DNA from: Nitrosospira sp. Nsp11
Lineage (GTDB): Bacteria > Pseudomonadota > Gammaproteobacteria > Burkholderiales > Nitrosomonadaceae
Length of the DNA: 64,000 bases
Assembly (NCBI RefSeq): GCF_900142705.1
Contig: NZ_FRBV01000004.1
Coordinates: 62,001 to 126,000 of the forward strand
Direction: 5' to 3'
Shown here: positions 1 to 64,000 of the stretch, piece by piece
Position numbering within the stretch: position 1 is the first letter of the stretch
Layout of the letters: every line of letters starts with the position of its first letter
The notes under the pieces: model-generated
Told to the model about the DNA's origin: nothing
Databases searched by the model: none
Seen by the model: only the letters and a program-made list of their open reading frames with translations
Made by a program: the position numbers and the translations under genes

Positions 1-1
1 G

Positions 2-1486
2 GTTGACGGCAAGAAAGTCGAGGATTTTTGGCGCTCGCACCAGGTGCCGTTTGCGGAGATCGGTTCAAAGCCATGGCACCTGAAGCTGCTCGAAGACTGG
101 ATGAAAAGCTACAAGCCGGAAGAGTTATTCGATGACAAGGGAACATTGGTACCGGAGTTGGCTGCGCTCGCGCCCCAAGGCAAGCGGCGGATGGGCGCAA
201 ATCCCCATGCTAATGGAGGCCTACTGCTGAAAGACCTGGAAATGCCGGATTTTCGCGATTACGCCATTGCTGTACCCACGCCAGGATCGGTAGTAGGCGA
301 AGCCACGCGGGAGATGGGAAAACTTTTACGCGATGTCATGAAGCTCAACCTGGACAGCCGCAACTTCCGCGTGATGGGGCCGGACGAAACCAGTTCAAAT
401 CGCCTTGGTGCTTTGTTCGAAGCAACGGATCGAACCTGGGTGGCGCAAATCCTGCCGGAAGATGAGCATCTTTCCCCGGATGGGCGAGTGATGGAAATTC
501 TTTCAGAGCATACATGCCAGGGCTGGCTCGAAGGTTATCTGCTGACTGGCCGGCACGGCTTGTTTTCATGCTATGAAGCATTCATTCACATCATTGATTC
601 CATGTTCAATCAGCATGCCAAATGGCTCAAGGTCACCAAGGAAATCCCTTGGCGCAGGCCGATTGCCTCGCTTAATTACCTTTTGACATCGCATGTATGG
701 CGCCAGGATCACAACGGTTTTTCTCACCAGGACCCCGGCTTTATCGACCACGTGGTAAACAAGAAGGCGGATATCATTCGAGTCTATCTCCCGCCGGACG
801 CCAACACATTGCTTGTCATAGCCGATAAATGCCTGCGCTCGCGCAATTATATCAACGTTGTCGTAGCGGGGAAGCAACCTGCGCTACAGTGGCTGGATAT
901 GGACGCCGCAATCACGCACAGTACCGCCGGTATCGGTATCTGGGCCTGGGCGAGCAACGACCAGAATGGCGAGCCGGATGTGGTGCTGGCCTGTGCAGGC
1001 GATGTACCGACCCTGGAAACCCTTGCAGCGGTCGACTTGCTGCGCCATCAGGTTCCGGAGCTGAGGATAAGAGTGATAAATGTAGTGGACCTGATGACGC
1101 TACAGCCGAAAGAGGAGCACCCGCATGGCCTGTCCGGCCGCGATTTCGACACGCTGTTCACTACCTGCAAGCCCATAATTTTTGCCTATCATGGCTACCC
1201 CTGGCTCATTCACCGCCTGACATACCGCCGGACCAACCATGAAAATCTGCATGTTCGCGGGTACAAAGAGGAGGGGACAACGACGACTCCGTTTGACATG
1301 ACCGTGCTCAATGACCTGGACCGTTTTCATCTGGTAATGGACGTGGTCGACCGCGTACCCGCACTAGGCTATAAGGGGGCCTATCTCAAGCAATTGATGC
1401 GGGATAAACTGATCGAGCACGAGTCGTATATCAGACAGTATGGTGAGGATATGCCCGAGATCCGCGACTGGAACTGGAGTTCCTGA
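2..1486 (+). CDS. xfp: Phosphoketolase (XFP), 5'-truncated by window edge
   Basis: This is the C-terminal part, about 494 residues, of a thiamine-diphosphate-dependent phosphoketolase; the family is near 790 residues, so about 300 residues lie before the window. The reading frame is open from base 2, so no start codon is visible. The family cleaves xylulose 5-phosphate (and often fructose 6-phosphate) with phosphate to give acetyl phosphate plus an aldose phosphate. Family-typical stretches include [15 protein letters not shown] (codons near 700-740), the [14 protein letters not shown] region and the C-terminal [15 protein letters not shown] block. It fits the pentose-phosphate genes gnd and tal farther along the window. 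The family call is secure; substrate preference cannot be read from the sequence. Confidence 0.95.
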
Positions 1487-1568
1487 TCAGATCAGCTCAA
1501 TCATCATAGGTTTGTCACCGAGCGGGAGCGAATATAAATACAAGTCCGACTACCTGTGAGAGGGAGGA

Positions 1569-2204
1569 TTGATGATATTTCTCATCAATGCCATCGCAAT
1601 TTTTGCTTCATTTTCGCTGAATCAGATACATGCTGTTTATTGGGGCGCCGTCCTGCCGACGCTTTATGCGATTGTCGTGGCGCCACAGGCGTTGATCGCC
1701 AGACCCGAGATACCGGCGTCGGCGATAACGAAAATTCTTGCTGACAAGTGGGACAACGCGGAGGATTTAACCGCTTATATCGTGACGTATTGGATGGCCT
1801 TCGCCCATCCCGCTACTTCAGGGAAGAAGCAGCGTAACAGCGTGATTTTATACCTGACATCGTTTTTCCTGGGTATCGTATATTTTCTCAGGGAATTGTT
1901 CGTTGCCGGCATTATCGTGTTTGTCATGGGATATATTCTCTATCGAATGAGCCTCAGAGCGGACAGGCCGAGATCGGTATATGCCAATACGGATTTCAGA
2001 GATGGTGGCGATAACGAGTTTGCGAGGAAAGAATGGGAGCTGGCAGCCATGTCGATCGTTGCAATTTCCGATTTGTACCCGGATGATCGCGCGCTGAAGG
2101 TGTCGGCAAACGAGGTGTCGGAAGATGAGGACGTCAAGTCGCTGCTGGCAAAGCATCGTCATGACGGAAGAATGGGAGTAACTGGCTCACGCCCTGCGGC
2201 GTGA
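1569..2204 (+). CDS. Membrane protein of unknown function
   Basis: A 211-residue protein that I do not recognise. It starts at tandem ATG codons (1569 and 1572) behind a good AGGGAGG ribosome site. There are hydrophobic segments near residues 2-20, 24-42, 65-80 and 90-125, followed by a charged, acidic cytoplasmic-looking tail (about residues 130-200) with the sequence SEDEDVKSLLAKH. It follows the phosphoketolase gene by about 80 bases but nothing links them functionally. The last residues run up to an integrase scar, so the true C-terminus may have been altered by that insertion. Confidence 0.6.
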   Translation: MMIFLINAIAIFASFSLNQIHAVYWGAVLPTLYAIVVAPQALIARPEIPASAITKILADKWDNAEDLTAYIVTYWMAFAHPATSGKKQRNSVILYLTSFFLGIVYFLRELFVAGIIVFVMGYILYRMSLRADRPRSVYANTDFRDGGDNEFARKEWELAAMSIVAISDLYPDDRALKVSANEVSEDEDVKSLLAKHRHDGRMGVTGSRPAA

Positions 2205-2208
2205 AGCG

Positions 2209-2387
2209 CCATGCAAGCTCTTAATCAAGGACTTCAGGCATGCGACCGCGGCCACTAATGTGCTGGCTCATCAGGCGGACATTGCCAAGATGCAGTAATG
2301 GCTGGGGCGTGCGAATATTGCGACGACGCGGATTTATTGTCATCGCAAACTTGGCGGGAGGATAGTCTGACGTTTAAAGTACGCTGA
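2209..2387 (+). pseudogene. Tyrosine recombinase (integrase) C-terminal scar
   Basis: Translated from base 2209 the sequence reads through HATAATNVL, HQADIAKMQ, a TAA stop, then WLGRANIATTRIY. This matches the C-terminal catalytic block of XerC/D-type integrases (the usual form is RATAATNALDH-x-ADIAKVQEWLGHANIATTRIYDHRK). After the catalytic Tyr the frame shifts, and REDSLTFKVR then a stop continues in another frame up to 2387. One nonsense codon and one frameshift, with no N-terminal part, mark it as dead. It is a relic of an integrated element or integron-type recombinase. Confidence 0.8.
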
Positions 2388-2672
2388 CAGCATGTGAGCG
2401 GGCTTAATGCAGGTCGAGCCGTTTTTCAAATACAGTCTGTTACACTTAACCAGCGTGATGCCAGCTTTAACGAGTTCATGGTTCCAGGCGATAAAAAAGG
2501 CTCTTTTGCAAAAAATAAAAAGGGTAGTGCACTATTGTGTTTTTCAGCGTAGATCGTCAATGGTCGGATTTCACATGGCGTCATTTCCATGGGAAGACTC
2601 ATTGAAAGACAATCCGGTATCTACAGCGCTTAATCAATCAGATCAAGGATACAGTTCCGGTTTATTCTTTTT

Positions 2673-3620
2673 TTGCAACAGAGCCTTGCATGCAGGAAAA
2701 GCATTGTCGTGAACGATAAGGAACCTATTCGGAACCGTGAGAAATTGGTTACGCTACGAGAAGACACAGTGCGATTTCGTGAAGACGCCGTCCATTTACG
2801 CGAAGATGCTGCCGTCTCGCGCGAGCAGATAATTTGCACGGCGAATACGGAACGGGAAGCGTCTGATGGTCATCTGGTTTTTGTGCGGGAAGCGAACGCA
2901 CAACTGGTCATCTCTGGAATTGAGGCTGGGCGAGCTAGTCAGCTGAAGGACGAGTTTCTTGCGATGATCTCCCATGAACTCAAAACTCCCTTGAGTGTCA
3001 TCCTGGGATGGTCTCAGCTCATCCTGGGGGGAAAGCTAAAGCAAGACGATATTCATAAAGGCATGCAAGCCATCGAGCGTAGCGCTCGCGCCCAAAACAA
3101 ACTCATTGAAGATCTTCTCGAAATGAGCAGTATGATTTCTGGCAAAGTACGACTTGACATGCAGCAACTGGATATAGTCGGTCTGGTGGGCGCAACGGTT
3201 GAATCAATGAGGCCAACCGCGGAAACCAAAAGAATTATTCTGCAAGAAACAACTGATCGGGAAGCCGGGTGGATATCGGGTGACGCTAACAGGATGCAGC
3301 AGGTTTTCTGGAACCTTCTTTCCAACGCAATAAAATTCACGCCTACAGGCGGTAGAATAGAAATTGGTATGAAGCAGTCGGGCTCATTTTTGGAAATCAG
3401 AATCGATGACTCGGGTCTGGGAATATCAGCCGAGTTTCTGCCCTATGTGTTTGAGCGCTTCCTGCAGGCTGAAACTTCACTTGCGCGACACTACAAAGGA
3501 CTCGGCTTGGGCCTTGCTATCGTCAAACAGCTGGTGGAACTTCATGGTGGGATGGTCCGAGCAGAAAGTCCAGGGATTAATAAAGGGGCTTCATTTATTG
3601 TGCAACTGCCGCTGCCGTAA
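2673..3620 (+). CDS. Soluble sensor histidine kinase with heptad-repeat N-terminus
   Basis: A 315-residue cytoplasmic histidine kinase. The HisKA phosphoacceptor is in SHELKTPL (His101), the N box in WNLLSNAIKFTP (about 213-224), the G1 box in DDSGLGIS, the F box in FERF and the G2 box in GLGLGLAIV (about 277-284); all key residues are present. There is no transmembrane segment, PAS or receiver domain. Instead residues 27-52 form four seven-residue repeats of the type LREDAVH, followed by EANAQLVISGIEA, nearly the same as in the GGDEF-EAL protein encoded at 11300-13066. GTG 2709 is an alternative start with an AGGA upstream. No response regulator gene is adjacent, so its partner is unknown. 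Confidence 0.9.
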   Translation: MQQSLACRKSIVVNDKEPIRNREKLVTLREDTVRFREDAVHLREDAAVSREQIICTANTEREASDGHLVFVREANAQLVISGIEAGRASQLKDEFLAMISHELKTPLSVILGWSQLILGGKLKQDDIHKGMQAIERSARAQNKLIEDLLEMSSMISGKVRLDMQQLDIVGLVGATVESMRPTAETKRIILQETTDREAGWISGDANRMQQVFWNLLSNAIKFTPTGGRIEIGMKQSGSFLEIRIDDSGLGISAEFLPYVFERFLQAETSLARHYKGLGLGLAIVKQLVELHGGMVRAESPGINKGASFIVQLPLP

Positions 3621-4061
3621 CTGCGACAAACAGCAATGCAACCAACATTCTCTTGTTCTTCACTTCGTTCCCTCTTGTCTCATCTATTGAAATTGTAGGA
3701 GCTAGAATTATGCTGAGCTCCGGTTCCTCATTTTAAGGGTTTTTATAGTTCTGCCTATTGGACTTAGGTACACAGACAAATATGTAAGCCGTTTTTACAA
3801 CTCCGCGTTATATCCCCACATATCGTAATTGTCATTCTCCAAATTGGCGCTTTATTTAATCATGCGGCGATTCGTTGATGATTTTCTGCTTTCGTTATGA
3901 TCTCCGTTTTTGAACTGGATGCCAGCAATAACTTTGGCGATTAATTCATTATTTCTCGTGAGAATGCTTCTCCAATCTATTCGTATATTCCACCGATAAA
4001 TTTCTGAGTAAATTTCCCGTCGCGCCGGTTGGTAAGGCCGAAACTTGTTCGAAAGTATTCC
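3621..4061. other. Intergenic, no gene seen
   Basis: An AT-rich stretch of about 440 bases between the convergent kinase and ppsR genes. I see no open frame with coding character, no tRNA and no clear T-tailed hairpin. Confidence 0.5.
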
Positions 4062-4901
4062 TCAATAAATCTTCCGTTCCAATTTTGCCTGGTGCAATAC
4101 CGCGGTTGCGAGTTCTTCGATGGACTTGCTGGTTGCATCGAGATAGGAAATCCCTTCCCGTCGCATCAGCGTTTCTGCTTCACGTACTTCATATTGGCAG
4201 TTCTCAAGAGAGGCATACTTGCTGTCGGGTTTGCGTTCGCTACGTATGCGGTGTAGCCGGCCGGGATCGATGGTAAAGCCGTACAGTTTGTGGCGAATAT
4301 CCCTGAGCTGGGCTGGCAACCCCAAGCGATTGAAGTCCTCGGGGATGAGCGGGTGATTGGCGGCGAAAATACCATATTGCAGCGCGAGATAGAGGCAGGT
4401 GGGGGTTTTGCCGGTACGGGAAACACCTATCAGAGTAATATCCGCTTTGCGCCAATTCTTTTGCGAAAGGCCATCGTCGTGTTCCAGGGTATATTTTATT
4501 GCTTCGATGCGCGAGAGGTGGTCGACGGCGCTATCGGCCCGATGGGAAAGCCCCACGGCATGCGACGAATGTACGCCGAGCTCAGCCTCCATTTGGCCGA
4601 TAAAAATACTGAAGCAATCCAGATGCAGCGCGTCGACGGAGTCGAGAATGATCCGGAATTCCGGATTTACGAATGTGCTGAATACCAGCGGGCGCGCCCC
4701 ATCAGCATTAGCCCGCGTACTGATCTGCCCGGCAGCGGCCGCAACTTTTTCTCGGGTATCAAGATAGGGTAGAGCAATTTCCTCAAACGGCACATTATCG
4801 AACTGCCTAAGAAGACTATGCCCCAGCGTTTCGACAGAAATACCCGTTCGGTCTGAAAGAAAAAACGCCGTTCGCTGGGGCGGCCTGGCTACAGTTGACA
4901 T
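4062..4901 (-). CDS. ppsR: PEP synthase regulatory protein (bifunctional kinase/pyrophosphorylase)
   Basis: A 279-residue member of the DUF299 (PpsR) family. These proteins inactivate phosphoenolpyruvate synthase by ADP-dependent phosphorylation of a threonine next to its catalytic histidine, and reactivate it by phosphate-dependent dephosphorylation. The N-terminus carries the family segment [19 protein letters not shown], and the P-loop reads GVSRTGKT at residues 159-166. Length is normal for the family. It is divergent from ppsA, its expected target, across a 122-base shared control region, which strongly supports the role. Confidence 0.95.
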
Positions 4902-4928
4902 TTATCACCGGTTCATCAATGACAATAA

Positions 4929-4944
4929 TTTTGACTGGTCAAAA
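4929..4944. promoter_or_regulatory. Palindrome in the ppsR-ppsA divergent promoter region
   Basis: TTTTGAC-TG-GTCAAAA is an inverted repeat with perfect 7-base arms, lying between the divergent ppsR and ppsA genes, 28 bases from the ppsR start and 80 from the ppsA start. It has the shape of a dimeric repressor or activator operator. A second small inverted repeat (CGCT...AGCG, 4948-4959) and a TATAAC -10-like hexamer (4960-4965) follow. The regulator is unknown. Confidence 0.45.
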
Positions 4945-5023
4945 TATCGCTTTTTAGCGTATAACACAACCGTTATCCAGGCGCGATTTTACGCAATTCT
5001 GATCACTCGAACAGGAGCAGAAA

Positions 5024-7414
5024 TTGAACGATTCACGATGCGTGTTATGGTTTGATGAGTTGCGCATGACCGATGTGAGCAGTGTCGGGGGAAAGAATGC
5101 GTCCCTGGGAGAAATGATCAGCCAACTGGCCGAGGCAGGCGTTCGGGTTCCCGGTGGTTTTGCAACAACCGCTGATGCCTATCGCGATTTTCTGGATCAA
5201 GGCGGGCTGACGCAGCGTATCGAAAAGAGGCTTTCGGAGCTTGATACCGGAGATATCAAAGCGCTGTCAGCCGCTGGCGCGCAGGTCCGGGACTGGATAA
5301 TCGACACACCCATACCCCCACGTCTGGAAAAAGAAATTTCCGTTGCTTACGACAAAATGCTGCACGATGCGGGGGGGAGCGAAATCTCCGTCGCGGTGCG
5401 TTCCTCGGCAACCGCCGAGGATTTGGCAGACGCTTCATTTGCAGGACAGCAGGAAACCTTTCTTAATATCCATGGACTGGATAATTTGCTCAAGGCGGTC
5501 AAGGACGTGTTTGCGTCACTCTACAACGACCGCGCTATTTCTTATCGCGTGCACAAGGGTTTTATTCATTCCGAAGTGGCGCTATCCGTCGGCGTGCAGC
5601 GGATGGTTCGCAGCGACATCGGTGCCGCCGGCGTGATGTTCACGCTGGATACCGAATCCGGTTTTGATGAGGTGGTTTTCATCACAGCTTCCTATGGACT
5701 CGGTGAAACCGTGGTCCAGGGTGCGGTGAATCCGGACGAATTCTACGTTTATAAACGTACGTTGGCGCAAGGGAAACCCGCAATTCTAAGGCGCAACCTC
5801 GGCTCCAAGCTCATCAAAATGCAATTCGCAACAGGCAATGGCGCCGGTCATTCGGTGGAAACCCTTGATGTGGAAGAAGCCGAGCGCGTGAAGTTTTCGA
5901 TTACCGATGCCGAGGTGGAGGAGTTGGCCCGTCACGCGGTTGTCATTGAGCGGCATTATCAGAGGCCGATGGATATCGAATGGGGCAAGGACGGCCTGGA
6001 CGGCAAGCTCTATATATTGCAAGCTCGGCCCGAGACAGTGCAGGCGCTGGCCGGGGTGGATACGCTGCGGCGCTATCGCTTGAAGGGAAAGTCGGATGTG
6101 CTGGCTTCAGGACGCGCCATTGGCCAAAAGATAGGCAGCGGACCGGTGCGCCTGATCTTGAACGCCAGCGAAATGTCGCGAGTGCAGGAAGGTGACGTTC
6201 TGGTGACCGACATGACCGATCCCGATTGGGAGCCCGTAATGAAGCGCGCTTCGGCCATTGTGACGAATCGCGGCGGCCGAACCTGTCATGCCGCAATCAT
6301 TGCGCGTGAGTTGGGCATTCCGGCGGTGGTGGGTTGTGGTAACGCGACCGGGTTATTGACGGAAAACGAGATGGTCACGGTATCCTGCACGGAGGGCGAC
6401 ACCGGCCATATCTATCGGGGTGTCCTAGAAGTTGAAGTGACCGATCTCGCGCTCAAAAGCATGCCGAAGCCACCAGTGAAGATAACCCTGAATGTAGGCA
6501 ACCCCGAACTGGCGTTTGGATTTCAGCGGTTGCCTAATGATGGCGTAGGGCTCGCGCGGCTGGAATTTATCATTGCTCGCATGATCGGTATCCATCCCAA
6601 AGCTGTGCTGCATTATCCCGATCTTCCTCGGGACTTGAAACAGCAAGTGGAAAGCCAAAGCGCGGGTTACCCCGATCCGGTCAGCTTCTATGTGGAGAAA
6701 TTGACAGAGGGCGTCGCCATGCTGCTCGCCGCGTTTTTCCCCAAACCCGTCATTGTTCGTCTTTCCGACTTCAAGTCCAATGAATATTCCAGCCTTATTG
6801 GCGGGCAACAGTATGAGCCTATTGAAGAAAACCCCATGCTGGGCTTTCGCGGCGCTTCACGCTATGTAGCCACAGATTTTCGTGATTGTTTCGAACTGGA
6901 ATGCCGGGCATTAAAAAAAGCGCGAATTGAAATGGGTCTTACCAATCTGGAAATCATGGTTCCCTTCGTGCGGACGTTGACCGAAGCCAGGCGAGTGATA
7001 GAGCTACTTGAAGAGAACGGATTGAAGCGCGGTGAGAACGGGTTGCGGCTCATCATGATGTGTGAAATTCCCTCCAATGCGCTGCTGGCGGATCAATTCC
7101 TGGCGTACTTCGATGGTTTTTCCATTGGGTCCAATGATCTTACACAACTTACTCTTGGGTTGGACCGCGATTCCAGCCTCATCGCCGAATCCTTCGACGA
7201 GCGTGACCCAGCGGTGAAGGCGCTACTGCGGATGGCTATTCAGGCATGCCGTAGAGCGAACAAATACGTGGGGATATGCGGCCAAGGCCCATCCGATCAC
7301 CCGGATTTGGCGCGATGGCTGATGGAAGAAGGAATCGAAAGCCTGTCGCTTAATCCTGATACCGTGGTCGATACCTGGCTGTATCTGGCGGAAGTAGCAA
7401 AAGAAAAGATATAA
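5024..7414 (+). CDS. ppsA: Phosphoenolpyruvate synthase
   Basis: A 796-residue pyruvate, water dikinase that makes phosphoenolpyruvate from pyruvate and ATP, releasing AMP and phosphate, for gluconeogenesis. Order: N-terminal ATP-grasp domain ([10 protein letters not shown] near residue 23; [25 protein letters not shown]), the swivelling phosphohistidine domain with [19 protein letters not shown] (catalytic His near 420, with the preceding Thr that PpsR would modify), and the C-terminal PEP/pyruvate barrel with [11 protein letters not shown] and the catalytic-Cys segment [13 protein letters not shown] place the start at TTG 5024 because it follows AGGAGCAG and the N-terminus then aligns with family members; no in-frame ATG lies near. 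Confidence 0.96.
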
Positions 7415-7465
7415 TTTCAGCGGGCTTGCCGCGCGATCTCGAATATGTTTTGTATGAGGATATAA

Positions 7466-8080
7466 ATGGCGAAAAACGGTATTCCCCGACATATCGGCTT
7501 CATTCCCGATGGTAACCGACGCTGGGCTCAGCACCATGGCCTGCCTAAAGAGGATGGGTATGGCCGCGGCATTGACCCGGGACTATCCTTATACGAAATA
7601 TGCAAGGATCGCGGAATAGATGAAGCGTCTATTTATTGTTTTACGCAAGACAACACCAAACGGCCCAAAGCTCAGAAACTTGCTTTTACCGATGCGTCCG
7701 TGGCATTTGCTTTCGAGATTGCGCGCAGGGGAGCCGCCCTGCTTGTTGTAGGCGATGAGACTTCGGCGCAGTTTCCCACCGTGCTGGAAGAGTTCAGGAC
7801 GCGCCAAGGCACGGGCATGAAAGTCAATTTACTTATTAACTATGGCTGGGAATGGGACTTGAGAGGTCTTAAGGACGGCAGCCTGCGTTCAAACGACGTA
7901 TCGCGCCTGGACCTTATTGTAAGATGGGGAGGGGGGCGCCGCCTGAGCGGCTTTCTGCCGGTGCAATCGGTTTATGCCGATTTCTATATTCGGGACGAAT
8001 ACTGGCCGGATTTCCAGCCTCAGCATTTTGATAATGCACTGTCCTGGTTCAAGCGGCAGGACAGGTCATTTGGCGGGTGA
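7466..8080 (+). CDS. Divergent, short undecaprenyl diphosphate synthase-like protein
   Basis: A 204-residue cis-prenyltransferase-fold protein. The entry motif HIGFIPDGNRRWA (Asp15, equivalent to the Mg-binding Asp of UppS), the FTQDNTKRP stretch (usually FSSENWNRP) and the C-terminal YADFYIRDEYWPDF block identify the family. It is about 50 residues shorter than E. coli UppS, and the conserved RTGGExR motif reads RWGGGRR, so the second Mg-binding Glu is replaced by Gly. It may make a different prenyl product or have lost activity; a canonical uppS presumably lies elsewhere. It sits 51 bases after ppsA, possibly co-transcribed. Confidence 0.75.
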   Translation: MAKNGIPRHIGFIPDGNRRWAQHHGLPKEDGYGRGIDPGLSLYEICKDRGIDEASIYCFTQDNTKRPKAQKLAFTDASVAFAFEIARRGAALLVVGDETSAQFPTVLEEFRTRQGTGMKVNLLINYGWEWDLRGLKDGSLRSNDVSRLDLIVRWGGGRRLSGFLPVQSVYADFYIRDEYWPDFQPQHFDNALSWFKRQDRSFGG

Positions 8081-8139
8081 GCTATTGCAGGTCCCGAATT
8101 GAAGTCAAATCTGAACTATTTCTAGTAGGGAGGTCCAAC

Positions 8140-8319
8140 ATGTCAGTTGCCTCAGATGCGAAAAGAATGTTCGTGGAAAATCTTAATTTGTATGGTGACG
8201 AGCAAGCCCAGCCGGAAAAATATAATCTTTACCTTGGCCTTATCTATCTGGCTGCGTCAGTGGAACAAATTCAGCAGGATTTAGAGCAAATCAAGCAAGC
8301 GCTAGCCAAGCGCGATTAA
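8140..8319 (+). CDS. Small protein of unknown function
   Basis: A 59-residue protein, soluble and mostly helical, with a C-terminal Gln/Glu-rich amphipathic helix (VEQIQQDLEQIKQALAKRD). I choose ATG 8140 because GGGAGG lies seven bases before it; an upstream start at 8077 would overlap the prenyltransferase gene and lacks a site. Spacing of 59 bases from the prenyltransferase-like gene suggests one transcript. I do not recognise the family. Confidence 0.6.
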   Translation: MSVASDAKRMFVENLNLYGDEQAQPEKYNLYLGLIYLAASVEQIQQDLEQIKQALAKRD

Positions 8320-8614
8320 CAGGCTGCGAAAAATCAGCCTGCATCCCGGACAGTCATGTCGTCCACTTGCAACTAATTTCAATTGTTAACAACTTAATCA
8401 CATTTATGTGACGTCTTCTTCACATGTCTTATGGCAGTCTAGTGCATAACATATGTGAACCGCAAGGCTGCCTGTACGGCTCATAACTGTACGAGACGTA
8501 ACATACAGCTATGAGACGGGTACCTAATTGATAAATTCGGCTGACTTACTAGGCTATTCCTGAGGTAACAATTCTTTGATACTTGTTTAGAGTCCAAAAG
8601 AGAAGGGGGAAGCT
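8320..8614. promoter_or_regulatory. Promoter region with TTCACA-type repeats
   Basis: A gene-free leader before the membrane protein at 8615. It contains ATCACA (8397-8402) and TTCACA (8419-8424), 22 bases apart (two helical turns), and further TGTGA-type halves. The motif resembles the one upstream of the two paralogous periplasmic genes at 36308 and 63171, but here it lies about 190 bases from the start codon. Confidence 0.3.
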
Positions 8615-9022
8615 ATGAAACAGGCTTTTTTTCATGTTCTGATGATTTGTTTATTTCTCCCGATGCTATGGGTGATCTTCGTTTCGCTAAATAGTTTTGG
8701 TTATCCCTTGATGGAACAATATACGGACAAGTCCGTCAAGTTTTTTATCGCACTTCCTTACTTTTTTCTTGTTGCGTCTGCATTATATGCGTCGAGCTGG
8801 ATTGCCGAGCGGTTGGCAGTATATTTAGTGCGGAATTTCGGGAAACCAGAGGAAAGCAACTGCCAGCCCGAGGATATAGCATGGCCAGGCAAGGTGCTTG
8901 ATTCAGTCCTGTCTGAAAAAAATCGTTCCGTTTTCACCCAAAAGGTCGAGGTTTGGCTAAAAGACAACATAATGGCAAAAATCGTAGTGGGAGTTATCAT
9001 TGGTTTTGTACTGGCGATATAG
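8615..9022 (+). CDS. Small inner-membrane protein of unknown function
   Basis: A 135-residue protein with hydrophobic helices at about residues 4-27, 43-66 and 117-135 and a soluble stretch of about 50 residues between the second and third. The start is supported by AGAAGGGGGA a few bases upstream. A strong terminator follows at 9151, so it appears to be a single-gene unit. I do not recognise the family. Confidence 0.65.
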   Translation: MKQAFFHVLMICLFLPMLWVIFVSLNSFGYPLMEQYTDKSVKFFIALPYFFLVASALYASSWIAERLAVYLVRNFGKPEESNCQPEDIAWPGKVLDSVLSEKNRSVFTQKVEVWLKDNIMAKIVVGVIIGFVLAI

Positions 9023-9150
9023 AAGATTCGGCTTTCGCGCATGCGTCGGCTCCTTCATTGGACGAAATCCTGGTTAAGCACTAGAAAAGCAGCTGTGATC
9101 GGAAACGCCGGATCGGAATTTACAGGCAGAAAGCTTGTGCGGAAAACGAT

Positions 9151-9189
9151 AAAAATGACTTAGAGGAAATCCTTCTAAGTCATTTTTTA
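9151..9189 (+). terminator. Rho-independent terminator
   Basis: The arms AATGACTTAGA and TCTAAGTCATT pair around a short loop and are followed by a T6 run; an upstream A run makes it potentially bidirectional. It ends the transcript of the membrane protein gene at 8615-9022. Confidence 0.85.
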
Positions 9190-9252
9190 TTTTATGGTGC
9201 CGATACCAAGGTGAATGATAAGTATGCGGAATCCAGGTGATTCAGATACTCC

Positions 9253-10235
9253 ATGAGACAAAAATTGAGTCCACATTATAAGCTTCTATTTCCAGCCGTA
9301 TTCATGATGCTGACAAGTGCGGCCCATGCACTTGTCGTTAATTCGGATGGCACGGGTATTGATCCCGCGATAGATGTAAGCAGCATGAATTGGGCGCCGG
9401 CCAATACATTACTAACACCGGTTGGTGATGCGTCGATATTTACCCACTATATGGGTGATGTGTTCCAGCGCTACTTGCATGCCTCTCTGAATGGGTTCGA
9501 GGATAGCAATGGCGTTAGTGTAGGTGGGCCGGGGCTGGATAGGTGGGTATATATTGCAGGCTATCGGGAACAGGTAGTCTCTACAATTGGTAACAGCGTC
9601 GTGTTGGAGACTATCGGTGGGGGCGACAATTTCTTCAGATTATATTTCGATGCAACGCCGAATGCCAACGCAGGCAACGGCACCGGATATGGGCCTGACC
9701 CCACCAACGCGGACCCAGTGCTCATACTATCTGGCATGATCGCGGCTTCCAGAGGGCAAACGGCAATTTCCGCCTTAAATGTGGTCCCAGGTAGTCTCGA
9801 TAAATCCGGAGCTGACAATTATCCCGGTGTGGACAGTATCACAGCAGTTGGAGTTGGAACGATGCCAGTCATTATCGAAGGCTTTGATCCAGTTTATTTT
9901 TCCAATGGAGTGCCAGCAGGCGTGGGTCTGGATTTTCAAATTACATATAACGTACCATTCACGCAAACTGACCCATCCTCCTGCTTCAAAAAAATGGCAT
10001 GGGTACCCTGATAAATGGAGCGGGTCCGAATACCATTGGCGGCTTGGAGTGTGACATCGACACGGTGGGAAGTATCAATGGGATTGACGGGACAAATCTG
10101 ATTTTGATGACGAACGCATCGACATTCTTTACCCCGATTGAGCCAGTTTCAGAGCCCATGTCATTGGCGTTGCTGGGAATTGGGCTGGCTGCCATGCGAA
10201 CGGGCAGACGGCGCATGCTGAGAAACGAAGAATAA
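9253..10235 (+). pseudogene. PEP-CTERM exported protein, frameshifted at an A7 tract
   Basis: The first frame (9253-10011) encodes a signal peptide (about residues 1-26, ending SAAHA) and an exported domain with no known fold that I can name. It stops soon after a run of seven A (9988-9994). The -1 frame continues with GMGTLINGAGPNTIGG and ends with a PEP-CTERM-type sorting tail: SEP, a hydrophobic helix (LALLGIGLAAM) and an Arg cluster, stopping at 10235. One extra A in the tract would give a single open frame. It could be a broken gene, a sequencing error, or a product of slippage. PEP-CTERM proteins are exported and processed by exosortase. Confidence 0.8.
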
Positions 10236-10253
10236 AGGGTAAAGTCTTGTTAT

Positions 10254-10446
10254 TTGCTGCAACGTCGGTTGCCACCGAAAACGTTAATCCAGATCGCCGA
10301 GGCACATGGACGAGACGAGGCGGTGTTCGATGTTTATGCCGGCGCTGGTTGCCGTTTTAAGGAGATCCGGGATCATTTCGGGATTACATTACTCCCATGT
10401 GAGTCACATTGTGAAACAGCAACGGCTGACTGGAAACAAGACTTGA
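10254..10446 (+). pseudogene. REP-associated transposase C-terminal scar
   Basis: One frame gives IAEAHGRDEAVFDVYAGAG and FKEIRDHFGI. After a frameshift near 10383 a second frame gives HYSHVSHIVKQ and ends at a TGA at 10444-10446. Together they reproduce the C-terminal helix-turn-helix of IS200/REP-associated transposases (the usual pattern is a NRDEA helix, a KEIGDHFG helix and a HYSxVSRIVK helix). No catalytic HUH domain remains. Confidence 0.65.
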
Positions 10447-10535
10447 CCCCATCTGTGGGTAGAGCCTGCGGCCAAGGCTTCAGATTTTCCGGAAATAGCG
10501 TGCAAATTTGCGATGCAGGTTGAGGGGAGTTGATA

Positions 10536-11084
10536 ATGCGCGCGCAAATTATTGGGGGATTGGTTTTAAGTCTGAGTTGCATTTCGTCCAATGGGTGCGC
10601 GGATGAGCGAACGGTGCCGACGTGGCTGCATGAGGTCAAAATCGGGGTGCTTCACCACGACACCCCCATGTGGAGCGGTTTTCAGCGTGAAAGCGGCATA
10701 GACGTCAACCTCGAAGCAATTTTCTCGCCGCAAATCGGGGTTCTAGGTGGAGTCATACGTCCCGCCTTTGGCGGTTCGGTGAATACCGCGGGTGACACCT
10801 CCAAGCTTTATACGGGCCTTCGTTGGCAATACGAACACGTAAATGGTCTATTTTTTGGCGTCGGTGTAGGTGGCGCAGTCCACAACGGCAAGCTTCATTT
10901 ACAGCACAACGACCGCAAGGCCCTTGGTTCAAGGGTTCTGTTTCACATTCCGATTGAAGCCGGATATCGCTTCGACGGCAAGAGCGCACTTTCCATCTAC
11001 TTTGATCATGTCTCAAATGCCTACCTGGCCGATGAAAACGAGGGGATGGACACCTTGGGCATGCGGTACGGCTACCGATTTTAG
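10536..11084 (+). CDS. PagL-like lipid A deacylase (acyloxyacyl hydrolase)
   Basis: A 182-residue outer-membrane beta-barrel protein with a signal peptide (first ~22 residues). The C-terminal block FDHVSNAYLADENEGMDTLG carries the His-x-Ser pair and downstream Glu of the PagL active site, and the protein ends in aromatic RYGYRF, typical of barrel proteins. PagL removes an acyl chain from the 3 position of lipid A. I place the start at ATG 10536 with GGGGAG seven bases upstream, not the TTG two codons earlier. It lies between a transposase scar and a half REP, flanked by inverted TTGACCCC/GGGGTCA motifs. Confidence 0.75.
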   Translation: MRAQIIGGLVLSLSCISSNGCADERTVPTWLHEVKIGVLHHDTPMWSGFQRESGIDVNLEAIFSPQIGVLGGVIRPAFGGSVNTAGDTSKLYTGLRWQYEHVNGLFFGVGVGGAVHNGKLHLQHNDRKALGSRVLFHIPIEAGYRFDGKSALSIYFDHVSNAYLADENEGMDTLGMRYGYRF

Positions 11085-11299
11085 CCGGGATCGCGGAGGG
11101 AATACCATGAAGAAGTAGGTCGGATTAGCGTAACGCATCCGCAATTAACCGACTGGAACGAATCAACGGGGTCAGACTCGGTTGATCATGAAATAACGGG
11201 TTTCGGCCCTATAGATTCTCAAAGGGGTGGGTGATCCGCGCCGTTGGCATCTAAATACAACATGCCCAGCTATGAATCAGAAGCGAAAAGTTTTGGTTG
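11085..11299. repeat. Intergenic with degenerate REP traces
   Basis: Contains a half REP-like TAGGTCGGATTAGCGTAACG (from 11115) and GGGGTCAGACTC (11168-11179), the inverse of AGACTTGACCCC at 10439-10450. No gene is seen. Confidence 0.4.
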
Positions 11300-13066
11300 T
11301 TAAATGTGAGAGGCAGGTTTTATCCCGGTTTGCAGCAAGGTGGCGAGTGCCTCTGCCGTTATCGGATGGCTGAAATAGTAGCCTTGGCCCTCATCGCAAT
11401 GTTTAGCCAGAAGAAATGTGCGCTGTTCCGGTGTTTCCACACCCTCCGCGATGACGCGAAGCTTGAGGCTTTTGCCCATGTTGATTACGGCGCTGACAAT
11501 GGTGGCATCGTCCGGGCTGCTGGTAATTCGGCTCACGAACGACTGGTCGATCTTCAGGGTATCAATCGGAAACTGCCTCAAATAGCTGAGGCTGGAATAG
11601 CCCGTGCCAAAGTCATCGATCGCGAGCTTGACGCCCAGGTCTGCAAGTCCATGCAGTATGGAATCAGTAAACTCGGCATCTCGCATAAGGACGCTTTCCG
11701 TCAGTTCGAGCTCCAGATAGCGCGGTTCCAAGCCTGTATCGTCAAGCGTCGCGCGTATATTTTCCAGAAAATCCGTGGCGTTGAACTCGAGGGCAGAGGT
11801 ATTGACTGCAATGGTGATCGGCCGCAAGCCAATCCGTATCCAGGCTTGGGCCTGAAGACAGGCTTCGCGCAGAACCCATCGGCCAATGGGCAGGATCAGC
11901 CCGCAGTCTTCGGCGATGGGTAAGAACTGCAATGGCGGCATCAGCCCTCGTTCCGGATGCTGCCAGCGAATAAGCGCCTCGACACCGACAATCAAGTTGC
12001 TGTGAAGATTTATTTTCGGCTGATAATGCAGCACGAATTCGCGCCGTTCCAGTGCTCGGCGCAGACCGACCTCGATCGACTGACGCTGAACGGCCCGAAT
12101 ATTCATGGCCTGCTCAAAGAATTTGTAATTATCGCGTCCATTTTCCTTGGCGTGGTACATCGCCGTGTCCGCACTTTTGGTCAGGGCTTCCGCATCCCGC
12201 CCGTCGTCCGGGTAAATGCTGATGCCGATACTTACCGACACGTGGAGCTCAAGCTCACCGATGTGATGTGGAACAGCTAGCGCAGTAAGTATTTTTTGCG
12301 CACTGATAGCCACGTCGTCCGGATGCTTGATAGAAGAAAGCAGCACCACAAATTCGTCGCCACCCTGTCGACTGACGGTATCCGAATGGCGCATACAACG
12401 CACCAGGCGGCGTGCAACCGACTGTAGCAGCTGGTCGCCAACGGCATGCCCCAGGGAATCGTTGATGTGTTTAAATCGATCCAGATCCATGAACAGCATA
12501 GCAAATTGCCGACCCTGGCGGCGGGCCAGCTCAATCGCGTGGCTAAGCCGGTCCTGCAGGAGCATTCGATTAGGTAAACCGGTAAGAACATCATGGTGGG
12601 CCAGATGATCCAGCTGAGCTTTAGCAGTTTCGACTTGCTGGGTCATTTTATGGGCTTCAATTCCAGAGATGACCAGCTGTGCGTTCGCGTCCTGCATCAT
12701 CCTCAGGCGATCTTCGGATCTTTTTGCCTGTACCACATCTGCGGCGCGAATTACCCCCTCACGCAAGGTGGCTTCGCCTTCTCGTGCATGGGCTTCCACT
12801 TCCCGTATTTGCGCTGCTTCCTCGCGCAGATGGGCCGCATCTTCGCGTAAGTCGGCGGCTTTTTCACGCAAATTCGCGGCATCTTCCCGTGCGGTAGCGG
12901 ATTTTTCGCGCCGTAAAGCAGCCGCCTCATCGTCAACGACAGCGCTTTCCCTGCGTGGGAGATCCTTTTCCCGAAAAACTGTCAACCTGTCTTTGTGCGG
13001 GTTTGAAAAGCCTCGTTGATCCGATTCATCGGGATCAGAAGCACTGTCATTGTCATTTCTGCTCAT
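11300..13066 (-). CDS. GGDEF-EAL cyclic-di-GMP signalling protein with heptad-repeat N-terminus
   Basis: A 588-residue cytoplasmic protein. Residues 57-105 are seven consecutive seven-residue repeats of the AADLREDA type. Next come DANAQLVISGIEA (126-138), then GGDEF (intact GGDEF at 235-239, inhibitory site RHSD at 226-229) and EAL (EAL at 363-365, DDFGTG at 484-489, LKID and AEGVET present). Both diguanylate cyclase and phosphodiesterase activities look possible. I start at ATG 13066, seven bases after the KaiC-like stop codon; a longer frame to 13306 would overlap that gene deeply. It is the last gene of a three-gene unit and shares its N-terminus with the kinase at 2673. Confidence 0.93.
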   Translation of the reverse strand: MSRNDNDSASDPDESDQRGFSNPHKDRLTVFREKDLPRRESAVVDDEAAALRREKSATAREDAANLREKAADLREDAAHLREEAAQIREVEAHAREGEATLREGVIRAADVVQAKRSEDRLRMMQDANAQLVISGIEAHKMTQQVETAKAQLDHLAHHDVLTGLPNRMLLQDRLSHAIELARRQGRQFAMLFMDLDRFKHINDSLGHAVGDQLLQSVARRLVRCMRHSDTVSRQGGDEFVVLLSSIKHPDDVAISAQKILTALAVPHHIGELELHVSVSIGISIYPDDGRDAEALTKSADTAMYHAKENGRDNYKFFEQAMNIRAVQRQSIEVGLRRALERREFVLHYQPKINLHSNLIVGVEALIRWQHPERGLMPPLQFLPIAEDCGLILPIGRWVLREACLQAQAWIRIGLRPITIAVNTSALEFNATDFLENIRATLDDTGLEPRYLELELTESVLMRDAEFTDSILHGLADLGVKLAIDDFGTGYSSLSYLRQFPIDTLKIDQSFVSRITSSPDDATIVSAVINMGKSLKLRVIAEGVETPEQRTFLLAKHCDEGQGYYFSHPITAEALATLLQTGIKPASHI

Positions 13067-13073
13067 TGCCACT

Positions 13074-14543
13074 TTAATCACGTGATCCCGAGCCAGGGCT
13101 GAGGGTTGGCTTGCCTGACAGGATGCCGGCATACCCGGACAAGGCCTCACCGATAATGATGCCTTCGCCGGTAATATCGAACAATCGAACGTCCTTGCTG
13201 TGATCGCTGCCACGGACTTTAACGATCGAGAAGACGCGCTTGAGCTGACCTTCGAGTTCGACATAGCGCTGCACGATAATTGCGTCTGCGAGAAAGGCAC
13301 TTCCAAATGGACTGAAGCGCAAGTCAGTGTAACGATCTTCCAATTCAGAGGTCATTAATATGGTCACGCCCATGTTGGTAAGCTGGGCAATCATCCTGTA
13401 CAGCGATCCGCGAAAATCTTCGCTAAACTCGGGCGCCAGCGCCAGCTCAAACCCGGACAAGGAGTCAATGACAAGCCGCTTTGCCTGCATTTGATTAATC
13501 ATTCCAATCAAATCCTGCAAGGTTTCGTCAATCGACAAATCCAGGGAACGTGTGTTAATCACCCCAACCTGCCCACTCTTCACCAAGGCAGACAGTTTGT
13601 TGCTCAGCAATTGGCTTGGGCTCTTCTCAAACGCCGCAATTACACCGGGCTCCCCTCTGCGCGCACCTTCGCTGAGAAATTCCGTCGCCAATATTGTTTT
13701 TCCAGAGCCGGACGGCCCGACTACGAGTAGCGAATATCCCGTTGGCAAGCCGCCACCCAGCATTTCATCGAGGCCAGGTATTCCCAGGGAAATACGTTTC
13801 TCGCTGATGGATACCGACTCAACCGCTGTGCCTTGTTCGATAATCGCACGGGGAAAAACTTCAATTCCTTTATTACTGATTCGAAACGTATGCAAACCCA
13901 GTGCCTGAGCTTGGCCGCGCATTTTGATTACTTGCATCTTGCGTACCATTGAATTCCGATGCATATTCTGCGAAAGCCAAAGAATGCCATCAGCCACTGT
14001 AAAGACGGGGCTTGACTCTGATTCCGGCGCCAGATATTCGCCGATTAAAAATGTGGTTGCCTGCCAGGTCGTCATTTGCATGCCCAGTTGCTGGATAAAC
14101 CGCTGCAGTTCGAACACGCTCTGTTCCCCCTGCCTTGCTGCCTGCACCACCGATCGAAACGAATCTACAAATACGAAGCTGGGAGTAAAGTCTTTCACTT
14201 CTTCCGCAATGCGCACTAATACGCGGTCAAAATTTCCCTCCATGAGATCGGGAGACAGGTTGATGAAGCGAATGGATTCCGCAATTTTATCAACTTCAAA
14301 AAACGGAAACTGCTGTTGATAACGAAGCATCTTTAAAGCAGGCTCGCCGAGTACCGTGAAGAACAGCGCCCGATTATTCGGCGTTGCCAACGAAAACATG
14401 ATCTGATGAGCGAGGGTCGTTTTTCCACTTCCCGGCGAACCTGCTATCAGGTTAAACGAAAATTCCGGCAGGCCTCCGCCCAACAGGCTGTCCAGGCCCG
14501 GTACGCCCGTTGCCAGGCGACGTATGCTCAGCTTTTCACTCAT
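13074..14543 (-). CDS. Double-domain KaiC/RadA-like ATPase
   Basis: A 489-residue protein made of two KaiC domains. Each begins with the same signature (GVPGLDSLLGGGLP at 13-26; GIPGLDEMLGGGLP at 254-267), followed by Walker A GSPGSGKT (35-42) and GPSGSGKT (276-283) and Walker B strands FVFVD and LVID. In the second domain the usual acidic pair after the beta strand reads FEKSP, so one Glu is Lys. There is no KaiA or KaiB gene nearby, so a clock role is not implied; such proteins often work with signalling partners. It overlaps the upstream gene by 8 bases and is followed closely by the GGDEF-EAL gene. Confidence 0.9.
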   Translation of the reverse strand: MSEKLSIRRLATGVPGLDSLLGGGLPEFSFNLIAGSPGSGKTTLAHQIMFSLATPNNRALFFTVLGEPALKMLRYQQQFPFFEVDKIAESIRFINLSPDLMEGNFDRVLVRIAEEVKDFTPSFVFVDSFRSVVQAARQGEQSVFELQRFIQQLGMQMTTWQATTFLIGEYLAPESESSPVFTVADGILWLSQNMHRNSMVRKMQVIKMRGQAQALGLHTFRISNKGIEVFPRAIIEQGTAVESVSISEKRISLGIPGLDEMLGGGLPTGYSLLVVGPSGSGKTILATEFLSEGARRGEPGVIAAFEKSPSQLLSNKLSALVKSGQVGVINTRSLDLSIDETLQDLIGMINQMQAKRLVIDSLSGFELALAPEFSEDFRGSLYRMIAQLTNMGVTILMTSELEDRYTDLRFSPFGSAFLADAIIVQRYVELEGQLKRVFSIVKVRGSDHSKDVRLFDITGEGIIIGEALSGYAGILSGKPTLSPGSGSRD

Positions 14544-14958
14544 TTTTGAACTCCTTGCCAGTCTCGTTCGGAATTTCCGCGCCCCAAGCCAAACTTAGAA
14601 TACGGTTGATTAACTGCTCGCCTATTAACGAGGCCAGAATGTCGGTTAAAGTGATCAATAACAGGCTGTTTGCTTCGCGGACTTGCAGAGGCGATTGTCC
14701 TTCAAAGCTCCTTTTTAATTCTGCGAACCGGTGCTCAGCCTGTGGTGGCAGGGGGATGGTTGGGAGCCCAGGAAATGTTGACCGGCTCAGGAATACGCTT
14801 CTCACGTAAAGGGCATTGAAACCATCTTCACCTACAATCGAAATGATTTGGGTCGCCAATTGTGCCCATAATACAATCGCGGCATCTGCAACTTTCTCCG
14901 TTTGCTTTGCCATCAGGCTTTTAATTAACTGATGTCGCGGCAGGTCACAAGTTTCCAT
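14536..14958 (-). CDS. Unknown protein, first gene of the KaiC-like/GGDEF-EAL unit
   Basis: A 140-residue protein that I do not recognise. It looks all-helical and soluble with a hydrophobic C-terminal helix (LLLITLTDILASLIGEQLI, near residues 98-116). Its end overlaps the KaiC-like gene by eight bases, which implies coupled translation and a shared task. An internal ATG at 14913 is a possible start; neither has a strong ribosome site. It might be a regulator or partner of the ATPase, but this is inference from position only. Confidence 0.7.
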   Translation of the reverse strand: METCDLPRHQLIKSLMAKQTEKVADAAIVLWAQLATQIISIVGEDGFNALYVRSVFLSRSTFPGLPTIPLPPQAEHRFAELKRSFEGQSPLQVREANSLLLITLTDILASLIGEQLINRILSLAWGAEIPNETGKEFKNE

Positions 14959-15360
14959 AAGAAAATATCAATGCGGTTCAACTGGCCAGGCTAAAGATTC
15001 CCGGGTTTTGTGATTGGATTGTGAGTCTGTACATCGAATCGGCTTCGGGCACAGGCCGATATCTGGTTAGTATGCCGTTAAGGAACGGCTATATCATAAC
15101 AGCATGACTCTATTAGCGCGCCTTCAGCGCAAACTAAGATAAAGTCATTCGATAGCAAAAATATCAGCGTCCCTGGTTCGCTTCCGCCAACGCGAGAAAT
15201 GACTTTATCCGTGCCAAGAAGGGAAACTCACCAACTGAGAGGGCAGCACGATTAGATCATGCAGCGACATCTCGGGGATAGCTGTAATTATGTTACAGAT
15301 ATGAAACCGATGATAAAAGTGAGCGCGCGCCACACCATACACATCTTAGGTTGAAGGTAT
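14959..15360. other. Intergenic, with a long inverted repeat
   Basis: About 400 bases with no gene. It contains a perfect 11-base inverted repeat GATAAAGTCAT (15138-15148) / ATGACTTTATC (15199-15209) around 50 bases. The promoter of the 14958 operon should lie near its left end. Confidence 0.4.
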
Positions 15361-15436
15361 TGGTGCCGACACCAAGAGTCGAACTCGGGACCTTCTGATT
15401 ACAAATCAGCTGCTCTACCAACTGAGCTATGCCGGC
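15361..15436 (-). tRNA. tRNA-Thr (anticodon TGT)
   Basis: Read on the minus strand, a 76-base cloverleaf: acceptor GCCGGCA pairs with TGTCGGC followed by A and encoded CCA, D arm GCTCAGTTGGTAGAGC, anticodon stem CTGAT/ATCAG with TGT in the loop, and TTCGA in the T loop. Confidence 0.96.
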
Positions 15437-15501
15437 GCGGTGCAATTATAGATACTGGGGGGCAGGGTAGCAAACCCTCAAGAAACTAACAAATAATGCG
15501 A

Positions 15502-15927
15502 TTATTTTACGATCTGAAAGCGTCGCTTGTCACCCGTAGAGGGTGACGTACCATTGGATGAGGGTGACTTGGCCGGCTCTTCAATACCAGCGTCAGCCGG
15601 TGTTGTACTGACGTCGCCCTCAAGGGTGAAAAGAACGCCCTGCGAGGTCTCTTTGGCAAATATTCCCTGAACTGCACCAACCGGAACTGAAATTTCGCGT
15701 GAGACACCGCTAAACCGGGCGGAGAACTGGATCAAGTCATTACCCAGAGTAAGATGATGTGCGGCATCGGAGCTGATGTTAAGTATGATTTCACCGTCTT
15801 TCACAAAATTATCCGGCACGCGAGTCTGGGCATCTACTTTAACTGACAGATAAGGCGTGAGCCCGCTATCGGAGCACCATTCGTAGATAGCACGAATCAA
15901 ATAGGGCTTGGTCGACAGCTCTTTCAC
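15502..15927 (-). CDS. sspB: ClpXP specificity-enhancing factor SspB
   Basis: A 141-residue SspB family adaptor that delivers ssrA-tagged proteins to ClpXP. The N-terminal two-thirds (about 1-105) is the substrate-binding domain, with STKPYLIRAIYEWC at the start and the family segment NISSDAAHHLTLGND. A flexible Pro/Ser/Thr-rich linker follows, and the tail ends RRFQIVK, the ClpX-docking motif. It overlaps sspA by four bases (ATGA), so the two are translationally coupled, the usual arrangement in this class. Confidence 0.95.
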   Translation of the reverse strand: MKELSTKPYLIRAIYEWCSDSGLTPYLSVKVDAQTRVPDNFVKDGEIILNISSDAAHHLTLGNDLIQFSARFSGVSREISVPVGAVQGIFAKETSQGVLFTLEGDVSTTPADAGIEEPAKSPSSNGTSPSTGDKRRFQIVK

Positions 15928-16523
15928 TTTCGCATTGCCTTCTCGGATGCCGTGAGCGCGTCAATGAATGCTGGCCTGCTGAACAGCCGTTCTGCGTATT
16001 TCAACAACGGCGCAGCCTGCTTGGGTAGCTGAATGCCATAGTGATCCAATCGCCACAGCAGTGGCGCGATCGCCACATCCAGCATGGAAAAATCATCCCC
16101 CAGCATGTGTTTCTGCTTGGCGAATACGGGTGCAATCACGGTCAGGTTATCGCGAATCGCCGCGCGTGCTTTGTCCGCGGTTTTTGGATTTCCATGCTCG
16201 ACCGCGTCAATATGGCAAAAAAGCTCCTGCTCAAAGCGATACAGGAACAAGCGCGCACGAGCCCGCATAACCGGGTCGGCGGGCATTAGTTGTGGATGAG
16301 GAAACCGGTCATCAATATATTCATTGATGATGTTGGATTCGTACAGAATAAGATCACGCTCTACCAGCACGGGAACCCGGCTGTAGGGCGTCATTATCGC
16401 CAGGTCTTCCGGCTTGTTATGCAGGTCGACATCGATGATCTGAAAATCCATACCTTTCTCGTACAGCACAATACGGCAGCGGTGACTGAACGGACAGGTG
16501 GTTGCTGAGTATAACGTCATCAT
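15924..16523 (-). CDS. sspA: Stringent starvation protein A (GST fold)
   Basis: A 199-residue glutathione S-transferase-fold protein. The thioredoxin-like N-terminus begins MTLYSATTCPFSHRCRIVLYEKG and includes SRVPVLVERDLILYESNIINEYI; the C-terminal helical domain has DFSMLDVAIAPLLWRL. SspA binds RNA polymerase and helps in stationary phase and acid stress in enterics. Two ATGs start the gene (16523 and 16520). It follows the cytochrome bc1 genes by 56 bases, a conserved betaproteobacterial order. Confidence 0.93.
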   Translation of the reverse strand: MMTLYSATTCPFSHRCRIVLYEKGMDFQIIDVDLHNKPEDLAIMTPYSRVPVLVERDLILYESNIINEYIDDRFPHPQLMPADPVMRARARLFLYRFEQELFCHIDAVEHGNPKTADKARAAIRDNLTVIAPVFAKQKHMLGDDFSMLDVAIAPLLWRLDHYGIQLPKQAAPLLKYAERLFSRPAFIDALTASEKAMRK

Positions 16524-16579
16524 ATTTGGTTACTCTCAGCGCAAACGATTTGGGTACATCTTTCGTAAAGGGGAAATAA

Positions 16580-17317
16580 TCAATGAATGTCCTTCCAATA
16601 TTCATGTTTTAGCGCATAGGTCAGCGCCAGCATGCCAAACAGGAAGAGCATCACAATAATTCCTATTTGCACTCGCTTGGTTGCAGCCGGTTCACCCAGG
16701 TAAACCAGGAAGTTCACCAGATCGGCCACATAGGCTTCATATTCTGTTTTCGAGAGCGTGCCTGGTTTATCCAGCTTCAGTTCCTTTACCTCATGCGTAC
16801 CACCGTGACCATCGTCGACGGTGTTCGTCACCAGCGATTGCTCGCCCTGCAACTGATAGAGTACATGAGGCATGGCGGCTTTATCGAATACAAGGTTATT
16901 CCAGCCCGTAGCGGTGGAGTCATCACGATAAAACTTCCGGAGATACGTATAGAGCCAATCAGCACCACGAGAACGAGCGATTACCGATAGATCAGGCGGG
17001 GCGACGCCGAACCACTGTTTGGCTTCTTTGGTTTTCATGGCGACAGTCATGAGTTCCCCCACTTTCTGCCCGGTAAATATAAGATTGTCGCTGATCTGGT
17101 TCTCGCTCAGGCCAAGATCCCGTAGCCGGTTGTAGCGCATGTATTCAGCACTGTGGCACGACAGGCAGTAATTGACAAAAGTCTGGGCGCCGCGTTGCAG
17201 CGAGAGCTTATCGCCCGACCGGATCGGCGCCTGATCCAGCTTTACGGTTGACTCGCTGGCAAATGCGACAAGCGGAGCCAAGCATAAAATAGCTAAAATA
17301 GTTGTTATTTTTCTCAT
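16580..17317 (-). CDS. petC: Cytochrome c1 of the bc1 complex
   Basis: A 245-residue membrane-anchored c-type cytochrome. It has a signal peptide (residues 1-20), the haem site CLSCH at 51-55, the segment AAMPHVL holding the probable axial Met, and one C-terminal transmembrane helix (about 214-234) that anchors it in the cytoplasmic membrane. It passes electrons from the Rieske protein to soluble cytochromes. The start codon overlaps the end of petB by four bases. Confidence 0.95.
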   Translation of the reverse strand: MRKITTILAILCLAPLVAFASESTVKLDQAPIRSGDKLSLQRGAQTFVNYCLSCHSAEYMRYNRLRDLGLSENQISDNLIFTGQKVGELMTVAMKTKEAKQWFGVAPPDLSVIARSRGADWLYTYLRKFYRDDSTATGWNNLVFDKAAMPHVLYQLQGEQSLVTNTVDDGHGGTHEVKELKLDKPGTLSKTEYEAYVADLVNFLVYLGEPAATKRVQIGIIVMLFLFGMLALTYALKHEYWKDIH

Positions 17318-18561
17318 TCTTTCACCCTGGTCGGTTCAGGCTTGGTTTTATCTATCTTGCTGTACCACGGCATAAGGATAAAGAAGGCAAAGTAGATTAC
17401 CGTGAATATTTGCGCGAGTGTCGTGAACAGCGGGGTGGGTGATTTGGTGCCAAGGTAGCCAAGCACGAAGACGCTAATGACAAAGAGCGTGAGGGCAAAC
17501 TTGAAAATAGGGCCTTTATAGCGAATAGACTTTACGGGACTACGGTCCAGCCAAGGTAACAGCGCGAAGATCGCGACCGATCCGCCCATCAGTACGATGC
17601 CCCAAAGCTTGGCGTCTATCCACAGGAAATTGATGGTGACCGCCCTCAGCATCGAGTAGTACGGAGTGAAGTACCATACCGGTGCGATATGGTCAGGCGT
17701 TTGCAACGTATTGGCAGGAACGAAATTGTTGTACTCAAGGAAATAGCCACCCATTTCAGGGGCGAAAAATATGATCGCGCAGAACACGATCAGGAACACG
17801 ATGACGCCGAAAATATCCTTGACCGTGTAATACGGGTGGAAGGGGATACCATCGACGGGAATGTGTGTTACGGGATCTTTATATTTTTTGATTTCAATCC
17901 CGTCCGGGTTGCTCGAGCCGACCTCATGCAGCGCCAATATATGAACCACTACCAGCGTTACGAGTAAAACAGGCAGAGTCACGACGTGATAGGCAAAGAA
18001 ACGGTTGAGCGCGGCATCCGACAGCATGAAGTCACCCAGAAGCCAGTTCGAGAGCGTTTCGCCTATTACCGGAATCGCGCCGATCATGCTCACGATCACC
18101 TGGGCGCCCCAATAGGACATTTGCCCCCAGGGGAGGATATATCCGGTAAACGCCAGCATCATCAGCATGAAGAATATTCCCATGCCGATCAGCCAGAGAA
18201 GTTCGCGCGGCTTGCGGTACGAACCGTACATCATCCCGCGGAACATATGCAGGTAGACCACCACGAAGAACATGGATGCGCCGGTGGAGTGCATGTAACG
18301 GATCAGCCAGCCGAAATCCACGTCCCGCATGATATATTCCACCGAGGCGAATGCCATGCTGGCGTCCGGCTTGTAGTTCATGGTGAGGAAAATGCCGGTA
18401 AGAAGCTGATTCACCAGCACGAGCATGGCTAGCGAGCCGAAGTAATACCAGAAATTGAAATTCTTCGGCGCGTAGTATTCGGTAAGATGAGCCTTCCAGT
18501 TAGAAGTCAGGGGAAAACGTGCGTCTATCCAGTCGACCAAGGACGCTAATCGCTTGCTCAT
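17314..18561 (-). CDS. petB: Cytochrome b of the bc1 complex
   Basis: A 415-residue full-length cytochrome b with eight expected transmembrane helices. It binds the two b haems through paired histidines (RYMHSTGASMFFVVVYLH and FFAYHVVTLP regions). The Qo-site motif is PVWY (in HIAPVWYFTP), the variant usual in beta- and gammaproteobacteria in place of PEWY. It oxidises quinol and passes electrons to the Rieske protein and across the membrane. It directly abuts petA with no gap. Confidence 0.97.
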   Translation of the reverse strand: MSKRLASLVDWIDARFPLTSNWKAHLTEYYAPKNFNFWYYFGSLAMLVLVNQLLTGIFLTMNYKPDASMAFASVEYIMRDVDFGWLIRYMHSTGASMFFVVVYLHMFRGMMYGSYRKPRELLWLIGMGIFFMLMMLAFTGYILPWGQMSYWGAQVIVSMIGAIPVIGETLSNWLLGDFMLSDAALNRFFAYHVVTLPVLLVTLVVVHILALHEVGSSNPDGIEIKKYKDPVTHIPVDGIPFHPYYTVKDIFGVIVFLIVFCAIIFFAPEMGGYFLEYNNFVPANTLQTPDHIAPVWYFTPYYSMLRAVTINFLWIDAKLWGIVLMGGSVAIFALLPWLDRSPVKSIRYKGPIFKFALTLFVISVFVLGYLGTKSPTPLFTTLAQIFTVIYFAFFILMPWYSKIDKTKPEPTRVKE

Positions 18562-19167
18562 TTATGCGGACTCCTTACGATCAGACCCGATCAACAGGGT
18601 GGTATCGCTTAAATACAGGTGAGGGGGGACGACAAGGTTGGTCGGCGCAGGGACGCTTTTGTAGACGCGACCCGCGAGATCGAACTTGGAGCCGTGGCAG
18701 GGGCAGAAAAAACCGCCCAGCCAGTCGGCACCGAGGTCCGCAGGCGCAATATCTTTGCGGTATACGGGAGAACATCCCAGATGGGTACAGACCCCTTCGA
18801 CTACCAGAATCGCCGGTTTGATGGAGCGTGTTTCATTCTGCGCATACTTGGGTTGCTGGTCTTTTTCCGATTTTGGATCGGATACCTGACTGTCAAGCTT
18901 CTTCAGATCAGCCAGCATTTCAGGGGTGCGATTCAATACCCATACCACCTTGCCGCGCCATTCCACCAACAGCAGCATGCCTGGTTCAACCTTGCTGATG
19001 TCCACCTCAACCGGGGCGCCCGCCGCTTTTGCACGTTCGCTGGGCATCATGCTCATCATGAAAGGAGTTGCCACTGCAACGCCCGCGATCCCGCCCGCAA
19101 TCGAAGTTGCGGCGATGAGAAAACGTCTCCTGCCGTTCATTTCCTGTTTTTTCTCAATATCTGCCAT
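18562..19167 (-). CDS. petA: Rieske iron-sulfur protein of the bc1 complex
   Basis: A 201-residue protein with an N-terminal twin-arginine-like stretch (NGRRRFLIAAT) running into its single membrane helix. The 2Fe-2S ligands are in the paired boxes CTHLGC and CPCHGS, which also provide the disulfide. It is the first gene of a petA-petB-petC-sspA-sspB run on the minus strand, so the promoter should be in the gap beyond 19167. Confidence 0.97.
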   Translation of the reverse strand: MADIEKKQEMNGRRRFLIAATSIAGGIAGVAVATPFMMSMMPSERAKAAGAPVEVDISKVEPGMLLLVEWRGKVVWVLNRTPEMLADLKKLDSQVSDPKSEKDQQPKYAQNETRSIKPAILVVEGVCTHLGCSPVYRKDIAPADLGADWLGGFFCPCHGSKFDLAGRVYKSVPAPTNLVVPPHLYLSDTTLLIGSDRKESA

Positions 19168-19579
19168 ATTTTGCAGTCCCGTTTTTAATTTCGGACCTTC
19201 TAAAAAAACTCATAAAAAAACTTAACCATTTTACCATAATACGTATCGAAAAATAAATATGCATTATAAAAACTATTGATTGGATGGTAGAAAACCGCAC
19301 CTGACCATTTTTATTGATCAACAGGCTGTGAGCGGGGTACTTGCGTCTACATGCGTTCTTTCCGCCGACATCCGGCTTGAGTTTGATTTGATACAAAAAC
19401 CCGTTGCCGCGCAACATCGGCGGATATCTGTAAGGTTGTGACATTCATTTGACATAATACTCCCTTCGGAGCAGGCGGTCCAGGATACTGTCCAGCTGGC
19501 TTGATTAAAGCAATCAAGTCATAATAGTCAGGTGGTCTGGTGATGTTTCAACGGATAAGATATTTTCAGGTTCACGACT
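19168..19579. promoter_or_regulatory. Divergent control region of petA and yacG
   Basis: About 410 AT-rich bases between the divergent petA and yacG genes. Both promoters must lie here; I cannot choose hexamers with confidence. No gene is seen. Confidence 0.4.
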
Positions 19580-19789
19580 ATGAAGCAACCCCTTGTCAAT
19601 TGCCCACATTGCGGCAAGATTATCGTCTGGGATACGACCAACCGTTATCGGCCTTTTTGTTCGGAGCGCTGCAAGATGATCGACCTGGGGCAATGGGCTT
19701 CGGAGTCTTATCGAATTCCGGATGCGGAAACGGATACGGATTCGGGCACGGAAAAACAGAAAGAAGATGTGTTTAAAGATGAGCAATAA
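19580..19789 (+). CDS. yacG: DNA gyrase inhibitor / zinc-binding protein YacG
   Basis: A 69-residue zinc-ribbon protein. The four ligands are in NCPHCGK and FCSERCK, with the family segment [14 protein letters not shown] between residues 38 and 51, then an acidic disordered tail. YacG binds GyrB and inhibits gyrase in E. coli. In many proteobacteria it sits near coaE or pilus genes; here its neighbour is the convergent Nudix/ThiE gene. Confidence 0.92.
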
Positions 19790-19959
19790 CGATCTGGCGC
19801 TGGAGTTCGAAGAATTGGCGCTATCTCAACACCAATAATCAGAACGAATAATCCGAACATTACCCGGCATTACCTCAGCCTCAGGCTGTTGAGCCGTATC
19901 CTTCACCGGGGTCCTTCAGTTGGCAAACCTTCCCGGATTTGCTCTGCAGGGCTGAACCT

Positions 19960-20910
19960 TTAGCCAATACCCCGCATCATGGCCATTCCATGTCCGCCAT
20001 GTTCCCATGCCGTGGTTAAATCTTCCCGGCGCAGCCCGCCTAGGGCATAAACGGGTATCGAGCAATCCCGGATGAGCGCGGCAAATCCTTGCCAGCCTAG
20101 CGTCGCAGATCCGGGGTGACTCAACGTCGGCAGTACCGGCGCAAGCACTGCAAAATCCATACCCAATTGTTCAGCTCGAAAAAGCTCTTCCGCATTGTGG
20201 CAAGACGCGCTGCACCATTCGACATCCGGACGCTTCATGACGTCCATCAGTTGTTTTGACGCAAGATGTAGCCCGTCCGCCCCGGCTTTCCGATAAAAGT
20301 CGACGTTGTCTATGCTGCCGTTTACCAATACTCTGGCGCCATGACGATGACCGAGTGTAATTACAGCGCCGATAAAAGCATTGAACGCCTTCTCCGGCAT
20401 GGTTTTTTCGCGTACCTGCAACAGTCGTACACCTCCTTGCAGTGCGTGTTCGATCCGGCTTAGAGCAATATCTATCCCCAATTCCGCAACATTGGTTATT
20501 GCATAGATTGCCGGCAAACCCAGCATCCGCAATACCGGTGTATTTGCCGGCAGTATCGGTTCAACGCTGATATCTTCCGCGGATTGCCAGGCCAACTCCT
20601 GATTTTCGCGGGGCTGCGGCTTGCCATGCCATTTCACTACGCGGTAAAAATAGAGGCGGACAGTGGCATGACTGTAGTTAAAGGTGCGGGTGATCCAGGG
20701 GTAGGCATGCTCGGCAAATATACCCAGCTCTTCCAGTAATTCGCGCCTTAATGCGTGCAATAGTGGCTCATCGGGTTTCACCTTGCCGCCGGGAAATTCC
20801 CAGTAACCTGCATAAGGCTTGCCCTCGGGCCTGCGCGCGAGAAGAAAGCGGCCATCAGGGGCAGTGATGACCGCAACGGCTACTTCAGTGATATGAGTGG
20901 GAGAGGACAT
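19960..20910 (-). CDS. Nudix hydrolase fused to thiamine phosphate synthase-like domain
   Basis: A 316-residue two-domain protein. The N-terminal part (about 1-130) is a MutT-type Nudix hydrolase with an intact Nudix box starting GGKVKPDEPLLHALRRELLE near residue 41, expected to clean oxidised nucleotides. The C-terminal part (about 135-316) is a ThiE/TenI-like barrel (LLQVREK, VLVNGSIDNVDFYRKAGADGLHL, CSASCHNAEELFRA, PVYALGG). This fusion is common in beta- and gammaproteobacteria; the ThiE half may not be a true thiamine enzyme. It lies 21 bases after the DUF815 gene. Confidence 0.92.
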   Translation of the reverse strand: MSSPTHITEVAVAVITAPDGRFLLARRPEGKPYAGYWEFPGGKVKPDEPLLHALRRELLEELGIFAEHAYPWITRTFNYSHATVRLYFYRVVKWHGKPQPRENQELAWQSAEDISVEPILPANTPVLRMLGLPAIYAITNVAELGIDIALSRIEHALQGGVRLLQVREKTMPEKAFNAFIGAVITLGHRHGARVLVNGSIDNVDFYRKAGADGLHLASKQLMDVMKRPDVEWCSASCHNAEELFRAEQLGMDFAVLAPVLPTLSHPGSATLGWQGFAALIRDCSIPVYALGGLRREDLTTAWEHGGHGMAMMRGIG

Positions 20911-20931
20911 GGTGAGGAGATTTTTTGAAAA

Positions 20932-21795
20932 TCATGGCAGATTCTGCTTTCCTGCACAGTCGCGTGCAAATTGCCATGCTACACGTCCACTTCGTGAGCC
21001 GCGCCCGAGTGCCCATTGCAGGGCCGCTTCACGTATAGGCGGAGTCATTTCTTGGATACCGAAATGGTTGAGCCAATGTCCGGCAATATCCAGGTACTGC
21101 TCCTGGTTAAACGGGTAGAAGGATACCCATAGCCCAAAACGCTCCGATAAAGAAATCTTCTCTTCGACTGATTCACTCGGATGGATTTCTTCCCCTAAAT
21201 GCCGGGTATCCATATTGTCCCGCATGAAATCGGGCATCAAGTGGCGGCGGTTGGAAGTCGCGTAGACCAGAACGTTCTCGGATGCCGTGGCGATAGAACC
21301 ATCGAGTACGACTTTCAAGGCCTTATAGCCGGGGTCACCCGCCTCGAATGACAGGTCGTCGCAATACAGAAGGAAGCGTTCAGGGCGATGGCATATCTGC
21401 TCGACGATGTCGTGCAGATCGGTAAGGTCATGCTTTTCTACTTCAATTAAACGTAACCCCAGGGCAGCATATTTATTCAGCATCGCTTTTACCAGCGATG
21501 ACTTGCCTGTGCCGCGCGCGCCCGTAAGCAATACGTTATTGGCGGGACGTCCCTGTACGAACTGACGTGTATTTTGATCTATGAGATTTTTTTGTCGTTC
21601 TATGCCTTGCAAAGCATCGAACGTTACGTGGTGAGGGTGGTTCACAGGTTCAATGGAGCCGGTACGACCGCACTTTCTCCAACGAAATGCAATGGCGGAA
21701 TTCCAGTTGGGGTCTACCTGCCCAGCCGGCAGCAGCCCTTCAAGACGGGAAAGCAGCGCTTCGGCCCGATCGTACAGCTCGTCCCAACCTTTCAT
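20932..21795 (-). CDS. AAA+ ATPase of the DUF815 family
   Basis: A 287-residue ATPase with a single AAA domain: Walker A GARGTGKSS (about residues 93-101), Walker B-like FLLYCDDLSFE, and the sensor segment VYATSNRRHL. DUF815 proteins are widespread next to argJ or Nudix genes; their function is not known. I choose ATG 21795 with GGAAA upstream over a TTG five codons earlier. It is probably co-transcribed with the Nudix/ThiE gene. Confidence 0.88.
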   Translation of the reverse strand: MKGWDELYDRAEALLSRLEGLLPAGQVDPNWNSAIAFRWRKCGRTGSIEPVNHPHHVTFDALQGIERQKNLIDQNTRQFVQGRPANNVLLTGARGTGKSSLVKAMLNKYAALGLRLIEVEKHDLTDLHDIVEQICHRPERFLLYCDDLSFEAGDPGYKALKVVLDGSIATASENVLVYATSNRRHLMPDFMRDNMDTRHLGEEIHPSESVEEKISLSERFGLWVSFYPFNQEQYLDIAGHWLNHFGIQEMTPPIREAALQWALGRGSRSGRVAWQFARDCAGKQNLP

Positions 21796-22211
21796 AAGTT
21801 TCCAAATCAAACGTTAATTTCAAATTATAACAATCGCACCTTACAGGAGAATCATTTTCGCCCGTCATTACGAATATCTCATGTAACGGGGTAAATATGG
21901 TTTTCGCTTTTTGCAGGTTGCAATTTTTTTAGACCGTCCCGAGTGGAAAGTGGGCGCCTGAATAATATAAGCCGGAGATTCAAACGAAATTCATATGTGT
22001 GCTATCGAACGGAACCGCTCAGCTAAGAAGGCCATGATCTGGTGTGTTACGTCCAGCGTATGCAAGGTGCCGCGGTTAAGGTATCTATCGTAACAGACTG
22101 TAAATAACGGAAACAAATAAGGTGGAATCACTGATGAGATGCAGCACTTATATTGCATGCTCTCCCGAAAGCTTCCTTTAAATCAAACAAAATATTTAGG
22201 AGAAAAACATC
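21796..22211. other. Intergenic, promoter region of the EF-hand gene
   Basis: About 415 bases between divergent genes. No gene, tRNA or repeat is seen; the right part is the leader of the EF-hand gene. Confidence 0.4.
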
Positions 22212-22760
22212 ATGAATAATATGCCGAGTAAAAAATCAATTATTTCTCTTGCTTTGGGCTCCGCGCTGGCCGCCACGCTGGGTACCGCATCCGTTGCGTC
22301 TGCGGCCGAAAACCCTTTCGCCATGCAATCCCTCAATAACGGCTACATGGTCGCCCAGTCTGACTACGGTGACAGGAAAGATGGCGACAAGAGAGACGAC
22401 TACGGCGACAAGAAGGATGGGTATGGTGACAAGAAGCGTGGAGAGGGTCGATGTGGTATGTCCATGGCCGATACCGACAATGATGGCCGAGTGAGCAGGG
22501 ACGAGCATGCCCGCCATGCTGAAATAATGTTCGACAGAATGGATACCAACAAGGACGGGTACATCGATAAGGATGAAGCCAGCGCAATGAAGAAAAAGCG
22601 CCACCACGGCCATCATGGCCAGAGTTATGACCAGAAATCCTCCGGTGACGGGTACGGGTCCAGCGACGGGGACGGCGTGGAAATAACCCGTGATCGCGTA
22701 TATGGATCGGGCCAAAGATACAATCGCGACTTCCCACATATGAAGCCCATGGGTGACTAA
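22212..22760 (+). CDS. Secreted EF-hand calcium-binding protein
   Basis: A 182-residue protein with a signal peptide (to about residue 32, ASVASAAEN). Next comes a low-complexity stretch of YGDKKDG-type repeats (about 51-76), then a pair of EF-hand loops: DTDNDGRVSRDE and DTNKDGYIDKDE, both with the Asp/Glu ligands in place. The tail is rich in His, Lys, Ser and Gly (KKKRHHGHHGQ). AGGAG precedes the ATG. It probably acts outside the cytoplasm as a calcium-responsive or metal-binding protein; the partner is unknown. Confidence 0.85.
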   Translation: MNNMPSKKSIISLALGSALAATLGTASVASAAENPFAMQSLNNGYMVAQSDYGDRKDGDKRDDYGDKKDGYGDKKRGEGRCGMSMADTDNDGRVSRDEHARHAEIMFDRMDTNKDGYIDKDEASAMKKKRHHGHHGQSYDQKSSGDGYGSSDGDGVEITRDRVYGSGQRYNRDFPHMKPMGD

Positions 22761-22831
22761 GAAGATGTTCAGTTAGGTCAGCTCTCGCCAAAGGTCATGG
22801 TAGCAGGAGCCTGGCCATGAGGTGAAGCTCC

Positions 22832-22862
22832 GCTCGTTGCGCTTGGCCGTTGCGCAACGAGC
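22832..22862. terminator. Stem-loop between convergent genes
   Basis: GCTCGTTGCGC and GCGCAACGAGC form a perfect 11-base stem around nine bases. It lies between the convergent EF-hand and argJ genes, about 75 bases after the first and 45 after the second. There is no T run, so it may be a transcript-end stabiliser more than a classic terminator. Confidence 0.45.
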
Positions 22863-22907
22863 AACAGCGATTGTTTCCTTACGACGTTGTCCGGCACAAC
22901 GCAAATG

Positions 22908-24152
22908 CTAACTGCGATAATCCGCATTGATCTTTACATAATCATAAGATAGATCGCAGGTCCAGATGGTGGTCGAAGCTCGTCCTCTATTGAGCACGAC
23001 ACGCACGGTGATTTCGGATTGCTTCATCACTTTTTGACCATCTGCTTCACGGTAGCTGCGCGCCCGGCCGCCATTTTCGGCAACCAGAATGTCATCGAGA
23101 TAGAGTTGCAATTTGTTTACGTCAAGATCTTCTATCCCCGCATAACCTATTGCCGCCAGTATTCGGCCAAGATTTGGATCAGATGCGAAAAAAGCGGTTT
23201 TAACCAGCGGAGAATGAGCAATGGCATAGGCAGCCTTGCTGCATTCGTCCAGTGTCTTCCCACCCTCCACCTGGACGGTAATAAACTTGGTTGCTCCCTC
23301 ACCGTCGCGTACGATAGCCTGCGCAAGCGATGCTGCAACCTCGGTTATCGCGTTTCGCACCTGTGTGAATTGAGTACTTTCATCATCTGAAATAACCGAA
23401 TTGCCCGCCTGGCTTGTTGCTATCAGAACGAGTGCGTCATTAGTTGAAGTATCTCCATCCACGGTGATGCGGTTAAATGTATTCTCCGCGACATGCCGCA
23501 CGATTCGTTCCAGCAGTGGCTGACTCAGCGCCGCATCGGTCGCAATGTAACCCAGCATCGTCGCCATGTTTGGATGGATCATTCCCGAACCCTTGGCGAT
23601 ACCCGTGATCGTCACGGTTGTGCCGTCGAGAGAAATCTGTTTCGATACCGCCTTGGGCACGATATCTGTCGTCATGATTGCCTGGGCGGCAGCAAACCAA
23701 TTGTCCGCCTTAAGGTCGGCCACCGCCGCGGGCAACCCGGTAATAATTCTTTCCAACGGCAGCGGCTCCATAATTACACCGGTAGAAAATGGCAGCACTT
23801 GCCGACTCTCACAATCGAGCAAGTTGGCGAGTTCAACGCAGGTGGCGCGGGCATCCGCAACGCCGCCTTCACCTGTGCCAGCATTGGCGTTGCCGGTATT
23901 AATAATCAGTGCGCGGATCGGGCAGGCAGAAGTGGAGCCCAGATTCAAAAGATGTTCTTTAGCGACTGTCACAGGGGCCGCACAAAACCGGTTTTGCGTA
24001 AATACACCGGCCACCTTTGCGCCTTCCGCCAAAACGATGACAAGCAGGTCTTTGCGGCCGGGTTTCCTGATCCCTGCTTCGGCGATGCCCAACCTTACGC
24101 CTTTAATGGGGAGCAGATGTTCGGGTAGTGAAGGGGTAAAGTTGACTGGCAT
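22908..24152 (-). CDS. argJ: Glutamate N-acetyltransferase / amino-acid acetyltransferase
   Basis: A 414-residue ArgJ. It transfers acetyl from N-acetylornithine to glutamate in arginine synthesis; many ArgJ can also use acetyl-CoA. The self-cleavage site with the nucleophilic Thr is in [16 protein letters not shown] (about residues 185-200), and the C-terminal [17 protein letters not shown] is family-typical. Length is normal. It is a single gene here. Confidence 0.96.
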
Positions 24153-24490
24153 AATGACGCTATCGGTAATTCGCGGGAAGTGACGTGTTGTCGAGTCTCA
24201 ATCAAAACAACAAGGTGGTATTATCTTCGGCCCTTGTCTTCAGGCTCGAAAAAAAGATCGTTCTCACATATGCTAACTCATCTTTAACTTTCCTTTCATA
24301 TTTTCGTTTTTTGGCTTCTAATGATTATCAATATCAGCGTAACAAACATAACTTCCAGTCGCACCATAAATAATCGCTTATCCGTTTTTTTCTTGAATTT
24401 CTCGCGGGTCATGAAAATAATTTTGGCAGATCACTTGTTACATTCCATGGGCAGGCGACTATTCCGTAACCAGGAATCGAGGAGAAATGC
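24153..24490. other. Intergenic, AT-rich
   Basis: About 340 bases between the divergent argJ and tusA genes. Both promoters should be here; nothing else is recognised. Confidence 0.4.
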
Positions 24491-24718
24491 ATGAATTGCG
24501 ATAAAGAACTGGATGTGTGCGGCCTGAATTGCCCGTTGCCTATCCTGCGCACAAAAAAATCCCTGGTGGATATGACTACCGGGCAAGTGTTGAAAATAAC
24601 CGCAACCGACCCTGGCTCAGTAATTGATTTCCAGGTCTTCGCCGATCAGACGGGCAACGAGTTGCTGTCCTTGTCGGAAATAGCGGGGGAATTTATCTTT
24701 TATATGAGAAAGAAGTGA
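24491..24718 (+). CDS. tusA: TusA-family sulfur carrier protein
   Basis: A 75-residue protein of the TusA/SirA/YeeD family. The sulfur-carrying Cys is in the CPLP motif of LDVCGLNCPLPILRTKKSL (Cys15), the helix after it is typical, and the ending FYMRKK is usual for the family. TusA relays persulfide sulfur for tRNA 2-thiouridine and cofactor synthesis. GAGGAGA precedes the ATG. It stands alone. Confidence 0.92.
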   Translation: MNCDKELDVCGLNCPLPILRTKKSLVDMTTGQVLKITATDPGSVIDFQVFADQTGNELLSLSEIAGEFIFYMRKK

Positions 24719-24847
24719 CAACGAGGATTTAGGTTTATATGAGGAGAAACCGAATTCGGGCTCTTGCAATCATCCGCATGGATGCGATCGAAGCTTTTAT
24801 AAACTGCACCATCGGGTTTTCTGCGTCGTCCCGCTGAATACTTGCAT

Positions 24848-25801
24848 TCAAAGCGCTGCACACGCATCGGCAGCCTCGGCAAGTTTTCGATATCGCGCCA
24901 GCCAAGGCAGTGAAATGGGAAATGCAGAATCGTTTTGCATCGCTGCATGCGCTGCGGCCAGGGCGCCAAGCATGATCGAGCGGCCGCAACTGTCTCCGCC
25001 GGCGCGAATGTTGGATTCTATTGCAGTACGATAGTCAGCCGCGCGTTGCGCAATATGAAAAATGACTGGCAGGCCTTCCGCGACATGGCACGCCCGGCCA
25101 AATCGCTCCGTCACCGCAATGCTATCCAGTTTCGGTATGGCAAGCGCCTGTTCGAGTAATGGTTCGAGGATCGGACCTGCAAACGGTAGAGCATCCGCCA
25201 GAGCCTGCGAAATCTGCGCCCCATGCAACAGCTTGAACAGTGCTACCGAGGAGCACCGCGCTGCGGCGAGCGCCAGTTCATTATTATTTGTTACGCGTAC
25301 CACCTCCTCGACGCGCTTCATGAGATCTTCCAGCGTTCCGGAGTGGGTCGCAATCAATGCCGGCAGCGCTGCCAGCGCCGGATGCTGATCATCATCTGCG
25401 CCGGATGCAGCGGGAAATTCCGCTGGTTCAAGGGATAACAAAGTGCGTAACGTCAGGCGGGTCGGGGAATCGATATAACCGACGAATTCGCCGCCGGGCC
25501 CAAAATACGCGCGGTATTCAGCCTGATATTCATTACGGCTGAAGGCGCCGTGCTTCGCCAGATGTTTCAGCATCAATAAGCAGACCTCACCGTAGCCGCT
25601 AGACTCGCCGAATACCTTCCGACCGTGTGCGAAGTAGCCCTTTGCGTCGGCATAGTCTGTTGCCTCCGGTTGAAGAAACACAAGTCCCCTTGCTGCCTCA
25701 ATCTCTGCAATGCGCGCTGGATCATAAAGCCAGTGCAGGCCAAGCGCGGCGGAATCAGCAACAAGCGCGCCCAGAATGGCAGCGCTATTCGCATTTTTCA
25801 T
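24848..25801 (-). CDS. ADP-ribosylglycohydrolase family protein
   Basis: A 317-residue protein of the ADP-ribosylglycohydrolase (DraG-like) fold. The N-terminal segment ILGALVADSAALGLHWLYD carries the conserved GALVADALGxxxE-like pattern, and the C-terminal segment IESNIRAGGDSCGRSIMLGALAAAH has the paired acidic metal site of the family (usually GGDTDTxAAIxGAIAGA). Here the Asp pair reads GGDSCGR, so one Asp is not conserved. Substrate unknown; it may remove ADP-ribose or act on a related bond. A Trm112 gene follows upstream on the same strand. Confidence 0.85.
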   Translation of the reverse strand: MKNANSAAILGALVADSAALGLHWLYDPARIAEIEAARGLVFLQPEATDYADAKGYFAHGRKVFGESSGYGEVCLLMLKHLAKHGAFSRNEYQAEYRAYFGPGGEFVGYIDSPTRLTLRTLLSLEPAEFPAASGADDDQHPALAALPALIATHSGTLEDLMKRVEEVVRVTNNNELALAAARCSSVALFKLLHGAQISQALADALPFAGPILEPLLEQALAIPKLDSIAVTERFGRACHVAEGLPVIFHIAQRAADYRTAIESNIRAGGDSCGRSIMLGALAAAHAAMQNDSAFPISLPWLARYRKLAEAADACAAL

Positions 25802-25875
25802 CGTTTATATTCGGCTCCCACTCAGGCAATGCGTTCCATCAGAACCTATTCAAAGGTCCAGGACATTTCCGCGAA

Positions 25876-26055
25876 CTAAATTTCTTCTTCTACAGGTAGT
25901 CTTCGTGCTTCGTCTTCCAGCATTACGGGAATGCCATCCTTGATGGCAAAAGCCAGCCGATCTCCTTTGCAGATCAGTTCATTTTCGGCTTTTCTGTAGA
26001 GCAGCGGTCCCTTGCACAGCGGACAAACCAGGATATCCAATAATTTTAAGTCCAT
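25876..26055 (-). CDS. Trm112 / YcaR family small protein
   Basis: A 59-residue protein. It begins [18 protein letters not shown], with a single CxxC pair, and continues with [19 protein letters not shown], the standard YcaR/Trm112 layout. In eukaryotes Trm112 activates methyltransferases; the bacterial role is unclear. It is usually next to lpxK and kdsB, which are absent here; the exbB-exbD pair lies 240 bases upstream. GAGGAAATT precedes the ATG. Confidence 0.9.
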
Positions 26056-26295
26056 AATTTCCTCAGCTTCCTCAACTTTAAAGGGTTACGTCAATCAGAC
26101 CGATTATACTCTGTGAAAGACGGCGGTTATGTAACGGAAACTTCAGTTCGTGAAAGCGCTACATTGCAGCGTATTCTTCCCGCGCGCTTGCGCGCCATCA
26201 TCCGGTTGAATTGTTATGTTCCCCTCACAACACTAAATACTTTACTATAATTGTCCGCCGCGCCGGAAAGGCGTGTTTCACCATTGAGGGGAGCC

Positions 26296-26712
26296 CTATC
26301 GGGGGTTTTCAGTGGTGAAAGTGATATGGTTGTATCCCGCCAAGCGCGCGGCTTCCATCACCGTTATAACGGACTGATGTGTAGCGTCGGCGTCTGCATT
26401 GATAACAATCACCGGGTCCGGCCGATCAGCCGCTGCCACGCGCAATTCCTCGCTTAGCCGCTCCATACTGGAATCTTTGACGGGGGTACGGTTGACGGTA
26501 TAGTCCCCACTGGCGCTTACTGAAATATCGATAACATTGGGGTGAACAGCGGACTTGTCCGAATTTGCTTGTGGCAGGCTGATTTCGAGTTCGGAAAACC
26601 TTGAATAAGTGGTGGTGATCATCAGGAAAATAAGAATCACCAGCAATACGTCGATCATTGGCACCAGGTTGATTTCCGGGTCTTCTTTTTGTCTGCCGCG
26701 TTGAAAATTCAT
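26296..26712 (-). CDS. exbD: ExbD/TolR-type energy-transducing protein
   Basis: A 138-residue inner-membrane protein. One transmembrane helix (about 15-38) carries the family Asp in LVPMIDVLLVILIFLM; the remainder is periplasmic, ending in a small domain with VVIEADxx-type pattern (VIVINADADATHQSVI). With ExbB it uses the proton gradient to power outer-membrane transport. It lies 150 bases after the ExbB-type gene; no TonB gene is in the window. Confidence 0.9.
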   Translation of the reverse strand: MNFQRGRQKEDPEINLVPMIDVLLVILIFLMITTTYSRFSELEISLPQANSDKSAVHPNVIDISVSASGDYTVNRTPVKDSSMERLSEELRVAAADRPDPVIVINADADATHQSVITVMEAARLAGYNHITFTTENPR

Positions 26713-26862
26713 GGTTCTTGCTATATTCCCGTAGGTGAACGGTAGTCAGAAAAGCGGGTCATACCTGAAAATCGACAGATGATTCCATCCGTTGTGCGCT
26801 GACTTCCCGGTTTACTATTTCTCTGCCTTGTCTCGTTCGGCAGGGTATTTATAAGTCATTCC

Positions 26863-27519
26863 TCAGGAACCGGCCAGCGGCTGTACTATTCCTTGTCTCG
26901 CCGAAGAATCATCCTGGCGTTCGCCATGAACGATCTCCACCAGCTTCAACGCCTGCAATTCCATTTCAATCACCAGCGCATCCACTTTAGCGCGGAAATA
27001 ACGATAAAACATCATGCTGGGAATGGCTACCAGGATGCCGAATGCGGCATTGTAGAGTGCAACGGAAATACCATGGGCGAGTTGTGCCGGATCACTACCG
27101 CCAGTAGGAGAATTCACGCCAAAAATTTCGATCATGCCGACCAGGGTTCCGAACAAGCCCATGAGGGGGCTCACGGATGCAATAGTTCCTAAAGTAGTGA
27201 GATAACATTCGAGGTCGTGAGAGACAGCGCGGCCGGCTTCTTCAATGGATTCTTTCATGACTTCGCGCGTGCTTCTGTCGTTTCTCAATCCTGTGGCAAA
27301 AATCTGCCCAAGCGGAGAATGTTTTTGAAGGCGCGTGATCATATCGGCGTTCACGCCGCTGTTACGGTACTCGTGTACCACTTTCGGCAGCAGATCTCTC
27401 GGTGTAACCATGCTCAGACGCAAGGCCCACATGCGTTCACCAATAATGCCCATGGCAACGATAGAGGCTAATATGAGCGGCCAAATCGGCCAACCCGCAG
27501 CTTGAATCAAAGCGAACAC
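26863..27519 (-). CDS. exbB: ExbB/TolQ-type proton channel protein
   Basis: A 218-residue protein of the MotA/TolQ/ExbB family with three transmembrane helices (about 5-27, 103-130, 140-165) and the segment TLGTIASVSPLMGLFGTLVGMIEIF. I choose GTG 27519 since GGAGGTGA lies just before it and the protein then starts VFALIQAAGWPIWPLI; an extended frame to 27663 has a non-membrane, poorly conserved prefix. It forms the motor with the ExbD encoded downstream. Confidence 0.9.
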   Translation of the reverse strand: MFALIQAAGWPIWPLILASIVAMGIIGERMWALRLSMVTPRDLLPKVVHEYRNSGVNADMITRLQKHSPLGQIFATGLRNDRSTREVMKESIEEAGRAVSHDLECYLTTLGTIASVSPLMGLFGTLVGMIEIFGVNSPTGGSDPAQLAHGISVALYNAAFGILVAIPSMMFYRYFRAKVDALVIEMELQALKLVEIVHGERQDDSSARQGIVQPLAGS

Positions 27520-27595
27520 GCAGTCACCTCCAGTGCCAAAATCAGAGTTGTAATGTATCTTGCCCCTGTGATTTCGGCAAGGACGCGTTTTTTTC

Positions 27596-27630
27596 TTGTC
27601 CACAATTGCTGTGGATAAGTTTGTGGGTAA
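27596..27630. promoter_or_regulatory. Cluster of three DnaA-box-like sites
   Basis: TTGTCCACA (27596-27604, one mismatch to TTATCCACA), TGTGGATAA (27610-27618, perfect on the minus strand) and TGTGGGTAA (27622-27630, one mismatch) lie within 35 bases in the gap between the divergent exbB and xseA genes. An AT-rich stretch follows. They could bind DnaA to control one of the genes or titrate it. Confidence 0.5.
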
Positions 27631-27810
27631 TCTGCAAATAGGCGCATTAAGTCGCCCTGCCATAACGACTTTTTCTGATTAGATTAATTTTTGTACTTAT
27701 CAATATACATAAAAAACAATGACTTACGAGTATGCTTTAGTATCCATGCGGGTTTGCCGGCACAATTACGCAATTTTCGTGACAGGTGGGGATTATTGTA
27801 GAATGTCAAG

Positions 27811-29154
27811 ATGAATTTCATTATGGAAATGGAGATCGCTCGCCCCGTCTTGAGCGTGAGCGAATTGAACCGTAGCGCCAAGGACTTGCTTGAGCAGGCT
27901 TTCCCATTGTTATGGGTAGGGGGCGAAATTTCGAACATCAAGCGCTACGGGTCGGGCCATTGGTATTTTTCACTCAAGGATGCGGATGCCCAGATACGTT
28001 GCGTTATGTTTCGCGATAAGAATCAGTATCTGGACTGGCAGCCCAGCGATGGCATGCGGGTAGAGGTGCGCGCACTGGTGACGCTGTACCAATCCCGGGG
28101 AGATTTTCAATTAAACGTCGAGACTATTCGACGCGCCGGACTTGGCTCGCTATTCGAAGCTTTCGAGCGACTCAAGGCCAGACTGGGAAAGGAGGGGTTG
28201 TTTGATGCCGACCGCAAGAAACCGCTACCGCTATTCCCGAGGCAGATTGGTATCATCACCTCTCCGGCAGCTGCCGCATTGCACGATGTACTGTCCACGC
28301 TGAAGCGGCGTATGTCTTTCGTGCCCCTGATCATTTATGGCACGCCGGTGCAGGGAGCCGGTGCTTCAGCCAAAATAGCGGCAGCCATTCGAAATGCGGG
28401 AAATCGTGCCGAGTGCGACGTGCTTATCCTCTGCCGCGGCGGGGGTAGTATCGAAGATCTGTGGGCATTCAATGAGGAGGCAGTAGCACGCGCAATCGCC
28501 GCCTGTCCCATTCCTATCGTGAGTGGCGTAGGTCATGAGACTGATTTCACCATTGCTGATTTTGTGGCTGACGTTCGCGCCCCGACGCCTACCGGCGCCT
28601 CGCAGCTCGTCTGCCCGGACCGGAAGGAATTGATACGGCATGGAGAAATCATGCACGGACGCCTGCAGCGAGCAATGCAGCGTGGCATTGAAAGCCGGAT
28701 GCAGCATATCGATATGCTCGAATGCCGCCTGGTGCATCCCGGAAAACGGATCAATGATCAGCTTGGGCACCTCCAGCATTTGCGCGAACGCCTGGCTCGC
28801 TCATGGCACCAGGATCTGGCACGCCACTATTGGCGTTTGCGTGAGCTTGACCAGCGTCTCCTGATCGCCAGCCCCGATATTCCCCGTTTGGTTGAACGCC
28901 AGCGCGACCTCGGGCTGCGCATGCGCCGGGCCATTGCCGTTCGCATCGAAACGCTTGTAATGAGCTTGCAGCGCCAGCAGGAGAATCTTGCCCATCTTAA
29001 CCCCGAGTCGGTGTTGGAGCGTGGCTACAGTATTGTTTATGGCCCCGGCGGTGCAGTGGTGAGAAGTAGTGATGAGATCGACGTTGGCGATACCATTCGG
29101 GTGGAGTTTGCCAAAGGGGGGAGCAAGGCACGCGTGACAGAGAAAAATGAGTAA
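27811..29154 (+). CDS. xseA: Exodeoxyribonuclease VII large subunit
   Basis: A 447-residue XseA. The N-terminal OB domain includes LLEQAFPLLWVGGEISN and GHWYFSLKDADAQIRCVMFR (about residues 28-72). The catalytic domain has PRQIGIITSPAAAALHDVLS, LILCRGGGSIEDLWAFNEE and SGVGHETDFTIADFVADVRAPTP; the long helical C-terminus follows. With XseB it cuts single-stranded DNA into oligonucleotides. Other ATGs at codons 5 and 7 are possible starts. xseB is not next to it. Confidence 0.96.
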   Translation: MNFIMEMEIARPVLSVSELNRSAKDLLEQAFPLLWVGGEISNIKRYGSGHWYFSLKDADAQIRCVMFRDKNQYLDWQPSDGMRVEVRALVTLYQSRGDFQLNVETIRRAGLGSLFEAFERLKARLGKEGLFDADRKKPLPLFPRQIGIITSPAAAALHDVLSTLKRRMSFVPLIIYGTPVQGAGASAKIAAAIRNAGNRAECDVLILCRGGGSIEDLWAFNEEAVARAIAACPIPIVSGVGHETDFTIADFVADVRAPTPTGASQLVCPDRKELIRHGEIMHGRLQRAMQRGIESRMQHIDMLECRLVHPGKRINDQLGHLQHLRERLARSWHQDLARHYWRLRELDQRLLIASPDIPRLVERQRDLGLRMRRAIAVRIETLVMSLQRQQENLAHLNPESVLERGYSIVYGPGGAVVRSSDEIDVGDTIRVEFAKGGSKARVTEKNE

Positions 29155-29374
29155 CTAAGAGTAACTAAGAGTAATTTTTGATCAATGTTTGAAATTTACG
29201 ATCGGTGTAGACATTTTGACAGGGGTGATGCAGACTACGAATGTTTTAAATATCTGTATCGATTATCTATCCTTCAGCGCCTCGGCTGTCTTTGCGCGTA
29301 AAAAGATATATGTGCTGGGGCCTGTGTCCTATCAGCACATTCCTTAGTCTTCTCATTCAGAAAATAGGTCTCCG

Positions 29375-29749
29375 ATGTCAAGAGTTTTTCTCACCCTGGG
29401 TGCTGTCAATGCATTTTTATGCGTCGCCTTGGGCGCTTTCGGTGCGCATGGCTTGAAACAACGGCTTTCTACAGACATGCTTGCCGTATACCAGACGGGC
29501 GTGCAGTATCATTTTTATCACGCGCTGGGCCTTATCGCCGTCGGCCTCATACTGCTGCATCTTCCTGCATCCAGACTGCTCACATTGTCGGGCTGGCTGA
29601 TGCTTGCCGGAATTATTCTTTTTTCCGTCAGTCTGTATGTCCTGAGTCTGACGGGAATACGCGGGCTCGGTATCATCACGCCATTTGGCGGCGTCGCGTT
29701 CTTGAGCGCGTGGGCGATGCTTGGCTATGGGGCGTGGACTGCGAAATAA
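29375..29749 (+). CDS. DUF423 family inner-membrane protein
   Basis: A 124-residue protein with four hydrophobic helices (about 4-24, 44-64, 70-90, 98-118). Family marks are the start FLTLGAVNAFLCVALGAFGAHGLK and YQTGVQYHFYHALGLI. DUF423 proteins (YgdD-like) are widespread small membrane proteins of unknown function. It precedes the methyltransferase gene by 45 bases and may be in one transcript with it. Confidence 0.9.
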   Translation: MSRVFLTLGAVNAFLCVALGAFGAHGLKQRLSTDMLAVYQTGVQYHFYHALGLIAVGLILLHLPASRLLTLSGWLMLAGIILFSVSLYVLSLTGIRGLGIITPFGGVAFLSAWAMLGYGAWTAK

Positions 29750-29794
29750 ACAGTACGAAGTCGCCATGCTAATTGTTGTGCTCCCGGCTTTATC

Positions 29795-30982
29795 GTGACG
29801 CTCTACTATTTTTTCGCGCCCTGTCCGCGAGGACTGGAACCGGCACTCGTAACCGAGTTGGAGCAGCTTGGCGCCTCTTTTGCCGTCGCGCGCGACGGCG
29901 GGGTCCAGTTTCAGGGCGACTGGCACATCTGCTATCGGGTTAATATGGAAAGCCGCATTGCCAGCCGCATTCTTTGGCGGGTCGCGCGCAATGCCTATGT
30001 CAGCGAAGCCGATGTGTACGAAACAGCTCACGCATTGCCTTGGAATGAATGGTTTTCCCCGGCTGCAACGATTCGCGTCAACGTGGCTGCCATCAAGTGT
30101 CCGCTACGCAGCCTGGATTTTGTCACGCTCAAGATCAAGGATGCGGTCTGCGATAAATTCCGCAGTACGGTTGGCTGTCGTCCCAGTGTCGATACAGTGC
30201 AGCCGGATGTTCGCATTCACAGCTTTTTGGATGCCCGGGAATTTACTTTATATCTTGACACGTCCGGCGATGCCTTATTCAAGCGCGGCCTTAGAAAAAA
30301 TACGGTTGAAGCGCCCATAAGAGAAAACCTTGCCGCTGGAATTCTAGCCCTGGCGGGTTGGCAGCCAGGAATTCCATTGCTCGATCCGATGTGTGGCAGC
30401 GGCACATTCCTGCTCGAAGCAGTGCAGATTGCATTGAATATCGCGCCGGGGCTGGGGCGGAGCTTCGCTTTTGAAAAGCTGACGAGCTTTGACAGAAAGC
30501 GATGGGAAGAGATTAAAGAAGCAGCGCTGGCACGGCAGAAGCCGAGAACGCTCCAGCCGATTTTCGGCAGAGATTTGTATGGGGATGTCGTTTCCGTCGC
30601 GCGCGCAAATCTATCTGCTGCGGGTTTCTCTGAAGTGGTGACCCTCAAGCAGGCGAACCTGCTGGAAATTTCCGCGCCCGCGGCTGCCGGATTTCTTGTA
30701 ACCAATCCCCCTTATGGGGTGCGTTTAAGTGAGCAGCAAGAGCTCGCGGAGTTTTATCCGAAACTGGGAGACGTACTGAAGAAAAAATTCAGTGGATGGA
30801 ATGCTTATATTTTTACCGCCGATCCGCTTCTGCCAAAGCTCATACGTTTAACACCTTCGCGCCGTGTGCCCTTGTTCAACGGGGCGCTGGAATGCCGTTT
30901 GCTGGAATATAAAATGGTGCAGGGGGGAATGCGAAGGGTGAAGAAAACGGACGTCAACCAGCAGCCCGATCAACTCCTGTAA
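29795..30982 (+). CDS. THUMP-domain RNA methyltransferase (RlmL-like)
   Basis: A 395-residue class I methyltransferase. The N-terminal THUMP region is at about 40-150; the AdoMet site is DPMCGSGTFLLEA (about 197-209) and the catalytic NPPYGVRL is near 308. This matches the RlmL half of RlmKL (23S rRNA m2G2445), without the second RlmK domain found in E. coli. The start is GTG at 29795. It is followed by dsbB after 19 bases. Confidence 0.9.
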   Translation: MTLYYFFAPCPRGLEPALVTELEQLGASFAVARDGGVQFQGDWHICYRVNMESRIASRILWRVARNAYVSEADVYETAHALPWNEWFSPAATIRVNVAAIKCPLRSLDFVTLKIKDAVCDKFRSTVGCRPSVDTVQPDVRIHSFLDAREFTLYLDTSGDALFKRGLRKNTVEAPIRENLAAGILALAGWQPGIPLLDPMCGSGTFLLEAVQIALNIAPGLGRSFAFEKLTSFDRKRWEEIKEAALARQKPRTLQPIFGRDLYGDVVSVARANLSAAGFSEVVTLKQANLLEISAPAAAGFLVTNPPYGVRLSEQQELAEFYPKLGDVLKKKFSGWNAYIFTADPLLPKLIRLTPSRRVPLFNGALECRLLEYKMVQGGMRRVKKTDVNQQPDQLL

Positions 30983-31001
30983 GCCGGGTCATGTGAGCCG
31001 C

Positions 31002-31496
31002 ATGAAGCCAGGAATAAGAGTAATTTTTCTACTGATATTTCTCGGTTGCGCCAGCCTGGTCAGTTATGCCCTTTATTTACAGCTGGTAAAGAGCCTGTTG
31101 CCTTGCCCGCTTTGCGTTGTTCAGCGCGTTGCCTACTGGCTGGTGGGATTAATCGCGCTATTGGCATTTCTCCACTCTCCCCGCGCAAAAGGGTTGGGAA
31201 TTTACAGCGGCTTGACGGCGGCCTTTGCGTTTTCCGGAGCGGCAGTTGCTTTGCGTCAGGCCTGGCTGGTGCGCTTTCCCGAGGCATTCGAATGCGGCAT
31301 CAGTCCTGAAGAAAAGTTCTTGAACGCGTTGCCGTTAGCACAATGGTGGCCCAGCATGTTTGAAGCGAACGGGGACTGTGCCGATGTCACCTGGAAGTTC
31401 GCATTACTTACGCTTCCGGACTGGTCCGCAATTTTTTTCATAATCTTTGGCAGTTTGGCGGTATATATTTTACGTGCCACGCGCAACCGCCATTGA
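31002..31496 (+). CDS. dsbB: Disulfide bond formation protein B
   Basis: A 164-residue four-helix inner-membrane protein. The first redox pair is in PCPLCVVQR (about residues 35 and 38), which passes electrons to quinone; the second periplasmic pair is ECG...GDC (about residues 97 and 127), which reoxidises DsbA. A GTG start three codons earlier (30993) is equally possible; neither has a clear ribosome site. No dsbA is in the window. Confidence 0.9.
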   Translation: MKPGIRVIFLLIFLGCASLVSYALYLQLVKSLLPCPLCVVQRVAYWLVGLIALLAFLHSPRAKGLGIYSGLTAAFAFSGAAVALRQAWLVRFPEAFECGISPEEKFLNALPLAQWWPSMFEANGDCADVTWKFALLTLPDWSAIFFIIFGSLAVYILRATRNRH

Positions 31497-31639
31497 TGAG
31501 ATGAATGGGAAAAAGCGCGCCAGTAAGCGTTATTTAACCCAAGCGGATATCAACATATTCTAATAATAACGGCCTTGAAATCTCGGCTTGTGCCCCTATT
31601 TACAATGTGTCTTCTACAATTGGAAACGGAACACACTTT

Positions 31640-32521
31640 ATGAAACGAATTTTTCTTTTTGTTATCACCAACCTGGCAGTGTTACTGGTGCTAAGCATTA
31701 CGCTGCGGATATTGGGCGTCGACCGCATGCTGGATGCCGAGGGTGGCGGTATAGACTTCAATTCATTGCTTATCATGTCCGGAGTGATAGGTTTTGGCGG
31801 TTCGTTGATTTCGCTTGCAATGTCCAAGTGGTCTGCAAAACGCATGACCGGAGCAGTTGTCATTGAGCAGCCTTCTGACCCGACCGAGCGCTGGCTGGTT
31901 GAGACAGTCCGGCGCCAGGCCGAACTTGTCGGTATCGGCATGCCGGAGGTGGCGATCTATGACGCGCCGGATGTCAATGCATTCGCTACCGGCATGAACC
32001 GCAACGATGCATTGGTGGCGGTGAGCTCTGGCCTGCTTCAGAGCATGCATAAAGATGAAATCGAAGGCGTATTGGCGCATGAAATAAGCCATGTCGCCAA
32101 TGGCGACATGGTTACACTCGCATTGATCCAGGGCGTGGTTAATACATTCGTAATTTTCCTGTCAAGAATAATCGGCCATTTCGTAGACAGGGTTATATTC
32201 AAAACCGAAAGGGATCACGGCCCGGCTTTTCTGATTACAACCATCGTGGCACAAATGGTGCTGGGAATACTTGCAAGCATGATAGTCATGTGGTTTAGCC
32301 GCCAGCGGGAGTTCCGCGCAGACGCAGGTGGTGCGCGTCTCGCAGGACGTAATAAAATGATCGCGGCGCTGGAGCGCTTGAAACAGCGGCATGAACCGAC
32401 ACAATTGCCAGAACGACTGGCGGCATTTGGTATTTCGGGAGGAGAGGGCGGCCTCAAGAGTTTATTTATGTCGCATCCGCCACTTGAAGTGCGCATTGCA
32501 GCGCTACGTTCAATGTCCTGA
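31640..32521 (+). CDS. htpX: HtpX membrane metalloprotease
   Basis: A 293-residue M48 zinc protease that degrades damaged membrane proteins. Two N-terminal helices (about 4-25 and 35-55) precede the zinc site [11 protein letters not shown] with the distal Glu near [11 protein letters not shown], and two further helices lie between. I choose ATG 31640 ([12 protein letters not shown]), the normal family N-terminus, over a start 11 codons upstream. A strong terminator closes the gene at 32541. Confidence 0.95.
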
Positions 32522-32540
32522 GTCGTTCATCGTTTGAGAT

Positions 32541-32579
32541 AAAACGGCGGTAGGCTGAGATGGCCACCGCCGTTTTTTC
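32541..32579 (+). terminator. Rho-independent terminator after htpX
   Basis: AAAACGGCGGT pairs with ACCGCCGTTTT around 14 bases, followed by a T run. It lies 20 bases past the htpX stop. Confidence 0.9.
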
Positions 32580-32889
32580 TTGCCCCTCGACTGTCCAGCA
32601 GGAAGTAGATTGGCTCACGCAGAAACGGGAGCGTTCGGCAAGTCGTCAAGCGTAGCCATAAGTCCGAAAGGCCAAACTGACGCGTACTAGTGCTTAGGGA
32701 AGCTAAGGGTTATAACCGCAGGAATTGCGCTGTGGACAGGCAGGCGCTAAATATAGCGGCAATGCAATCCTTTACCTGCTACGACTATGGATTGCATTGC
32801 TTTTGCGAGCAGGGAACGGTGAATTATCTTAAATTCTTTTTATAAGGAAGCAGGAGGAATTCAGAAGATTTTAATTTAAAAATTCAAAA
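32580..32889. other. Intergenic, no gene seen
   Basis: About 310 bases between convergent htpX and mlaA. I see nothing coding and no strong repeat. Confidence 0.4.
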
Positions 32890-33855
32890 TTAATCATTAT
32901 CTTCATCCTCTTTTTGCGGAGGGGGATTTCCGTCATGCACCAAATTGCGCCGCCGCTGGAGGTAGGCTTCACGCATGAACTCGTATTTATCCAGCGCAGC
33001 CTCATCCAGCGTCTTCTCGGATTTAAGCAAGTTGGAACGAGTATCAGTGGCTCTGCTTGCCCCCACTACCGGACCTATAAAAGGAGCAACGAAGAAGCTG
33101 CCGACGAAAACAGGATCGGAAGCTGCATCGATCAAGCGCCCGCCCGCGTCACGGATCGAACTGGGACCGAAAAAAGGAAGCACCAGATAAGGACCGCTTG
33201 CCACCCCGTGGTAACCCAGGGTTTGCCCAAAGTCCTCGTCATGCTTTTCCAGGCCGACATCGCTCGCCAGATCAAATATTCCCACGAGGCCAAAAGTGGT
33301 GTTGACGATCAGCCGCATCCCGCTAGTCGCCGCGTTGCCGAATTTCAGTTGCAGAAGGTTATTCAGCGTCACCGGTATGTCGTTGATATTCGAAAAAACA
33401 TTTCCTACCGCAGTTTGCAGCGGGTCGGGCATCAGCCATCTATAACCTTTGGCCACCGGCCTGAACACATAATCGTCAGCGGATTCATTGAACCTGAATA
33501 CCGCGCGATTCATCGGTTCCCAAGGGTCTCTTTTGCTAAAACCCGGATAAGTCGCCGGAGGGGCGGCATTTTTGAATACTGGACCTTCATACGCTTCCCG
33601 CTGTTCTTTTTTCAGGTTATCAGTTGTCGGAGCAATATCCTTAACCGACGCGTTCGTATCAGGCGAAGCGCTCGTGCTCGTGTTGAGCAGGACCCCTGTA
33701 TCATCCGAAGCGCTTGAGTTTATATTGGCCGAGGTGGTGGTATTCGTATCGGTGATTTTATCGGCTGTGGTGCTCTTGTTGGTTGTGGCGCAACCACTAA
33801 GGAAAAACCCCAAAAGCACCATTGATAAGGTGGAATATCTGACGAAATGAGTCAT
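32890..33855 (-). CDS. mlaA: Outer-membrane lipid asymmetry lipoprotein MlaA (VacJ)
   Basis: A 321-residue lipoprotein. The signal ends in a lipobox LSGC at about residues 19-22. A Thr/Ser/Asp-rich linker of roughly 70 residues follows, longer than in E. coli MlaA. The conserved domain begins at DPWEPMNRAVFRFNESADDYV and includes NDIPVTLNNLLQ, GLVGIFDLASDVGLEKHDEDFGQTLG and GPYLVLPFFGPSS. MlaA works with OmpC and the MlaBCDEF transporter to remove surface phospholipid. A highly charged acidic tail (EDEDND) ends it. Confidence 0.95.
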   Translation of the reverse strand: MTHFVRYSTLSMVLLGFFLSGCATTNKSTTADKITDTNTTTSANINSSASDDTGVLLNTSTSASPDTNASVKDIAPTTDNLKKEQREAYEGPVFKNAAPPATYPGFSKRDPWEPMNRAVFRFNESADDYVFRPVAKGYRWLMPDPLQTAVGNVFSNINDIPVTLNNLLQLKFGNAATSGMRLIVNTTFGLVGIFDLASDVGLEKHDEDFGQTLGYHGVASGPYLVLPFFGPSSIRDAGGRLIDAASDPVFVGSFFVAPFIGPVVGASRATDTRSNLLKSEKTLDEAALDKYEFMREAYLQRRRNLVHDGNPPPQKEDEDND

Positions 33856-34163
33856 AGTCGGGAGATAGAATGTTCTGCCATTGATGGGGGTTGAAAAACC
33901 TACCCATTATATGGTTAATCCAGGCGGGACGGGCAAATTTTTTCCAACAAAAAAAAGGGTCCTTCGTGTGTTTTTTTTCGCTGAACATACGCCAGTCGAA
34001 AGAAATGACCCTAAGCAAGGATAGACCTGTTTATAGAGGGGTTTGCTCGAGCTGATCGGCAAAAGACAAAAGACACCGGAAAATAAAGGGAGAACGGCCT
34101 TAATTCATACCTGGCCTCTGATCCTTGAACAGGCCTTGTTTTAACGCTTATGTTCCGTCATGT
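33856..34163. other. Intergenic, no gene seen
   Basis: About 310 bases between mlaA and murJ on the minus strand. No open frame of coding character; the promoter for mlaA lies here. Confidence 0.4.
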
Positions 34164-35702
34164 TTATGCTGCACCCTGCCGTGAGAAGTTTTTGAGACGG
34201 AAACCGAGCAGCCATAATGTCAAAAAGTAACTGATTGCGCCGATCGGGACCACCCATGCCAGTCGTGCTGCACGCTCCAAAGTAGAACCGAGCAGCCACG
34301 ACGCATCGCTGCCCGAGGCGAACCAAAGCGTGCCGCCCATCATCGTTAGCGCTATCGATATTTTCGCCATGAACATTGCCCATCCCGGTTGAGGTTGGTA
34401 GATTTGATGGCTGCGCAATTTGTAGTAGAGCAATCCGGCATTAAGACACGCGCCTAGCCCGATAGCCAACGCCAGTCCGGCATGACGCAGCGGTATAATG
34501 AATGCGAGGTTCATTAATTGGGTAACAACAAGTGTGATGACGGCAATTTTCACCGGTGTGCGAATATTCTGCCGGGCGTAAAACCCCGGAGCCAGCACTT
34601 TTACCAAAATCAGCCCCAGCAACCCTGAACTGTAGGCCACCAATGCATTGCGCGTCATCCAAACGTCATTGGCAGAAAATTCGCCGTGATAAAAAAGGGT
34701 GGTGATGAGCGGCGTTGCAAGCAGTGCCAATGCCAACGCCGCCGGCAGCGTTAAAAGCACGGTCAAGCGTAGGCCCCAATCCAGCAGGCGACTATATTCT
34801 TCAGTGCTGTTATCCGCATAGTGCCGCGACAACGACGGCAGTAATATCGTTCCAAGCGCCACCCCTAGCAGGCCTGCGGGAAATTCCATCAAACGATCGG
34901 CATAGTAGAGCCAGGAAACGCTGCCGGTGACAAGAAAAGAAGCGAATATCGTATTGATCAACAGGCTGATCTGGCCGATCGATACGCCGAACACGGCTGG
35001 CCCCATTTGCTTGATGACGCGCCATGCGCCGTTGTCTCTCGACCTGAGGCGCGGACGTGGCAATAATTTGATACGCATGAGAAACGGTACCTGGAAGGCT
35101 AACTGGAGTACCCCACCAATGAATACTGCCCATGCGAGCGCCAGTACCGGCGGGTCCACTAGCGGAACCAGCCACAGTGAACAGCCAATGAACGACAAGT
35201 TGAGCAATGCCGGGGTTAACGCCGGTACGGAAAACCGTCCGAAGGTATTGAGGATGCCCCCTGCCAGTGATACAAGCGAGATGAACAGAATGTACGGAAA
35301 CGTGATACGCAGCAGTTCCACTGTTAATGCGAATTTCTGCGGGCTGGCGCTAAAGCCTGGTGCGCTCACATAAATTATGAGGGGCGCAGCAATGACGCCT
35401 ATGGTCGTGACTAAAAACAAGGCGATGGACAACAGTGTCGCAACTTGATTGATTAGCTCACGTGTCTCCTCGGGTGTGCGGCGGTTTTTGTATTCCGCGA
35501 GTATTGGCACGAATGCCTGTGAAAACGCGCCCTCAGCAAATAATCGGCGCAGCAGGTTGGGAATGCGAAAGGCTACAAAAAAAGCATCAGTTGCAACGCC
35601 TGCACCAAAAATACGGGCAATGAGCACATCCCGAACGAATCCCAGGATACGGGATATCATCGTCATTCCGCTGACGGTAGCGAGGGCTTTAAGCAGATTC
35701 AT
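34164..35702 (-). CDS. murJ: Lipid II flippase MurJ (MviN)
   Basis: A 512-residue protein with about 14 transmembrane helices. It moves lipid II across the inner membrane for peptidoglycan synthesis. Family marks: [35 protein letters not shown] at the start (first 20 residues), [26 protein letters not shown], and the basic residues of the central cavity. I choose ATG 35702, where the conserved N-terminus begins; an upstream start 18 codons earlier adds nonconserved residues. Adjacent rpsT, often found divergent to murJ, is not here. Confidence 0.95.
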
Positions 35703-36307
35703 GGATGAGTATGTTAACCCGAATCCTTCCTCGGGTTCGGTTCGGTAGGTGAACAACCGAAAAAGTTACGCATGAGTAAGCCCTCTTTACAAAAATATTC
35801 CGGGTTTTACCCGCCCCATCAGCAACAATCGGCAGTGTAGGATTTACCCGCCAGGACAAAGCAACGATCCGAGGGTGGGTTTCACTGGAAATACGACCTT
35901 GCTGGCATTGGCGGCTCAGGATGAAGCAACGATCAGTAGGGCGGGTTTCACCCGCCGCGATCGAGCAACAAATCCACAGGGCCAGCTCTACCCATGGGGT
36001 AAAGCAGCACAACGATTCGTAGGAACGGTCGCGTCCCGGCTGACAAGTTCAGGAGTGTATAGGGAGTCTCATGGCGTCGATGTTACAAGGGCGCCGGTGT
36101 GAAGGCCGGGAGAGCAGCTCGATAGCGTGGGGATCAACAGATACAGATATCGTAGCGGGAGCTTCGGGAAGAAGGAGTTTATGGGGCAGCTTCGAGACTA
36201 CGTTACGGTAGCAAAGCTCACCATGAAAAGCCGAGAAAGTCGAAATGCAATTTAAGACGACGGTAATTTGATATTGCTACGTTTTTAATATATTACTTTT
36301 ACCGCTA
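35703..36307. repeat. Intergenic with a cluster of degenerate REP repeats
   Basis: No gene. From 35801 to about 35970 several copies of a unit resembling CAACGATC-x-GTAGGGCGGGTTTCACCCGCC occur, from well kept (35936-35957) to worn (35801-35815, near 35836 and 35872). The same GGCGGGT palindrome recurs near the transposase at 44279. Confidence 0.6.
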
Positions 36308-36742
36308 TTATTCAGAAACGGTAGCCGGATGAAGTCCGCGCGCAATGCTAAATTTTTCCAATTGAGGGACGGAGTACCCGTTCTCTTCAGCACTCGCTGC
36401 CATCTGCCGATGCAGGGCGGCTTCTTTTATATTGGTTTTTGCTTCTTTCTCATACTTGCGCACCAGCGCATAGGCATGGGATTGCAGATCCTGGGTCTGC
36501 CTACCGTATAGGTAGCTTTTGCTTTCATATTCTTCAAGCAATTGTTTTTGTTCTTCCACTTTTGCCTGTATTTCCCGGGCTGATTCTTCGTAATAGGCTG
36601 CCACAGCCTCATGGTCACTTCGAGTCGTGGCATTTTGAGCAGCAGCAACGATATCAATATCCTCTACCGCGGATGCGGCAGGGCTCAACAGGGAAAAAAG
36701 GCTGAGTAGCGATAAAGTAGTAACAATTTGTTTCGCATTCAT
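36308..36742 (-). CDS. Periplasmic coiled-coil protein, paralogue A
   Basis: A 144-residue protein with a signal peptide (cleavage after about AASA, residue 25), then a nearly all-helical body. I do not recognise the family. Its core (about 50-110) is strongly like the protein encoded at 63171-63635; both share QAKxxEQKxLLExYExKSYLYG. I choose ATG 36742, seven bases after AGGAGG; ATG 36745 is one codon earlier. An 11-base-period TTCACA repeat lies at 36800-36816, about 58 bases before the start. Confidence 0.7.
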   Translation of the reverse strand: MNAKQIVTTLSLLSLFSLLSPAASAVEDIDIVAAAQNATTRSDHEAVAAYYEESAREIQAKVEEQKQLLEEYESKSYLYGRQTQDLQSHAYALVRKYEKEAKTNIKEAALHRQMAASAEENGYSVPQLEKFSIARGLHPATVSE

Positions 36743-36799
36743 CATTACACCTCCTATTCTTCGTGTTGCAAAGCGTGTGCTAATTTTTCACGTTCATGG

Positions 36800-36816
36800 T
36801 GTGAAGAATATGTGAG
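36800..36816 (-). promoter_or_regulatory. Tandem TTCACA half-sites, 11-base period
   Basis: On the minus strand the sequence CTCACATATTCTTCACA has two near-identical CACA half-sites 11 bases apart, the geometry bound by OmpR/PhoB-type response regulators. The same arrangement occurs before the paralogue at 63171. The regulator is unknown. Confidence 0.45.
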
Positions 36817-36954
36817 GAATAGGTCTTTGTCAACTTATTTATGTTAAAAGTAACATTAGGATTGATCCCTGTCAACTTCCAGCTTGATAACGCGCAAAGT
36901 CTTTGGGGCCAAAGTCGCGCAGGGCGCTTAAGCCCGCCTTTTTACAATTGAGAA

Positions 36955-37011
36955 GTAGGTCGGGCTTTGCCCGACGATCGTAAAGTTAACGTCGGGCAGA
37001 GCCCGACCTAC
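36955..37011. repeat. REP pair
   Basis: GTAGGTCGGGCTTTGCCCGAC (36955-36975) and its inverse GTCGGGCAGAGCCCGACCTAC (36991-37011) form a long stem-loop between the gnd gene end and paralogue A. A shorter hairpin GGGCGCTTAAGCCCGCC precedes them. Confidence 0.75.
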
Positions 37012-37074
37012 TTAAGATTAGCGCAGCGTAAGCCAATGGAGGCGCGCACAGGGGGCGCATTGAGGATTGCGCAA

Positions 37075-37980
37075 TTATCCTTTTTTTATATCGTGTCCAC
37101 CGAACTGGTTGCGCAACGCGGACAGCAATTTGTTGGAGAACGATTCAGGATCGCGCGACTGCAGCCGCTGCAATAATGCCAGCGTGATTACCGGTGCAGC
37201 GACATCGAGATCGATTGCCTCAGCGACGGTCCAGCGTCCCTCGCCAGAGTCAGGCACATATGCGGCGATGCCTTCAAGATCCGGATTTTTTGCAAGCGCC
37301 GCGGCGGTCAGGTCGAGCAGCCATGACCGGACGACGCTGCCGTCGCGCCATATCTCCGCCACCTGATGCAAGTCCAGATTGAATTCTGTCTTGCTGTTCA
37401 TAAGGGCAAACCCTTCACCATAGGCCTGCATCAGGCCATACTCGATGCCGTTGTGAACCATCTTGGTGAAGTGCCCGGCGCCACTCGGGCCGACGTGCCC
37501 CCAGCCTTTATCAGGTGCCGGAGCAAGCGTCTCGAAAATAGGACGCAACTGGGCGACAACCTCGTCATCGCCACCTACCATGATGCTGTAGCCGTTTTCC
37601 AGGCCCCATACACCGCCACTGGTGCCGACATCCACATAGTGGATCCGGCTCGTCTTCAGCATCCGGGCGCGGCGTTGGGTATCCTTATAATTCGAATTGC
37701 CGCCATCGATAATGACGTCATCGGGTTCCAGCAGCGGTAACAGCTCGGCTATCGTTTCATCTACCGACGGGCCGGCGGGAATCATCAGCCATACGACGCG
37801 CGGCGACTTCAGTTTAACGACGAGGTCTTCGAGCGATCCTGCCGTCGTTATACCTTTCTCCCCCAACCGCTTGCGCGTATCCGCGCTGCGGGCGAAACCG
37901 GCTACGCGATGACCGTCCCGCAGTAGCCGTTGCGACATGGGGCCGCCCATGCGCCCCAATCCGATCATTCCAATGTCCAT
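37075..37980 (-). CDS. gnd: 6-phosphogluconate dehydrogenase, short (NAD-type) form
   Basis: A 301-residue decarboxylating dehydrogenase of the short form, as in GndA/YqeC; the classic E. coli enzyme is about 470. The N-terminal nucleotide fold has GMIGLGRMGGPMS, the catalytic strand has GTSGGVWGLENGYSIMVGG, and GAGHFTKMVHNGIEYG carries the Lys and His-Asn of the active site. It makes ribulose 5-phosphate from 6-phosphogluconate. I take ATG 37980 over GTG 37992. The next upstream gene on the strand is tal, 21 bases away, so they form a pentose-phosphate operon. Confidence 0.94.
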   Translation of the reverse strand: MDIGMIGLGRMGGPMSQRLLRDGHRVAGFARSADTRKRLGEKGITTAGSLEDLVVKLKSPRVVWLMIPAGPSVDETIAELLPLLEPDDVIIDGGNSNYKDTQRRARMLKTSRIHYVDVGTSGGVWGLENGYSIMVGGDDEVVAQLRPIFETLAPAPDKGWGHVGPSGAGHFTKMVHNGIEYGLMQAYGEGFALMNSKTEFNLDLHQVAEIWRDGSVVRSWLLDLTAAALAKNPDLEGIAAYVPDSGEGRWTVAEAIDLDVAAPVITLALLQRLQSRDPESFSNKLLSALRNQFGGHDIKKG

Positions 37981-38001
37981 CGTTCCGCCCACAGCGGTGG
38001 T

Positions 38002-39132
38002 TCAGGCTGCGTGATTGCAGGCAGCAAGGATATCCTGCCGTTTCTCCTTTATTGCGCCAAGCAATTTGTCATATGAAGCGGCGAAAGAGGCGACGCCGTC
38101 ATTCTGAAGCTTTTCGGTGATGGCATCAAGATCGACTCCCAGATGCGCCAGCTGTGCGATACTCGCGTTCGCTTGCGCCATATCCTCTTGCAATGTCGGG
38201 TGCACGCGGCCGTGATCGCAGAATGCCTGGAGGGTTTTGGGTGGTACGGTGTTGATGGTATCGGGGCCGATCAATTTTTCCAGGTAAAGCACGTCGGAAT
38301 ATGCCGGATTCTTGGTTCCGGTACTGCCCCACAAGGGTCGTTGAACGCGTGCGCCTTTGTCGCGCAGAGCGGAAAATGGTTCACCATAAAATACTTCGCG
38401 AAAGCGCTGGTAAGCGAGCTTGGCGTTGGCGATGGCAATCTTGCCGCGCAGATTGAGCGCGTCGGGTGTACCGATTTTTTCCAGCAGGGCATCGACCGCG
38501 GTATCCACCCGGCTGACAAAAAAGGACGCAACCGAAACAGGCAAGGGCTTTGTTCCACCAGGGGATGCCGTCCCGCGCCCAAGCCCGGCAATATATGCTC
38601 GTGCCACCACTTCGTAATGCTTCAGCGAAAACATCAGGGTGACGTTGACATTGATGCCTTCGCTGGTCAGCTGCTCGATTGCGGGAATGCCCTCGGGTGT
38701 AGCGGGAATCTTGATCATCAGATTGGGGCGCTGCACCGCCTGCCACAGCCGCCGCGCTTCCACAATGCTGCCAGCGGTATCGTGAGCTAGCTGCGGCGAG
38801 ACTTCAAGGCTGACATAGCCGTCTCCACCGTTCGTTTCGTCATACACGGGCCGCAGCACATCGGCCGCCATGCGGATATCTTCGATAGCCACCGCCTCAA
38901 ACAGTGCTTTGTCGGTTTGTTTATCGTTGGCTTGCAGCAGCTTGCTCAGCGCATCATCGTAACTATTGCCGCGAGTAATGGCTTGCTCAAAAATGGTGGG
39001 ATTGCTCGTCAGGCCGCGCAGCTTGTCTTCCGATACAAGCCGTTGCAGTTCTCCGCTATTGATGAGGTCACGGCTGATCGAATCCAGCCAGATGGATTGG
39101 CCGCATTGCAGTAACTGTTCCAGAGGTTTCAT
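38002..39132 (-). CDS. tal: Transaldolase
   Basis: A 376-residue transaldolase. The Schiff-base lysine is in LMIKIPATPEG (about residues 137-147). The N-terminus LWLDSISRDLI and the segment TSNPTIFEQAI are family-typical, and GINVNVTLMFS is the substrate loop. It transfers a dihydroxyacetone unit between sugar phosphates. It precedes gnd in one transcription unit on the minus strand. Confidence 0.95.
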   Translation of the reverse strand: MKPLEQLLQCGQSIWLDSISRDLINSGELQRLVSEDKLRGLTSNPTIFEQAITRGNSYDDALSKLLQANDKQTDKALFEAVAIEDIRMAADVLRPVYDETNGGDGYVSLEVSPQLAHDTAGSIVEARRLWQAVQRPNLMIKIPATPEGIPAIEQLTSEGINVNVTLMFSLKHYEVVARAYIAGLGRGTASPGGTKPLPVSVASFFVSRVDTAVDALLEKIGTPDALNLRGKIAIANAKLAYQRFREVFYGEPFSALRDKGARVQRPLWGSTGTKNPAYSDVLYLEKLIGPDTINTVPPKTLQAFCDHGRVHPTLQEDMAQANASIAQLAHLGVDLDAITEKLQNDGVASFAASYDKLLGAIKEKRQDILAACNHAA

Positions 39133-39556
39133 AGGATCTGTTCTCCTTTAGCGATGGCACTGTTGCAAAGGGCTGCTGTGAACGATTCGCGCAACTTACC
39201 AGCTTCACGCGACTGCTTCGGCGTTTCACAACGGCGTCGGGTAAGCTGTGCCTTATATCGCAGGAGATGTCTGTTTGCCCATCAGTGGAGTAAAGCACTC
39301 CGATTGGACAATGCAATCACGCGATCGTTCATCGCTTTGCTCATTGCTTCTTGTCCTTATCGCGTTTTCAGGCTGGGAGCCGCATGGGGTTTTTATTACG
39401 CCGGGCCCCTCGTCTGCCCGGCCACATGCGCGCAAGTATCCAAGTTTATACAGGCTTTTCTTATTGGCTGCGGGGGTTGGGCTTCAGCGCAACAAGGCGT
39501 GGTGAGAGTTCTTTGATTTTTGCAGGCTTTGCTCTGCCGATCATTTGTCGTGAGCG
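39133..39556. other. Intergenic, no convincing gene
   Basis: About 425 bases between tal and gloB. Open frames exist on both strands but none has a ribosome site or recognisable content; it includes the promoter of tal. Confidence 0.4.
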
Positions 39557-40348
39557 TTAAAACTGGTTCTTCCAGGCACGGATTGCAGCAAACACGCTGA
39601 TACGATCGGTTAACGGTGTGCCGGCATAATTGCTGGCATTTTGGATTACTTCCGGTTCGTTGCAGCGCAGGAATGGATTGGTGGCTTTTTCCAATGCAAT
39701 AGTGCAGGGGAGAGTCGGAAGATTTTGCCCGCGTAATTTTACAGCTGCCGCTTCGCGTTCGATCAACGCCTGGTTGCCTGGCTCGACCATTCTGGCGAAG
39801 CGAATATTGTTGAGTGTATATTCGTGACCGCAATAGATCAGTGTGTCTTTGGGTAAATCAGCCAGTTTTTCCAGGGAATCGACCATTTGTCGTGCGGTGC
39901 CCTCGAATAATCGTCCACAGCCGCAACCGAACAACGTGTCTCCACAAAACAGCAGGTTTGCGCCATAATAGGCAATGTGCCCGGCAGTATGGCCGGGGAT
40001 GTCCAGCACCTTGAGGCTGAGCGAGAACTCCGAAAGATAGACGTTACCCTCTTCCTTTTCTTTTTCGGTGTATTCTCTGAGGCGATGAGTCAGCGTAGGA
40101 ATCGATTCCTTCTCCGGGCCGTAAACCGGCACCGTAAATTCCTGCAGCAACGCTGCATTTCCTCCTGAGTGGTCCTGGTGGTGGTGAGTGTTGAGAATCG
40201 CGATGAGCTTCAGTTTTTCGTGCCTCAAGTAATCCAGTACAGGGGAGGCATCGCCCGGATCGACGACAGCAGCGTGGCAATGGTCGCGGATGACCCAGAT
40301 ATAATTATCGGTGAATGCACGGATCGGAACGATATATGGCGTAGTCAT
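39557..40348 (-). CDS. gloB: Hydroxyacylglutathione hydrolase (glyoxalase II)
   Basis: A 263-residue metallo-beta-lactamase-fold hydrolase of S-lactoylglutathione, the second step of methylglyoxal removal. The metal site reads THHHQDHSGGN (about residues 55-65); further ligands are in DIPGHTAGHIAYY, LLFCGDTLFGCGCGRLFEG and YCGHEYT. I start at ATG 40348 (MTTPYIVPIRAFTDNY), the usual family N-terminus; a longer frame adds 20 nonconserved residues. It is divergent from the methyltransferase gene at 40516. Confidence 0.95.
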   Translation of the reverse strand: MTTPYIVPIRAFTDNYIWVIRDHCHAAVVDPGDASPVLDYLRHEKLKLIAILNTHHHQDHSGGNAALLQEFTVPVYGPEKESIPTLTHRLREYTEKEKEEGNVYLSEFSLSLKVLDIPGHTAGHIAYYGANLLFCGDTLFGCGCGRLFEGTARQMVDSLEKLADLPKDTLIYCGHEYTLNNIRFARMVEPGNQALIEREAAAVKLRGQNLPTLPCTIALEKATNPFLRCNEPEVIQNASNYAGTPLTDRISVFAAIRAWKNQF

Positions 40349-40515
40349 GATAGTTCGGGCGGTTGAGTGAGCCAGGATGGAAAATCGATAGCTCGGCGTC
40401 GTGTTCAAAGATAAGGTGATTGGCTAGCCAATTAGCCTATTGATCTACCTGCGATAGTGTTCCGTATCGCTTAATTGGCTTAATTCTTGAGCTTCGGCCA
40501 CCCTAGACATTATAT

Positions 40516-41292
40516 ATGCCTCAAAAAAATACACAGGAATGGTTTGAAACCTGCCTCGGCCAATATCTGTTGGAACGGGAGCAAAACTATTTCGACAAGG
40601 CTGTGGCAAATGTGTTTGGCTACAATGCCATGCAAATCGGATTTCCGCAATATGACTTTTTGCGCACCAACCGTATACCGTTCCAGTTTTGCGCGGCAAC
40701 GGAAGGGAGCGCTGAAGTGCTTGCAGCGCCTGATTTCTTGCCGATTGAAACGAACAGCATCGATCTGGTGGTGATTCCCCATGTGCTCGAATTCAGCTCC
40801 AATCCGCATCAGATCCTGCGTGAGGTGCACCGAGTGTTGATACCTGAGGGGCAGGTTATCGTCTGTGGCTTCAATCCACGCAGTTTGTGGGGCGTGCGCG
40901 GGCTTTTCGGGGCGCCCAAGGAGGGCAACTTTCCCTGGCGCGGCAATTTTATTGCGTTGCCACGGCTCAAGGATTGGTTGACGCTGCTGGATTTCGAGAT
41001 TACCGAAGACCGGCTATGCTGTTATGCGCCGCCGTTCAGCCAGGAAAAATGGCTGACGCGGTTTTATTTCATGGAGGCGGCGGGTAGCCGCTGGTGGCGA
41101 TTTTCCGGAGGCGTATATTTTCTGAACGCCGTAAAGCGCGTCCATGGTATGCGCGTCATCAAGCCCGAGTGGAAAGAAGTGCGTGCAAGAAGAGGAAGCA
41201 TGGCCCCGGTTGCGCAGAAGATAAAAGGTACGACAGGCAGCGAGCCGCGCAGGGCCGCGCGCATCAAGATGTCAGCGGAAGGCAGGGAGTGA
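40516..41292 (+). CDS. Class I SAM-dependent methyltransferase
   Basis: A 258-residue protein of the UbiE/BioC-like methyltransferase family, with the motif III/post-I region [39 protein letters not shown] (about residues 83-121). The motif I glycine loop is weak, which is typical of the homologues that lie before rnhA and gloB in gamma- and betaproteobacteria. The substrate is unknown. The stop codon overlaps the GTG of rnhA. Confidence 0.85.
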
Positions 41293-41801
41293 AGCCAGAT
41301 TGCGCGGGTGTGGTTGATATATTTACCGACGGCGCCTGCAAGGGTAACCCCGGTGTTGGCGGTTGGGGTGCGTTACTGCAATACAACGGGCACAGGCGGG
41401 AGCTGTTCGGCGGTGAAAAACTGACGACCAACAACCGCATGGAACTGCTTGCGGTGATCCGCTCGCTTGAAGCACTAAAACAGAGATGTAACGTGCGTTT
41501 GCATACCGATTCTCAATATGTGCAGAAAGGCATCAGCGAATGGATACATTCCTGGAAAAAGCGCGATTGGCGTACTGCGAGCAAGAAACCGGTAAAAAAT
41601 GACGATCTATGGAGAGAGCTCGATCTGCTCACGCAACGCCACAACATCGAATGGTTATGGGTGCGCGGACACTCCGGCCATGAGGGCAACGAACAGGCGG
41701 ATCAGCTTGCCAACCGGGGGGTGGAGTGTGTACTTGAAAATCTGGACGGATCGCCCAGCGCTGCGGAGAAGTGCGAAATTAACGAAAGTCTATGGAAATA
41801 G
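41289..41801 (+). CDS. rnhA: Ribonuclease HI
   Basis: A 170-residue RNase HI that removes RNA from RNA-DNA hybrids. The catalytic acids are in [17 protein letters not shown] (Asp), [12 protein letters not shown] (Glu), RLHTDSQYV (Asp) and GNEQADQLA (Asp). I choose GTG 41289, whose first bases overlap the methyltransferase stop (GTGA); the open frame extends farther upstream, but that part is a shadow of the methyltransferase. dnaQ follows after 44 bases, a conserved order. Confidence 0.95.
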
Positions 41802-41845
41802 CTTATTTTTAACGGTTTTTGCGCCACAGACTCAGACTTGACCCT

Positions 41846-42592
41846 ATGCGCCAGATTTTTATCGACACTGAAACCACCGGCCTGGAACCGAGGCTGGGCC
41901 ACCGTATTATTGAAATCGGGGCATTGGAGATGCTGAGCCGGAGATTGACGGGCCGCCGCTTCCATTATTACCTCAATCCCGAACGTGATAGCGAGGCGGG
42001 CGCATTGCAGGTACACGGATTGACGACGGAATTTCTCCAGGACAAGCCAAAATTCTGTGACGTAGTCCACGAGTTGCTTGAGTTCATCGACGGCGCCGAG
42101 CTGATCATGCACAACGCGTCTTTCGACGTCGCATTCCTGGATCATGAGCTGGGCCTGGCCGAGTTGCAACCTCTAGGTAAATGCTGCCATTCGGTAACGG
42201 ATACCTTAAAGATGGCCAAGGAGCTGTATCCCGGCAAGAGAAACAACCTGGATGCGCTATGCGAACGCTACGCCGTTGATAACACCAGGCGCTCGCTGCA
42301 TGGTGCGCTGTTGGATGCGGAGTTGCTGGCAGAAGTGTACCTCGCCATGACACGCGGGCAGGACAGCCTGCTGATGGATCTGGAAATGCCGTCCGCGCTG
42401 GATTTTGCCATCAGCCTGAGCGAACTTCACTTGACTGTGCTACCGCCTACCCCGGAAGAGCTGGAAGCTCACGCACTGCAACTGGAAAGCATCGAGCGTG
42501 AAAGCAAAGGTAAATGCTTGTGGATGAGGCTGGAATCCATCGAATCGGCGCAGCCACCCTCGGAAATGCAGCCCCTGGAGCCAATAGCATAG
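41846..42592 (+). CDS. dnaQ: DNA polymerase III epsilon subunit (proofreading exonuclease)
   Basis: A 248-residue 3'-5' exonuclease. ExoI motif reads FIDTETTGLEP (Asp and Glu metal ligands), ExoII is in MHNASFDVAFLDHEL, and ExoIII epsilon contains HGALLDAELLAEVYLAM with the His and Asp. The C-terminal 60 residues bind the alpha subunit. I start at ATG 41846 (MRQIFIDTETTG); a TTG nine codons before has no ribosome site. It follows rnhA, as in many proteobacteria. Confidence 0.95.
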   Translation: MRQIFIDTETTGLEPRLGHRIIEIGALEMLSRRLTGRRFHYYLNPERDSEAGALQVHGLTTEFLQDKPKFCDVVHELLEFIDGAELIMHNASFDVAFLDHELGLAELQPLGKCCHSVTDTLKMAKELYPGKRNNLDALCERYAVDNTRRSLHGALLDAELLAEVYLAMTRGQDSLLMDLEMPSALDFAISLSELHLTVLPPTPEELEAHALQLESIERESKGKCLWMRLESIESAQPPSEMQPLEPIA

Positions 42593-42624
42593 CTGGATAA
42601 TCTATAAGGACAGCAGCTTTGGCC

Positions 42625-42655
42625 GGGTGGGTGGAGAGCGAAGCGCAACCCATCA
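42625..42655. repeat. GGATGGGT-type repeat trace
   Basis: GGTGGGTGGAGAGCGAAGCG followed by CAACCCATC is a worn copy of the GTAGGATGGGTGGAGCAAAG-type palindrome found also near 46812, 59248 and 60298. Confidence 0.5.
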
Positions 42656-42708
42656 AAACCCATCAAAAGTATGGACGCAACTCAAGAGCTGAGCCTGGGA
42701 TGGATTCC

Positions 42709-43998
42709 TTAAAAAAGCTCACGCTGGCCGCCTGATTTACCGCTTTTTGCCTCCACCCTCATTTTTTTTGCCCCTGAAGAGCCGCTCTTGGCAGTTGCCT
42801 CAGCCGGCGCAACTGCCGAGGCAACCGAAGGTGGGCGAAAACTGGAGCTATCCAACCCCTTGAAGCGACCTGAACGGATACCTATGCCCAAGCGCGCAAC
42901 CGTTTTCTCGAAGCGCTGGCGAATCACGTCAGCCCAGATGCCTTCCCCGTGCATGCGCTTGCCGAAACTGGCGTCATAATCCTTCCCCCCGCGCATATCC
43001 TGCACCCGGTTCATCACACGGGCAGCGCGGTCGGGAAAGTGGGCTTCAAGCCATTGTCGGAATAGCGGACTCACCTCCCACGGCAGGCGCAGCATAACGT
43101 AGCCTGCATTGATGGCTCCGGCTTCCGCCGCAGCCGCCAATATGCGTTCGAGATCAGGTTCGGTAACGAAGGGGATTATCGGCGCGACGCTGACCCCTAC
43201 CGGAATCCCGGCATCCGTCAACGTGCGAATAGTACGCAAACGGCGGGCGGGCGCCGCTGCCCTCGGTTCCAGGGTACGGGCCACCGCCGGGTCGAGCGTG
43301 GTGATGGTTACCGCTGCCATTGCTTGCCGACGGGATGCCATGTCCGCGAGTAAATCAATGTCGCGTTCGATTAATGACGATTTCGTGATCAGCGCTACCG
43401 GATGTTCGCACTCATACAGCACCTCCAGCACGCGCCTCGTCAGCCGCAGCTCGCGCTCGCAAGGCTGGTAGGCATCGGTATTGACGCCAAGCGCAATCGG
43501 CTCAGGTATATAAGACGCTTTTGCCAGCTCGCGCCTCAGCAACTCGGGCGCATTGACCTTGGCGAAAATCTTGCTCTCGAAATCCAGCCCCGGTGACAGG
43601 CCGAGATAGCTGTGCGTGGGCCGTGCGAAGCAATAGATACAGCCGTGCTCGCAGCCGCGATAAGGGTTGAGCGAGATGCTGAACGGAACATCGGGGGATT
43701 GATTGCGGCTCAGGATCGTTTTGGCTCGTTCCTCGATCACTTGAGTCTTCCAGGTTGGGACGGGATCGGTCCCCGCATCGACGTCGATACCGCCATCCGC
43801 CTGGAAATCTGCTTCAACGTCGGCCCCGGAGCGTTCCCCAACATTACCTTGAGACCAGCCATCGTCGACAGTTTCGCGCGTCAATAGCTCATAACGTCCC
43901 TGCAAATTGGAAACCGCACCCCGGCCTTTTTTTGCTTTCAAGGGTGGTTGCACGAACGGCGGTTCATCCTCGGCATACGGATCAGAGTCAGACATCAT
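42709..43998 (-). CDS. PA0069-family radical SAM protein
   Basis: A 429-residue radical SAM protein. The 4Fe-4S cluster site is CEHGCIYCFARPTH (Cys-x3-Cys-x2-Cys, near residue 115), followed by NVTDAYQPxER-like NTDAYQPCERELRLTR. It resembles SplB-like photoproduct lyases and the PA0069 group, whose role is unknown. A long hydrophilic, disordered N-terminus (about 90 residues) precedes the cluster. I choose ATG 43998 after GGAATGC; the next codon is also ATG. The start is uncertain. Confidence 0.85.
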   Translation of the reverse strand: MMSDSDPYAEDEPPFVQPPLKAKKGRGAVSNLQGRYELLTRETVDDGWSQGNVGERSGADVEADFQADGGIDVDAGTDPVPTWKTQVIEERAKTILSRNQSPDVPFSISLNPYRGCEHGCIYCFARPTHSYLGLSPGLDFESKIFAKVNAPELLRRELAKASYIPEPIALGVNTDAYQPCERELRLTRRVLEVLYECEHPVALITKSSLIERDIDLLADMASRRQAMAAVTITTLDPAVARTLEPRAAAPARRLRTIRTLTDAGIPVGVSVAPIIPFVTEPDLERILAAAAEAGAINAGYVMLRLPWEVSPLFRQWLEAHFPDRAARVMNRVQDMRGGKDYDASFGKRMHGEGIWADVIRQRFEKTVARLGIGIRSGRFKGLDSSSFRPPSVASAVAPAEATAKSGSSGAKKMRVEAKSGKSGGQRELF

Positions 43999-44183
43999 GC
44001 ATTCCAATATTCTGAATATGAAGGAAGAGGTAAAAGCACTAAGCTCGTAATCAAAGCTCACGGGTCAAATGCGAGACAAAGGATACCTTTGGAAAGCCTG
44101 GTCTTCAGTCAGTTCACCTGCCATATCAATCACTGTACAATATTTTTTTCAGCAAGCAGATCAGATTTGCGGTAACGAATGAT

Positions 44184-44248
44184 GTCGGGCGGAGCCCGAC
44201 CTACCAGATGACCTGCATCACAGCCTGGTAGGGCGGGTTCTACCCGCC
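44184..44248. repeat. REP elements upstream of the transposase
   Basis: GTCGGGCGGAGCCCGACCTAC (44184-44204) and GTAGGGCGGGTTCTACCCGCC (44228-44248) are two different palindromic families lying just before the REP-associated transposase. Confidence 0.8.
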
Positions 44249-44278
44249 GAACACTGCCGATCTATCAAACAAACCACC

Positions 44279-44785
44279 ATGCCAAATTACCGCCGCCATC
44301 AAGAGGCCGGAGGAACCTATTTCTTTACCGTGGTGGCCGCTGGGCGAGAACCCATATTTACTCAAGAGGCTGCACGCATTGCGCTGCACGCGGCACTACA
44401 ATCAGTGCGCAAGGAGCACCCGTTTAAAATTGATGCATGGGTATTGCTGCCGGATCATTTGCATTGTATTTGGAGCTTGCCTGAAGATGATGCTGATTAT
44501 CCGATACGATGGGCAAAGATAAAACGGGCGACGCGGCACAATTTGGGCTTGGCCCCTGAGACAAGATTCTGGCAGCCCCGATATTGGGAACACTTCATCC
44601 GCAATGACAACGACTTGACCCGCCATCTGGACTACATCCACTGGAATCCAGTTAAACACGGCTTAGCCAAGTGCGCCGCAGATTGGCCTTATTCCACGTT
44701 TCATCGTTTCGTGACGGCAGGCGTTTATCCACCGGATTGGGGTATTGCCGAGGGCGAAGTTGATGGCAAACTATTTGGCGATTGA
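44279..44785 (+). CDS. REP-associated tyrosine transposase (RAYT)
   Basis: A 168-residue Y1 HUH transposase-like protein. It starts MPNYRRHQEAGGTYFFTV, has the metal-binding HxH in VLLPDHLHCIW (about residues 57-67) and the catalytic-Tyr region DYIHWNPVKHGL (near 117-128). RAYTs are thought to have dispersed REP palindromes by single-strand DNA transposition. REP elements lie on both sides, and the 3' end of the gene is duplicated together with the downstream REPs. All key residues remain, so it may be active. Confidence 0.92.
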   Translation: MPNYRRHQEAGGTYFFTVVAAGREPIFTQEAARIALHAALQSVRKEHPFKIDAWVLLPDHLHCIWSLPEDDADYPIRWAKIKRATRHNLGLAPETRFWQPRYWEHFIRNDNDLTRHLDYIHWNPVKHGLAKCAADWPYSTFHRFVTAGVYPPDWGIAEGEVDGKLFGD

Positions 44786-45172
44786 GGAATCGGCCCATCC
44801 CGAATGAATATTTGACGGTAGGTCGGGCTCCGCCCGATGATCAAGAAACGATGTCGGGCGGAGCCCGACCTACCAGTTGATCGATACCAGTGGATCCCAT
44901 CGGCAGCGAATCCATTATTTCTGCTATTCCAATATCATATTAAGAGTAGGGCGGGTTCTACCCGCCGGATGGCTGTCAATCCAACTATTTGGCGATTTAG
45001 AAATCAGGCCATCCCGAATGAATGTTTGACGTCAGGTTGGGCTGCTCCCGATGATCAAGAAACGATGTCGGGCATAGCCCGACCTACCAGTTGATCCCAT
45101 CGGCAGCGAATCCATTATTTCTGCTATTCCAGCATCATCTTAAGAGTAGGGCGGGTTCTACCCGCCGGATGC
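44771..45172. repeat. Tandem duplication of RAYT 3' end plus REP module
   Basis: CTATTTGGCGATT begins at 44771 (the last codons of the transposase) and again at 44985, a period of 214 bases. Each unit contains a GTCGGGC pair (44818-44838 with 44853-44873; 45031-45052 with 45067-45087) and one GTAGGGCGGGTTCTACCCGCC (44946-44966; 45146-45166). The second unit lacks a short stretch and is more diverged. Confidence 0.85.
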
Positions 45173-45249
45173 TGCTGCTCGCGGCAACACAAGCAGCGCA
45201 CGGAGCACCCAAGTCACATAGATGCATGAAAAAATGTAATTGAGCCCAC

Positions 45250-45639
45250 TTACTCCTTCGGTTTCTCGGCTTCGCTACCTAATAATATTGACTTCAGTCC
45301 GAGAAAACGGGTGGGCTCTTCCGGTATCGGTTCGGGGCTTATTCTCATCAGCTCTTCTTCCAGTTGAGTGACGCGACGCTCCAGCGCGGCCTTATCATCT
45401 TCCAGCTTGTTGACCCTGCGGCGTAGTTGCGAGCCTTTCCAGACATTCTTGATTATGCCCGGCCAGGATACCAATAGCGCTATAACGGCGCCGATGCCTA
45501 TCGCGAGCAGCAATACCATGGCTAGAGAGCTATCGAAGGTCCATAAACCCAGAGTGACTGTCACTGGTATGCTGTTCTGCAGAGCAAATGCCACGGCAGC
45601 GATGGCGGCGGCAATACCGACTATTAACAAAAGCTGCAT
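45250..45639 (-). CDS. lapA: LapA (DUF1049) lipopolysaccharide assembly protein
   Basis: A 129-residue inner-membrane protein with two helices (about 3-22 and 38-62) and a cytoplasmic coiled coil (LRRRVNKLEDDKAALERRVTQLEEEL, about residues 73-98). The N-terminal QNSIPVTVTLGLWTFDSSLAMVLLLAIGIGAVIALLV pattern is that of LapA. In enterics LapA acts with LapB to tune LpxC turnover; lapB is not adjacent here. Confidence 0.85.
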   Translation of the reverse strand: MQLLLIVGIAAAIAAVAFALQNSIPVTVTLGLWTFDSSLAMVLLLAIGIGAVIALLVSWPGIIKNVWKGSQLRRRVNKLEDDKAALERRVTQLEEELMRISPEPIPEEPTRFLGLKSILLGSEAEKPKE

Positions 45640-45861
45640 GACTGTCTCCTCTGCTATTAATTTTCCACGAAAGGAAGCACCTCGCAGACAACATTAGTAT
45701 GCACCCAGTCGTAAATGGCCGAAAGGGGTGCTGGGATGAGGGATTCAACCACTAACAGGTCGGTGAGGTAATAACTGCTCAATAATTGATGATTTGTTAT
45801 CCGGTGAGTGCACAAATCGTCGAGGAAGCGGCATTTTCGGACTTAAAAGTAAAAAATCCCC

Positions 45862-46737
45862 TCATTGATTCGCCGGAATACGCTTGGCATTGCTCATCGC
45901 CTTGAGATAGGCAATGAGTTCTTCAGTGGCCGTTTCACGGTCGAGGATCGCGCCGGTAATCCCTGGCATCGTTGTGTTGTACCGGATACTCTGCGGACTT
46001 ACAATCCAGCGCTTCAAATACTCGGGTTTGATATATTCTGTCACGCTTACCGGGTAATTGAGTTCCGGCGCTTTACCTCCGCCTTCACCATTAATGGTGT
46101 GGCATGCCATGCAGTGCTGGCGAAAATGCATGAATCCGCGCTGCGCCTTCGCTGATGATCCTGCCGGGGGAACCATATTTGGAAAAGGCGCAACGAATTT
46201 AAGCTCGACGCGCTTGATCTGGTAGGGCATATCCGATGCGCCGGCATCGAGTAATTCTTTTGACTTGATATTGTCCCAGACCAGGTAGAGCGGGCCGAGT
46301 TGCACGACTTCATTGTTTTGCAGCCTGTTAGTCAATGTAAATGGCATGCCGTCCTCGTGCGGGAAAGCGAAATAAGCGTCGTGTGCGAGCAACTTCACCA
46401 CCGGAATGCTGGGCTGATACCCGTCGATGGACGTGAAGATGATCTCCTGCGCCTTTTCCCAATCTTTCCCGAATACCTTGTCAAATACAGGTCGAACTGG
46501 CAAAGCGCGATAAATACGCTCCGTTTTTTCGTGCACTTCAAAAACCTTTATCGAAACCACGGTTGCGATAGCGCGAAGATCATTCAGGGGCAGAGTCCTG
46601 ACAGTTTGGCCGTTGTCTTTGAACTCGATATCAATGGAGTTTTGTGCCGATGCGGGCGCAAGCGGGAGCGCATGGGCGAAAAAGCCGCCGAGCAAGAGCA
46701 GGAGATATTGCAGAATTCTTGAGATGCTCATACTCAT
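45862..46737 (-). CDS. Exported c-type cytochrome with N-terminal molybdopterin-like fold
   Basis: A 291-residue exported protein. A signal peptide ends near ASA (residues 27-31). Residues about 33-175 resemble small molybdopterin-binding oxidoreductase domains (YRALPVRPVFDKVF, IIFTSIDGYQPSIPV, GPLYLVWDN), probably without cofactor. Residues about 195-285 are a class I cytochrome c: CMACH binds haem and TTMPGI holds the probable axial Met. I choose ATG 46737 with GGGGGAAA upstream over GTG 46752. Electron partner unknown. Confidence 0.8.
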   Translation of the reverse strand: MSMSISRILQYLLLLLGGFFAHALPLAPASAQNSIDIEFKDNGQTVRTLPLNDLRAIATVVSIKVFEVHEKTERIYRALPVRPVFDKVFGKDWEKAQEIIFTSIDGYQPSIPVVKLLAHDAYFAFPHEDGMPFTLTNRLQNNEVVQLGPLYLVWDNIKSKELLDAGASDMPYQIKRVELKFVAPFPNMVPPAGSSAKAQRGFMHFRQHCMACHTINGEGGGKAPELNYPVSVTEYIKPEYLKRWIVSPQSIRYNTTMPGITGAILDRETATEELIAYLKAMSNAKRIPANQ

Positions 46738-47275
46738 GCAGGTTTCCCCCACTGCATATATCTTACAATATGCCTATGCACCATTCTCAGTTTAACGGGT
46801 ATGCAGCTTGGGTAGGATGGGTAGAGCGTAGTGCAACCCATCAAAACTACGCAACAACACGACACATTAGCCGCAACCGAATATCAGCGATATTGCTTTG
46901 CGATGTTGCGTTGGTAAGGCGCGAGCATAACCAAATGATGAGTTGCACTAGTAGAATTGCGAGGCGTCACCTTCGACATGCGACGGGCGTTCCCGATTTT
47001 ACCAGCTAAGCCGCCAGCCCAGCACTTTGTGGAAGATTTGTTCAGAGATGCCCAACGAACGAGTTGGAGGTGAAAATTTTCATGAGGTACGACACGGCAT
47101 AGTAATGCACCGAACGCGCACGAATATAAAGCTTACAGAATTGCTGGCATGGCCCGCCCTCACAGCGCTAGTGTAAAGTGCCTGACCTTGTGGTTATACA
47201 GCAACCTGAAGCGTCAGGAAAACAAGAAAATCCTGATTTACCAAACCTCATCATTCAATATAAAAAGGAACCATC
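46738..47275. repeat. Intergenic with one REP-like element
   Basis: No gene seen in about 540 bases. At 46812-46842 is GTAGGATGGGTAGAGCGTAG followed by GCAACCCATC, a member of the GGATGGGT family. The rest shows no structure I can name. Confidence 0.5.
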
Positions 47276-47689
47276 ATGCAAATTGAAGAGCAACACGATG
47301 CCGCATTAAAAAAAGTGGCTGAAATGGTAGGGGATACAAAATTCGCAATGCTGACCATCGTGGAGAGAGACGGCACCCTGCGCAGTCGCCCCATGTCGAC
47401 CATGCAACTCGATGCCGAAGGTAATCTCTGGTTTTTTACCTCGCAATCGTCACTAAAGTTTGTGGAAGGGCAGCGGCAGTGGCAAGTCAACCTTTGCTAT
47501 GTCCGCACGGACAAGCAGGATTACCTTTCCATATCAGGCAGTGCGCAATTCGTACATGACAACGACAAAATGAAAGACTTGTGGACTCCAGAGATAAAGC
47601 CCTGGTTTCCAAACGGACTGGATGATCCGGACTTAACCTTGCTCAAGGTCGACATTGTGGAAGTGGAATATTGGGATAGGCTCGGATAG
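47276..47689 (+). CDS. Pyridoxamine 5'-phosphate oxidase-like protein, C-terminus frameshifted
   Basis: A 137-residue split-barrel flavin-binding protein, like general stress protein 26 and other FMN- or heme-binding homologues. DTKFAMLTIVERDGTLRSRPM and LWFFTSQSSLKFVEGQ are family-typical. The frame ends at YWDRLG and a TAG (47687-47689), but the next frame continues with DSAIQCTYGLAKALATGNTDALGEHW to a TAA at 47781-47783, which is the expected family end. One extra base near 47680 explains the shift, so the original protein ran to 47783. Confidence 0.85.
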   Translation: MQIEEQHDAALKKVAEMVGDTKFAMLTIVERDGTLRSRPMSTMQLDAEGNLWFFTSQSSLKFVEGQRQWQVNLCYVRTDKQDYLSISGSAQFVHDNDKMKDLWTPEIKPWFPNGLDDPDLTLLKVDIVEVEYWDRLG

Positions 47690-47802
47690 CGCCATCCAGT
47701 GTACTTACGGGCTGGCCAAAGCCCTTGCCACCGGCAATACTGATGCGCTTGGCGAACATTGGGGTGGAACGCAGCACAACTAATACAGGGCTCAGAGTTA
47801 TT

Positions 47803-48033
47803 TCAGCCAGTATGAAAACTGGCGCACACTACGCCGGCCCGTGAGCCCTCCACCGCCTCCCCTAATAGTTCTACTTCAATGTCTTCCGGATCCGCCCAGG
47901 ATTCGTCAATCCACTCCTCTTCGCCAGAGGGATGAGTGAGCCGTGCCGCCTCCTCGGATTCCGCAATGACAACAGCGGTATCGTAGGTGTTAAAACCTGT
48001 ATTCTCATACTGAGAAATGAGATAAATGTTCAT
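47803..48033 (-). CDS. Small acidic protein of unknown function
   Basis: A 76-residue acidic protein beginning MNIYLISQYENTGFNTYDTAVV, with an Asp/Glu-rich middle (PSGEEEWIDESWADPEDIEVE). AGAGGTG precedes the ATG at good spacing. I do not recognise a named family, though short proteins with this layout occur widely. Confidence 0.7.
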   Translation of the reverse strand: MNIYLISQYENTGFNTYDTAVVIAESEEAARLTHPSGEEEWIDESWADPEDIEVELLGEAVEGSRAGVVCASFHTG

Positions 48034-48288
48034 GACACCTCTTGCCTCGAAATCAACAGTGTATCAATTAAATCACCAACAATATGCGGGGCAACCTGAT
48101 GGCAGGGGACAAAATAGATGGGATTACGCGTGTTGCATGAAAATCTCAAGCGCGGGGTCTTGCCTGATCCAACCTATTGCCCCTATAGGGGACCCAAGAC
48201 TTAAACATGCAAGATTGTTTGGATATCAGATGGTGAAGGTACATACCCTCTTAATGTCGATAGAAATTTCTACTCCCAGGTTTGAACG

Positions 48289-49107
48289 ATGTTAACGACA
48301 ACATGGCAAGACCTCTTGAACCCGGGAGGGGCGACTGACTTCTTTTCTCGCAGGGAATTCCCACCATTTGAACCTGAGGCAGCCCATGAGTACAGTCGCA
48401 CCAATGCGCTGTGGCTCGCGGAGCTCAGCAGATTGATTTATCGACAAGATATCGAGGAAGTGATATCGGCTCCGCAGCCGACCCGAGCGCGCTTTTTGGA
48501 AAAGGCGGGATTGAAACAGCGTGCCTTTTTTGCTTCACCGGAAATGGATACTCATGCAATGCTCGTTGAACCCATCGTTTCACCTTCCTTTGCAATTCTG
48601 ATATTCAGAGGTACCGATAGCAACAGGGATTATGTTACCGACTTTGAATGTGGAATACTTCCATGGGACCGAAACGAAATAGGGATTCACAAGGGTTTTA
48701 AAAAGGCGCTTGACTCGGTGTGGGATAAGATTGAGAAAGAGCTCTCTCCGCTTGTCTGCCCGATCTTCTATACCGGTCATAGTTTAGGCGGAGCGCTTGC
48801 CACCTTGGCGGCATCGCGATATAAACCGCGGGCGGTTTATACATTTGGATCACCACGGGTGGGAAACGAAGCATTTGTTACGTCCCTGCAAACACTACCG
48901 ATCCATCGTGTTGTTGACAATAAAGATGCAGCAGCACTGCTTCCGCCTGAAGTATTGGGATTTCGCCATGTTGGTTTATTACAGTTGCTTACGGAGCCGC
49001 AAACCGAGGCCAAAGAAAACTCCTTTTTTACACCGCTAAAGATCTTTGAGGAACCCCCAAGGCCATTGGCAGATCATGCGCCGGTTAACTATGTCGACAG
49101 AATATGA
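48289..49107 (+). CDS. Class 3 lipase-like hydrolase
   Basis: A 272-residue alpha/beta hydrolase of the lipase class 3 family. The nucleophilic Ser is in YTGHSLGGALATLAASR (about residues 162-178), preceded by the oxyanion-region segment FAILIFRGTDS; YTFGSPRVGNEAF leads to the acidic residue, and the final His is likely in ADHAPVNY. There is no signal peptide, so it may be cytoplasmic or lipid-associated. Substrate unknown. Confidence 0.88.
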   Translation: MLTTTWQDLLNPGGATDFFSRREFPPFEPEAAHEYSRTNALWLAELSRLIYRQDIEEVISAPQPTRARFLEKAGLKQRAFFASPEMDTHAMLVEPIVSPSFAILIFRGTDSNRDYVTDFECGILPWDRNEIGIHKGFKKALDSVWDKIEKELSPLVCPIFYTGHSLGGALATLAASRYKPRAVYTFGSPRVGNEAFVTSLQTLPIHRVVDNKDAAALLPPEVLGFRHVGLLQLLTEPQTEAKENSFFTPLKIFEEPPRPLADHAPVNYVDRI

Positions 49108-49786
49108 ATTTTCCGCCGCTAGTGTCGAGAGTACCTACATTTACGGGACCAACTTCACCGGGGCCAATATGGACGGGCTTGCGTGGCGTCCAATACCGGC
49201 CAGGTGGAGCACATTTTCACGACTTTCGGCGGCTATATCGCGTTGGTGGCGTTTAACTATGGCCCGACCGTGTTCGGCAATACCACGTCCAATCACAACC
49301 TGCCCAACGGTAGCGGCCCCCGTAAAGTCACATAAGGATATTCAACCGCATCACTGGGCGAGTAGGCCGGAGGAGTTGCACTTTTCGAGCCTCTCATAGA
49401 GCGGAGCGTGAATCTCTTGCCGGTTCACCTCAAATCTGTCACTTTTGAGCACACCTCGGCACCTCGCACGAGTTCGTCTTCGACCAGCGCCTGCTGGTGA
49501 CGGTTCGGATCAGTTTGAATTCCAATGGACGATGATTCATGTCGCCGGCATTACCCGCCGAGGATCTGTTCGATCTGGCTTATGATGGGAGAAGGATAGA
49601 AACGGATTGTTCACCTCGCAACTGCTGGGAGGGATGGGCCAATCCCCGCGCGCATGAAAATAATGACGGACTGGTGACAATGAAGGGGCTGGGAGATTTC
49701 TCGCGCAAGCAGACCATGAGGTTAAGTGCAATCAGGTAGCAGGCGCGCGAGTTAAAGTCGATGAAATCGAGATCGTCCTGGACTAT
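49108..49786. other. Possible decayed coding region
   Basis: About 680 bases without an intact gene. Several short open pieces in different frames look protein-like (YIYGTNFTGANMDGLAW, then HIFTTFGGYIALVAFNYGP, then LPAEDLFDLAYDGRRIETD), broken by stops and shifts. They may be remains of one or more genes that I cannot name. Confidence 0.3.
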
Positions 49787-49861
49787 TGGTGGGCGGTACT
49801 GGGATCGAACCAGTGGCTTCCACCGTGTGAAGGTGGCACTCTACCGCTGAGTTAACCGCCC
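49787..49861 (-). tRNA. tRNA-Val (anticodon CAC)
   Basis: Read on the minus strand, 75 bases: acceptor GGGCGGT pairs with ACCGCCC, then A and encoded CCA; D arm ACTCAGCGGTAGAGT; anticodon stem CCACC/GGTGG with CAC in the loop; GGTTCGATCCC T arm. Confidence 0.95.
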
Positions 49862-50055
49862 GCTGGGTTTGTTTGAATAACCGCTGAGGGAGGCGCAATT
49901 AGAGCATAAATCGCGGATTCCGGTCAACGCACTCAACGTGCACGTTCCCTATACAAGCTGTTGCGCCAGTGAATGACTCAACACCGAACGACAGGCTCGC
50001 GTAAAATAGAGCACTTTCGCGTTCGCGCTTTCCAACCGGCATTTTGTATCCCCTC

Positions 50056-51453
50056 ATGATTCGTACCCGTTTCGCTCCCAGTCCCACCGGTTATCTCCAC
50101 ATTGGCGGTGCGCGCACCGCATTGTTTTCCTGGGCTTATGCCCGCAGGCACGGCGGTAAATTCATTCTGCGCATAGAAGATACCGATCTCGAACGCTCCA
50201 CTGCGCAATCCACTCAGGCGATACTTGACGGCATGGCCTGGCTGGGGCTCGATTACGACGAAGGGCCGTTTTACCAGATGCAGCGGTTGGCTCGCTATCA
50301 CGAAGTGGCGGAACAGTTGTTGCGGGCGGGGAAGGCATACCACTGCTATTGCAGCAGGGAGGAGCTGGACGCGATGCGCGAGCAGCAGCGTGCGGCGGGG
50401 CTGAAGCCCCGGTACGACGGGCGCTGGCGCGATTCAAAGCAAACGCCGCCTGCGGGGGTGAAGCCGGTGGTGCGACTGAAGAATCCGCTGGAAGGAGAGG
50501 TAACATTTAATGACCTGGTCAAGGGTCAGATTACCGTAGCCAACAGCGAACTGGACGACCTCGTGCTGTTGCGCGCCGACGGCGTGCCGACTTACAACTT
50601 TGGCGTGATGATTGATGACCTGGATATGAATATCACCCATGTGATCCGTGGCGACGATCACGTCAATAACACGCCACGTCAGATCAATATTCTTAAAGCA
50701 CTTGGCGCGCCGTTGCCGAAATACGCCCATGTGCCGATGATACTGGGGCCCGATGGCGAGCGATTGTCCAAACGCCATGGCGCGGTTTCAGTGATGCAGT
50801 ACCGCGAAGATGGTTATCTGCCCGAGGCGCTGATAAATTATCTGGCGCGGCTGGGCTGGTCGCATGGTGACGAAGAAATATTCAGCCGCGAACAACTGGT
50901 TGAGTGGTTCGATTTTTCGGCGATCAACCGTTCTCCGGCCAAGTTCAATCCGGAAAAATTGCAGTGGCTCAACCAGCAATATCTCAAGACTGTCGACAAT
51001 GCGCGGCTGGCGGAACTGGTTCGGCCTTTTCTTGAAGCGGATGGTTGCAACACTTCAGGGCAAAGTGTGCCGAGTCTCACGGGCGTGGTGAATCTGCTCA
51101 AGGAACGGGTCAATACCGTAGCGGAATTGGCCGACGCTGCAGTCTATTTCTTTCGCGCGCTGGAACCCGTTGAGGAACTCAAGGCGCAACATTTTACCGC
51201 CGAGGTAAAACCGGTTATTCTCGATCTGAGGCAGAAACTTGCTGTTATCGAATGGGAAAGCGATGCAATCAACGACGCTATCAAGACCGCCGCCAAGGGC
51301 CACGGTGTGAAAATGCCCAAAGTGGCCATGCCGCTGCGAGTAATGGTGGCAGGTATAGCGCAGACTCCTTCAATAAACGCAGTGCTCGAAATACTCGGCA
51401 GGGAAGAAACGCTAAAGCGCATGGATAACCAGTTGGCAAATTTTCCTGCCTGA
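50056..51453 (+). CDS. gltX: Glutamyl-tRNA synthetase
   Basis: A 465-residue class I synthetase. The HIGH motif appears as GYLHIGGART (about residues 15-24), the KMSKS motif as RLSKRHGA (about residues 237-244), and the cysteine pair region is CYCSREELDAMR. I start at ATG 50056 (MIRTRFAPSPTG); the TTG four codons earlier has no support. It sits directly before tRNA-Ala and tRNA-Glu, the latter being its own substrate. Confidence 0.97.
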   Translation: MIRTRFAPSPTGYLHIGGARTALFSWAYARRHGGKFILRIEDTDLERSTAQSTQAILDGMAWLGLDYDEGPFYQMQRLARYHEVAEQLLRAGKAYHCYCSREELDAMREQQRAAGLKPRYDGRWRDSKQTPPAGVKPVVRLKNPLEGEVTFNDLVKGQITVANSELDDLVLLRADGVPTYNFGVMIDDLDMNITHVIRGDDHVNNTPRQINILKALGAPLPKYAHVPMILGPDGERLSKRHGAVSVMQYREDGYLPEALINYLARLGWSHGDEEIFSREQLVEWFDFSAINRSPAKFNPEKLQWLNQQYLKTVDNARLAELVRPFLEADGCNTSGQSVPSLTGVVNLLKERVNTVAELADAAVYFFRALEPVEELKAQHFTAEVKPVILDLRQKLAVIEWESDAINDAIKTAAKGHGVKMPKVAMPLRVMVAGIAQTPSINAVLEILGREETLKRMDNQLANFPA

Positions 51454-51562
51454 TCCCGCGCGGACGGCAAAATACAGCATATCGTTGATCTGCTTTACAC
51501 TATACTGTGGCTTTGCATTGACTGGAATTGGACGGCTCAGTATAATTCGCGTTCATTTTGTC

Positions 51563-51638
<76 letters not shown>

Positions 51639-51686
51639 GTTTCCGGCAATATCGCAAACTGACTGCAATTTGTTTAAAGTCCTTCA

Positions 51687-51762
51687 GTCCCCATCGTCTA
51701 GTGGCCTAGGACATCACCCTTTCACGGTGAGTACAGGGGTTCGAATCCCCTTGGGGACGCCA
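51687..51762 (+). tRNA. tRNA-Glu (anticodon TTC)
   Basis: 76 bases: acceptor GTCCCCA with TGGGGAC, then G and encoded CCA; anticodon stem CACCC/GGTGA-type with TTC in the loop; GGTTCGAATCC T arm. Its last 35 bases recur inverted at 57283-57317 with one mismatch. Confidence 0.95.
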
Positions 51763-52067
51763 AGAAATCCCCTGTTTATAGCTTGATTTTTGTAGTGGAT
51801 ACATCAAGCTGAATCAGGGTCGATTCACATCCCGATGAATCTTCCGGTGCGGGTAGTCAATGCCGCATAGGCAGGCATAGCAGCAACCGCTACGGCATCA
51901 ACCGGTAAATCAGGGATTCAGGGACGCTATACCTACACTCTTCATCCATTAGTAGTAATTCCCGTTGCGGTTAACCAAAACGCTCCAAAGGACGGATGAG
52001 GTCAATTACACTAGCTCGATCTCATCCGTCCGCTGCATCATATGCAACAACCGCATACCAGGTGGAT
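51763..52067. other. Intergenic with hairpins
   Basis: About 300 bases. AGCTTGAT/ATCAAGCT (51780-51810) forms a stem just after tRNA-Glu. GGACGGATGAG (51990-52000) and CTCATCCGTCC (52021-52031) form a perfect 11-base stem about 37 bases beyond the end of the Cys-rich gene, possibly its terminator. Confidence 0.5.
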
Positions 52068-52514
52068 TTAATAGGGCTTGGTCACACACATTCCCTTGCA
52101 ATCAAGACCATCTTTGGTGGGATCACAGTTGTCGGACGGGTCATCCACGCACACCATGCCACCGATGCAGTTGATCCTGCTGGGTCCACCGCAGGGCTGC
52201 TTGAATTTGCTTTCTCCCCCGGCACCGGCCACGCATTTTCCGGGACACTCAAGGCCGTCTTTGGTAGGGTCGCACTTATCCCCGGGATCATCAACGCACG
52301 ACAGGCCCTGCGGGCATTGAATTACGCTGGGGCCGCCACACGGCAAATATTTTTTTGCTCCGACAGCGGATTTTCCGGCTGGAGCTGAAGCATCCTGTCC
52401 AGATGCCCCGTCCTGTGCATGAACAGCGCCACTTAAACCAATAGTCAAGCCGACAGTCACGCAAAGTGCCGCTATAAATTTAGCAGCTGAATTAAATATC
52501 CGGTAACGTTTCAT
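52068..52514 (-). CDS. Secreted cysteine-rich protein with a duplicated domain
   Basis: A 148-residue exported protein with a signal peptide (about residues 1-35, ending VHAQ). Two copies of a roughly 34-residue module follow: CGGPS, a CPxG or CIGG, SCVDDPGDKCDPTKDG and CxGKCV. Each has six cysteines, likely paired as disulfides. I start at ATG 52514 (MKRYRIF) with GGAGC upstream. Similar modules occur in secreted bacterial and eukaryotic proteins, but no function is established. Confidence 0.85.
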   Translation of the reverse strand: MKRYRIFNSAAKFIAALCVTVGLTIGLSGAVHAQDGASGQDASAPAGKSAVGAKKYLPCGGPSVIQCPQGLSCVDDPGDKCDPTKDGLECPGKCVAGAGGESKFKQPCGGPSRINCIGGMVCVDDPSDNCDPTKDGLDCKGMCVTKPY

Positions 52515-53046
52515 GGTAGCTCCATTCAAGTAAGAGAATAATAGCATCAGCTAAAAATCTCCCTCTTTTTGTTAAAACCGTTGTCTGTTTTTTTTTCCGG
52601 GTATCGAAAACAAGATAGAAGTACACACTAATTTTGCGGATAGGAAGTTGCCGGGTTCTGTGCGGTGCCGCACTTATTGCAGAGGCAATTTACACAGACA
52701 CATCAGTAAATGAATAGCGACTTGGAAAGCATTTGCTGGCGAAACGTGATGCAGGATTTGATACAGGATAAGATGGGCATCAAGGACTGTTGATCATTCA
52801 CAGATGCGTCAAGTTGTGTAAGATATTGGTCAATTGATGCGATTGGCTGTCCAGGCACTGGTATAGCGTCACCCAAGCACTGGCACGGCCATCGGCCTAG
52901 CCGTAGCTCTCGGGACGGTGATTCTAAAACCGGGGAATTTACCGGTACCTGCCTGGTCAGTGTACATTTGCGGTAGCGCAACAAGAAGCGCTAAAGCGCC
53001 CGACTGTAAACCAGCAAAGATATTATTATGTTCAATACGTACGTGC
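52515..53046. other. Intergenic, no gene seen
   Basis: About 530 bases between the divergent Cys-rich and HNH genes. I see no open frame with coding character apart from an in-frame extension of the HNH gene to 52918, which lacks a ribosome site. Confidence 0.4.
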
Positions 53047-53724
53047 ATGAGTGACGGTTGGAGCAACGAAGAACTGAAGGCGTCAGTTGAATGCTATGTC
53101 GAGATGCAGCGCAAAGAGCGTGCAGGCCAGCTGATCGCAAAGAAACAGTACTACAGGAAACTGGCGCAGCGGTTCGGCCGAAGCGAAAAGGCATTCGAAA
53201 ATCGGATGCAGAACATTTCATACATACTCTCGCTTATGGGGCGCAGCTGGTTGACCGGCCTCAAGCCTGCAAAAAATGTCGATGCTGACGTTGCGGACCA
53301 GATCGAAAAATTATTTACCCAGCTCGACGGTCAAAAGGCGGCGGCCGTCGCTGCCTTCGAGATCACCGTGCGAGAAGAAGCCCGGCGAAAAAATCTCCCC
53401 AAGCCGAACGGTAATCCCAGCCCAAAGGCCAGACGCATAGCAATCACGCAGTTTCAGCGGGATACCGCAGTCAAGGCCTGGGTTTTACGGCAAGCGGGGG
53501 AAATTTGCGAATGCTGCGAGCAGCCCGCTCCGTTTAATGGCGCCGACGGTTTGCCTTACCTCGAATTGCATTATGTCCGGCAACTGGCGGAGGGCGGAGC
53601 GGACGCGGTATCGAATGCGGTTGCGCTCTGTCCCAATTGTCATCGCGAGATCCACCATGGCGCCAATGCTCAGGCGCTAACGGCCTGGTTATACGATAAC
53701 GTTGCCAGGCTGCTGCGAGATTAA
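53047..53724 (+). CDS. HNH endonuclease
   Basis: A 225-residue protein. The N-terminal part (about 1-150) is helical and unrecognised. The C-terminal domain is an HNH nuclease of the McrA type: a zinc pair CECC, LELHYVRQL, then ALCPNCHREIHHG with the second pair and the catalytic His residues (about 155-210). I choose ATG 53047, the first ATG with a plausible N-terminus (MSDGWSNEELKASVEC). It could be a restriction enzyme for modified DNA; no methylase or partner is nearby. Confidence 0.8.
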   Translation: MSDGWSNEELKASVECYVEMQRKERAGQLIAKKQYYRKLAQRFGRSEKAFENRMQNISYILSLMGRSWLTGLKPAKNVDADVADQIEKLFTQLDGQKAAAVAAFEITVREEARRKNLPKPNGNPSPKARRIAITQFQRDTAVKAWVLRQAGEICECCEQPAPFNGADGLPYLELHYVRQLAEGGADAVSNAVALCPNCHREIHHGANAQALTAWLYDNVARLLRD

Positions 53725-53813
53725 GCCGGTGAGACTACCAATACTGATGAAATGAAATGACCTTTACGAGACTACGGTAAATTTATGACACAAATGTATT
53801 GGAAGGATCGCTG

Positions 53814-55595
53814 ATGCTCTTCTGGCAGGCAATTATGGCGGCACGAGACCTCGGACGTTTGCACGAGATCGCATCTATACTCATCCGTTACGGCTTCGGC
53901 GATATGGTGCGGCGAATGGGGCTCGCCAATGCGCTGGAGCGGACCGGCCGCGTATTGCGCTGGAATGAAGCGAGCGAATTGGCTCAGCTCGAACCCCACG
54001 CTCGCGTGCGCCGGGCGCTTGAGGAGATGGGGCCGACTTTCGTCAAGCTGGGCCAGATTCTCGCGACCCGCGTTGATCTCTTCGATCCCGAGTGGATCGC
54101 CGAATTCAGCAAGTTGCAGGACAGCACTCCCCCCTCTCCTTATCCCGAGATCCATCGGCAACTTACCGAAGACCTTGGCGCCGCGCCCGAGGAGGTATTT
54201 GTTGCGTTCGATCCACAGCCCCTGGCAACGGGTTCGATTGCACAAGTGCACCGTGCCCGCCTGGAAGATGGCACCGAGGTGATAGTGAAGGTGCGCCGAC
54301 CCGGCATCCGGGCGGTCATCGAGGCTGATTTGCGCTGGCTCTCAAGGCTGGCCGAACTGATCGAGACGGGAAACTCCGAGCTGCGCCATTTTCGCGGGCA
54401 GGATATCGTTCGGCAATTTACCCAATCGCTTCGGGGAGAGCTTGATTTCGCAGCTGAATGTCGTAGCGCAGAACGCATCGCGTCCAATTTCGTGGAATAC
54501 ACCGGACCTGTTCACCCGCGCGATGAGAGTCCTCCGGATGATCGCGCTACTGAAGCCTTGGCCGAACTTCACCCCCCGCTTCCCATCATTGTTATCCCCA
54601 AAGTCTACTGGCAATGGACGGGCGAGCGGGTGTGCGTGCAGGACTATATCGAAGGCATCCCCGGCCGTGATCTCGCTGCTGTCGATCGTGCCGGTTTTGA
54701 CCGAAAGATTCTCGCCCGGCGTGGTGTCGCCGCAGTGGTAAAGATGATCGTCCTGGATGGGGTGTTCCACGCCGACCCGCATCCTGGCAATGTGTTTTAT
54801 TTACCGGGCAATCGCATCGCCCTGATCGACTTCGGCATGACCGGGAGGCTTACGGAGGATCGAAGGGGCCAGCTTATCCAGCTTTTGCTGGGTTTGGTGC
54901 AACATGAACCCGCACAGGTCGCCGATGTGCTACTCGACTGGGCAGTAGACGGGGAGGTTAATGAAGAAACACTGACGGCCGAAATTCAGGCGTTCGTCGA
55001 CCAATATCTCGGCGTGCCATTGAAACAGCTTAGGCTTGGCTTCATGCTATCCGATCTGGTAGGCATCCTGCGTGGGCATCAGCTTCATTTGCCGCCGGAC
55101 TTGGCGCTCTTCGTCAAGACCTTCATTACGCTCGAAGGCATGGGACGAGAGCTCGATCCGGATCTGGATATGGCCGGCGAAGCGTTGCCCGTTCTTCGCG
55201 ATGCGATAAGTGCTCACTATGCTCCGTCGGCAATGGCGAAACGGAGCATGCGGACGGCAACCCAGATAGCCAGCCTGCTAGCTGATATGCCCCGAGATCT
55301 CACCCGGTTGTTGCGAGCCGCCCGCCGCGGCAAGCTGGATATTCAGGTTGACGTTTTGCCTCTCAAGCATTTGGGCGCCCAGCTGGACGGCGCCGCCAGC
55401 CGGCTCACCGTCGGCATCGTCGTGGCGGCGATTATCGTCAGCTCGTCCATCGTCATGACTGTATCAGGTGGTCCGACCCTGCTGGGATTGCCCTTCTTCG
55501 GACTGCTCGGTTACCTGTTCGCGTCGGTCGGCGGAATCTGGTTGATGTTTTCTATTTCGCGCAGCAGCAAAGCGGATCGGGAGAGAAGGCCCTGA
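53814..55595 (+). CDS. UbiB/ABC1 (AarF)-family atypical kinase
   Basis: A 593-residue atypical protein kinase-like protein. The family KxGQ helix reads FVKLGQILATR, the Ala-rich nucleotide loop reads GSIAQVH, the Lys is in VIVKVRRPG, the catalytic loop is FHADPHPGNVF and the metal site LIDFGMTGRL. Two C-terminal transmembrane helices (about 535-582) anchor it. Family members support ubiquinone synthesis; this one is distant from the ubi genes and longer than UbiB, so a different role is possible. I choose ATG 53814 after AAGGATC. Confidence 0.9.
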   Translation: MLFWQAIMAARDLGRLHEIASILIRYGFGDMVRRMGLANALERTGRVLRWNEASELAQLEPHARVRRALEEMGPTFVKLGQILATRVDLFDPEWIAEFSKLQDSTPPSPYPEIHRQLTEDLGAAPEEVFVAFDPQPLATGSIAQVHRARLEDGTEVIVKVRRPGIRAVIEADLRWLSRLAELIETGNSELRHFRGQDIVRQFTQSLRGELDFAAECRSAERIASNFVEYTGPVHPRDESPPDDRATEALAELHPPLPIIVIPKVYWQWTGERVCVQDYIEGIPGRDLAAVDRAGFDRKILARRGVAAVVKMIVLDGVFHADPHPGNVFYLPGNRIALIDFGMTGRLTEDRRGQLIQLLLGLVQHEPAQVADVLLDWAVDGEVNEETLTAEIQAFVDQYLGVPLKQLRLGFMLSDLVGILRGHQLHLPPDLALFVKTFITLEGMGRELDPDLDMAGEALPVLRDAISAHYAPSAMAKRSMRTATQIASLLADMPRDLTRLLRAARRGKLDIQVDVLPLKHLGAQLDGAASRLTVGIVVAAIIVSSSIVMTVSGGPTLLGLPFFGLLGYLFASVGGIWLMFSISRSSKADRERRP

Positions 55596-55751
55596 AGTTT
55601 TTCGAATTCTTTCATTAAGGGGTGGCTGGCAATAAAAGAGCTCAGCCTGACCACGGCATGCATGGAATATGCCTGGGGCTTGCTTGATACCCGCAACGGT
55701 TGGGGGTAAGGTGAGATTCCCGCATTGTCTATTCGAATGGGAGTCTTACAC

Positions 55752-56126
55752 ATGACAATCACGCTTAATCATACCATTGTGCCTTCGCATAACAAGACGG
55801 AGTCGGCCAGGTTCTATTCGAGAATATTTGGCTTCGACTATTTTGGCGAGTTCTCGCACTTCGTTGTTGTAAAGGTGAACGATACGTTATCCCTGGATTT
55901 CGACAACAGGGAGAAATTCGAATCTCATCATTATGCTTTCAAGGTTAGCGAGCAGGAATTCGACGAGATATTCGGACGCCTCAAGGCCGAAAATATCAAG
56001 TATGGCAGCGGTCCCTTTGAGCCGGAAAACATGAGCATCAATCATAATGATGGCGGACGCGGCGTTTATTTCCGCGATCCCAGCGGCCACCTCCTGGAGA
56101 TGCTGACTGTAGATTACTCGATGTGA
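55752..56126 (+). CDS. VOC family (glyoxalase/bleomycin-resistance fold) protein
   Basis: A 124-residue protein of two beta-alpha-beta-beta-beta modules. It starts MTITLNHTIVPSHNKTESARFYSRIFGF, with the metal His near residue 7, and ends with the module GRGVYFRDPSGHLLEMLT carrying a second His and Glu ligand. GGGAG precedes the ATG at nine bases. Substrate unknown; it may be a dioxygenase, lyase or resistance protein. Confidence 0.85.
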   Translation: MTITLNHTIVPSHNKTESARFYSRIFGFDYFGEFSHFVVVKVNDTLSLDFDNREKFESHHYAFKVSEQEFDEIFGRLKAENIKYGSGPFEPENMSINHNDGGRGVYFRDPSGHLLEMLTVDYSM

Positions 56127-56262
56127 TTGGGAGGGTTGAATAGTTTCCATACGGCGCAATGCGCTTCGCTTATTGTCGCCCTACACTTTATTACCCGTTG
56201 CTTGCAAGGTGTAAATCCTTAAGGGCATCCTATAGAAGCGATGAGCCCGGGCAGTATTATTG

Positions 56263-57018
56263 TTAATAGCAGGCCATCGACGCGCCTGCGCCGCTCATCT
56301 CATGCCGTAGTTCATGCACGATATCCTGCAGCGCGTTTCGGAAATCAGGATCTTGTAAGTGGCGAATTTTCAATGTAATGATGAGCTGATTGCCGTTCCT
56401 TATCGTGCTCCAGTTTTCCATTTGCAAGCTTTTCTCTATGGCTTCAGCTCGTCTGTCATCAGAAAGATAGAAGAAATCACAGCAGCATTTTCTCCCCGAG
56501 CCCGAAGCTGGCGGAGTTCGGCAGGAAGCGCATGCGGCGAACAGCGCAGCCGAGGGTACGGCAAGCGGTTCGAATCCAAGTTCTGTCGTGTTTGCGGCCG
56601 AGTGCGCATTTGCCGGTTTGACGCCAGCAATTAACGCTGCATAGTTTTTGTTCGTGTTGTCATTTCCGTTTTTCTCAGGGACCTGACCGAGCGTCGCGGC
56701 GCAAACCCTGACTTGCAAAAGAAGCGTTTGCAACCCGAAGCCCCTCCACTCTTTTTTCACGTAGCACATTCCCAGCTCTTTCTCGGTCGGGTTTTCAAGA
56801 TCGAATACGCCTGCGCCAGCCATGAAATTGCCGACAGCGTTCTCTATAACGAAAAATAGCCCGTTCTCAACGGCTGCCTTGAATTCATCATAGGGTCGCG
56901 ACAGGAGATTTGCCGATTCTTCCATCGGCAAATTTTTAATCGCTTCGCGATACTCCGCCAATATGTGACCAACATCACCAAGGCCCGCCGCGCGGACAAC
57001 TGCATGAGTTATCGTCAC
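56263..57018 (-). CDS. GNAT-fold acetyltransferase-like protein
   Basis: A 251-residue protein. The acetyl-CoA site region is VKKEWRGFGLQTLLLQVRVCAA (Arg/Gly loop near residue 100) and the preceding LFFVIENAVGNFMAGAGVFDL strands fit the GNAT fold. The C-terminal part has a Cys-rich segment (AACASCR, RKCCCDFFYLSD) that is not typical of the family. I choose GTG 57018 after GGGAGG; a longer frame to 57051 lacks a site. Substrate unknown. Confidence 0.6.
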   Translation of the reverse strand: MTITHAVVRAAGLGDVGHILAEYREAIKNLPMEESANLLSRPYDEFKAAVENGLFFVIENAVGNFMAGAGVFDLENPTEKELGMCYVKKEWRGFGLQTLLLQVRVCAATLGQVPEKNGNDNTNKNYAALIAGVKPANAHSAANTTELGFEPLAVPSAALFAACASCRTPPASGSGRKCCCDFFYLSDDRRAEAIEKSLQMENWSTIRNGNQLIITLKIRHLQDPDFRNALQDIVHELRHEMSGAGASMACY

Positions 57019-57440
57019 TGTATTGCCTCCCTGTCGCGCTGCTCGCGCCACTGTGCCTCACATGATTACTGTTGCTGTTTCGCCGGTTTGATCCTCCGCT
57101 TGCGGATTCAGGTGCTTAGGACACCTGAATAACTTCTTCGTTCCTCCATATTGGGGCGGCGAGGCGGGAATCAATTCCACGAAATTTTTTCCAATGGCAG
57201 AAAGCCTAACGGGTGTGCTACGGCCTGCAAAGCCGTAGGCAAATTCGCTGCTAGATTAATAAAAAGACGCCTAATTGGAAGCTGGCGTTCCCAAGGGGAT
57301 TCGAACCCCTGTACTCATTTTTTCACAATTGCATTTAACGATATACTAAATTGACATTTAAATAAAATTGGAATATAAATAATTGCGTTATTCAACTATA
57401 TCCTGAGGTGGGACAGGTTCGAATGGAGATGAAATAAGGC
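57019..57440. other. Intergenic with an inverted tRNA-Glu 3' fragment
   Basis: No gene. On the minus strand, 57283-57317 repeats the last 35 bases of the tRNA-Glu at 51728-51762 (T arm, acceptor and CCA) with one mismatch, in opposite orientation. It is an attachment-site scar or a broken tRNA copy. The right end holds the leader of the helix-turn-helix gene. Confidence 0.8.
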
Positions 57441-57743
57441 ATGGTTACCATTGAGCAGTACCGCCGTATTTGCGCGAAGTGGACGGGCGATCCCGCGGAA
57501 TTTTCATGGCTGGTCGAGCATGGCGATATCGTGGGATTCTCGCAACGCGCTATCGCGGATGAATTCGAATTTGCGCCGTCCACGGTTTCACGCTGGGCGG
57601 CGGGCGAAGCACTTCCGCATAAGCGCATCCAGAAACTGGTGATTGGGGGATTGGAGAAAAAGGCCCGGCGGCTCGAAAACGCAGCCGCGAACGCCACTAC
57701 GCTTCCAGGGAAAATACATAGTCATGAGCCATCGCAGAGATAA
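57441..57743 (+). CDS. Small helix-turn-helix DNA-binding protein
   Basis: A 100-residue protein with a helix-turn-helix at about residues 32-55 (FSQRAIADEFEFAPSTVSRWAAGEALP), of the XRE/phage-repressor type. The remainder is a basic tail (EKKARRLENAAANA). It lies just to the right of the tRNA-Glu fragment, where element regulators are often found. No ligand is predicted. Confidence 0.7.
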   Translation: MVTIEQYRRICAKWTGDPAEFSWLVEHGDIVGFSQRAIADEFEFAPSTVSRWAAGEALPHKRIQKLVIGGLEKKARRLENAAANATTLPGKIHSHEPSQR

Positions 57744-57782
57744 ATCTTCCGCCGCGCATAATTTAGCTGCCGGTCTGCGTGC

Positions 57783-59136
57783 ATGAGCGCACACGAAGTC
57801 AATTTTGATGGCCTGGTGGGCTTAACGCATAATTACAGCGGACTGGCTACGGGTAACATTGCCGCGGCAGAGAACGCGCTGACTGAATCCAACCCCAGGC
57901 AGGCGGCTCTTCAAGGACTGGAGAAAATGAAGCGCCTCGCCGATCTGGGAATTCGGCAGGGCGTATTGCCTCCGCAAGATCGCCCGGCGGTTGGCGCGCT
58001 CAGGAAATTGGGTTTTTCCGGTAATGATGCTTCGGTTGTCCGCCAGGCCGCAGCGGTGGCGCCGGGGTTGCTTCGGGCATGCTGCTCGGCATCGAGCATG
58101 TGGGTGGCGAACGCAGCCACGGTTTCCCCGAGCGCGGATACGGAAGATGCCAAAATCCACATCACCCCGGCTAATTTGCCCTCTCAATTCCACCGGAGCA
58201 TCGAGGCGGCAGCCACATCGGTAATCCTGAAACGGATCTTTGGCGATGAGCAGTTTTTCAAGCATCATGATCCGCTCCCGCCTAACCTGTATTGCGCAGA
58301 TGAAGGCGCCGCCAACCATATGCGGTTGTGTTCGGATCACGGTGAGCCCGGGCTGGAGGTTTTCGTATTCGGCCGATCCGCGGGCGGCGATGCGGCGCAA
58401 CCGCTGAAGTTTCCCGCGCGCCAATCATTGGACGCGTGTAAGGCGATATCCAGGCTTCACAGGATCAAGCCCGGAAGGCAACTGTTCGTCCAGCAGAACC
58501 CCGCAGCCATCGATGCCGGCGCGTTTCACAATGACGTGGTCGCGGTGACAAACTGCAATGTCCTGCTCTATCACGAAGCGGCATTTCTTGATCCGCGGAA
58601 AACAGAAGAAGCCATCGTTCAAGCGTCCAATTTCCCCGGTGGTCCGGTTCACTTCATAAAAGCCGGCGAATCGGACATCCCGCTTGCCGAGGCAGTAAGC
58701 ACTTACCTGTTTAACAGTCAGTTGATCAGTCTTCCCAACCGGGGAATGATGATCCTGGCCCCTTCTGAATGCCAGAATTCCGAGTCTGCACGGACTTTTC
58801 TCGAACGTATTGCCAGCGACGCATCTAATCCCATCTCGCGTGTCGAATATGTGAATTTGCGTCAGAGCATGAGAAACGGCGGCGGACCGGCTTGCCTGCG
58901 GCTACGTGTTGTCCTCACCGAACCGCAATTCGATTCTGTCGCCAGGGCTAGCCGCATTATCCTCGACTAGAGTCTTTATGACGAGCTGAAGGCGTGGATC
59001 GAGAAGCATTATCGCGACCGCATTTCCCCGAATGATCTGGGAGATCCCGCGCTATTGCACGAGAGCCGTACCGCGCTCGATGAACTTACACGCATTTTGT
59101 TGTTGGGGCCCATATACGATTTCCAGAAGGTGTAAC
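57783..59136 (+). pseudogene. astB: N-succinylarginine dihydrolase, interrupted
   Basis: The first open part (57783-58970, 395 residues) is a close AstB match: MSAHEVNFDGLVGLTHNYSGLA, ADEGAANHMRLC, HNDVVAVTNCNVLLYHEAAF and NGGGPACLRLRVVL, keeping the catalytic Cys and His. It stops at TAG 58968-58970. The same frame then continues with [19 protein letters not shown] and [19 protein letters not shown], the normal AstB ending. A second lesion, one extra T near 59100, shifts the final [11 protein letters not shown] to another frame ending at 59136. AstB removes ammonia from succinylarginine in arginine breakdown; no other ast genes are here. Confidence 0.85.
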
Positions 59137-59247
59137 GTTTGGACAATCAGGCAGGTCATTCGCGACAGGTCGGTCCAGTTTCGGTTTTATTGTCGGGTTA
59201 CCCTCCACTTGGGCTAATTCGATCCGGCTGGAGTTTCACAAAATAGC

Positions 59248-59322
59248 AGGATGGGTGAAGGCTGCAAGCCGTAACCCATGGTTTTTGCTTTGATGGGTTG
59301 CGCTTTGCTCCACCCATCCTAC
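59248..59322. repeat. GGATGGGT-type REP pair
   Basis: AGGATGGGTGAAGGCTGCAA...AACCCAT (59248-59279) and the inverse-facing GATGGGTTGCGCTTTGCTCC...CCTAC (59292-59322) lie between astB and the NlpC/P60 gene. Confidence 0.75.
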
Positions 59323-59579
59323 GAAATTGAATATTTTTTCGGTGCTGGCTCACGTATACCTGAGTCTACTTGGCCTTTGGCAACCTTCGGAACATCTGTT
59401 ATTGCTGAGCTAGCGCTGCTGGATTAGAATTCGTTTCATAATGATTCTGCTAATTTATTGCGATGGAAGGTTGCAGGCATTAAACTTCTGGCGAAAACGC
59501 GCCCGAATATGTCGTATTGAATACCGTTATCCCTCCGTTTGCTGGAGAAGGACGGCTTATTCCAGAGGAGAGGTCGCTT

Positions 59580-60095
59580 GTGAAAAATAAACTCTGGTTT
59601 ATCGGTTTGCTTGTAATCATGACGCTCATGGGTTGCTCCCATGTGCCTGAAAGAGGCATGACAAGAGCGGCCTACCCGCGGATGGATACGAGCGCAGCCG
59701 AGGACATCGACCTGAGCGACTCGGAATCGCTGAAGGCAATTCTCTACGCCCAGTATGAGGAATGGAAGGGCACGCCGCACCAGATCGGGGGGTTGAGCAG
59801 GGACAGCATAGACTGCTCCGGGTTCGTCCATTTAACGTTCAAATCGAAGCTGGGCATTGTACTGCCAAGATCAACCGATTCGCTGATAGAGCTGGGAGTC
59901 CACATCGATAAAGACGAGTTGCGTACGGGCGATCTGGTCTTTTTCAAGACGGGTATATCGCTCAGGCATGTGGGGGTCTATCTCGAGCGCGGCAGGTTCA
60001 TGCATGCATCGACCAAGCAGGGCGTCGCCATTTCAAATTTGAACAGCGCCTATTGGAAATCTGCCTATTGGAAAGCGAAGCGGCTGGAAATGTGA
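59580..60095 (+). CDS. NlpC/P60 family lipoprotein peptidase
   Basis: A 171-residue lipoprotein with a signal ending in the lipobox LMGC (Cys about residue 19). The NlpC/P60 domain (about 55-170) has the catalytic Cys in DSIDCSGFVHLTF, the second residue His in LRHVGVYLERG, and the third polar residue in the MHAS stretch. It is expected to cut peptidoglycan stem peptides. I choose GTG 59580 with GGAGAGG upstream (VKNKLWFIGLL); an earlier ATG frame adds 21 residues that do not fit a signal peptide. Confidence 0.9.
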   Translation: MKNKLWFIGLLVIMTLMGCSHVPERGMTRAAYPRMDTSAAEDIDLSDSESLKAILYAQYEEWKGTPHQIGGLSRDSIDCSGFVHLTFKSKLGIVLPRSTDSLIELGVHIDKDELRTGDLVFFKTGISLRHVGVYLERGRFMHASTKQGVAISNLNSAYWKSAYWKAKRLEM

Positions 60096-60162
60096 CATAA
60101 GATTACTGTACAAGAGTCCGCAACACCATTACGTCGATTATCGAAAAAATCTCTCCAGGTTT

Positions 60163-60384
60163 GTAGGTCAGACGCCTGACATTACTCTTGACTATCCGAA
60201 TGTCGAGGTTTGTAGGTCAGGCTATGCCTGACGTTTTCTTGACTTTCGACAACCAGACCAGCCCCGGCTGCTTTACCTGCCAGTCTAGCCAGTCTAGTAG
60301 GATGGGTGGAGCAAAGCGCAACCCATCAGCATGCACACATTAACAAAACGAATGATGGGTTACCCTTTGCTCCACCCATCCTAC
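60163..60384. repeat. Two REP families before tex
   Basis: GTAGGTCAGACGCCTGAC (60163-60180) and GTAGGTCAGGCTATGCCTGAC (60212-60232) form one family. GTAGGATGGGTGGAGCAAAG...CAACCCATC (60298-60328) and its inverse (60354-60384) form the other. No gene lies between 60096 and 60567. Confidence 0.75.
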
Positions 60385-60567
60385 AGAAGTGATGTTACCC
60401 GAGCGGAATCGCGTCAATATAGCTTGAGCCATTCTCGGTTTTGTTGTCGAGCATAACCCAACCACGTTGTTTTCCCCTTGGCTCCGACAGAACGTGCCCA
60501 TAATACCGGCGTGGGAATCGACAGCCAGGTAGTCCCATCCGGCAGAGGCGTGGTATGCTTCGCCGCT

Positions 60568-62931
60568 ATGCTGCCATCCATCGAACAACGCCTGTCTCTT
60601 GAACTTGTCGCCAAGCCACCTCAGATTGCCGCTGCTATCGCCCTTCTGGACGAAGGCGCGACGGTTCCATTTATTTCACGATATCGCAAGGAAGCCACTG
60701 GCGGGCTGACCGATACCCAGTTGCGGCTGCTGGAAGAGCGGCTGGGTTACCTCCGCGAGCTGGAAGACAGGCGCGCTACTATCGTTGCAGCCATTGAAGA
60801 GCAGGGCAAGATGACCCCGACCCTGCTGGCGTCAATCCTGCAGGCGGAAGACAAGACGCGGCTGGAAGATCTTTATCTGCCTTTCCGGAAGAAGCGCCGC
60901 ACCAAGGCGCAGATCGCGCTGGAGGCGGGGCTTGAACCGCTGGCGGATGCATTGTTGACCAACCCGATGCTGCAACCCGAGGAAGAGGCCGGAAAATACC
61001 TGAAGCCCGCTTTCGCCACAGAGCAAGGCGATAATCCCGGTGTGGAAGATACCAAGGCAGCACTCGAGGGCGCACGGCAAATCCTCATGGAGCGGTTTGC
61101 CGAAGACGCAGTGCTGCTCCAGTGGCTGCGGGAATATCTGCTGGCGCATGGCATGGTCGAGTCACGAATCGTCAAGGGAAAGGAAGAGGCGGGCGCCAAA
61201 TACGCCGATTATTTCGACTATTCCGAAGCGATCAACACGATTCCCTCGCATCGCGCCCTGGCTATGTTCCGTGGCCGCCGCGAAGAAATCCTGCATGTTG
61301 CCTTGCGGCTGGATTTTGAAGCAGAAAGGCCGAAATGGGATGCGCCGCATAACCCCTGCGAAGCCCGCATTGCCATGCATTTTGGTATCAAGAACCAGAA
61401 TCGAGCGGCTGACGCATGGCTGAGCGATACGGTACGCTGGACCTGGCGGGTGAAAAGTTTTCTCCATCTTGAAACCGAACTGATGGGCGCGCTGCGCAAG
61501 CGCGCCGAAGCCGAGGCGATAGACGTCTTTGCGCGTAATCTGAAAGCGCTGCTACTGGCTGCGCCTGCCGGGCCACGTGTCACGATGGGCCTCGACCCCG
61601 GCGTGCGTACAGGGGTAAAGGTCGCGGTAGTGGATGCGACCGGCAAGGTCATGGATACCGCCGTTATTTATCCGCACCAGCCCAGAAACGATTGGGAGGG
61701 ATCGCTTCAAGTGCTGGAAAAGCTGGCTGAAAAATACCAGGTATCGTTGATTTCCATTGGCAACGGCACGGCATCGCGTGAAACCGACAAGCTGGCAAGA
61801 GACCTGATCAAGCTGCGCCCGGAACTCAAATTGACCTCCATCGTCGTGTCGGAAGCGGGTGCATCCGTCTATTCCGCTTCGGAATTCGCCTCGCGCGAAT
61901 TGCCCGGCATGGACGTATCGTTGCGCGGTGCGGTATCCATTGCCCGCCGTTTGCAGGACCCCTTGGCCGAATTGGTAAAGGTCGATCCCAAATCCATCGG
62001 TGTCGGCCAATACCAGCACGATGTTGCACAAACCCAACTGGCGCGCTCCCTCGACGCGGTGGTCGAAGACTGCGTCAACGCGGTTGGCGTGGATGTCAAC
62101 ACGGCCTCATCGCTTCTTCTGGAAAGGGTCTCCGGACTTAACAGCACCGTGGCGCAAAGCATTGTCGCGTATCGGGACATGCAAGGCGTGTTCACCTCGC
62201 GCGGGGCTTTGCGCAAGGTGCCGCGCCTGGGTGACAAAACCTTTGAACAGGCGGCAGGTTTTCTCCGCATCATGAACGGCGATAATCCGCTCGATGCCTC
62301 CGCCGTGCATCCCGAGGCATATCCGCTCGTGGAAAAGATCATCGCCGACCTCAAGCAGGATATCAAGTCGCTCATCGGTAATGGCGAACTGCTGAAGTCA
62401 TTGAATCCGGCCAGGTATACGGATGAGAAATACGGCATACCCACGATCAGCGATATTCTGGGTGAGCTTGAAAAGCCGGGCCGCGACCCCCGCCCGGAGT
62501 TTACTACCGCGACATTCAAGGAGGGCGTGAACGAAATGAAGGACCTGCGCCCGGACATGATCCTGGAGGGCGTGGTGACCAATGTCGCCGCGTTCGGGGC
62601 GTTCGTCGACGTTGGCGTGCATCAGGACGGGTTGGTGCATATTTCCGCACTTGCCGACAAATTCGTGAAAGACCCTCATACCGTGGTCAAGGTAGGGCAG
62701 GTCGTCAAGGTCAAGGTGGTGGAGATAGATGAAAAGCGCAAGCGGATTGCGCTTACCATGCGCTTGAAGGAGGTTCCGTTGCAACGCGGGCAAGGCGCTG
62801 ATAAACCTGAACAGCGTGAGGGGAAGGAGTATTTATCCCGGCCTCAACAACAGAAGCAAAAACAGCTACAAAAACGGGAGCCCGTGGTTAATACCGCAAT
62901 GGCTGCTGCGTTTGCGAAGCTGAAAGGCTAA
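60568..62931 (+). CDS. tex: Tex, RNA-binding transcription accessory protein
   Basis: A 787-residue Tex protein. The N-terminal helical region ([29 protein letters not shown]) is followed by the YqgF-like domain ([18 protein letters not shown], about residues 345-362), two helix-hairpin-helix segments and the C-terminal S1 RNA-binding domain ([27 protein letters not shown], about residues 668-694). It binds RNA and affects transcription and gene expression in pathogens. I choose ATG 60568; a frame from 60478 adds 30 residues overlapping the REP-rich leader. Confidence 0.95.
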
Positions 62932-63170
62932 CTGTGCTTACGTATTAAGACTCACCACCAAGGGTCTCCTGGTTCGGAGGGAAATTTCATCCTGCCCCTT
63001 CATTAAATACGTTGCATCGACTGTGCCAAATGCTCCACCATGAAAACCTGCGTTTTTTGTGGAGCCGCATCTCATTTACATCGCCGAAGGCACAAGTACG
63101 TGTGATGTATCTAGTATGGGGAGCTATGCTTAAACCCCAACAAACTTAACTTTCCTTTTAAAACAAAGAA
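62932..63170. other. Intergenic, no gene seen
   Basis: About 240 bases between convergent tex and paralogue B; no terminator with a T run was found. Confidence 0.4.
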
Positions 63171-63635
63171 TTATTGGCTGCCTGAGGTGCGGTAAGACTC
63201 CGGGATGGAAACTGATTTGGCCCGGGCTTCAACACTGCTCGGCCTCTGCGGTTGGGAGGCATTCAAAGTTGCAAGTTGTATGGCCCTTTGCCGATGTAAT
63301 TCAGCTTGTCTTGCATGTTTTTTTGCGTCGTTATTATATTTGCGGGCCATCGCATGGGCATATCCCTGTAGATCCTGGGCTTTTCCACCGTAGAGGTAGC
63401 TTTTATCCTCATAATGTTCCAGCAGCCGTTTTTGTTCCTGAGCCTTGGCTTGCATTTCTCTGGCTGCATCTTCGTGAAACTTTGCCTTGGTTTCATAATC
63501 ATCCAGGGTAACAGCACTCTGGATTTCCGCATCAGCATCTGCCGCAGATACTGCGGATGAAAACAGTACTGCCACGAGTAGCGCTGCCGCCATGCCCGGG
63601 ACATATAAAAGGGCAATAACTTTTCCTGTTTTCAT
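63171..63635 (-). CDS. Periplasmic coiled-coil protein, paralogue B
   Basis: A 154-residue protein with a signal peptide (cleavage near SSAVSA, about residue 31), then a helical body. Over 62 core positions I count 37 identities to the protein encoded at 36308-36742, including QAKxxEQKxLLExYExKSYLYG, QDLQ and LHRQ. The C-terminal tail (about 120-154) is Pro/Ser-rich and different. It is the only gene between tex and the window end on this strand. A TTCACA direct-repeat signal lies just upstream (63685-63721). Function unknown. Confidence 0.75.
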   Translation of the reverse strand: MKTGKVIALLYVPGMAAALLVAVLFSSAVSAADADAEIQSAVTLDDYETKAKFHEDAAREMQAKAQEQKRLLEHYEDKSYLYGGKAQDLQGYAHAMARKYNNDAKKHARQAELHRQRAIQLATLNASQPQRPSSVEARAKSVSIPESYRTSGSQ

Positions 63636-63684
63636 TCCTCTCCTCTATTTTTCCGTTCAAACCCGATATCGAAAGAATCACACT

Positions 63685-63721
63685 TGTGAAGAAAGAATCA
63701 CATCTGTGAAGAAACTGTGAA
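63685..63721 (-). promoter_or_regulatory. Three TTCACA half-sites upstream of paralogue B
   Basis: On the minus strand, TTCACA occurs at 63716-63721, 63705-63710 and 63685-63690. The first two are 11 bases apart, matching the spacing upstream of paralogue A. The second and third belong to two 20-base direct repeats. The block lies 50-86 bases before the start codon. Confidence 0.5.
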
Positions 63722-64000
63722 GTTTTTGTGATTTTAATGTGAGGATGCCTTTTGAGCAACTGCGTTCTCAAAAATTTCTTTTAAAAAATGGCCGGCGAAG
63801 CATGAGGTTTTTGAGGGGTTGTTCCGTTGAGAGATGGCAATATGCAGCAGGCCGAGGAGGAACATACGGAACAGGAGCAGGACGGTGACCGGCGTCATCA
63901 GTCATAACCCAGACGATCATGCGGCGGGTGCAAGAGGTTAAAAGGGGAAAGAAGCGAGCAGGGCCTGAGCTAATTCCGACAAATTCAGGCACACAATAAG
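63722..64000. other. Window end, no gene seen
   Basis: About 280 bases. A short open frame exists on the minus strand but it has no recognisable content. Confidence 0.4.

What the first reader, a model, noticed from the sequence alone, without database searches (positions are those of the whole stretch)
11300..14958. Operon of an unknown protein, a double KaiC-like ATPase and a GGDEF-EAL protein
The three genes overlap or nearly touch (8-base overlap, then a 7-base gap), so they are probably made together. A double-domain KaiC without KaiA or KaiB, coupled to a cyclic-di-GMP enzyme and an unrecognised 140-residue protein, suggests an ATP-driven switch or timer controlling cyclic-di-GMP. The second KaiC domain has a Lys in place of one of the usual Glu pair (FEKSP), so its catalysis may differ.
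Basis: partly seen in the sequence, partly recalled or inferred. Interest (0 to 1): 0.65.

Follow-up and report, generated by a model that had tools for sequence, protein, structure and literature searches.

The report
KaiC switch with exchangeable signalling partners
In a soil ammonia-oxidising bacterium, a relative of the cyanobacterial clock protein KaiC is encoded together with a small unnamed helical protein and usually beside a cyclic-di-GMP enzyme or a histidine kinase that carries a shared helix, which suggests a plug-in molecular switch rather than a clock.

Summary
The three genes are real and packed as described. What is conserved, though, is a pair: the 140-residue protein (SMALL) and the double KaiC. 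In the 80 closest named relatives SMALL lies just upstream in 79, with a remnant in the 80th; 77 of 79 overlap KaiC's start. The third gene is exchangeable: GGDEF-EAL, histidine kinase, or both. These partners share a 35-residue helix ('LQQANAHLVIATIEAQKLAEQV') before the catalytic domain, found in 73 of 80 loci and only in kinases and GGDEF-EAL proteins. Among 200 genomes of the order, 7 of 8 with the helix also have SMALL (10 of 200 do); with a corrected helix model this may be 6 of 7. The Lys of FEKSP is the rule in near relatives (81 of 81), and the first domain too has lost one Glu (GE, 81 of 81). S431/T432-type phosphosites are absent, and no KaiB was found in 23 genomes of the genus, so a KaiABC-type clock is not supported. 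SMALL matches no Pfam or NCBIfam family and is predicted all-helical without a clear PDB match. I read this as a KaiC-type ATPase plus adaptor controlling kinases and c-di-GMP enzymes through the shared helix. Binding, ATP sensing and direction of control are inferred.

The parts
14536..14958 (-). SMALL: 140-aa protein, predicted all-helical, first gene, overlaps kaiC by 8 bases
   Evidence: no family; upstream of KaiC in 79 of 80 loci; AlphaFold2 mean pLDDT 84, six helices, no strand
13074..14543 (-). double-domain KaiC-like ATPase (489 aa) of a separate subfamily
   Evidence: PF06745 2.4e-71; one search split from other KaiC 100/99; residue conservation
14343..14348 (-). first-domain G66-E67, in place of the Glu-Glu pair of clock KaiC
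   Evidence: alignment; GE in 81 of 81
13623..13628 (-). second-domain E306-K307, in place of the Glu-Glu pair
   Evidence: alignment; EK in 81 of 81; K, Q, D or E at the second place in more distant members
11300..13066 (-). GGDEF-EAL protein (588 aa); GGDEF, RxxD, EALIRW, DDFGTGYSS and LKIDQSF motifs all present
12767..12979 (-). N-terminal coil with 'LREDAA'-type repeats, similar to the coil of the kinase at 2673-3620
   Evidence: (43 of 122 aligned positions identical, E 6e-15, made without low-complexity filter, so the E-value is flattered by the repeats)
12614..12718 (-). shared signalling helix 'SEDRLRMMQDANAQLVISGIEAHKMTQQVETAKAQ' just before GGDEF
2673..3620 (+). separate histidine kinase (HisKA + HATPase_c, 315 aa) with a similar coil and a match to the first 22 positions of the helix; a possible second partner
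   Evidence: (helix match at 2862-2927, E 3.6e-5); its relative in L048 (70% identical) directly follows KaiC
15361..15436 (-). tRNA-Thr next to the operon; the stretch beyond it is variable among relatives

Best explanation
SMALL and the double KaiC form one regulatory unit, made in coupled amounts. KaiC assembles as a nucleotide-dependent ring whose state follows ATP/ADP or slow hydrolysis. With SMALL as adaptor (or as the site where a signal enters) it contacts the conserved ANxxLV helix that lies between the N-terminal coil and the catalytic domain of a partner enzyme, and so changes that enzyme's dimer geometry and activity. In this operon the partner is the GGDEF-EAL protein, so the output is a change in cyclic-di-GMP; a possible second partner is the histidine kinase at 2673-3620. 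Shown by calls: the near-invariant SMALL-KaiC pair, the separate KaiC clade, the shared helix in two unrelated enzyme classes, its position next to KaiC, its co-occurrence with SMALL, the loss of phosphosites, the absence of KaiB in the genus. Inferred: coupled translation, ring assembly, physical contact, which surface is used, the signal sensed, and whether c-di-GMP rises or falls.
For: SMALL is just upstream of KaiC on the same strand in 79 of 80 loci, a remnant in the 80th; 77 of 79 overlap KaiC's aligned start by 1-16 bases. The helix model finds 92 of 3,031 ORFs, 48 kinases and 44 GGDEF-EAL, in 73 of 80 loci (same with a corrected model), 91 of 92 on KaiC's strand. Of 55 loci that gave no row to the model, 48 have it. 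Signalling ORFs of 900 bases or more: within 2.6 kb 90 of 102 carry it, farther 0 of 11 (cut-off chosen after seeing the distances; at 1.5 kb 75 of 81 against 15 of 32). In 200 genomes of the order: SMALL in 10, helix in 8, both in 7 (Fisher 4e-10). In the genus: coil query found in 7 of 8 genomes with this KaiC and 1 of 15 without, that one marginal. A SMALL-GGDEF fusion exists in G447 (1.9e-19), without the helix and with no KaiC of this subfamily found. Walker A and B and the KxR residues of both domains are kept.
Against: No interaction was modelled or measured. The helix model was built mostly from these same loci. Two of its 29 typed rows were not verbatim; without them G144, a weak hit at 1.1e-5, may drop below the cut (estimate from the score change), leaving 6 of 7 (Fisher 2e-8). 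G173 has the helix without SMALL or this KaiC; G026, G140 and G171 have SMALL without a helix hit. Twelve of 102 near signalling ORFs lack the helix (10 kinases, 2 GGDEF-only). Seven of 80 loci have no helix partner: two (L065, L076) end just after KaiC, two Nitrosospira copies (L079, L089) have another kinase/regulator pair upstream, three (L058, L103, L121) are unexplained. Coiled linkers are common in kinases and GGDEF proteins (recalled). Genomes are related, so the Fisher values overstate independence.
Confidence: 0.57

Rival explanations
1. SMALL is a KaiC-only partner (regulator, chaperone or assembly factor of the ring), and the shared helix is an ordinary signalling coil that came along with the neighbouring enzymes. 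KaiC contacts the enzymes some other way, for example through the LREDAA coil.
For: SMALL-KaiC linkage is tighter than the linkage of either to any partner. One genome has the helix without SMALL/KaiC (G173). In fused GGDEF-kinase partners the helix stands before each catalytic part, as a linker would.
Against: Sequence-level conservation across two enzyme classes, its concentration near KaiC and co-occurrence with SMALL in 7 of 8 genomes are more than a generic coil needs. The SMALL-GGDEF fusion ties SMALL directly to an output enzyme.
Confidence: 0.25
2. A KaiABC-like clock or hourglass timer that sets the phase of cyclic-di-GMP.
For: KaiC homology and double-domain layout; a kaiC-kinase pair without kaiA and kaiB was proposed as an hourglass in Ramlibacter (PMC3164672, passages).
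Against: No KaiB in 23 of 23 genomes of the genus; phosphosite equivalents are Ala and Phe; one Glu lost from each catalytic pair. [quoted passage not shown]
Confidence: 0.06
3. Signalling in the opposite direction: the partner kinase or c-di-GMP enzyme is the input and KaiC-SMALL is the output that acts on other cell components.
For: Bacterial kaiC genes often lie near signalling genes (PMC3164672 passages); partners vary while SMALL-KaiC does not, which also fits a constant effector fed by varied inputs.
Against: At E 1e-4 Pfam shows no sensor domain in P0001 or in the six helix-bearing partners scanned, only catalytic and, in two of the six, receiver domains, so they seem to receive their signal from elsewhere. 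A receiver domain could itself be an input.
Confidence: 0.08
4. No functional link: an accessory gene cassette that travels together.
For: Patchy presence (8 of 23 genomes of the genus), position next to tRNA-Thr where a relative holds an integrase-like gene, presence on plasmids.
Against: Gene overlap in 77 of 79 loci, the shared helix in partners, and dN/dS well below 1 for all three genes.
Confidence: 0.04

Closest known systems
KaiC of the cyanobacterial KaiABC clock (Synechococcus elongatus; PDB 1tf7 and relatives)
   Same: Two tandem RecA-type KaiC domains with Walker A/B and KxR residues; PDB KaiC chains are the best matches.
   Different: No KaiB found in the genus, no phosphosites at S431/T432 equivalents, G-E and E-K in place of the two Glu pairs, linked to SMALL.
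Non-cyanobacterial kaiC genes near histidine kinases or GGDEF/EAL genes (PMC3164672, 2011; passages read)
   Same: kaiC beside kinase or GGDEF/EAL genes; their third group has at most one conserved phosphosite with few exceptions and varied arrangements. This operon would plausibly fall there.
   Different: The passages read do not mention an invariant small upstream gene, a shared helix, or exchange of partners on one KaiC clade. Their figures and supplements were not seen.
KaiC-like ATPases as signal-transduction hubs in archaea (Makarova, Galperin and Koonin 2017, recalled; not held)
   Same: The idea of KaiC-type ATPases serving as hubs for varied signalling partners (recalled).
   Different: Recalled as concerning archaea; this is a proteobacterial subfamily with its own companion protein. 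Not compared by sequence.
SasA / KaiB-type KaiC-binding modules
   Same: A separate small domain that could couple KaiC to a kinase.
   Different: KaiB and the SasA sensor are thioredoxin-like (recalled); SMALL is predicted all-helical.
BcsE, c-di-GMP sensor with a predicted RecA/KaiC-like domain (PMC7439463; passages)
   Same: RecA/KaiC-like fold tied to c-di-GMP signalling.
   Different: BcsE is one protein whose ATPase-like domain is judged unable to bind ATP; here the Walker motifs are intact and the enzyme is separate.

Membership tests
KaiC ATPase family (PF06745) | Tandem KaiC domains with Walker A and Walker B | tested here: met
   (2.4e-71, two stretches); GxPGxGKTT, GPxGxGK(T/S), D127 and D360 in 81 of 81
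KaiABC-type clock | KaiB partner | tested here: not met
   PF07689: 0 of 23 genomes of the genus; the control search rings in S. elongatus
KaiABC-type clock | Autophosphorylation sites equivalent to S431/T432 | tested here: not met
   A416 in 81 of 81, F417 in 80 of 81 (Ile in one) at those columns
KaiABC-type clock | Catalytic Glu-Glu pair in both domains | tested here: not met
   GE and EK in 81 of 81; in distant members the first pair stays GE, the second is EK, EQ, ED or EE
KaiABC-type clock | KaiA partner | not tested
   no search for KaiA was made
KaiB / SasA sensor fold | Thioredoxin-like alpha/beta fold (recalled) | tested here: not met
   SMALL model has six helices and no strand, mean pLDDT 84
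KaiA C-terminal domain or another known helical fold | Structural match to a solved fold | tested here: inconclusive
   Foldseek: no PDB match at E <= 0.001; best second-look Z 3.9
Bifunctional GGDEF-EAL c-di-GMP enzymes | GGDEF and EAL domains with intact catalytic motifs | tested here: met
   motifs read; in 37 partner proteins GGDEF 37 of 37, EAL(I/V/L)RW 35 of 37, DDFGxG(Y/F)SS 31 of 37. Activity not testable here
KaiC genes near kinases or GGDEF/EAL genes (groups of PMC3164672) | kaiC close to a kinase or GGDEF/EAL gene | tested here: met
   placement in their tree was not tested

The most novel reading that the evidence does not exclude
A new class of two-part cytoplasmic receiver: a KaiC-type ATPase ring plus an orphan helical adaptor that can govern any enzyme, histidine kinase or c-di-GMP enzyme, that carries the ANxxLV helix. 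It would be a socket-and-plug system spread by horizontal transfer across Beta-, Gamma- and Alphaproteobacteria, letting the cell's energy state steer several outputs at once.
Probability: 0.32. Interest if true: 0.8.

Novelty: new variant of a known kind. Interest (0 to 1): 0.6.

Why it matters
KaiC homologs outside cyanobacteria often lie next to signalling genes, and what they do is largely open. Here one KaiC clade comes with a constant, unnamed companion protein and a short shared helix in its enzymes, which gives concrete, testable contact points. If right, it would show how a clock-type ATPase can work without a clock, as a plug-in controller of cyclic-di-GMP and phosphorelay signalling, and it would give a function to a protein family annotated only as hypothetical in the four plasmid records looked at.

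Tried and rejected
Timer/clock reading: rejected on phosphosites, lost Glu pairs and absence of KaiB. KaiA was not searched.

'Lys in FEKSP makes this KaiC odd': rejected, it is the rule in near relatives (81 of 81).

SMALL as KaiB or a known fold: model all-helical, no clear PDB match; weak sequence hits (designed protein EXTD-3 at 0.018, heme oxygenase at 0.84; scattered Pfam hits to 1-3 of 86 members, best 0.001) taken as chance. A missing match does not show a new fold.

tRNA 3' end as an attachment site: no second copy of the last 12-25 bases in the window, so a tRNA-flanked island is not shown.

Promoter and terminator scans were at the level of chance.

Folding the SMALL-GGDEF fusion: the alignment made for it placed SMALL rows across the GGDEF domain, so it was dropped. 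The fusion's linker does not match the helix model.

Wider searches with SMALL: 7 of 369 in the class and 4 of 398 in the phylum twice, own genome included in each. They scored only part of the first-look candidates in many genomes, so they are weak as negatives. A tblastn of the Paracoccus SMALL against plasmids found only itself.

Helix model: on re-checking, 2 of the 29 typed rows were not verbatim. A 27-row model gives the same 92 ORFs in the same 73 loci and still hits all ten ORFs that one search had found, but more weakly for G005 and G144. could not be repeated (cap reached); with the corrected model G144 may fall just short, giving 6 of 7 instead of 7 of 8. I lowered confidence by 0.01 for this.

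The 2.6 kb limit was set after the distances had been seen; other limits are.

Literature: no described system of this kind was found in the searches (open-access papers only; results seen as listings and abstract starts).
Full report
WHAT IS THERE. The window holds three minus-strand genes: SMALL 14958-14536 (140 aa), a double KaiC 14543-13074 (489 aa) and a GGDEF-EAL protein 13066-11300 (588 aa). SMALL and KaiC overlap by 8 bases; KaiC and the GGDEF-EAL gene are 7 bases apart. Pfam and NCBIfam find no family for SMALL. Two contigs of genomes given as the same genus as the window's (G210, G213) have exactly the lengths of named Nitrosospira contigs (sp. Nsp2 and sp. Nsp14), so the host is most likely a Nitrosospira. 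The genome has one SMALL. Against the sister genome G207 at the same locus dN/dS is 0.29 for SMALL, 0.09 for KaiC and 0.12 for GGDEF-EAL; SMALL changes fastest (78% identity against 97% and 96%).

THE CORE IS A PAIR. In 100 genomes of the family, a close KaiC (65% identity or more) occurs in 8 of 23 genomes of the genus, own included, and 1 of 77 others, with two copies in two genomes. In all 11 copies, window included, SMALL lies just upstream; the GGDEF-EAL gene directly follows KaiC in 6 of 11. They include Nitrotoga, Methylobacter, Crenothrix, Thiobacillus, Gallionella, Rhodoferax, Janthinobacterium and Massilia. SMALL was found upstream on the same strand in 79 of 80; the 80th (L062) has a remnant, and in two more (L069, L073) the frame is broken. 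Measured to the codon aligned with the window KaiC's first Met, 77 of 79 overlap (45 by 8 bases, 20 by 4), one lies 4 bases apart, and the frame-broken L073 gives 171. More distant members keep the pair, including Caballeronia and Paracoccus plasmids, where SMALL is annotated 'hypothetical protein'. Among 200 genomes of the order 10 have SMALL. In the nine besides the window's, a KaiC of this subfamily lies next to it in eight (G160 has SMALL split around an inserted transposase-like ORF); in G026 SMALL lies at a contig end and no such KaiC was found.

THE PARTNERS SHARE A HELIX. Genes next to the pair differ, but the kinases and GGDEF-EAL proteins carry one sequence just before the catalytic domain, consensus LQQANxxLVIATIEAQxLxEQVxxAK. 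A profile of it hits 92 of 3,031 ORFs of 100 aa or more in the 80 loci: 48 kinases and 44 GGDEF-EAL, in 73 loci, 91 on KaiC's strand. By locus: 29 kinase only, 25 GGDEF-EAL only, 19 both, 7 neither. Of the seven, two end just after KaiC (L065, L076), two are Nitrosospira copies with a different kinase/regulator pair upstream (L079, L089), and three (L058, L103, L121) are unexplained. The profile came from 29 typed segments, most from these loci; 2 of the 29 were not verbatim, and a 27-row profile gives the same 92 ORFs and 73 loci. Of the 55 loci that gave no row, 48 have the helix. Among signalling ORFs of 900 bases or more, within 2.6 kb 44 of 44 GGDEF-EAL, 46 of 56 kinases and 0 of 2 GGDEF-only carry it; farther away 0 of 11. 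That limit was set after seeing the distances; at 1.5 kb it is 75 of 81 against 15 of 32.

CO-OCCURRENCE. In 200 genomes of the order the helix occurs in 8 and SMALL in 10, both in 7 (Fisher 4e-10); of the rows in the model only the window's own comes from these genomes. With the corrected model G144 may fall just short, leaving 6 of 7 (Fisher 2e-8). The exception, G173, has the helix in a PAS/GAF-like multi-domain GGDEF-EAL protein (labels recalled) and no KaiC of this subfamily. G026, G140 and G171 have SMALL but no helix hit. In the genus, the N-terminal 151 residues of the GGDEF-EAL protein find a match in 7 of 8 genomes with this KaiC and 1 of 15 without, the latter at E 6e-4 (Fisher 2.5e-4). 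Relatedness makes all these values too small.

A POSSIBLE SECOND PARTNER. The histidine kinase at 2673-3620 on the other strand has a similar coil (without low-complexity filter) and part of the helix. In G201 (L048) its relative, 70% identical, directly follows KaiC and has a receiver domain, which the window's kinase lacks.

A NATURAL FUSION. In G447 a 364-aa protein joins SMALL (residues 28-125, 1.9e-19 with a profile made without it) to GGDEF. It lacks the helix, and no KaiC of this subfamily was found in that genome (best match 8e-42; placed outside the clade). This single case ties SMALL to an output enzyme.

THE KaiC. Thirteen subfamily members split from nine other KaiC proteins with 100/99 support (which warns of long branches among the others). 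Across 81 sequences (the window and the 80 loci) Walker A and the Walker B Asp of both domains are invariant and the KxR residues are kept in at least 97%; the first domain has G-E and the second E-K where clock KaiC has E-E; the positions of S431 and T432 are Ala (81 of 81) and Phe (80 of 81). In distant members the Lys may be Gln, Asp or, in two that fall in a separate early branch, Glu. No KaiB was found in 23 genomes of the genus. So ATP binding is likely, hydrolysis is uncertain, and a phosphorylation clock is unlikely.

SMALL. AlphaFold2 with 86 sequences gives six helices, mean pLDDT 84, pTM 0.79. Foldseek finds no PDB match at E 0.001 or better; the best second-look Z is 3.9.

GENOMIC SETTING. 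In the five relatives looked at that lack the operon at this place (L183-L187) tRNA-Thr lies just after sspA or sspB, and in four the uppS-ppsA block or ppsA follows further on; the stretch between is variable, and L183 holds an integrase-like gene (gene names and 'integrase' recalled). The operon is therefore accessory.

MECHANISM. The best-supported reading is a KaiC ring with SMALL as adaptor or sensor acting through the helix on exchangeable enzymes. GGDEF and EAL motifs are intact in the window protein; in 37 partners GGDEF and the RxxD site are present in 37, EAL(I/V/L)RW in 35, DDFGxG(Y/F)SS in 31, so either reaction could be controlled. No contact or activity was tested.

LITERATURE. 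PMC3164672 (2011; passages) already reported kaiC beside kinases or GGDEF/EAL genes, with a group poor in phosphosites. PMC5520375 (2017; passages) covers conserved motifs of cyanobacterial KaiC, including the Glu pairs. [quoted passage not shown] PMC7439463 (passages) describes BcsE. None of the passages read describes SMALL or the helix.

Noticed in passing
L147:1429-2523 / L149:7546-8640 (G447): SMALL domain fused to a GGDEF domain, downstream of two same-strand genes; the first (L149:5851-6591) has Crp-like DNA-binding and cyclic-nucleotide-binding domains, the second was not scanned. No KaiC of this subfamily found in that genome.
   Followed up: partly
window 2673-3620: Separate histidine kinase with a LREDAA coil like that of the GGDEF-EAL protein, about 8 kb away on the other strand.
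   Followed up: partly
window 15361-15436 and L183:1190-2437: tRNA-Thr next to the operon; in relative G204 the same spot holds an integrase-like gene (by recall) and unrelated genes, so it looks like an insertion hotspot.
   Followed up: partly
L052:6183-9051 (G160): SMALL gene split around an inserted transposase-like ORF (IS66-type by recall), while full-length KaiC and a kinase partner follow.
   Followed up: no
L048:10494-12665 (G201): A second, truncated SMALL followed by a GGDEF-EAL gene in two overlapping frames, just after the SMALL-KaiC-kinase operon.
   Followed up: no
L056:9663-11354 and L163:1-1647: GGDEF-kinase fusion proteins in which the shared helix stands twice, once before each catalytic part.
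   Followed up: partly
L043, L045, L047: Nitrosospira copies where SMALL-KaiC follows a kinase and a response regulator instead of a helix partner; in L043 these were scanned as HisKA_3 kinase and LuxR-type regulator.
   Followed up: no
L130: A second, oppositely oriented SMALL-KaiC pair downstream of the first module in an Acidithiobacillus MAG.
   Followed up: no
L202:173-4338: Lichenicola plasmid: diguanylate cyclase, kinase, a distant KaiC (about 32% identical) and a response regulator in a row, with a kinase rather than a small gene directly upstream of KaiC.
   Followed up: no
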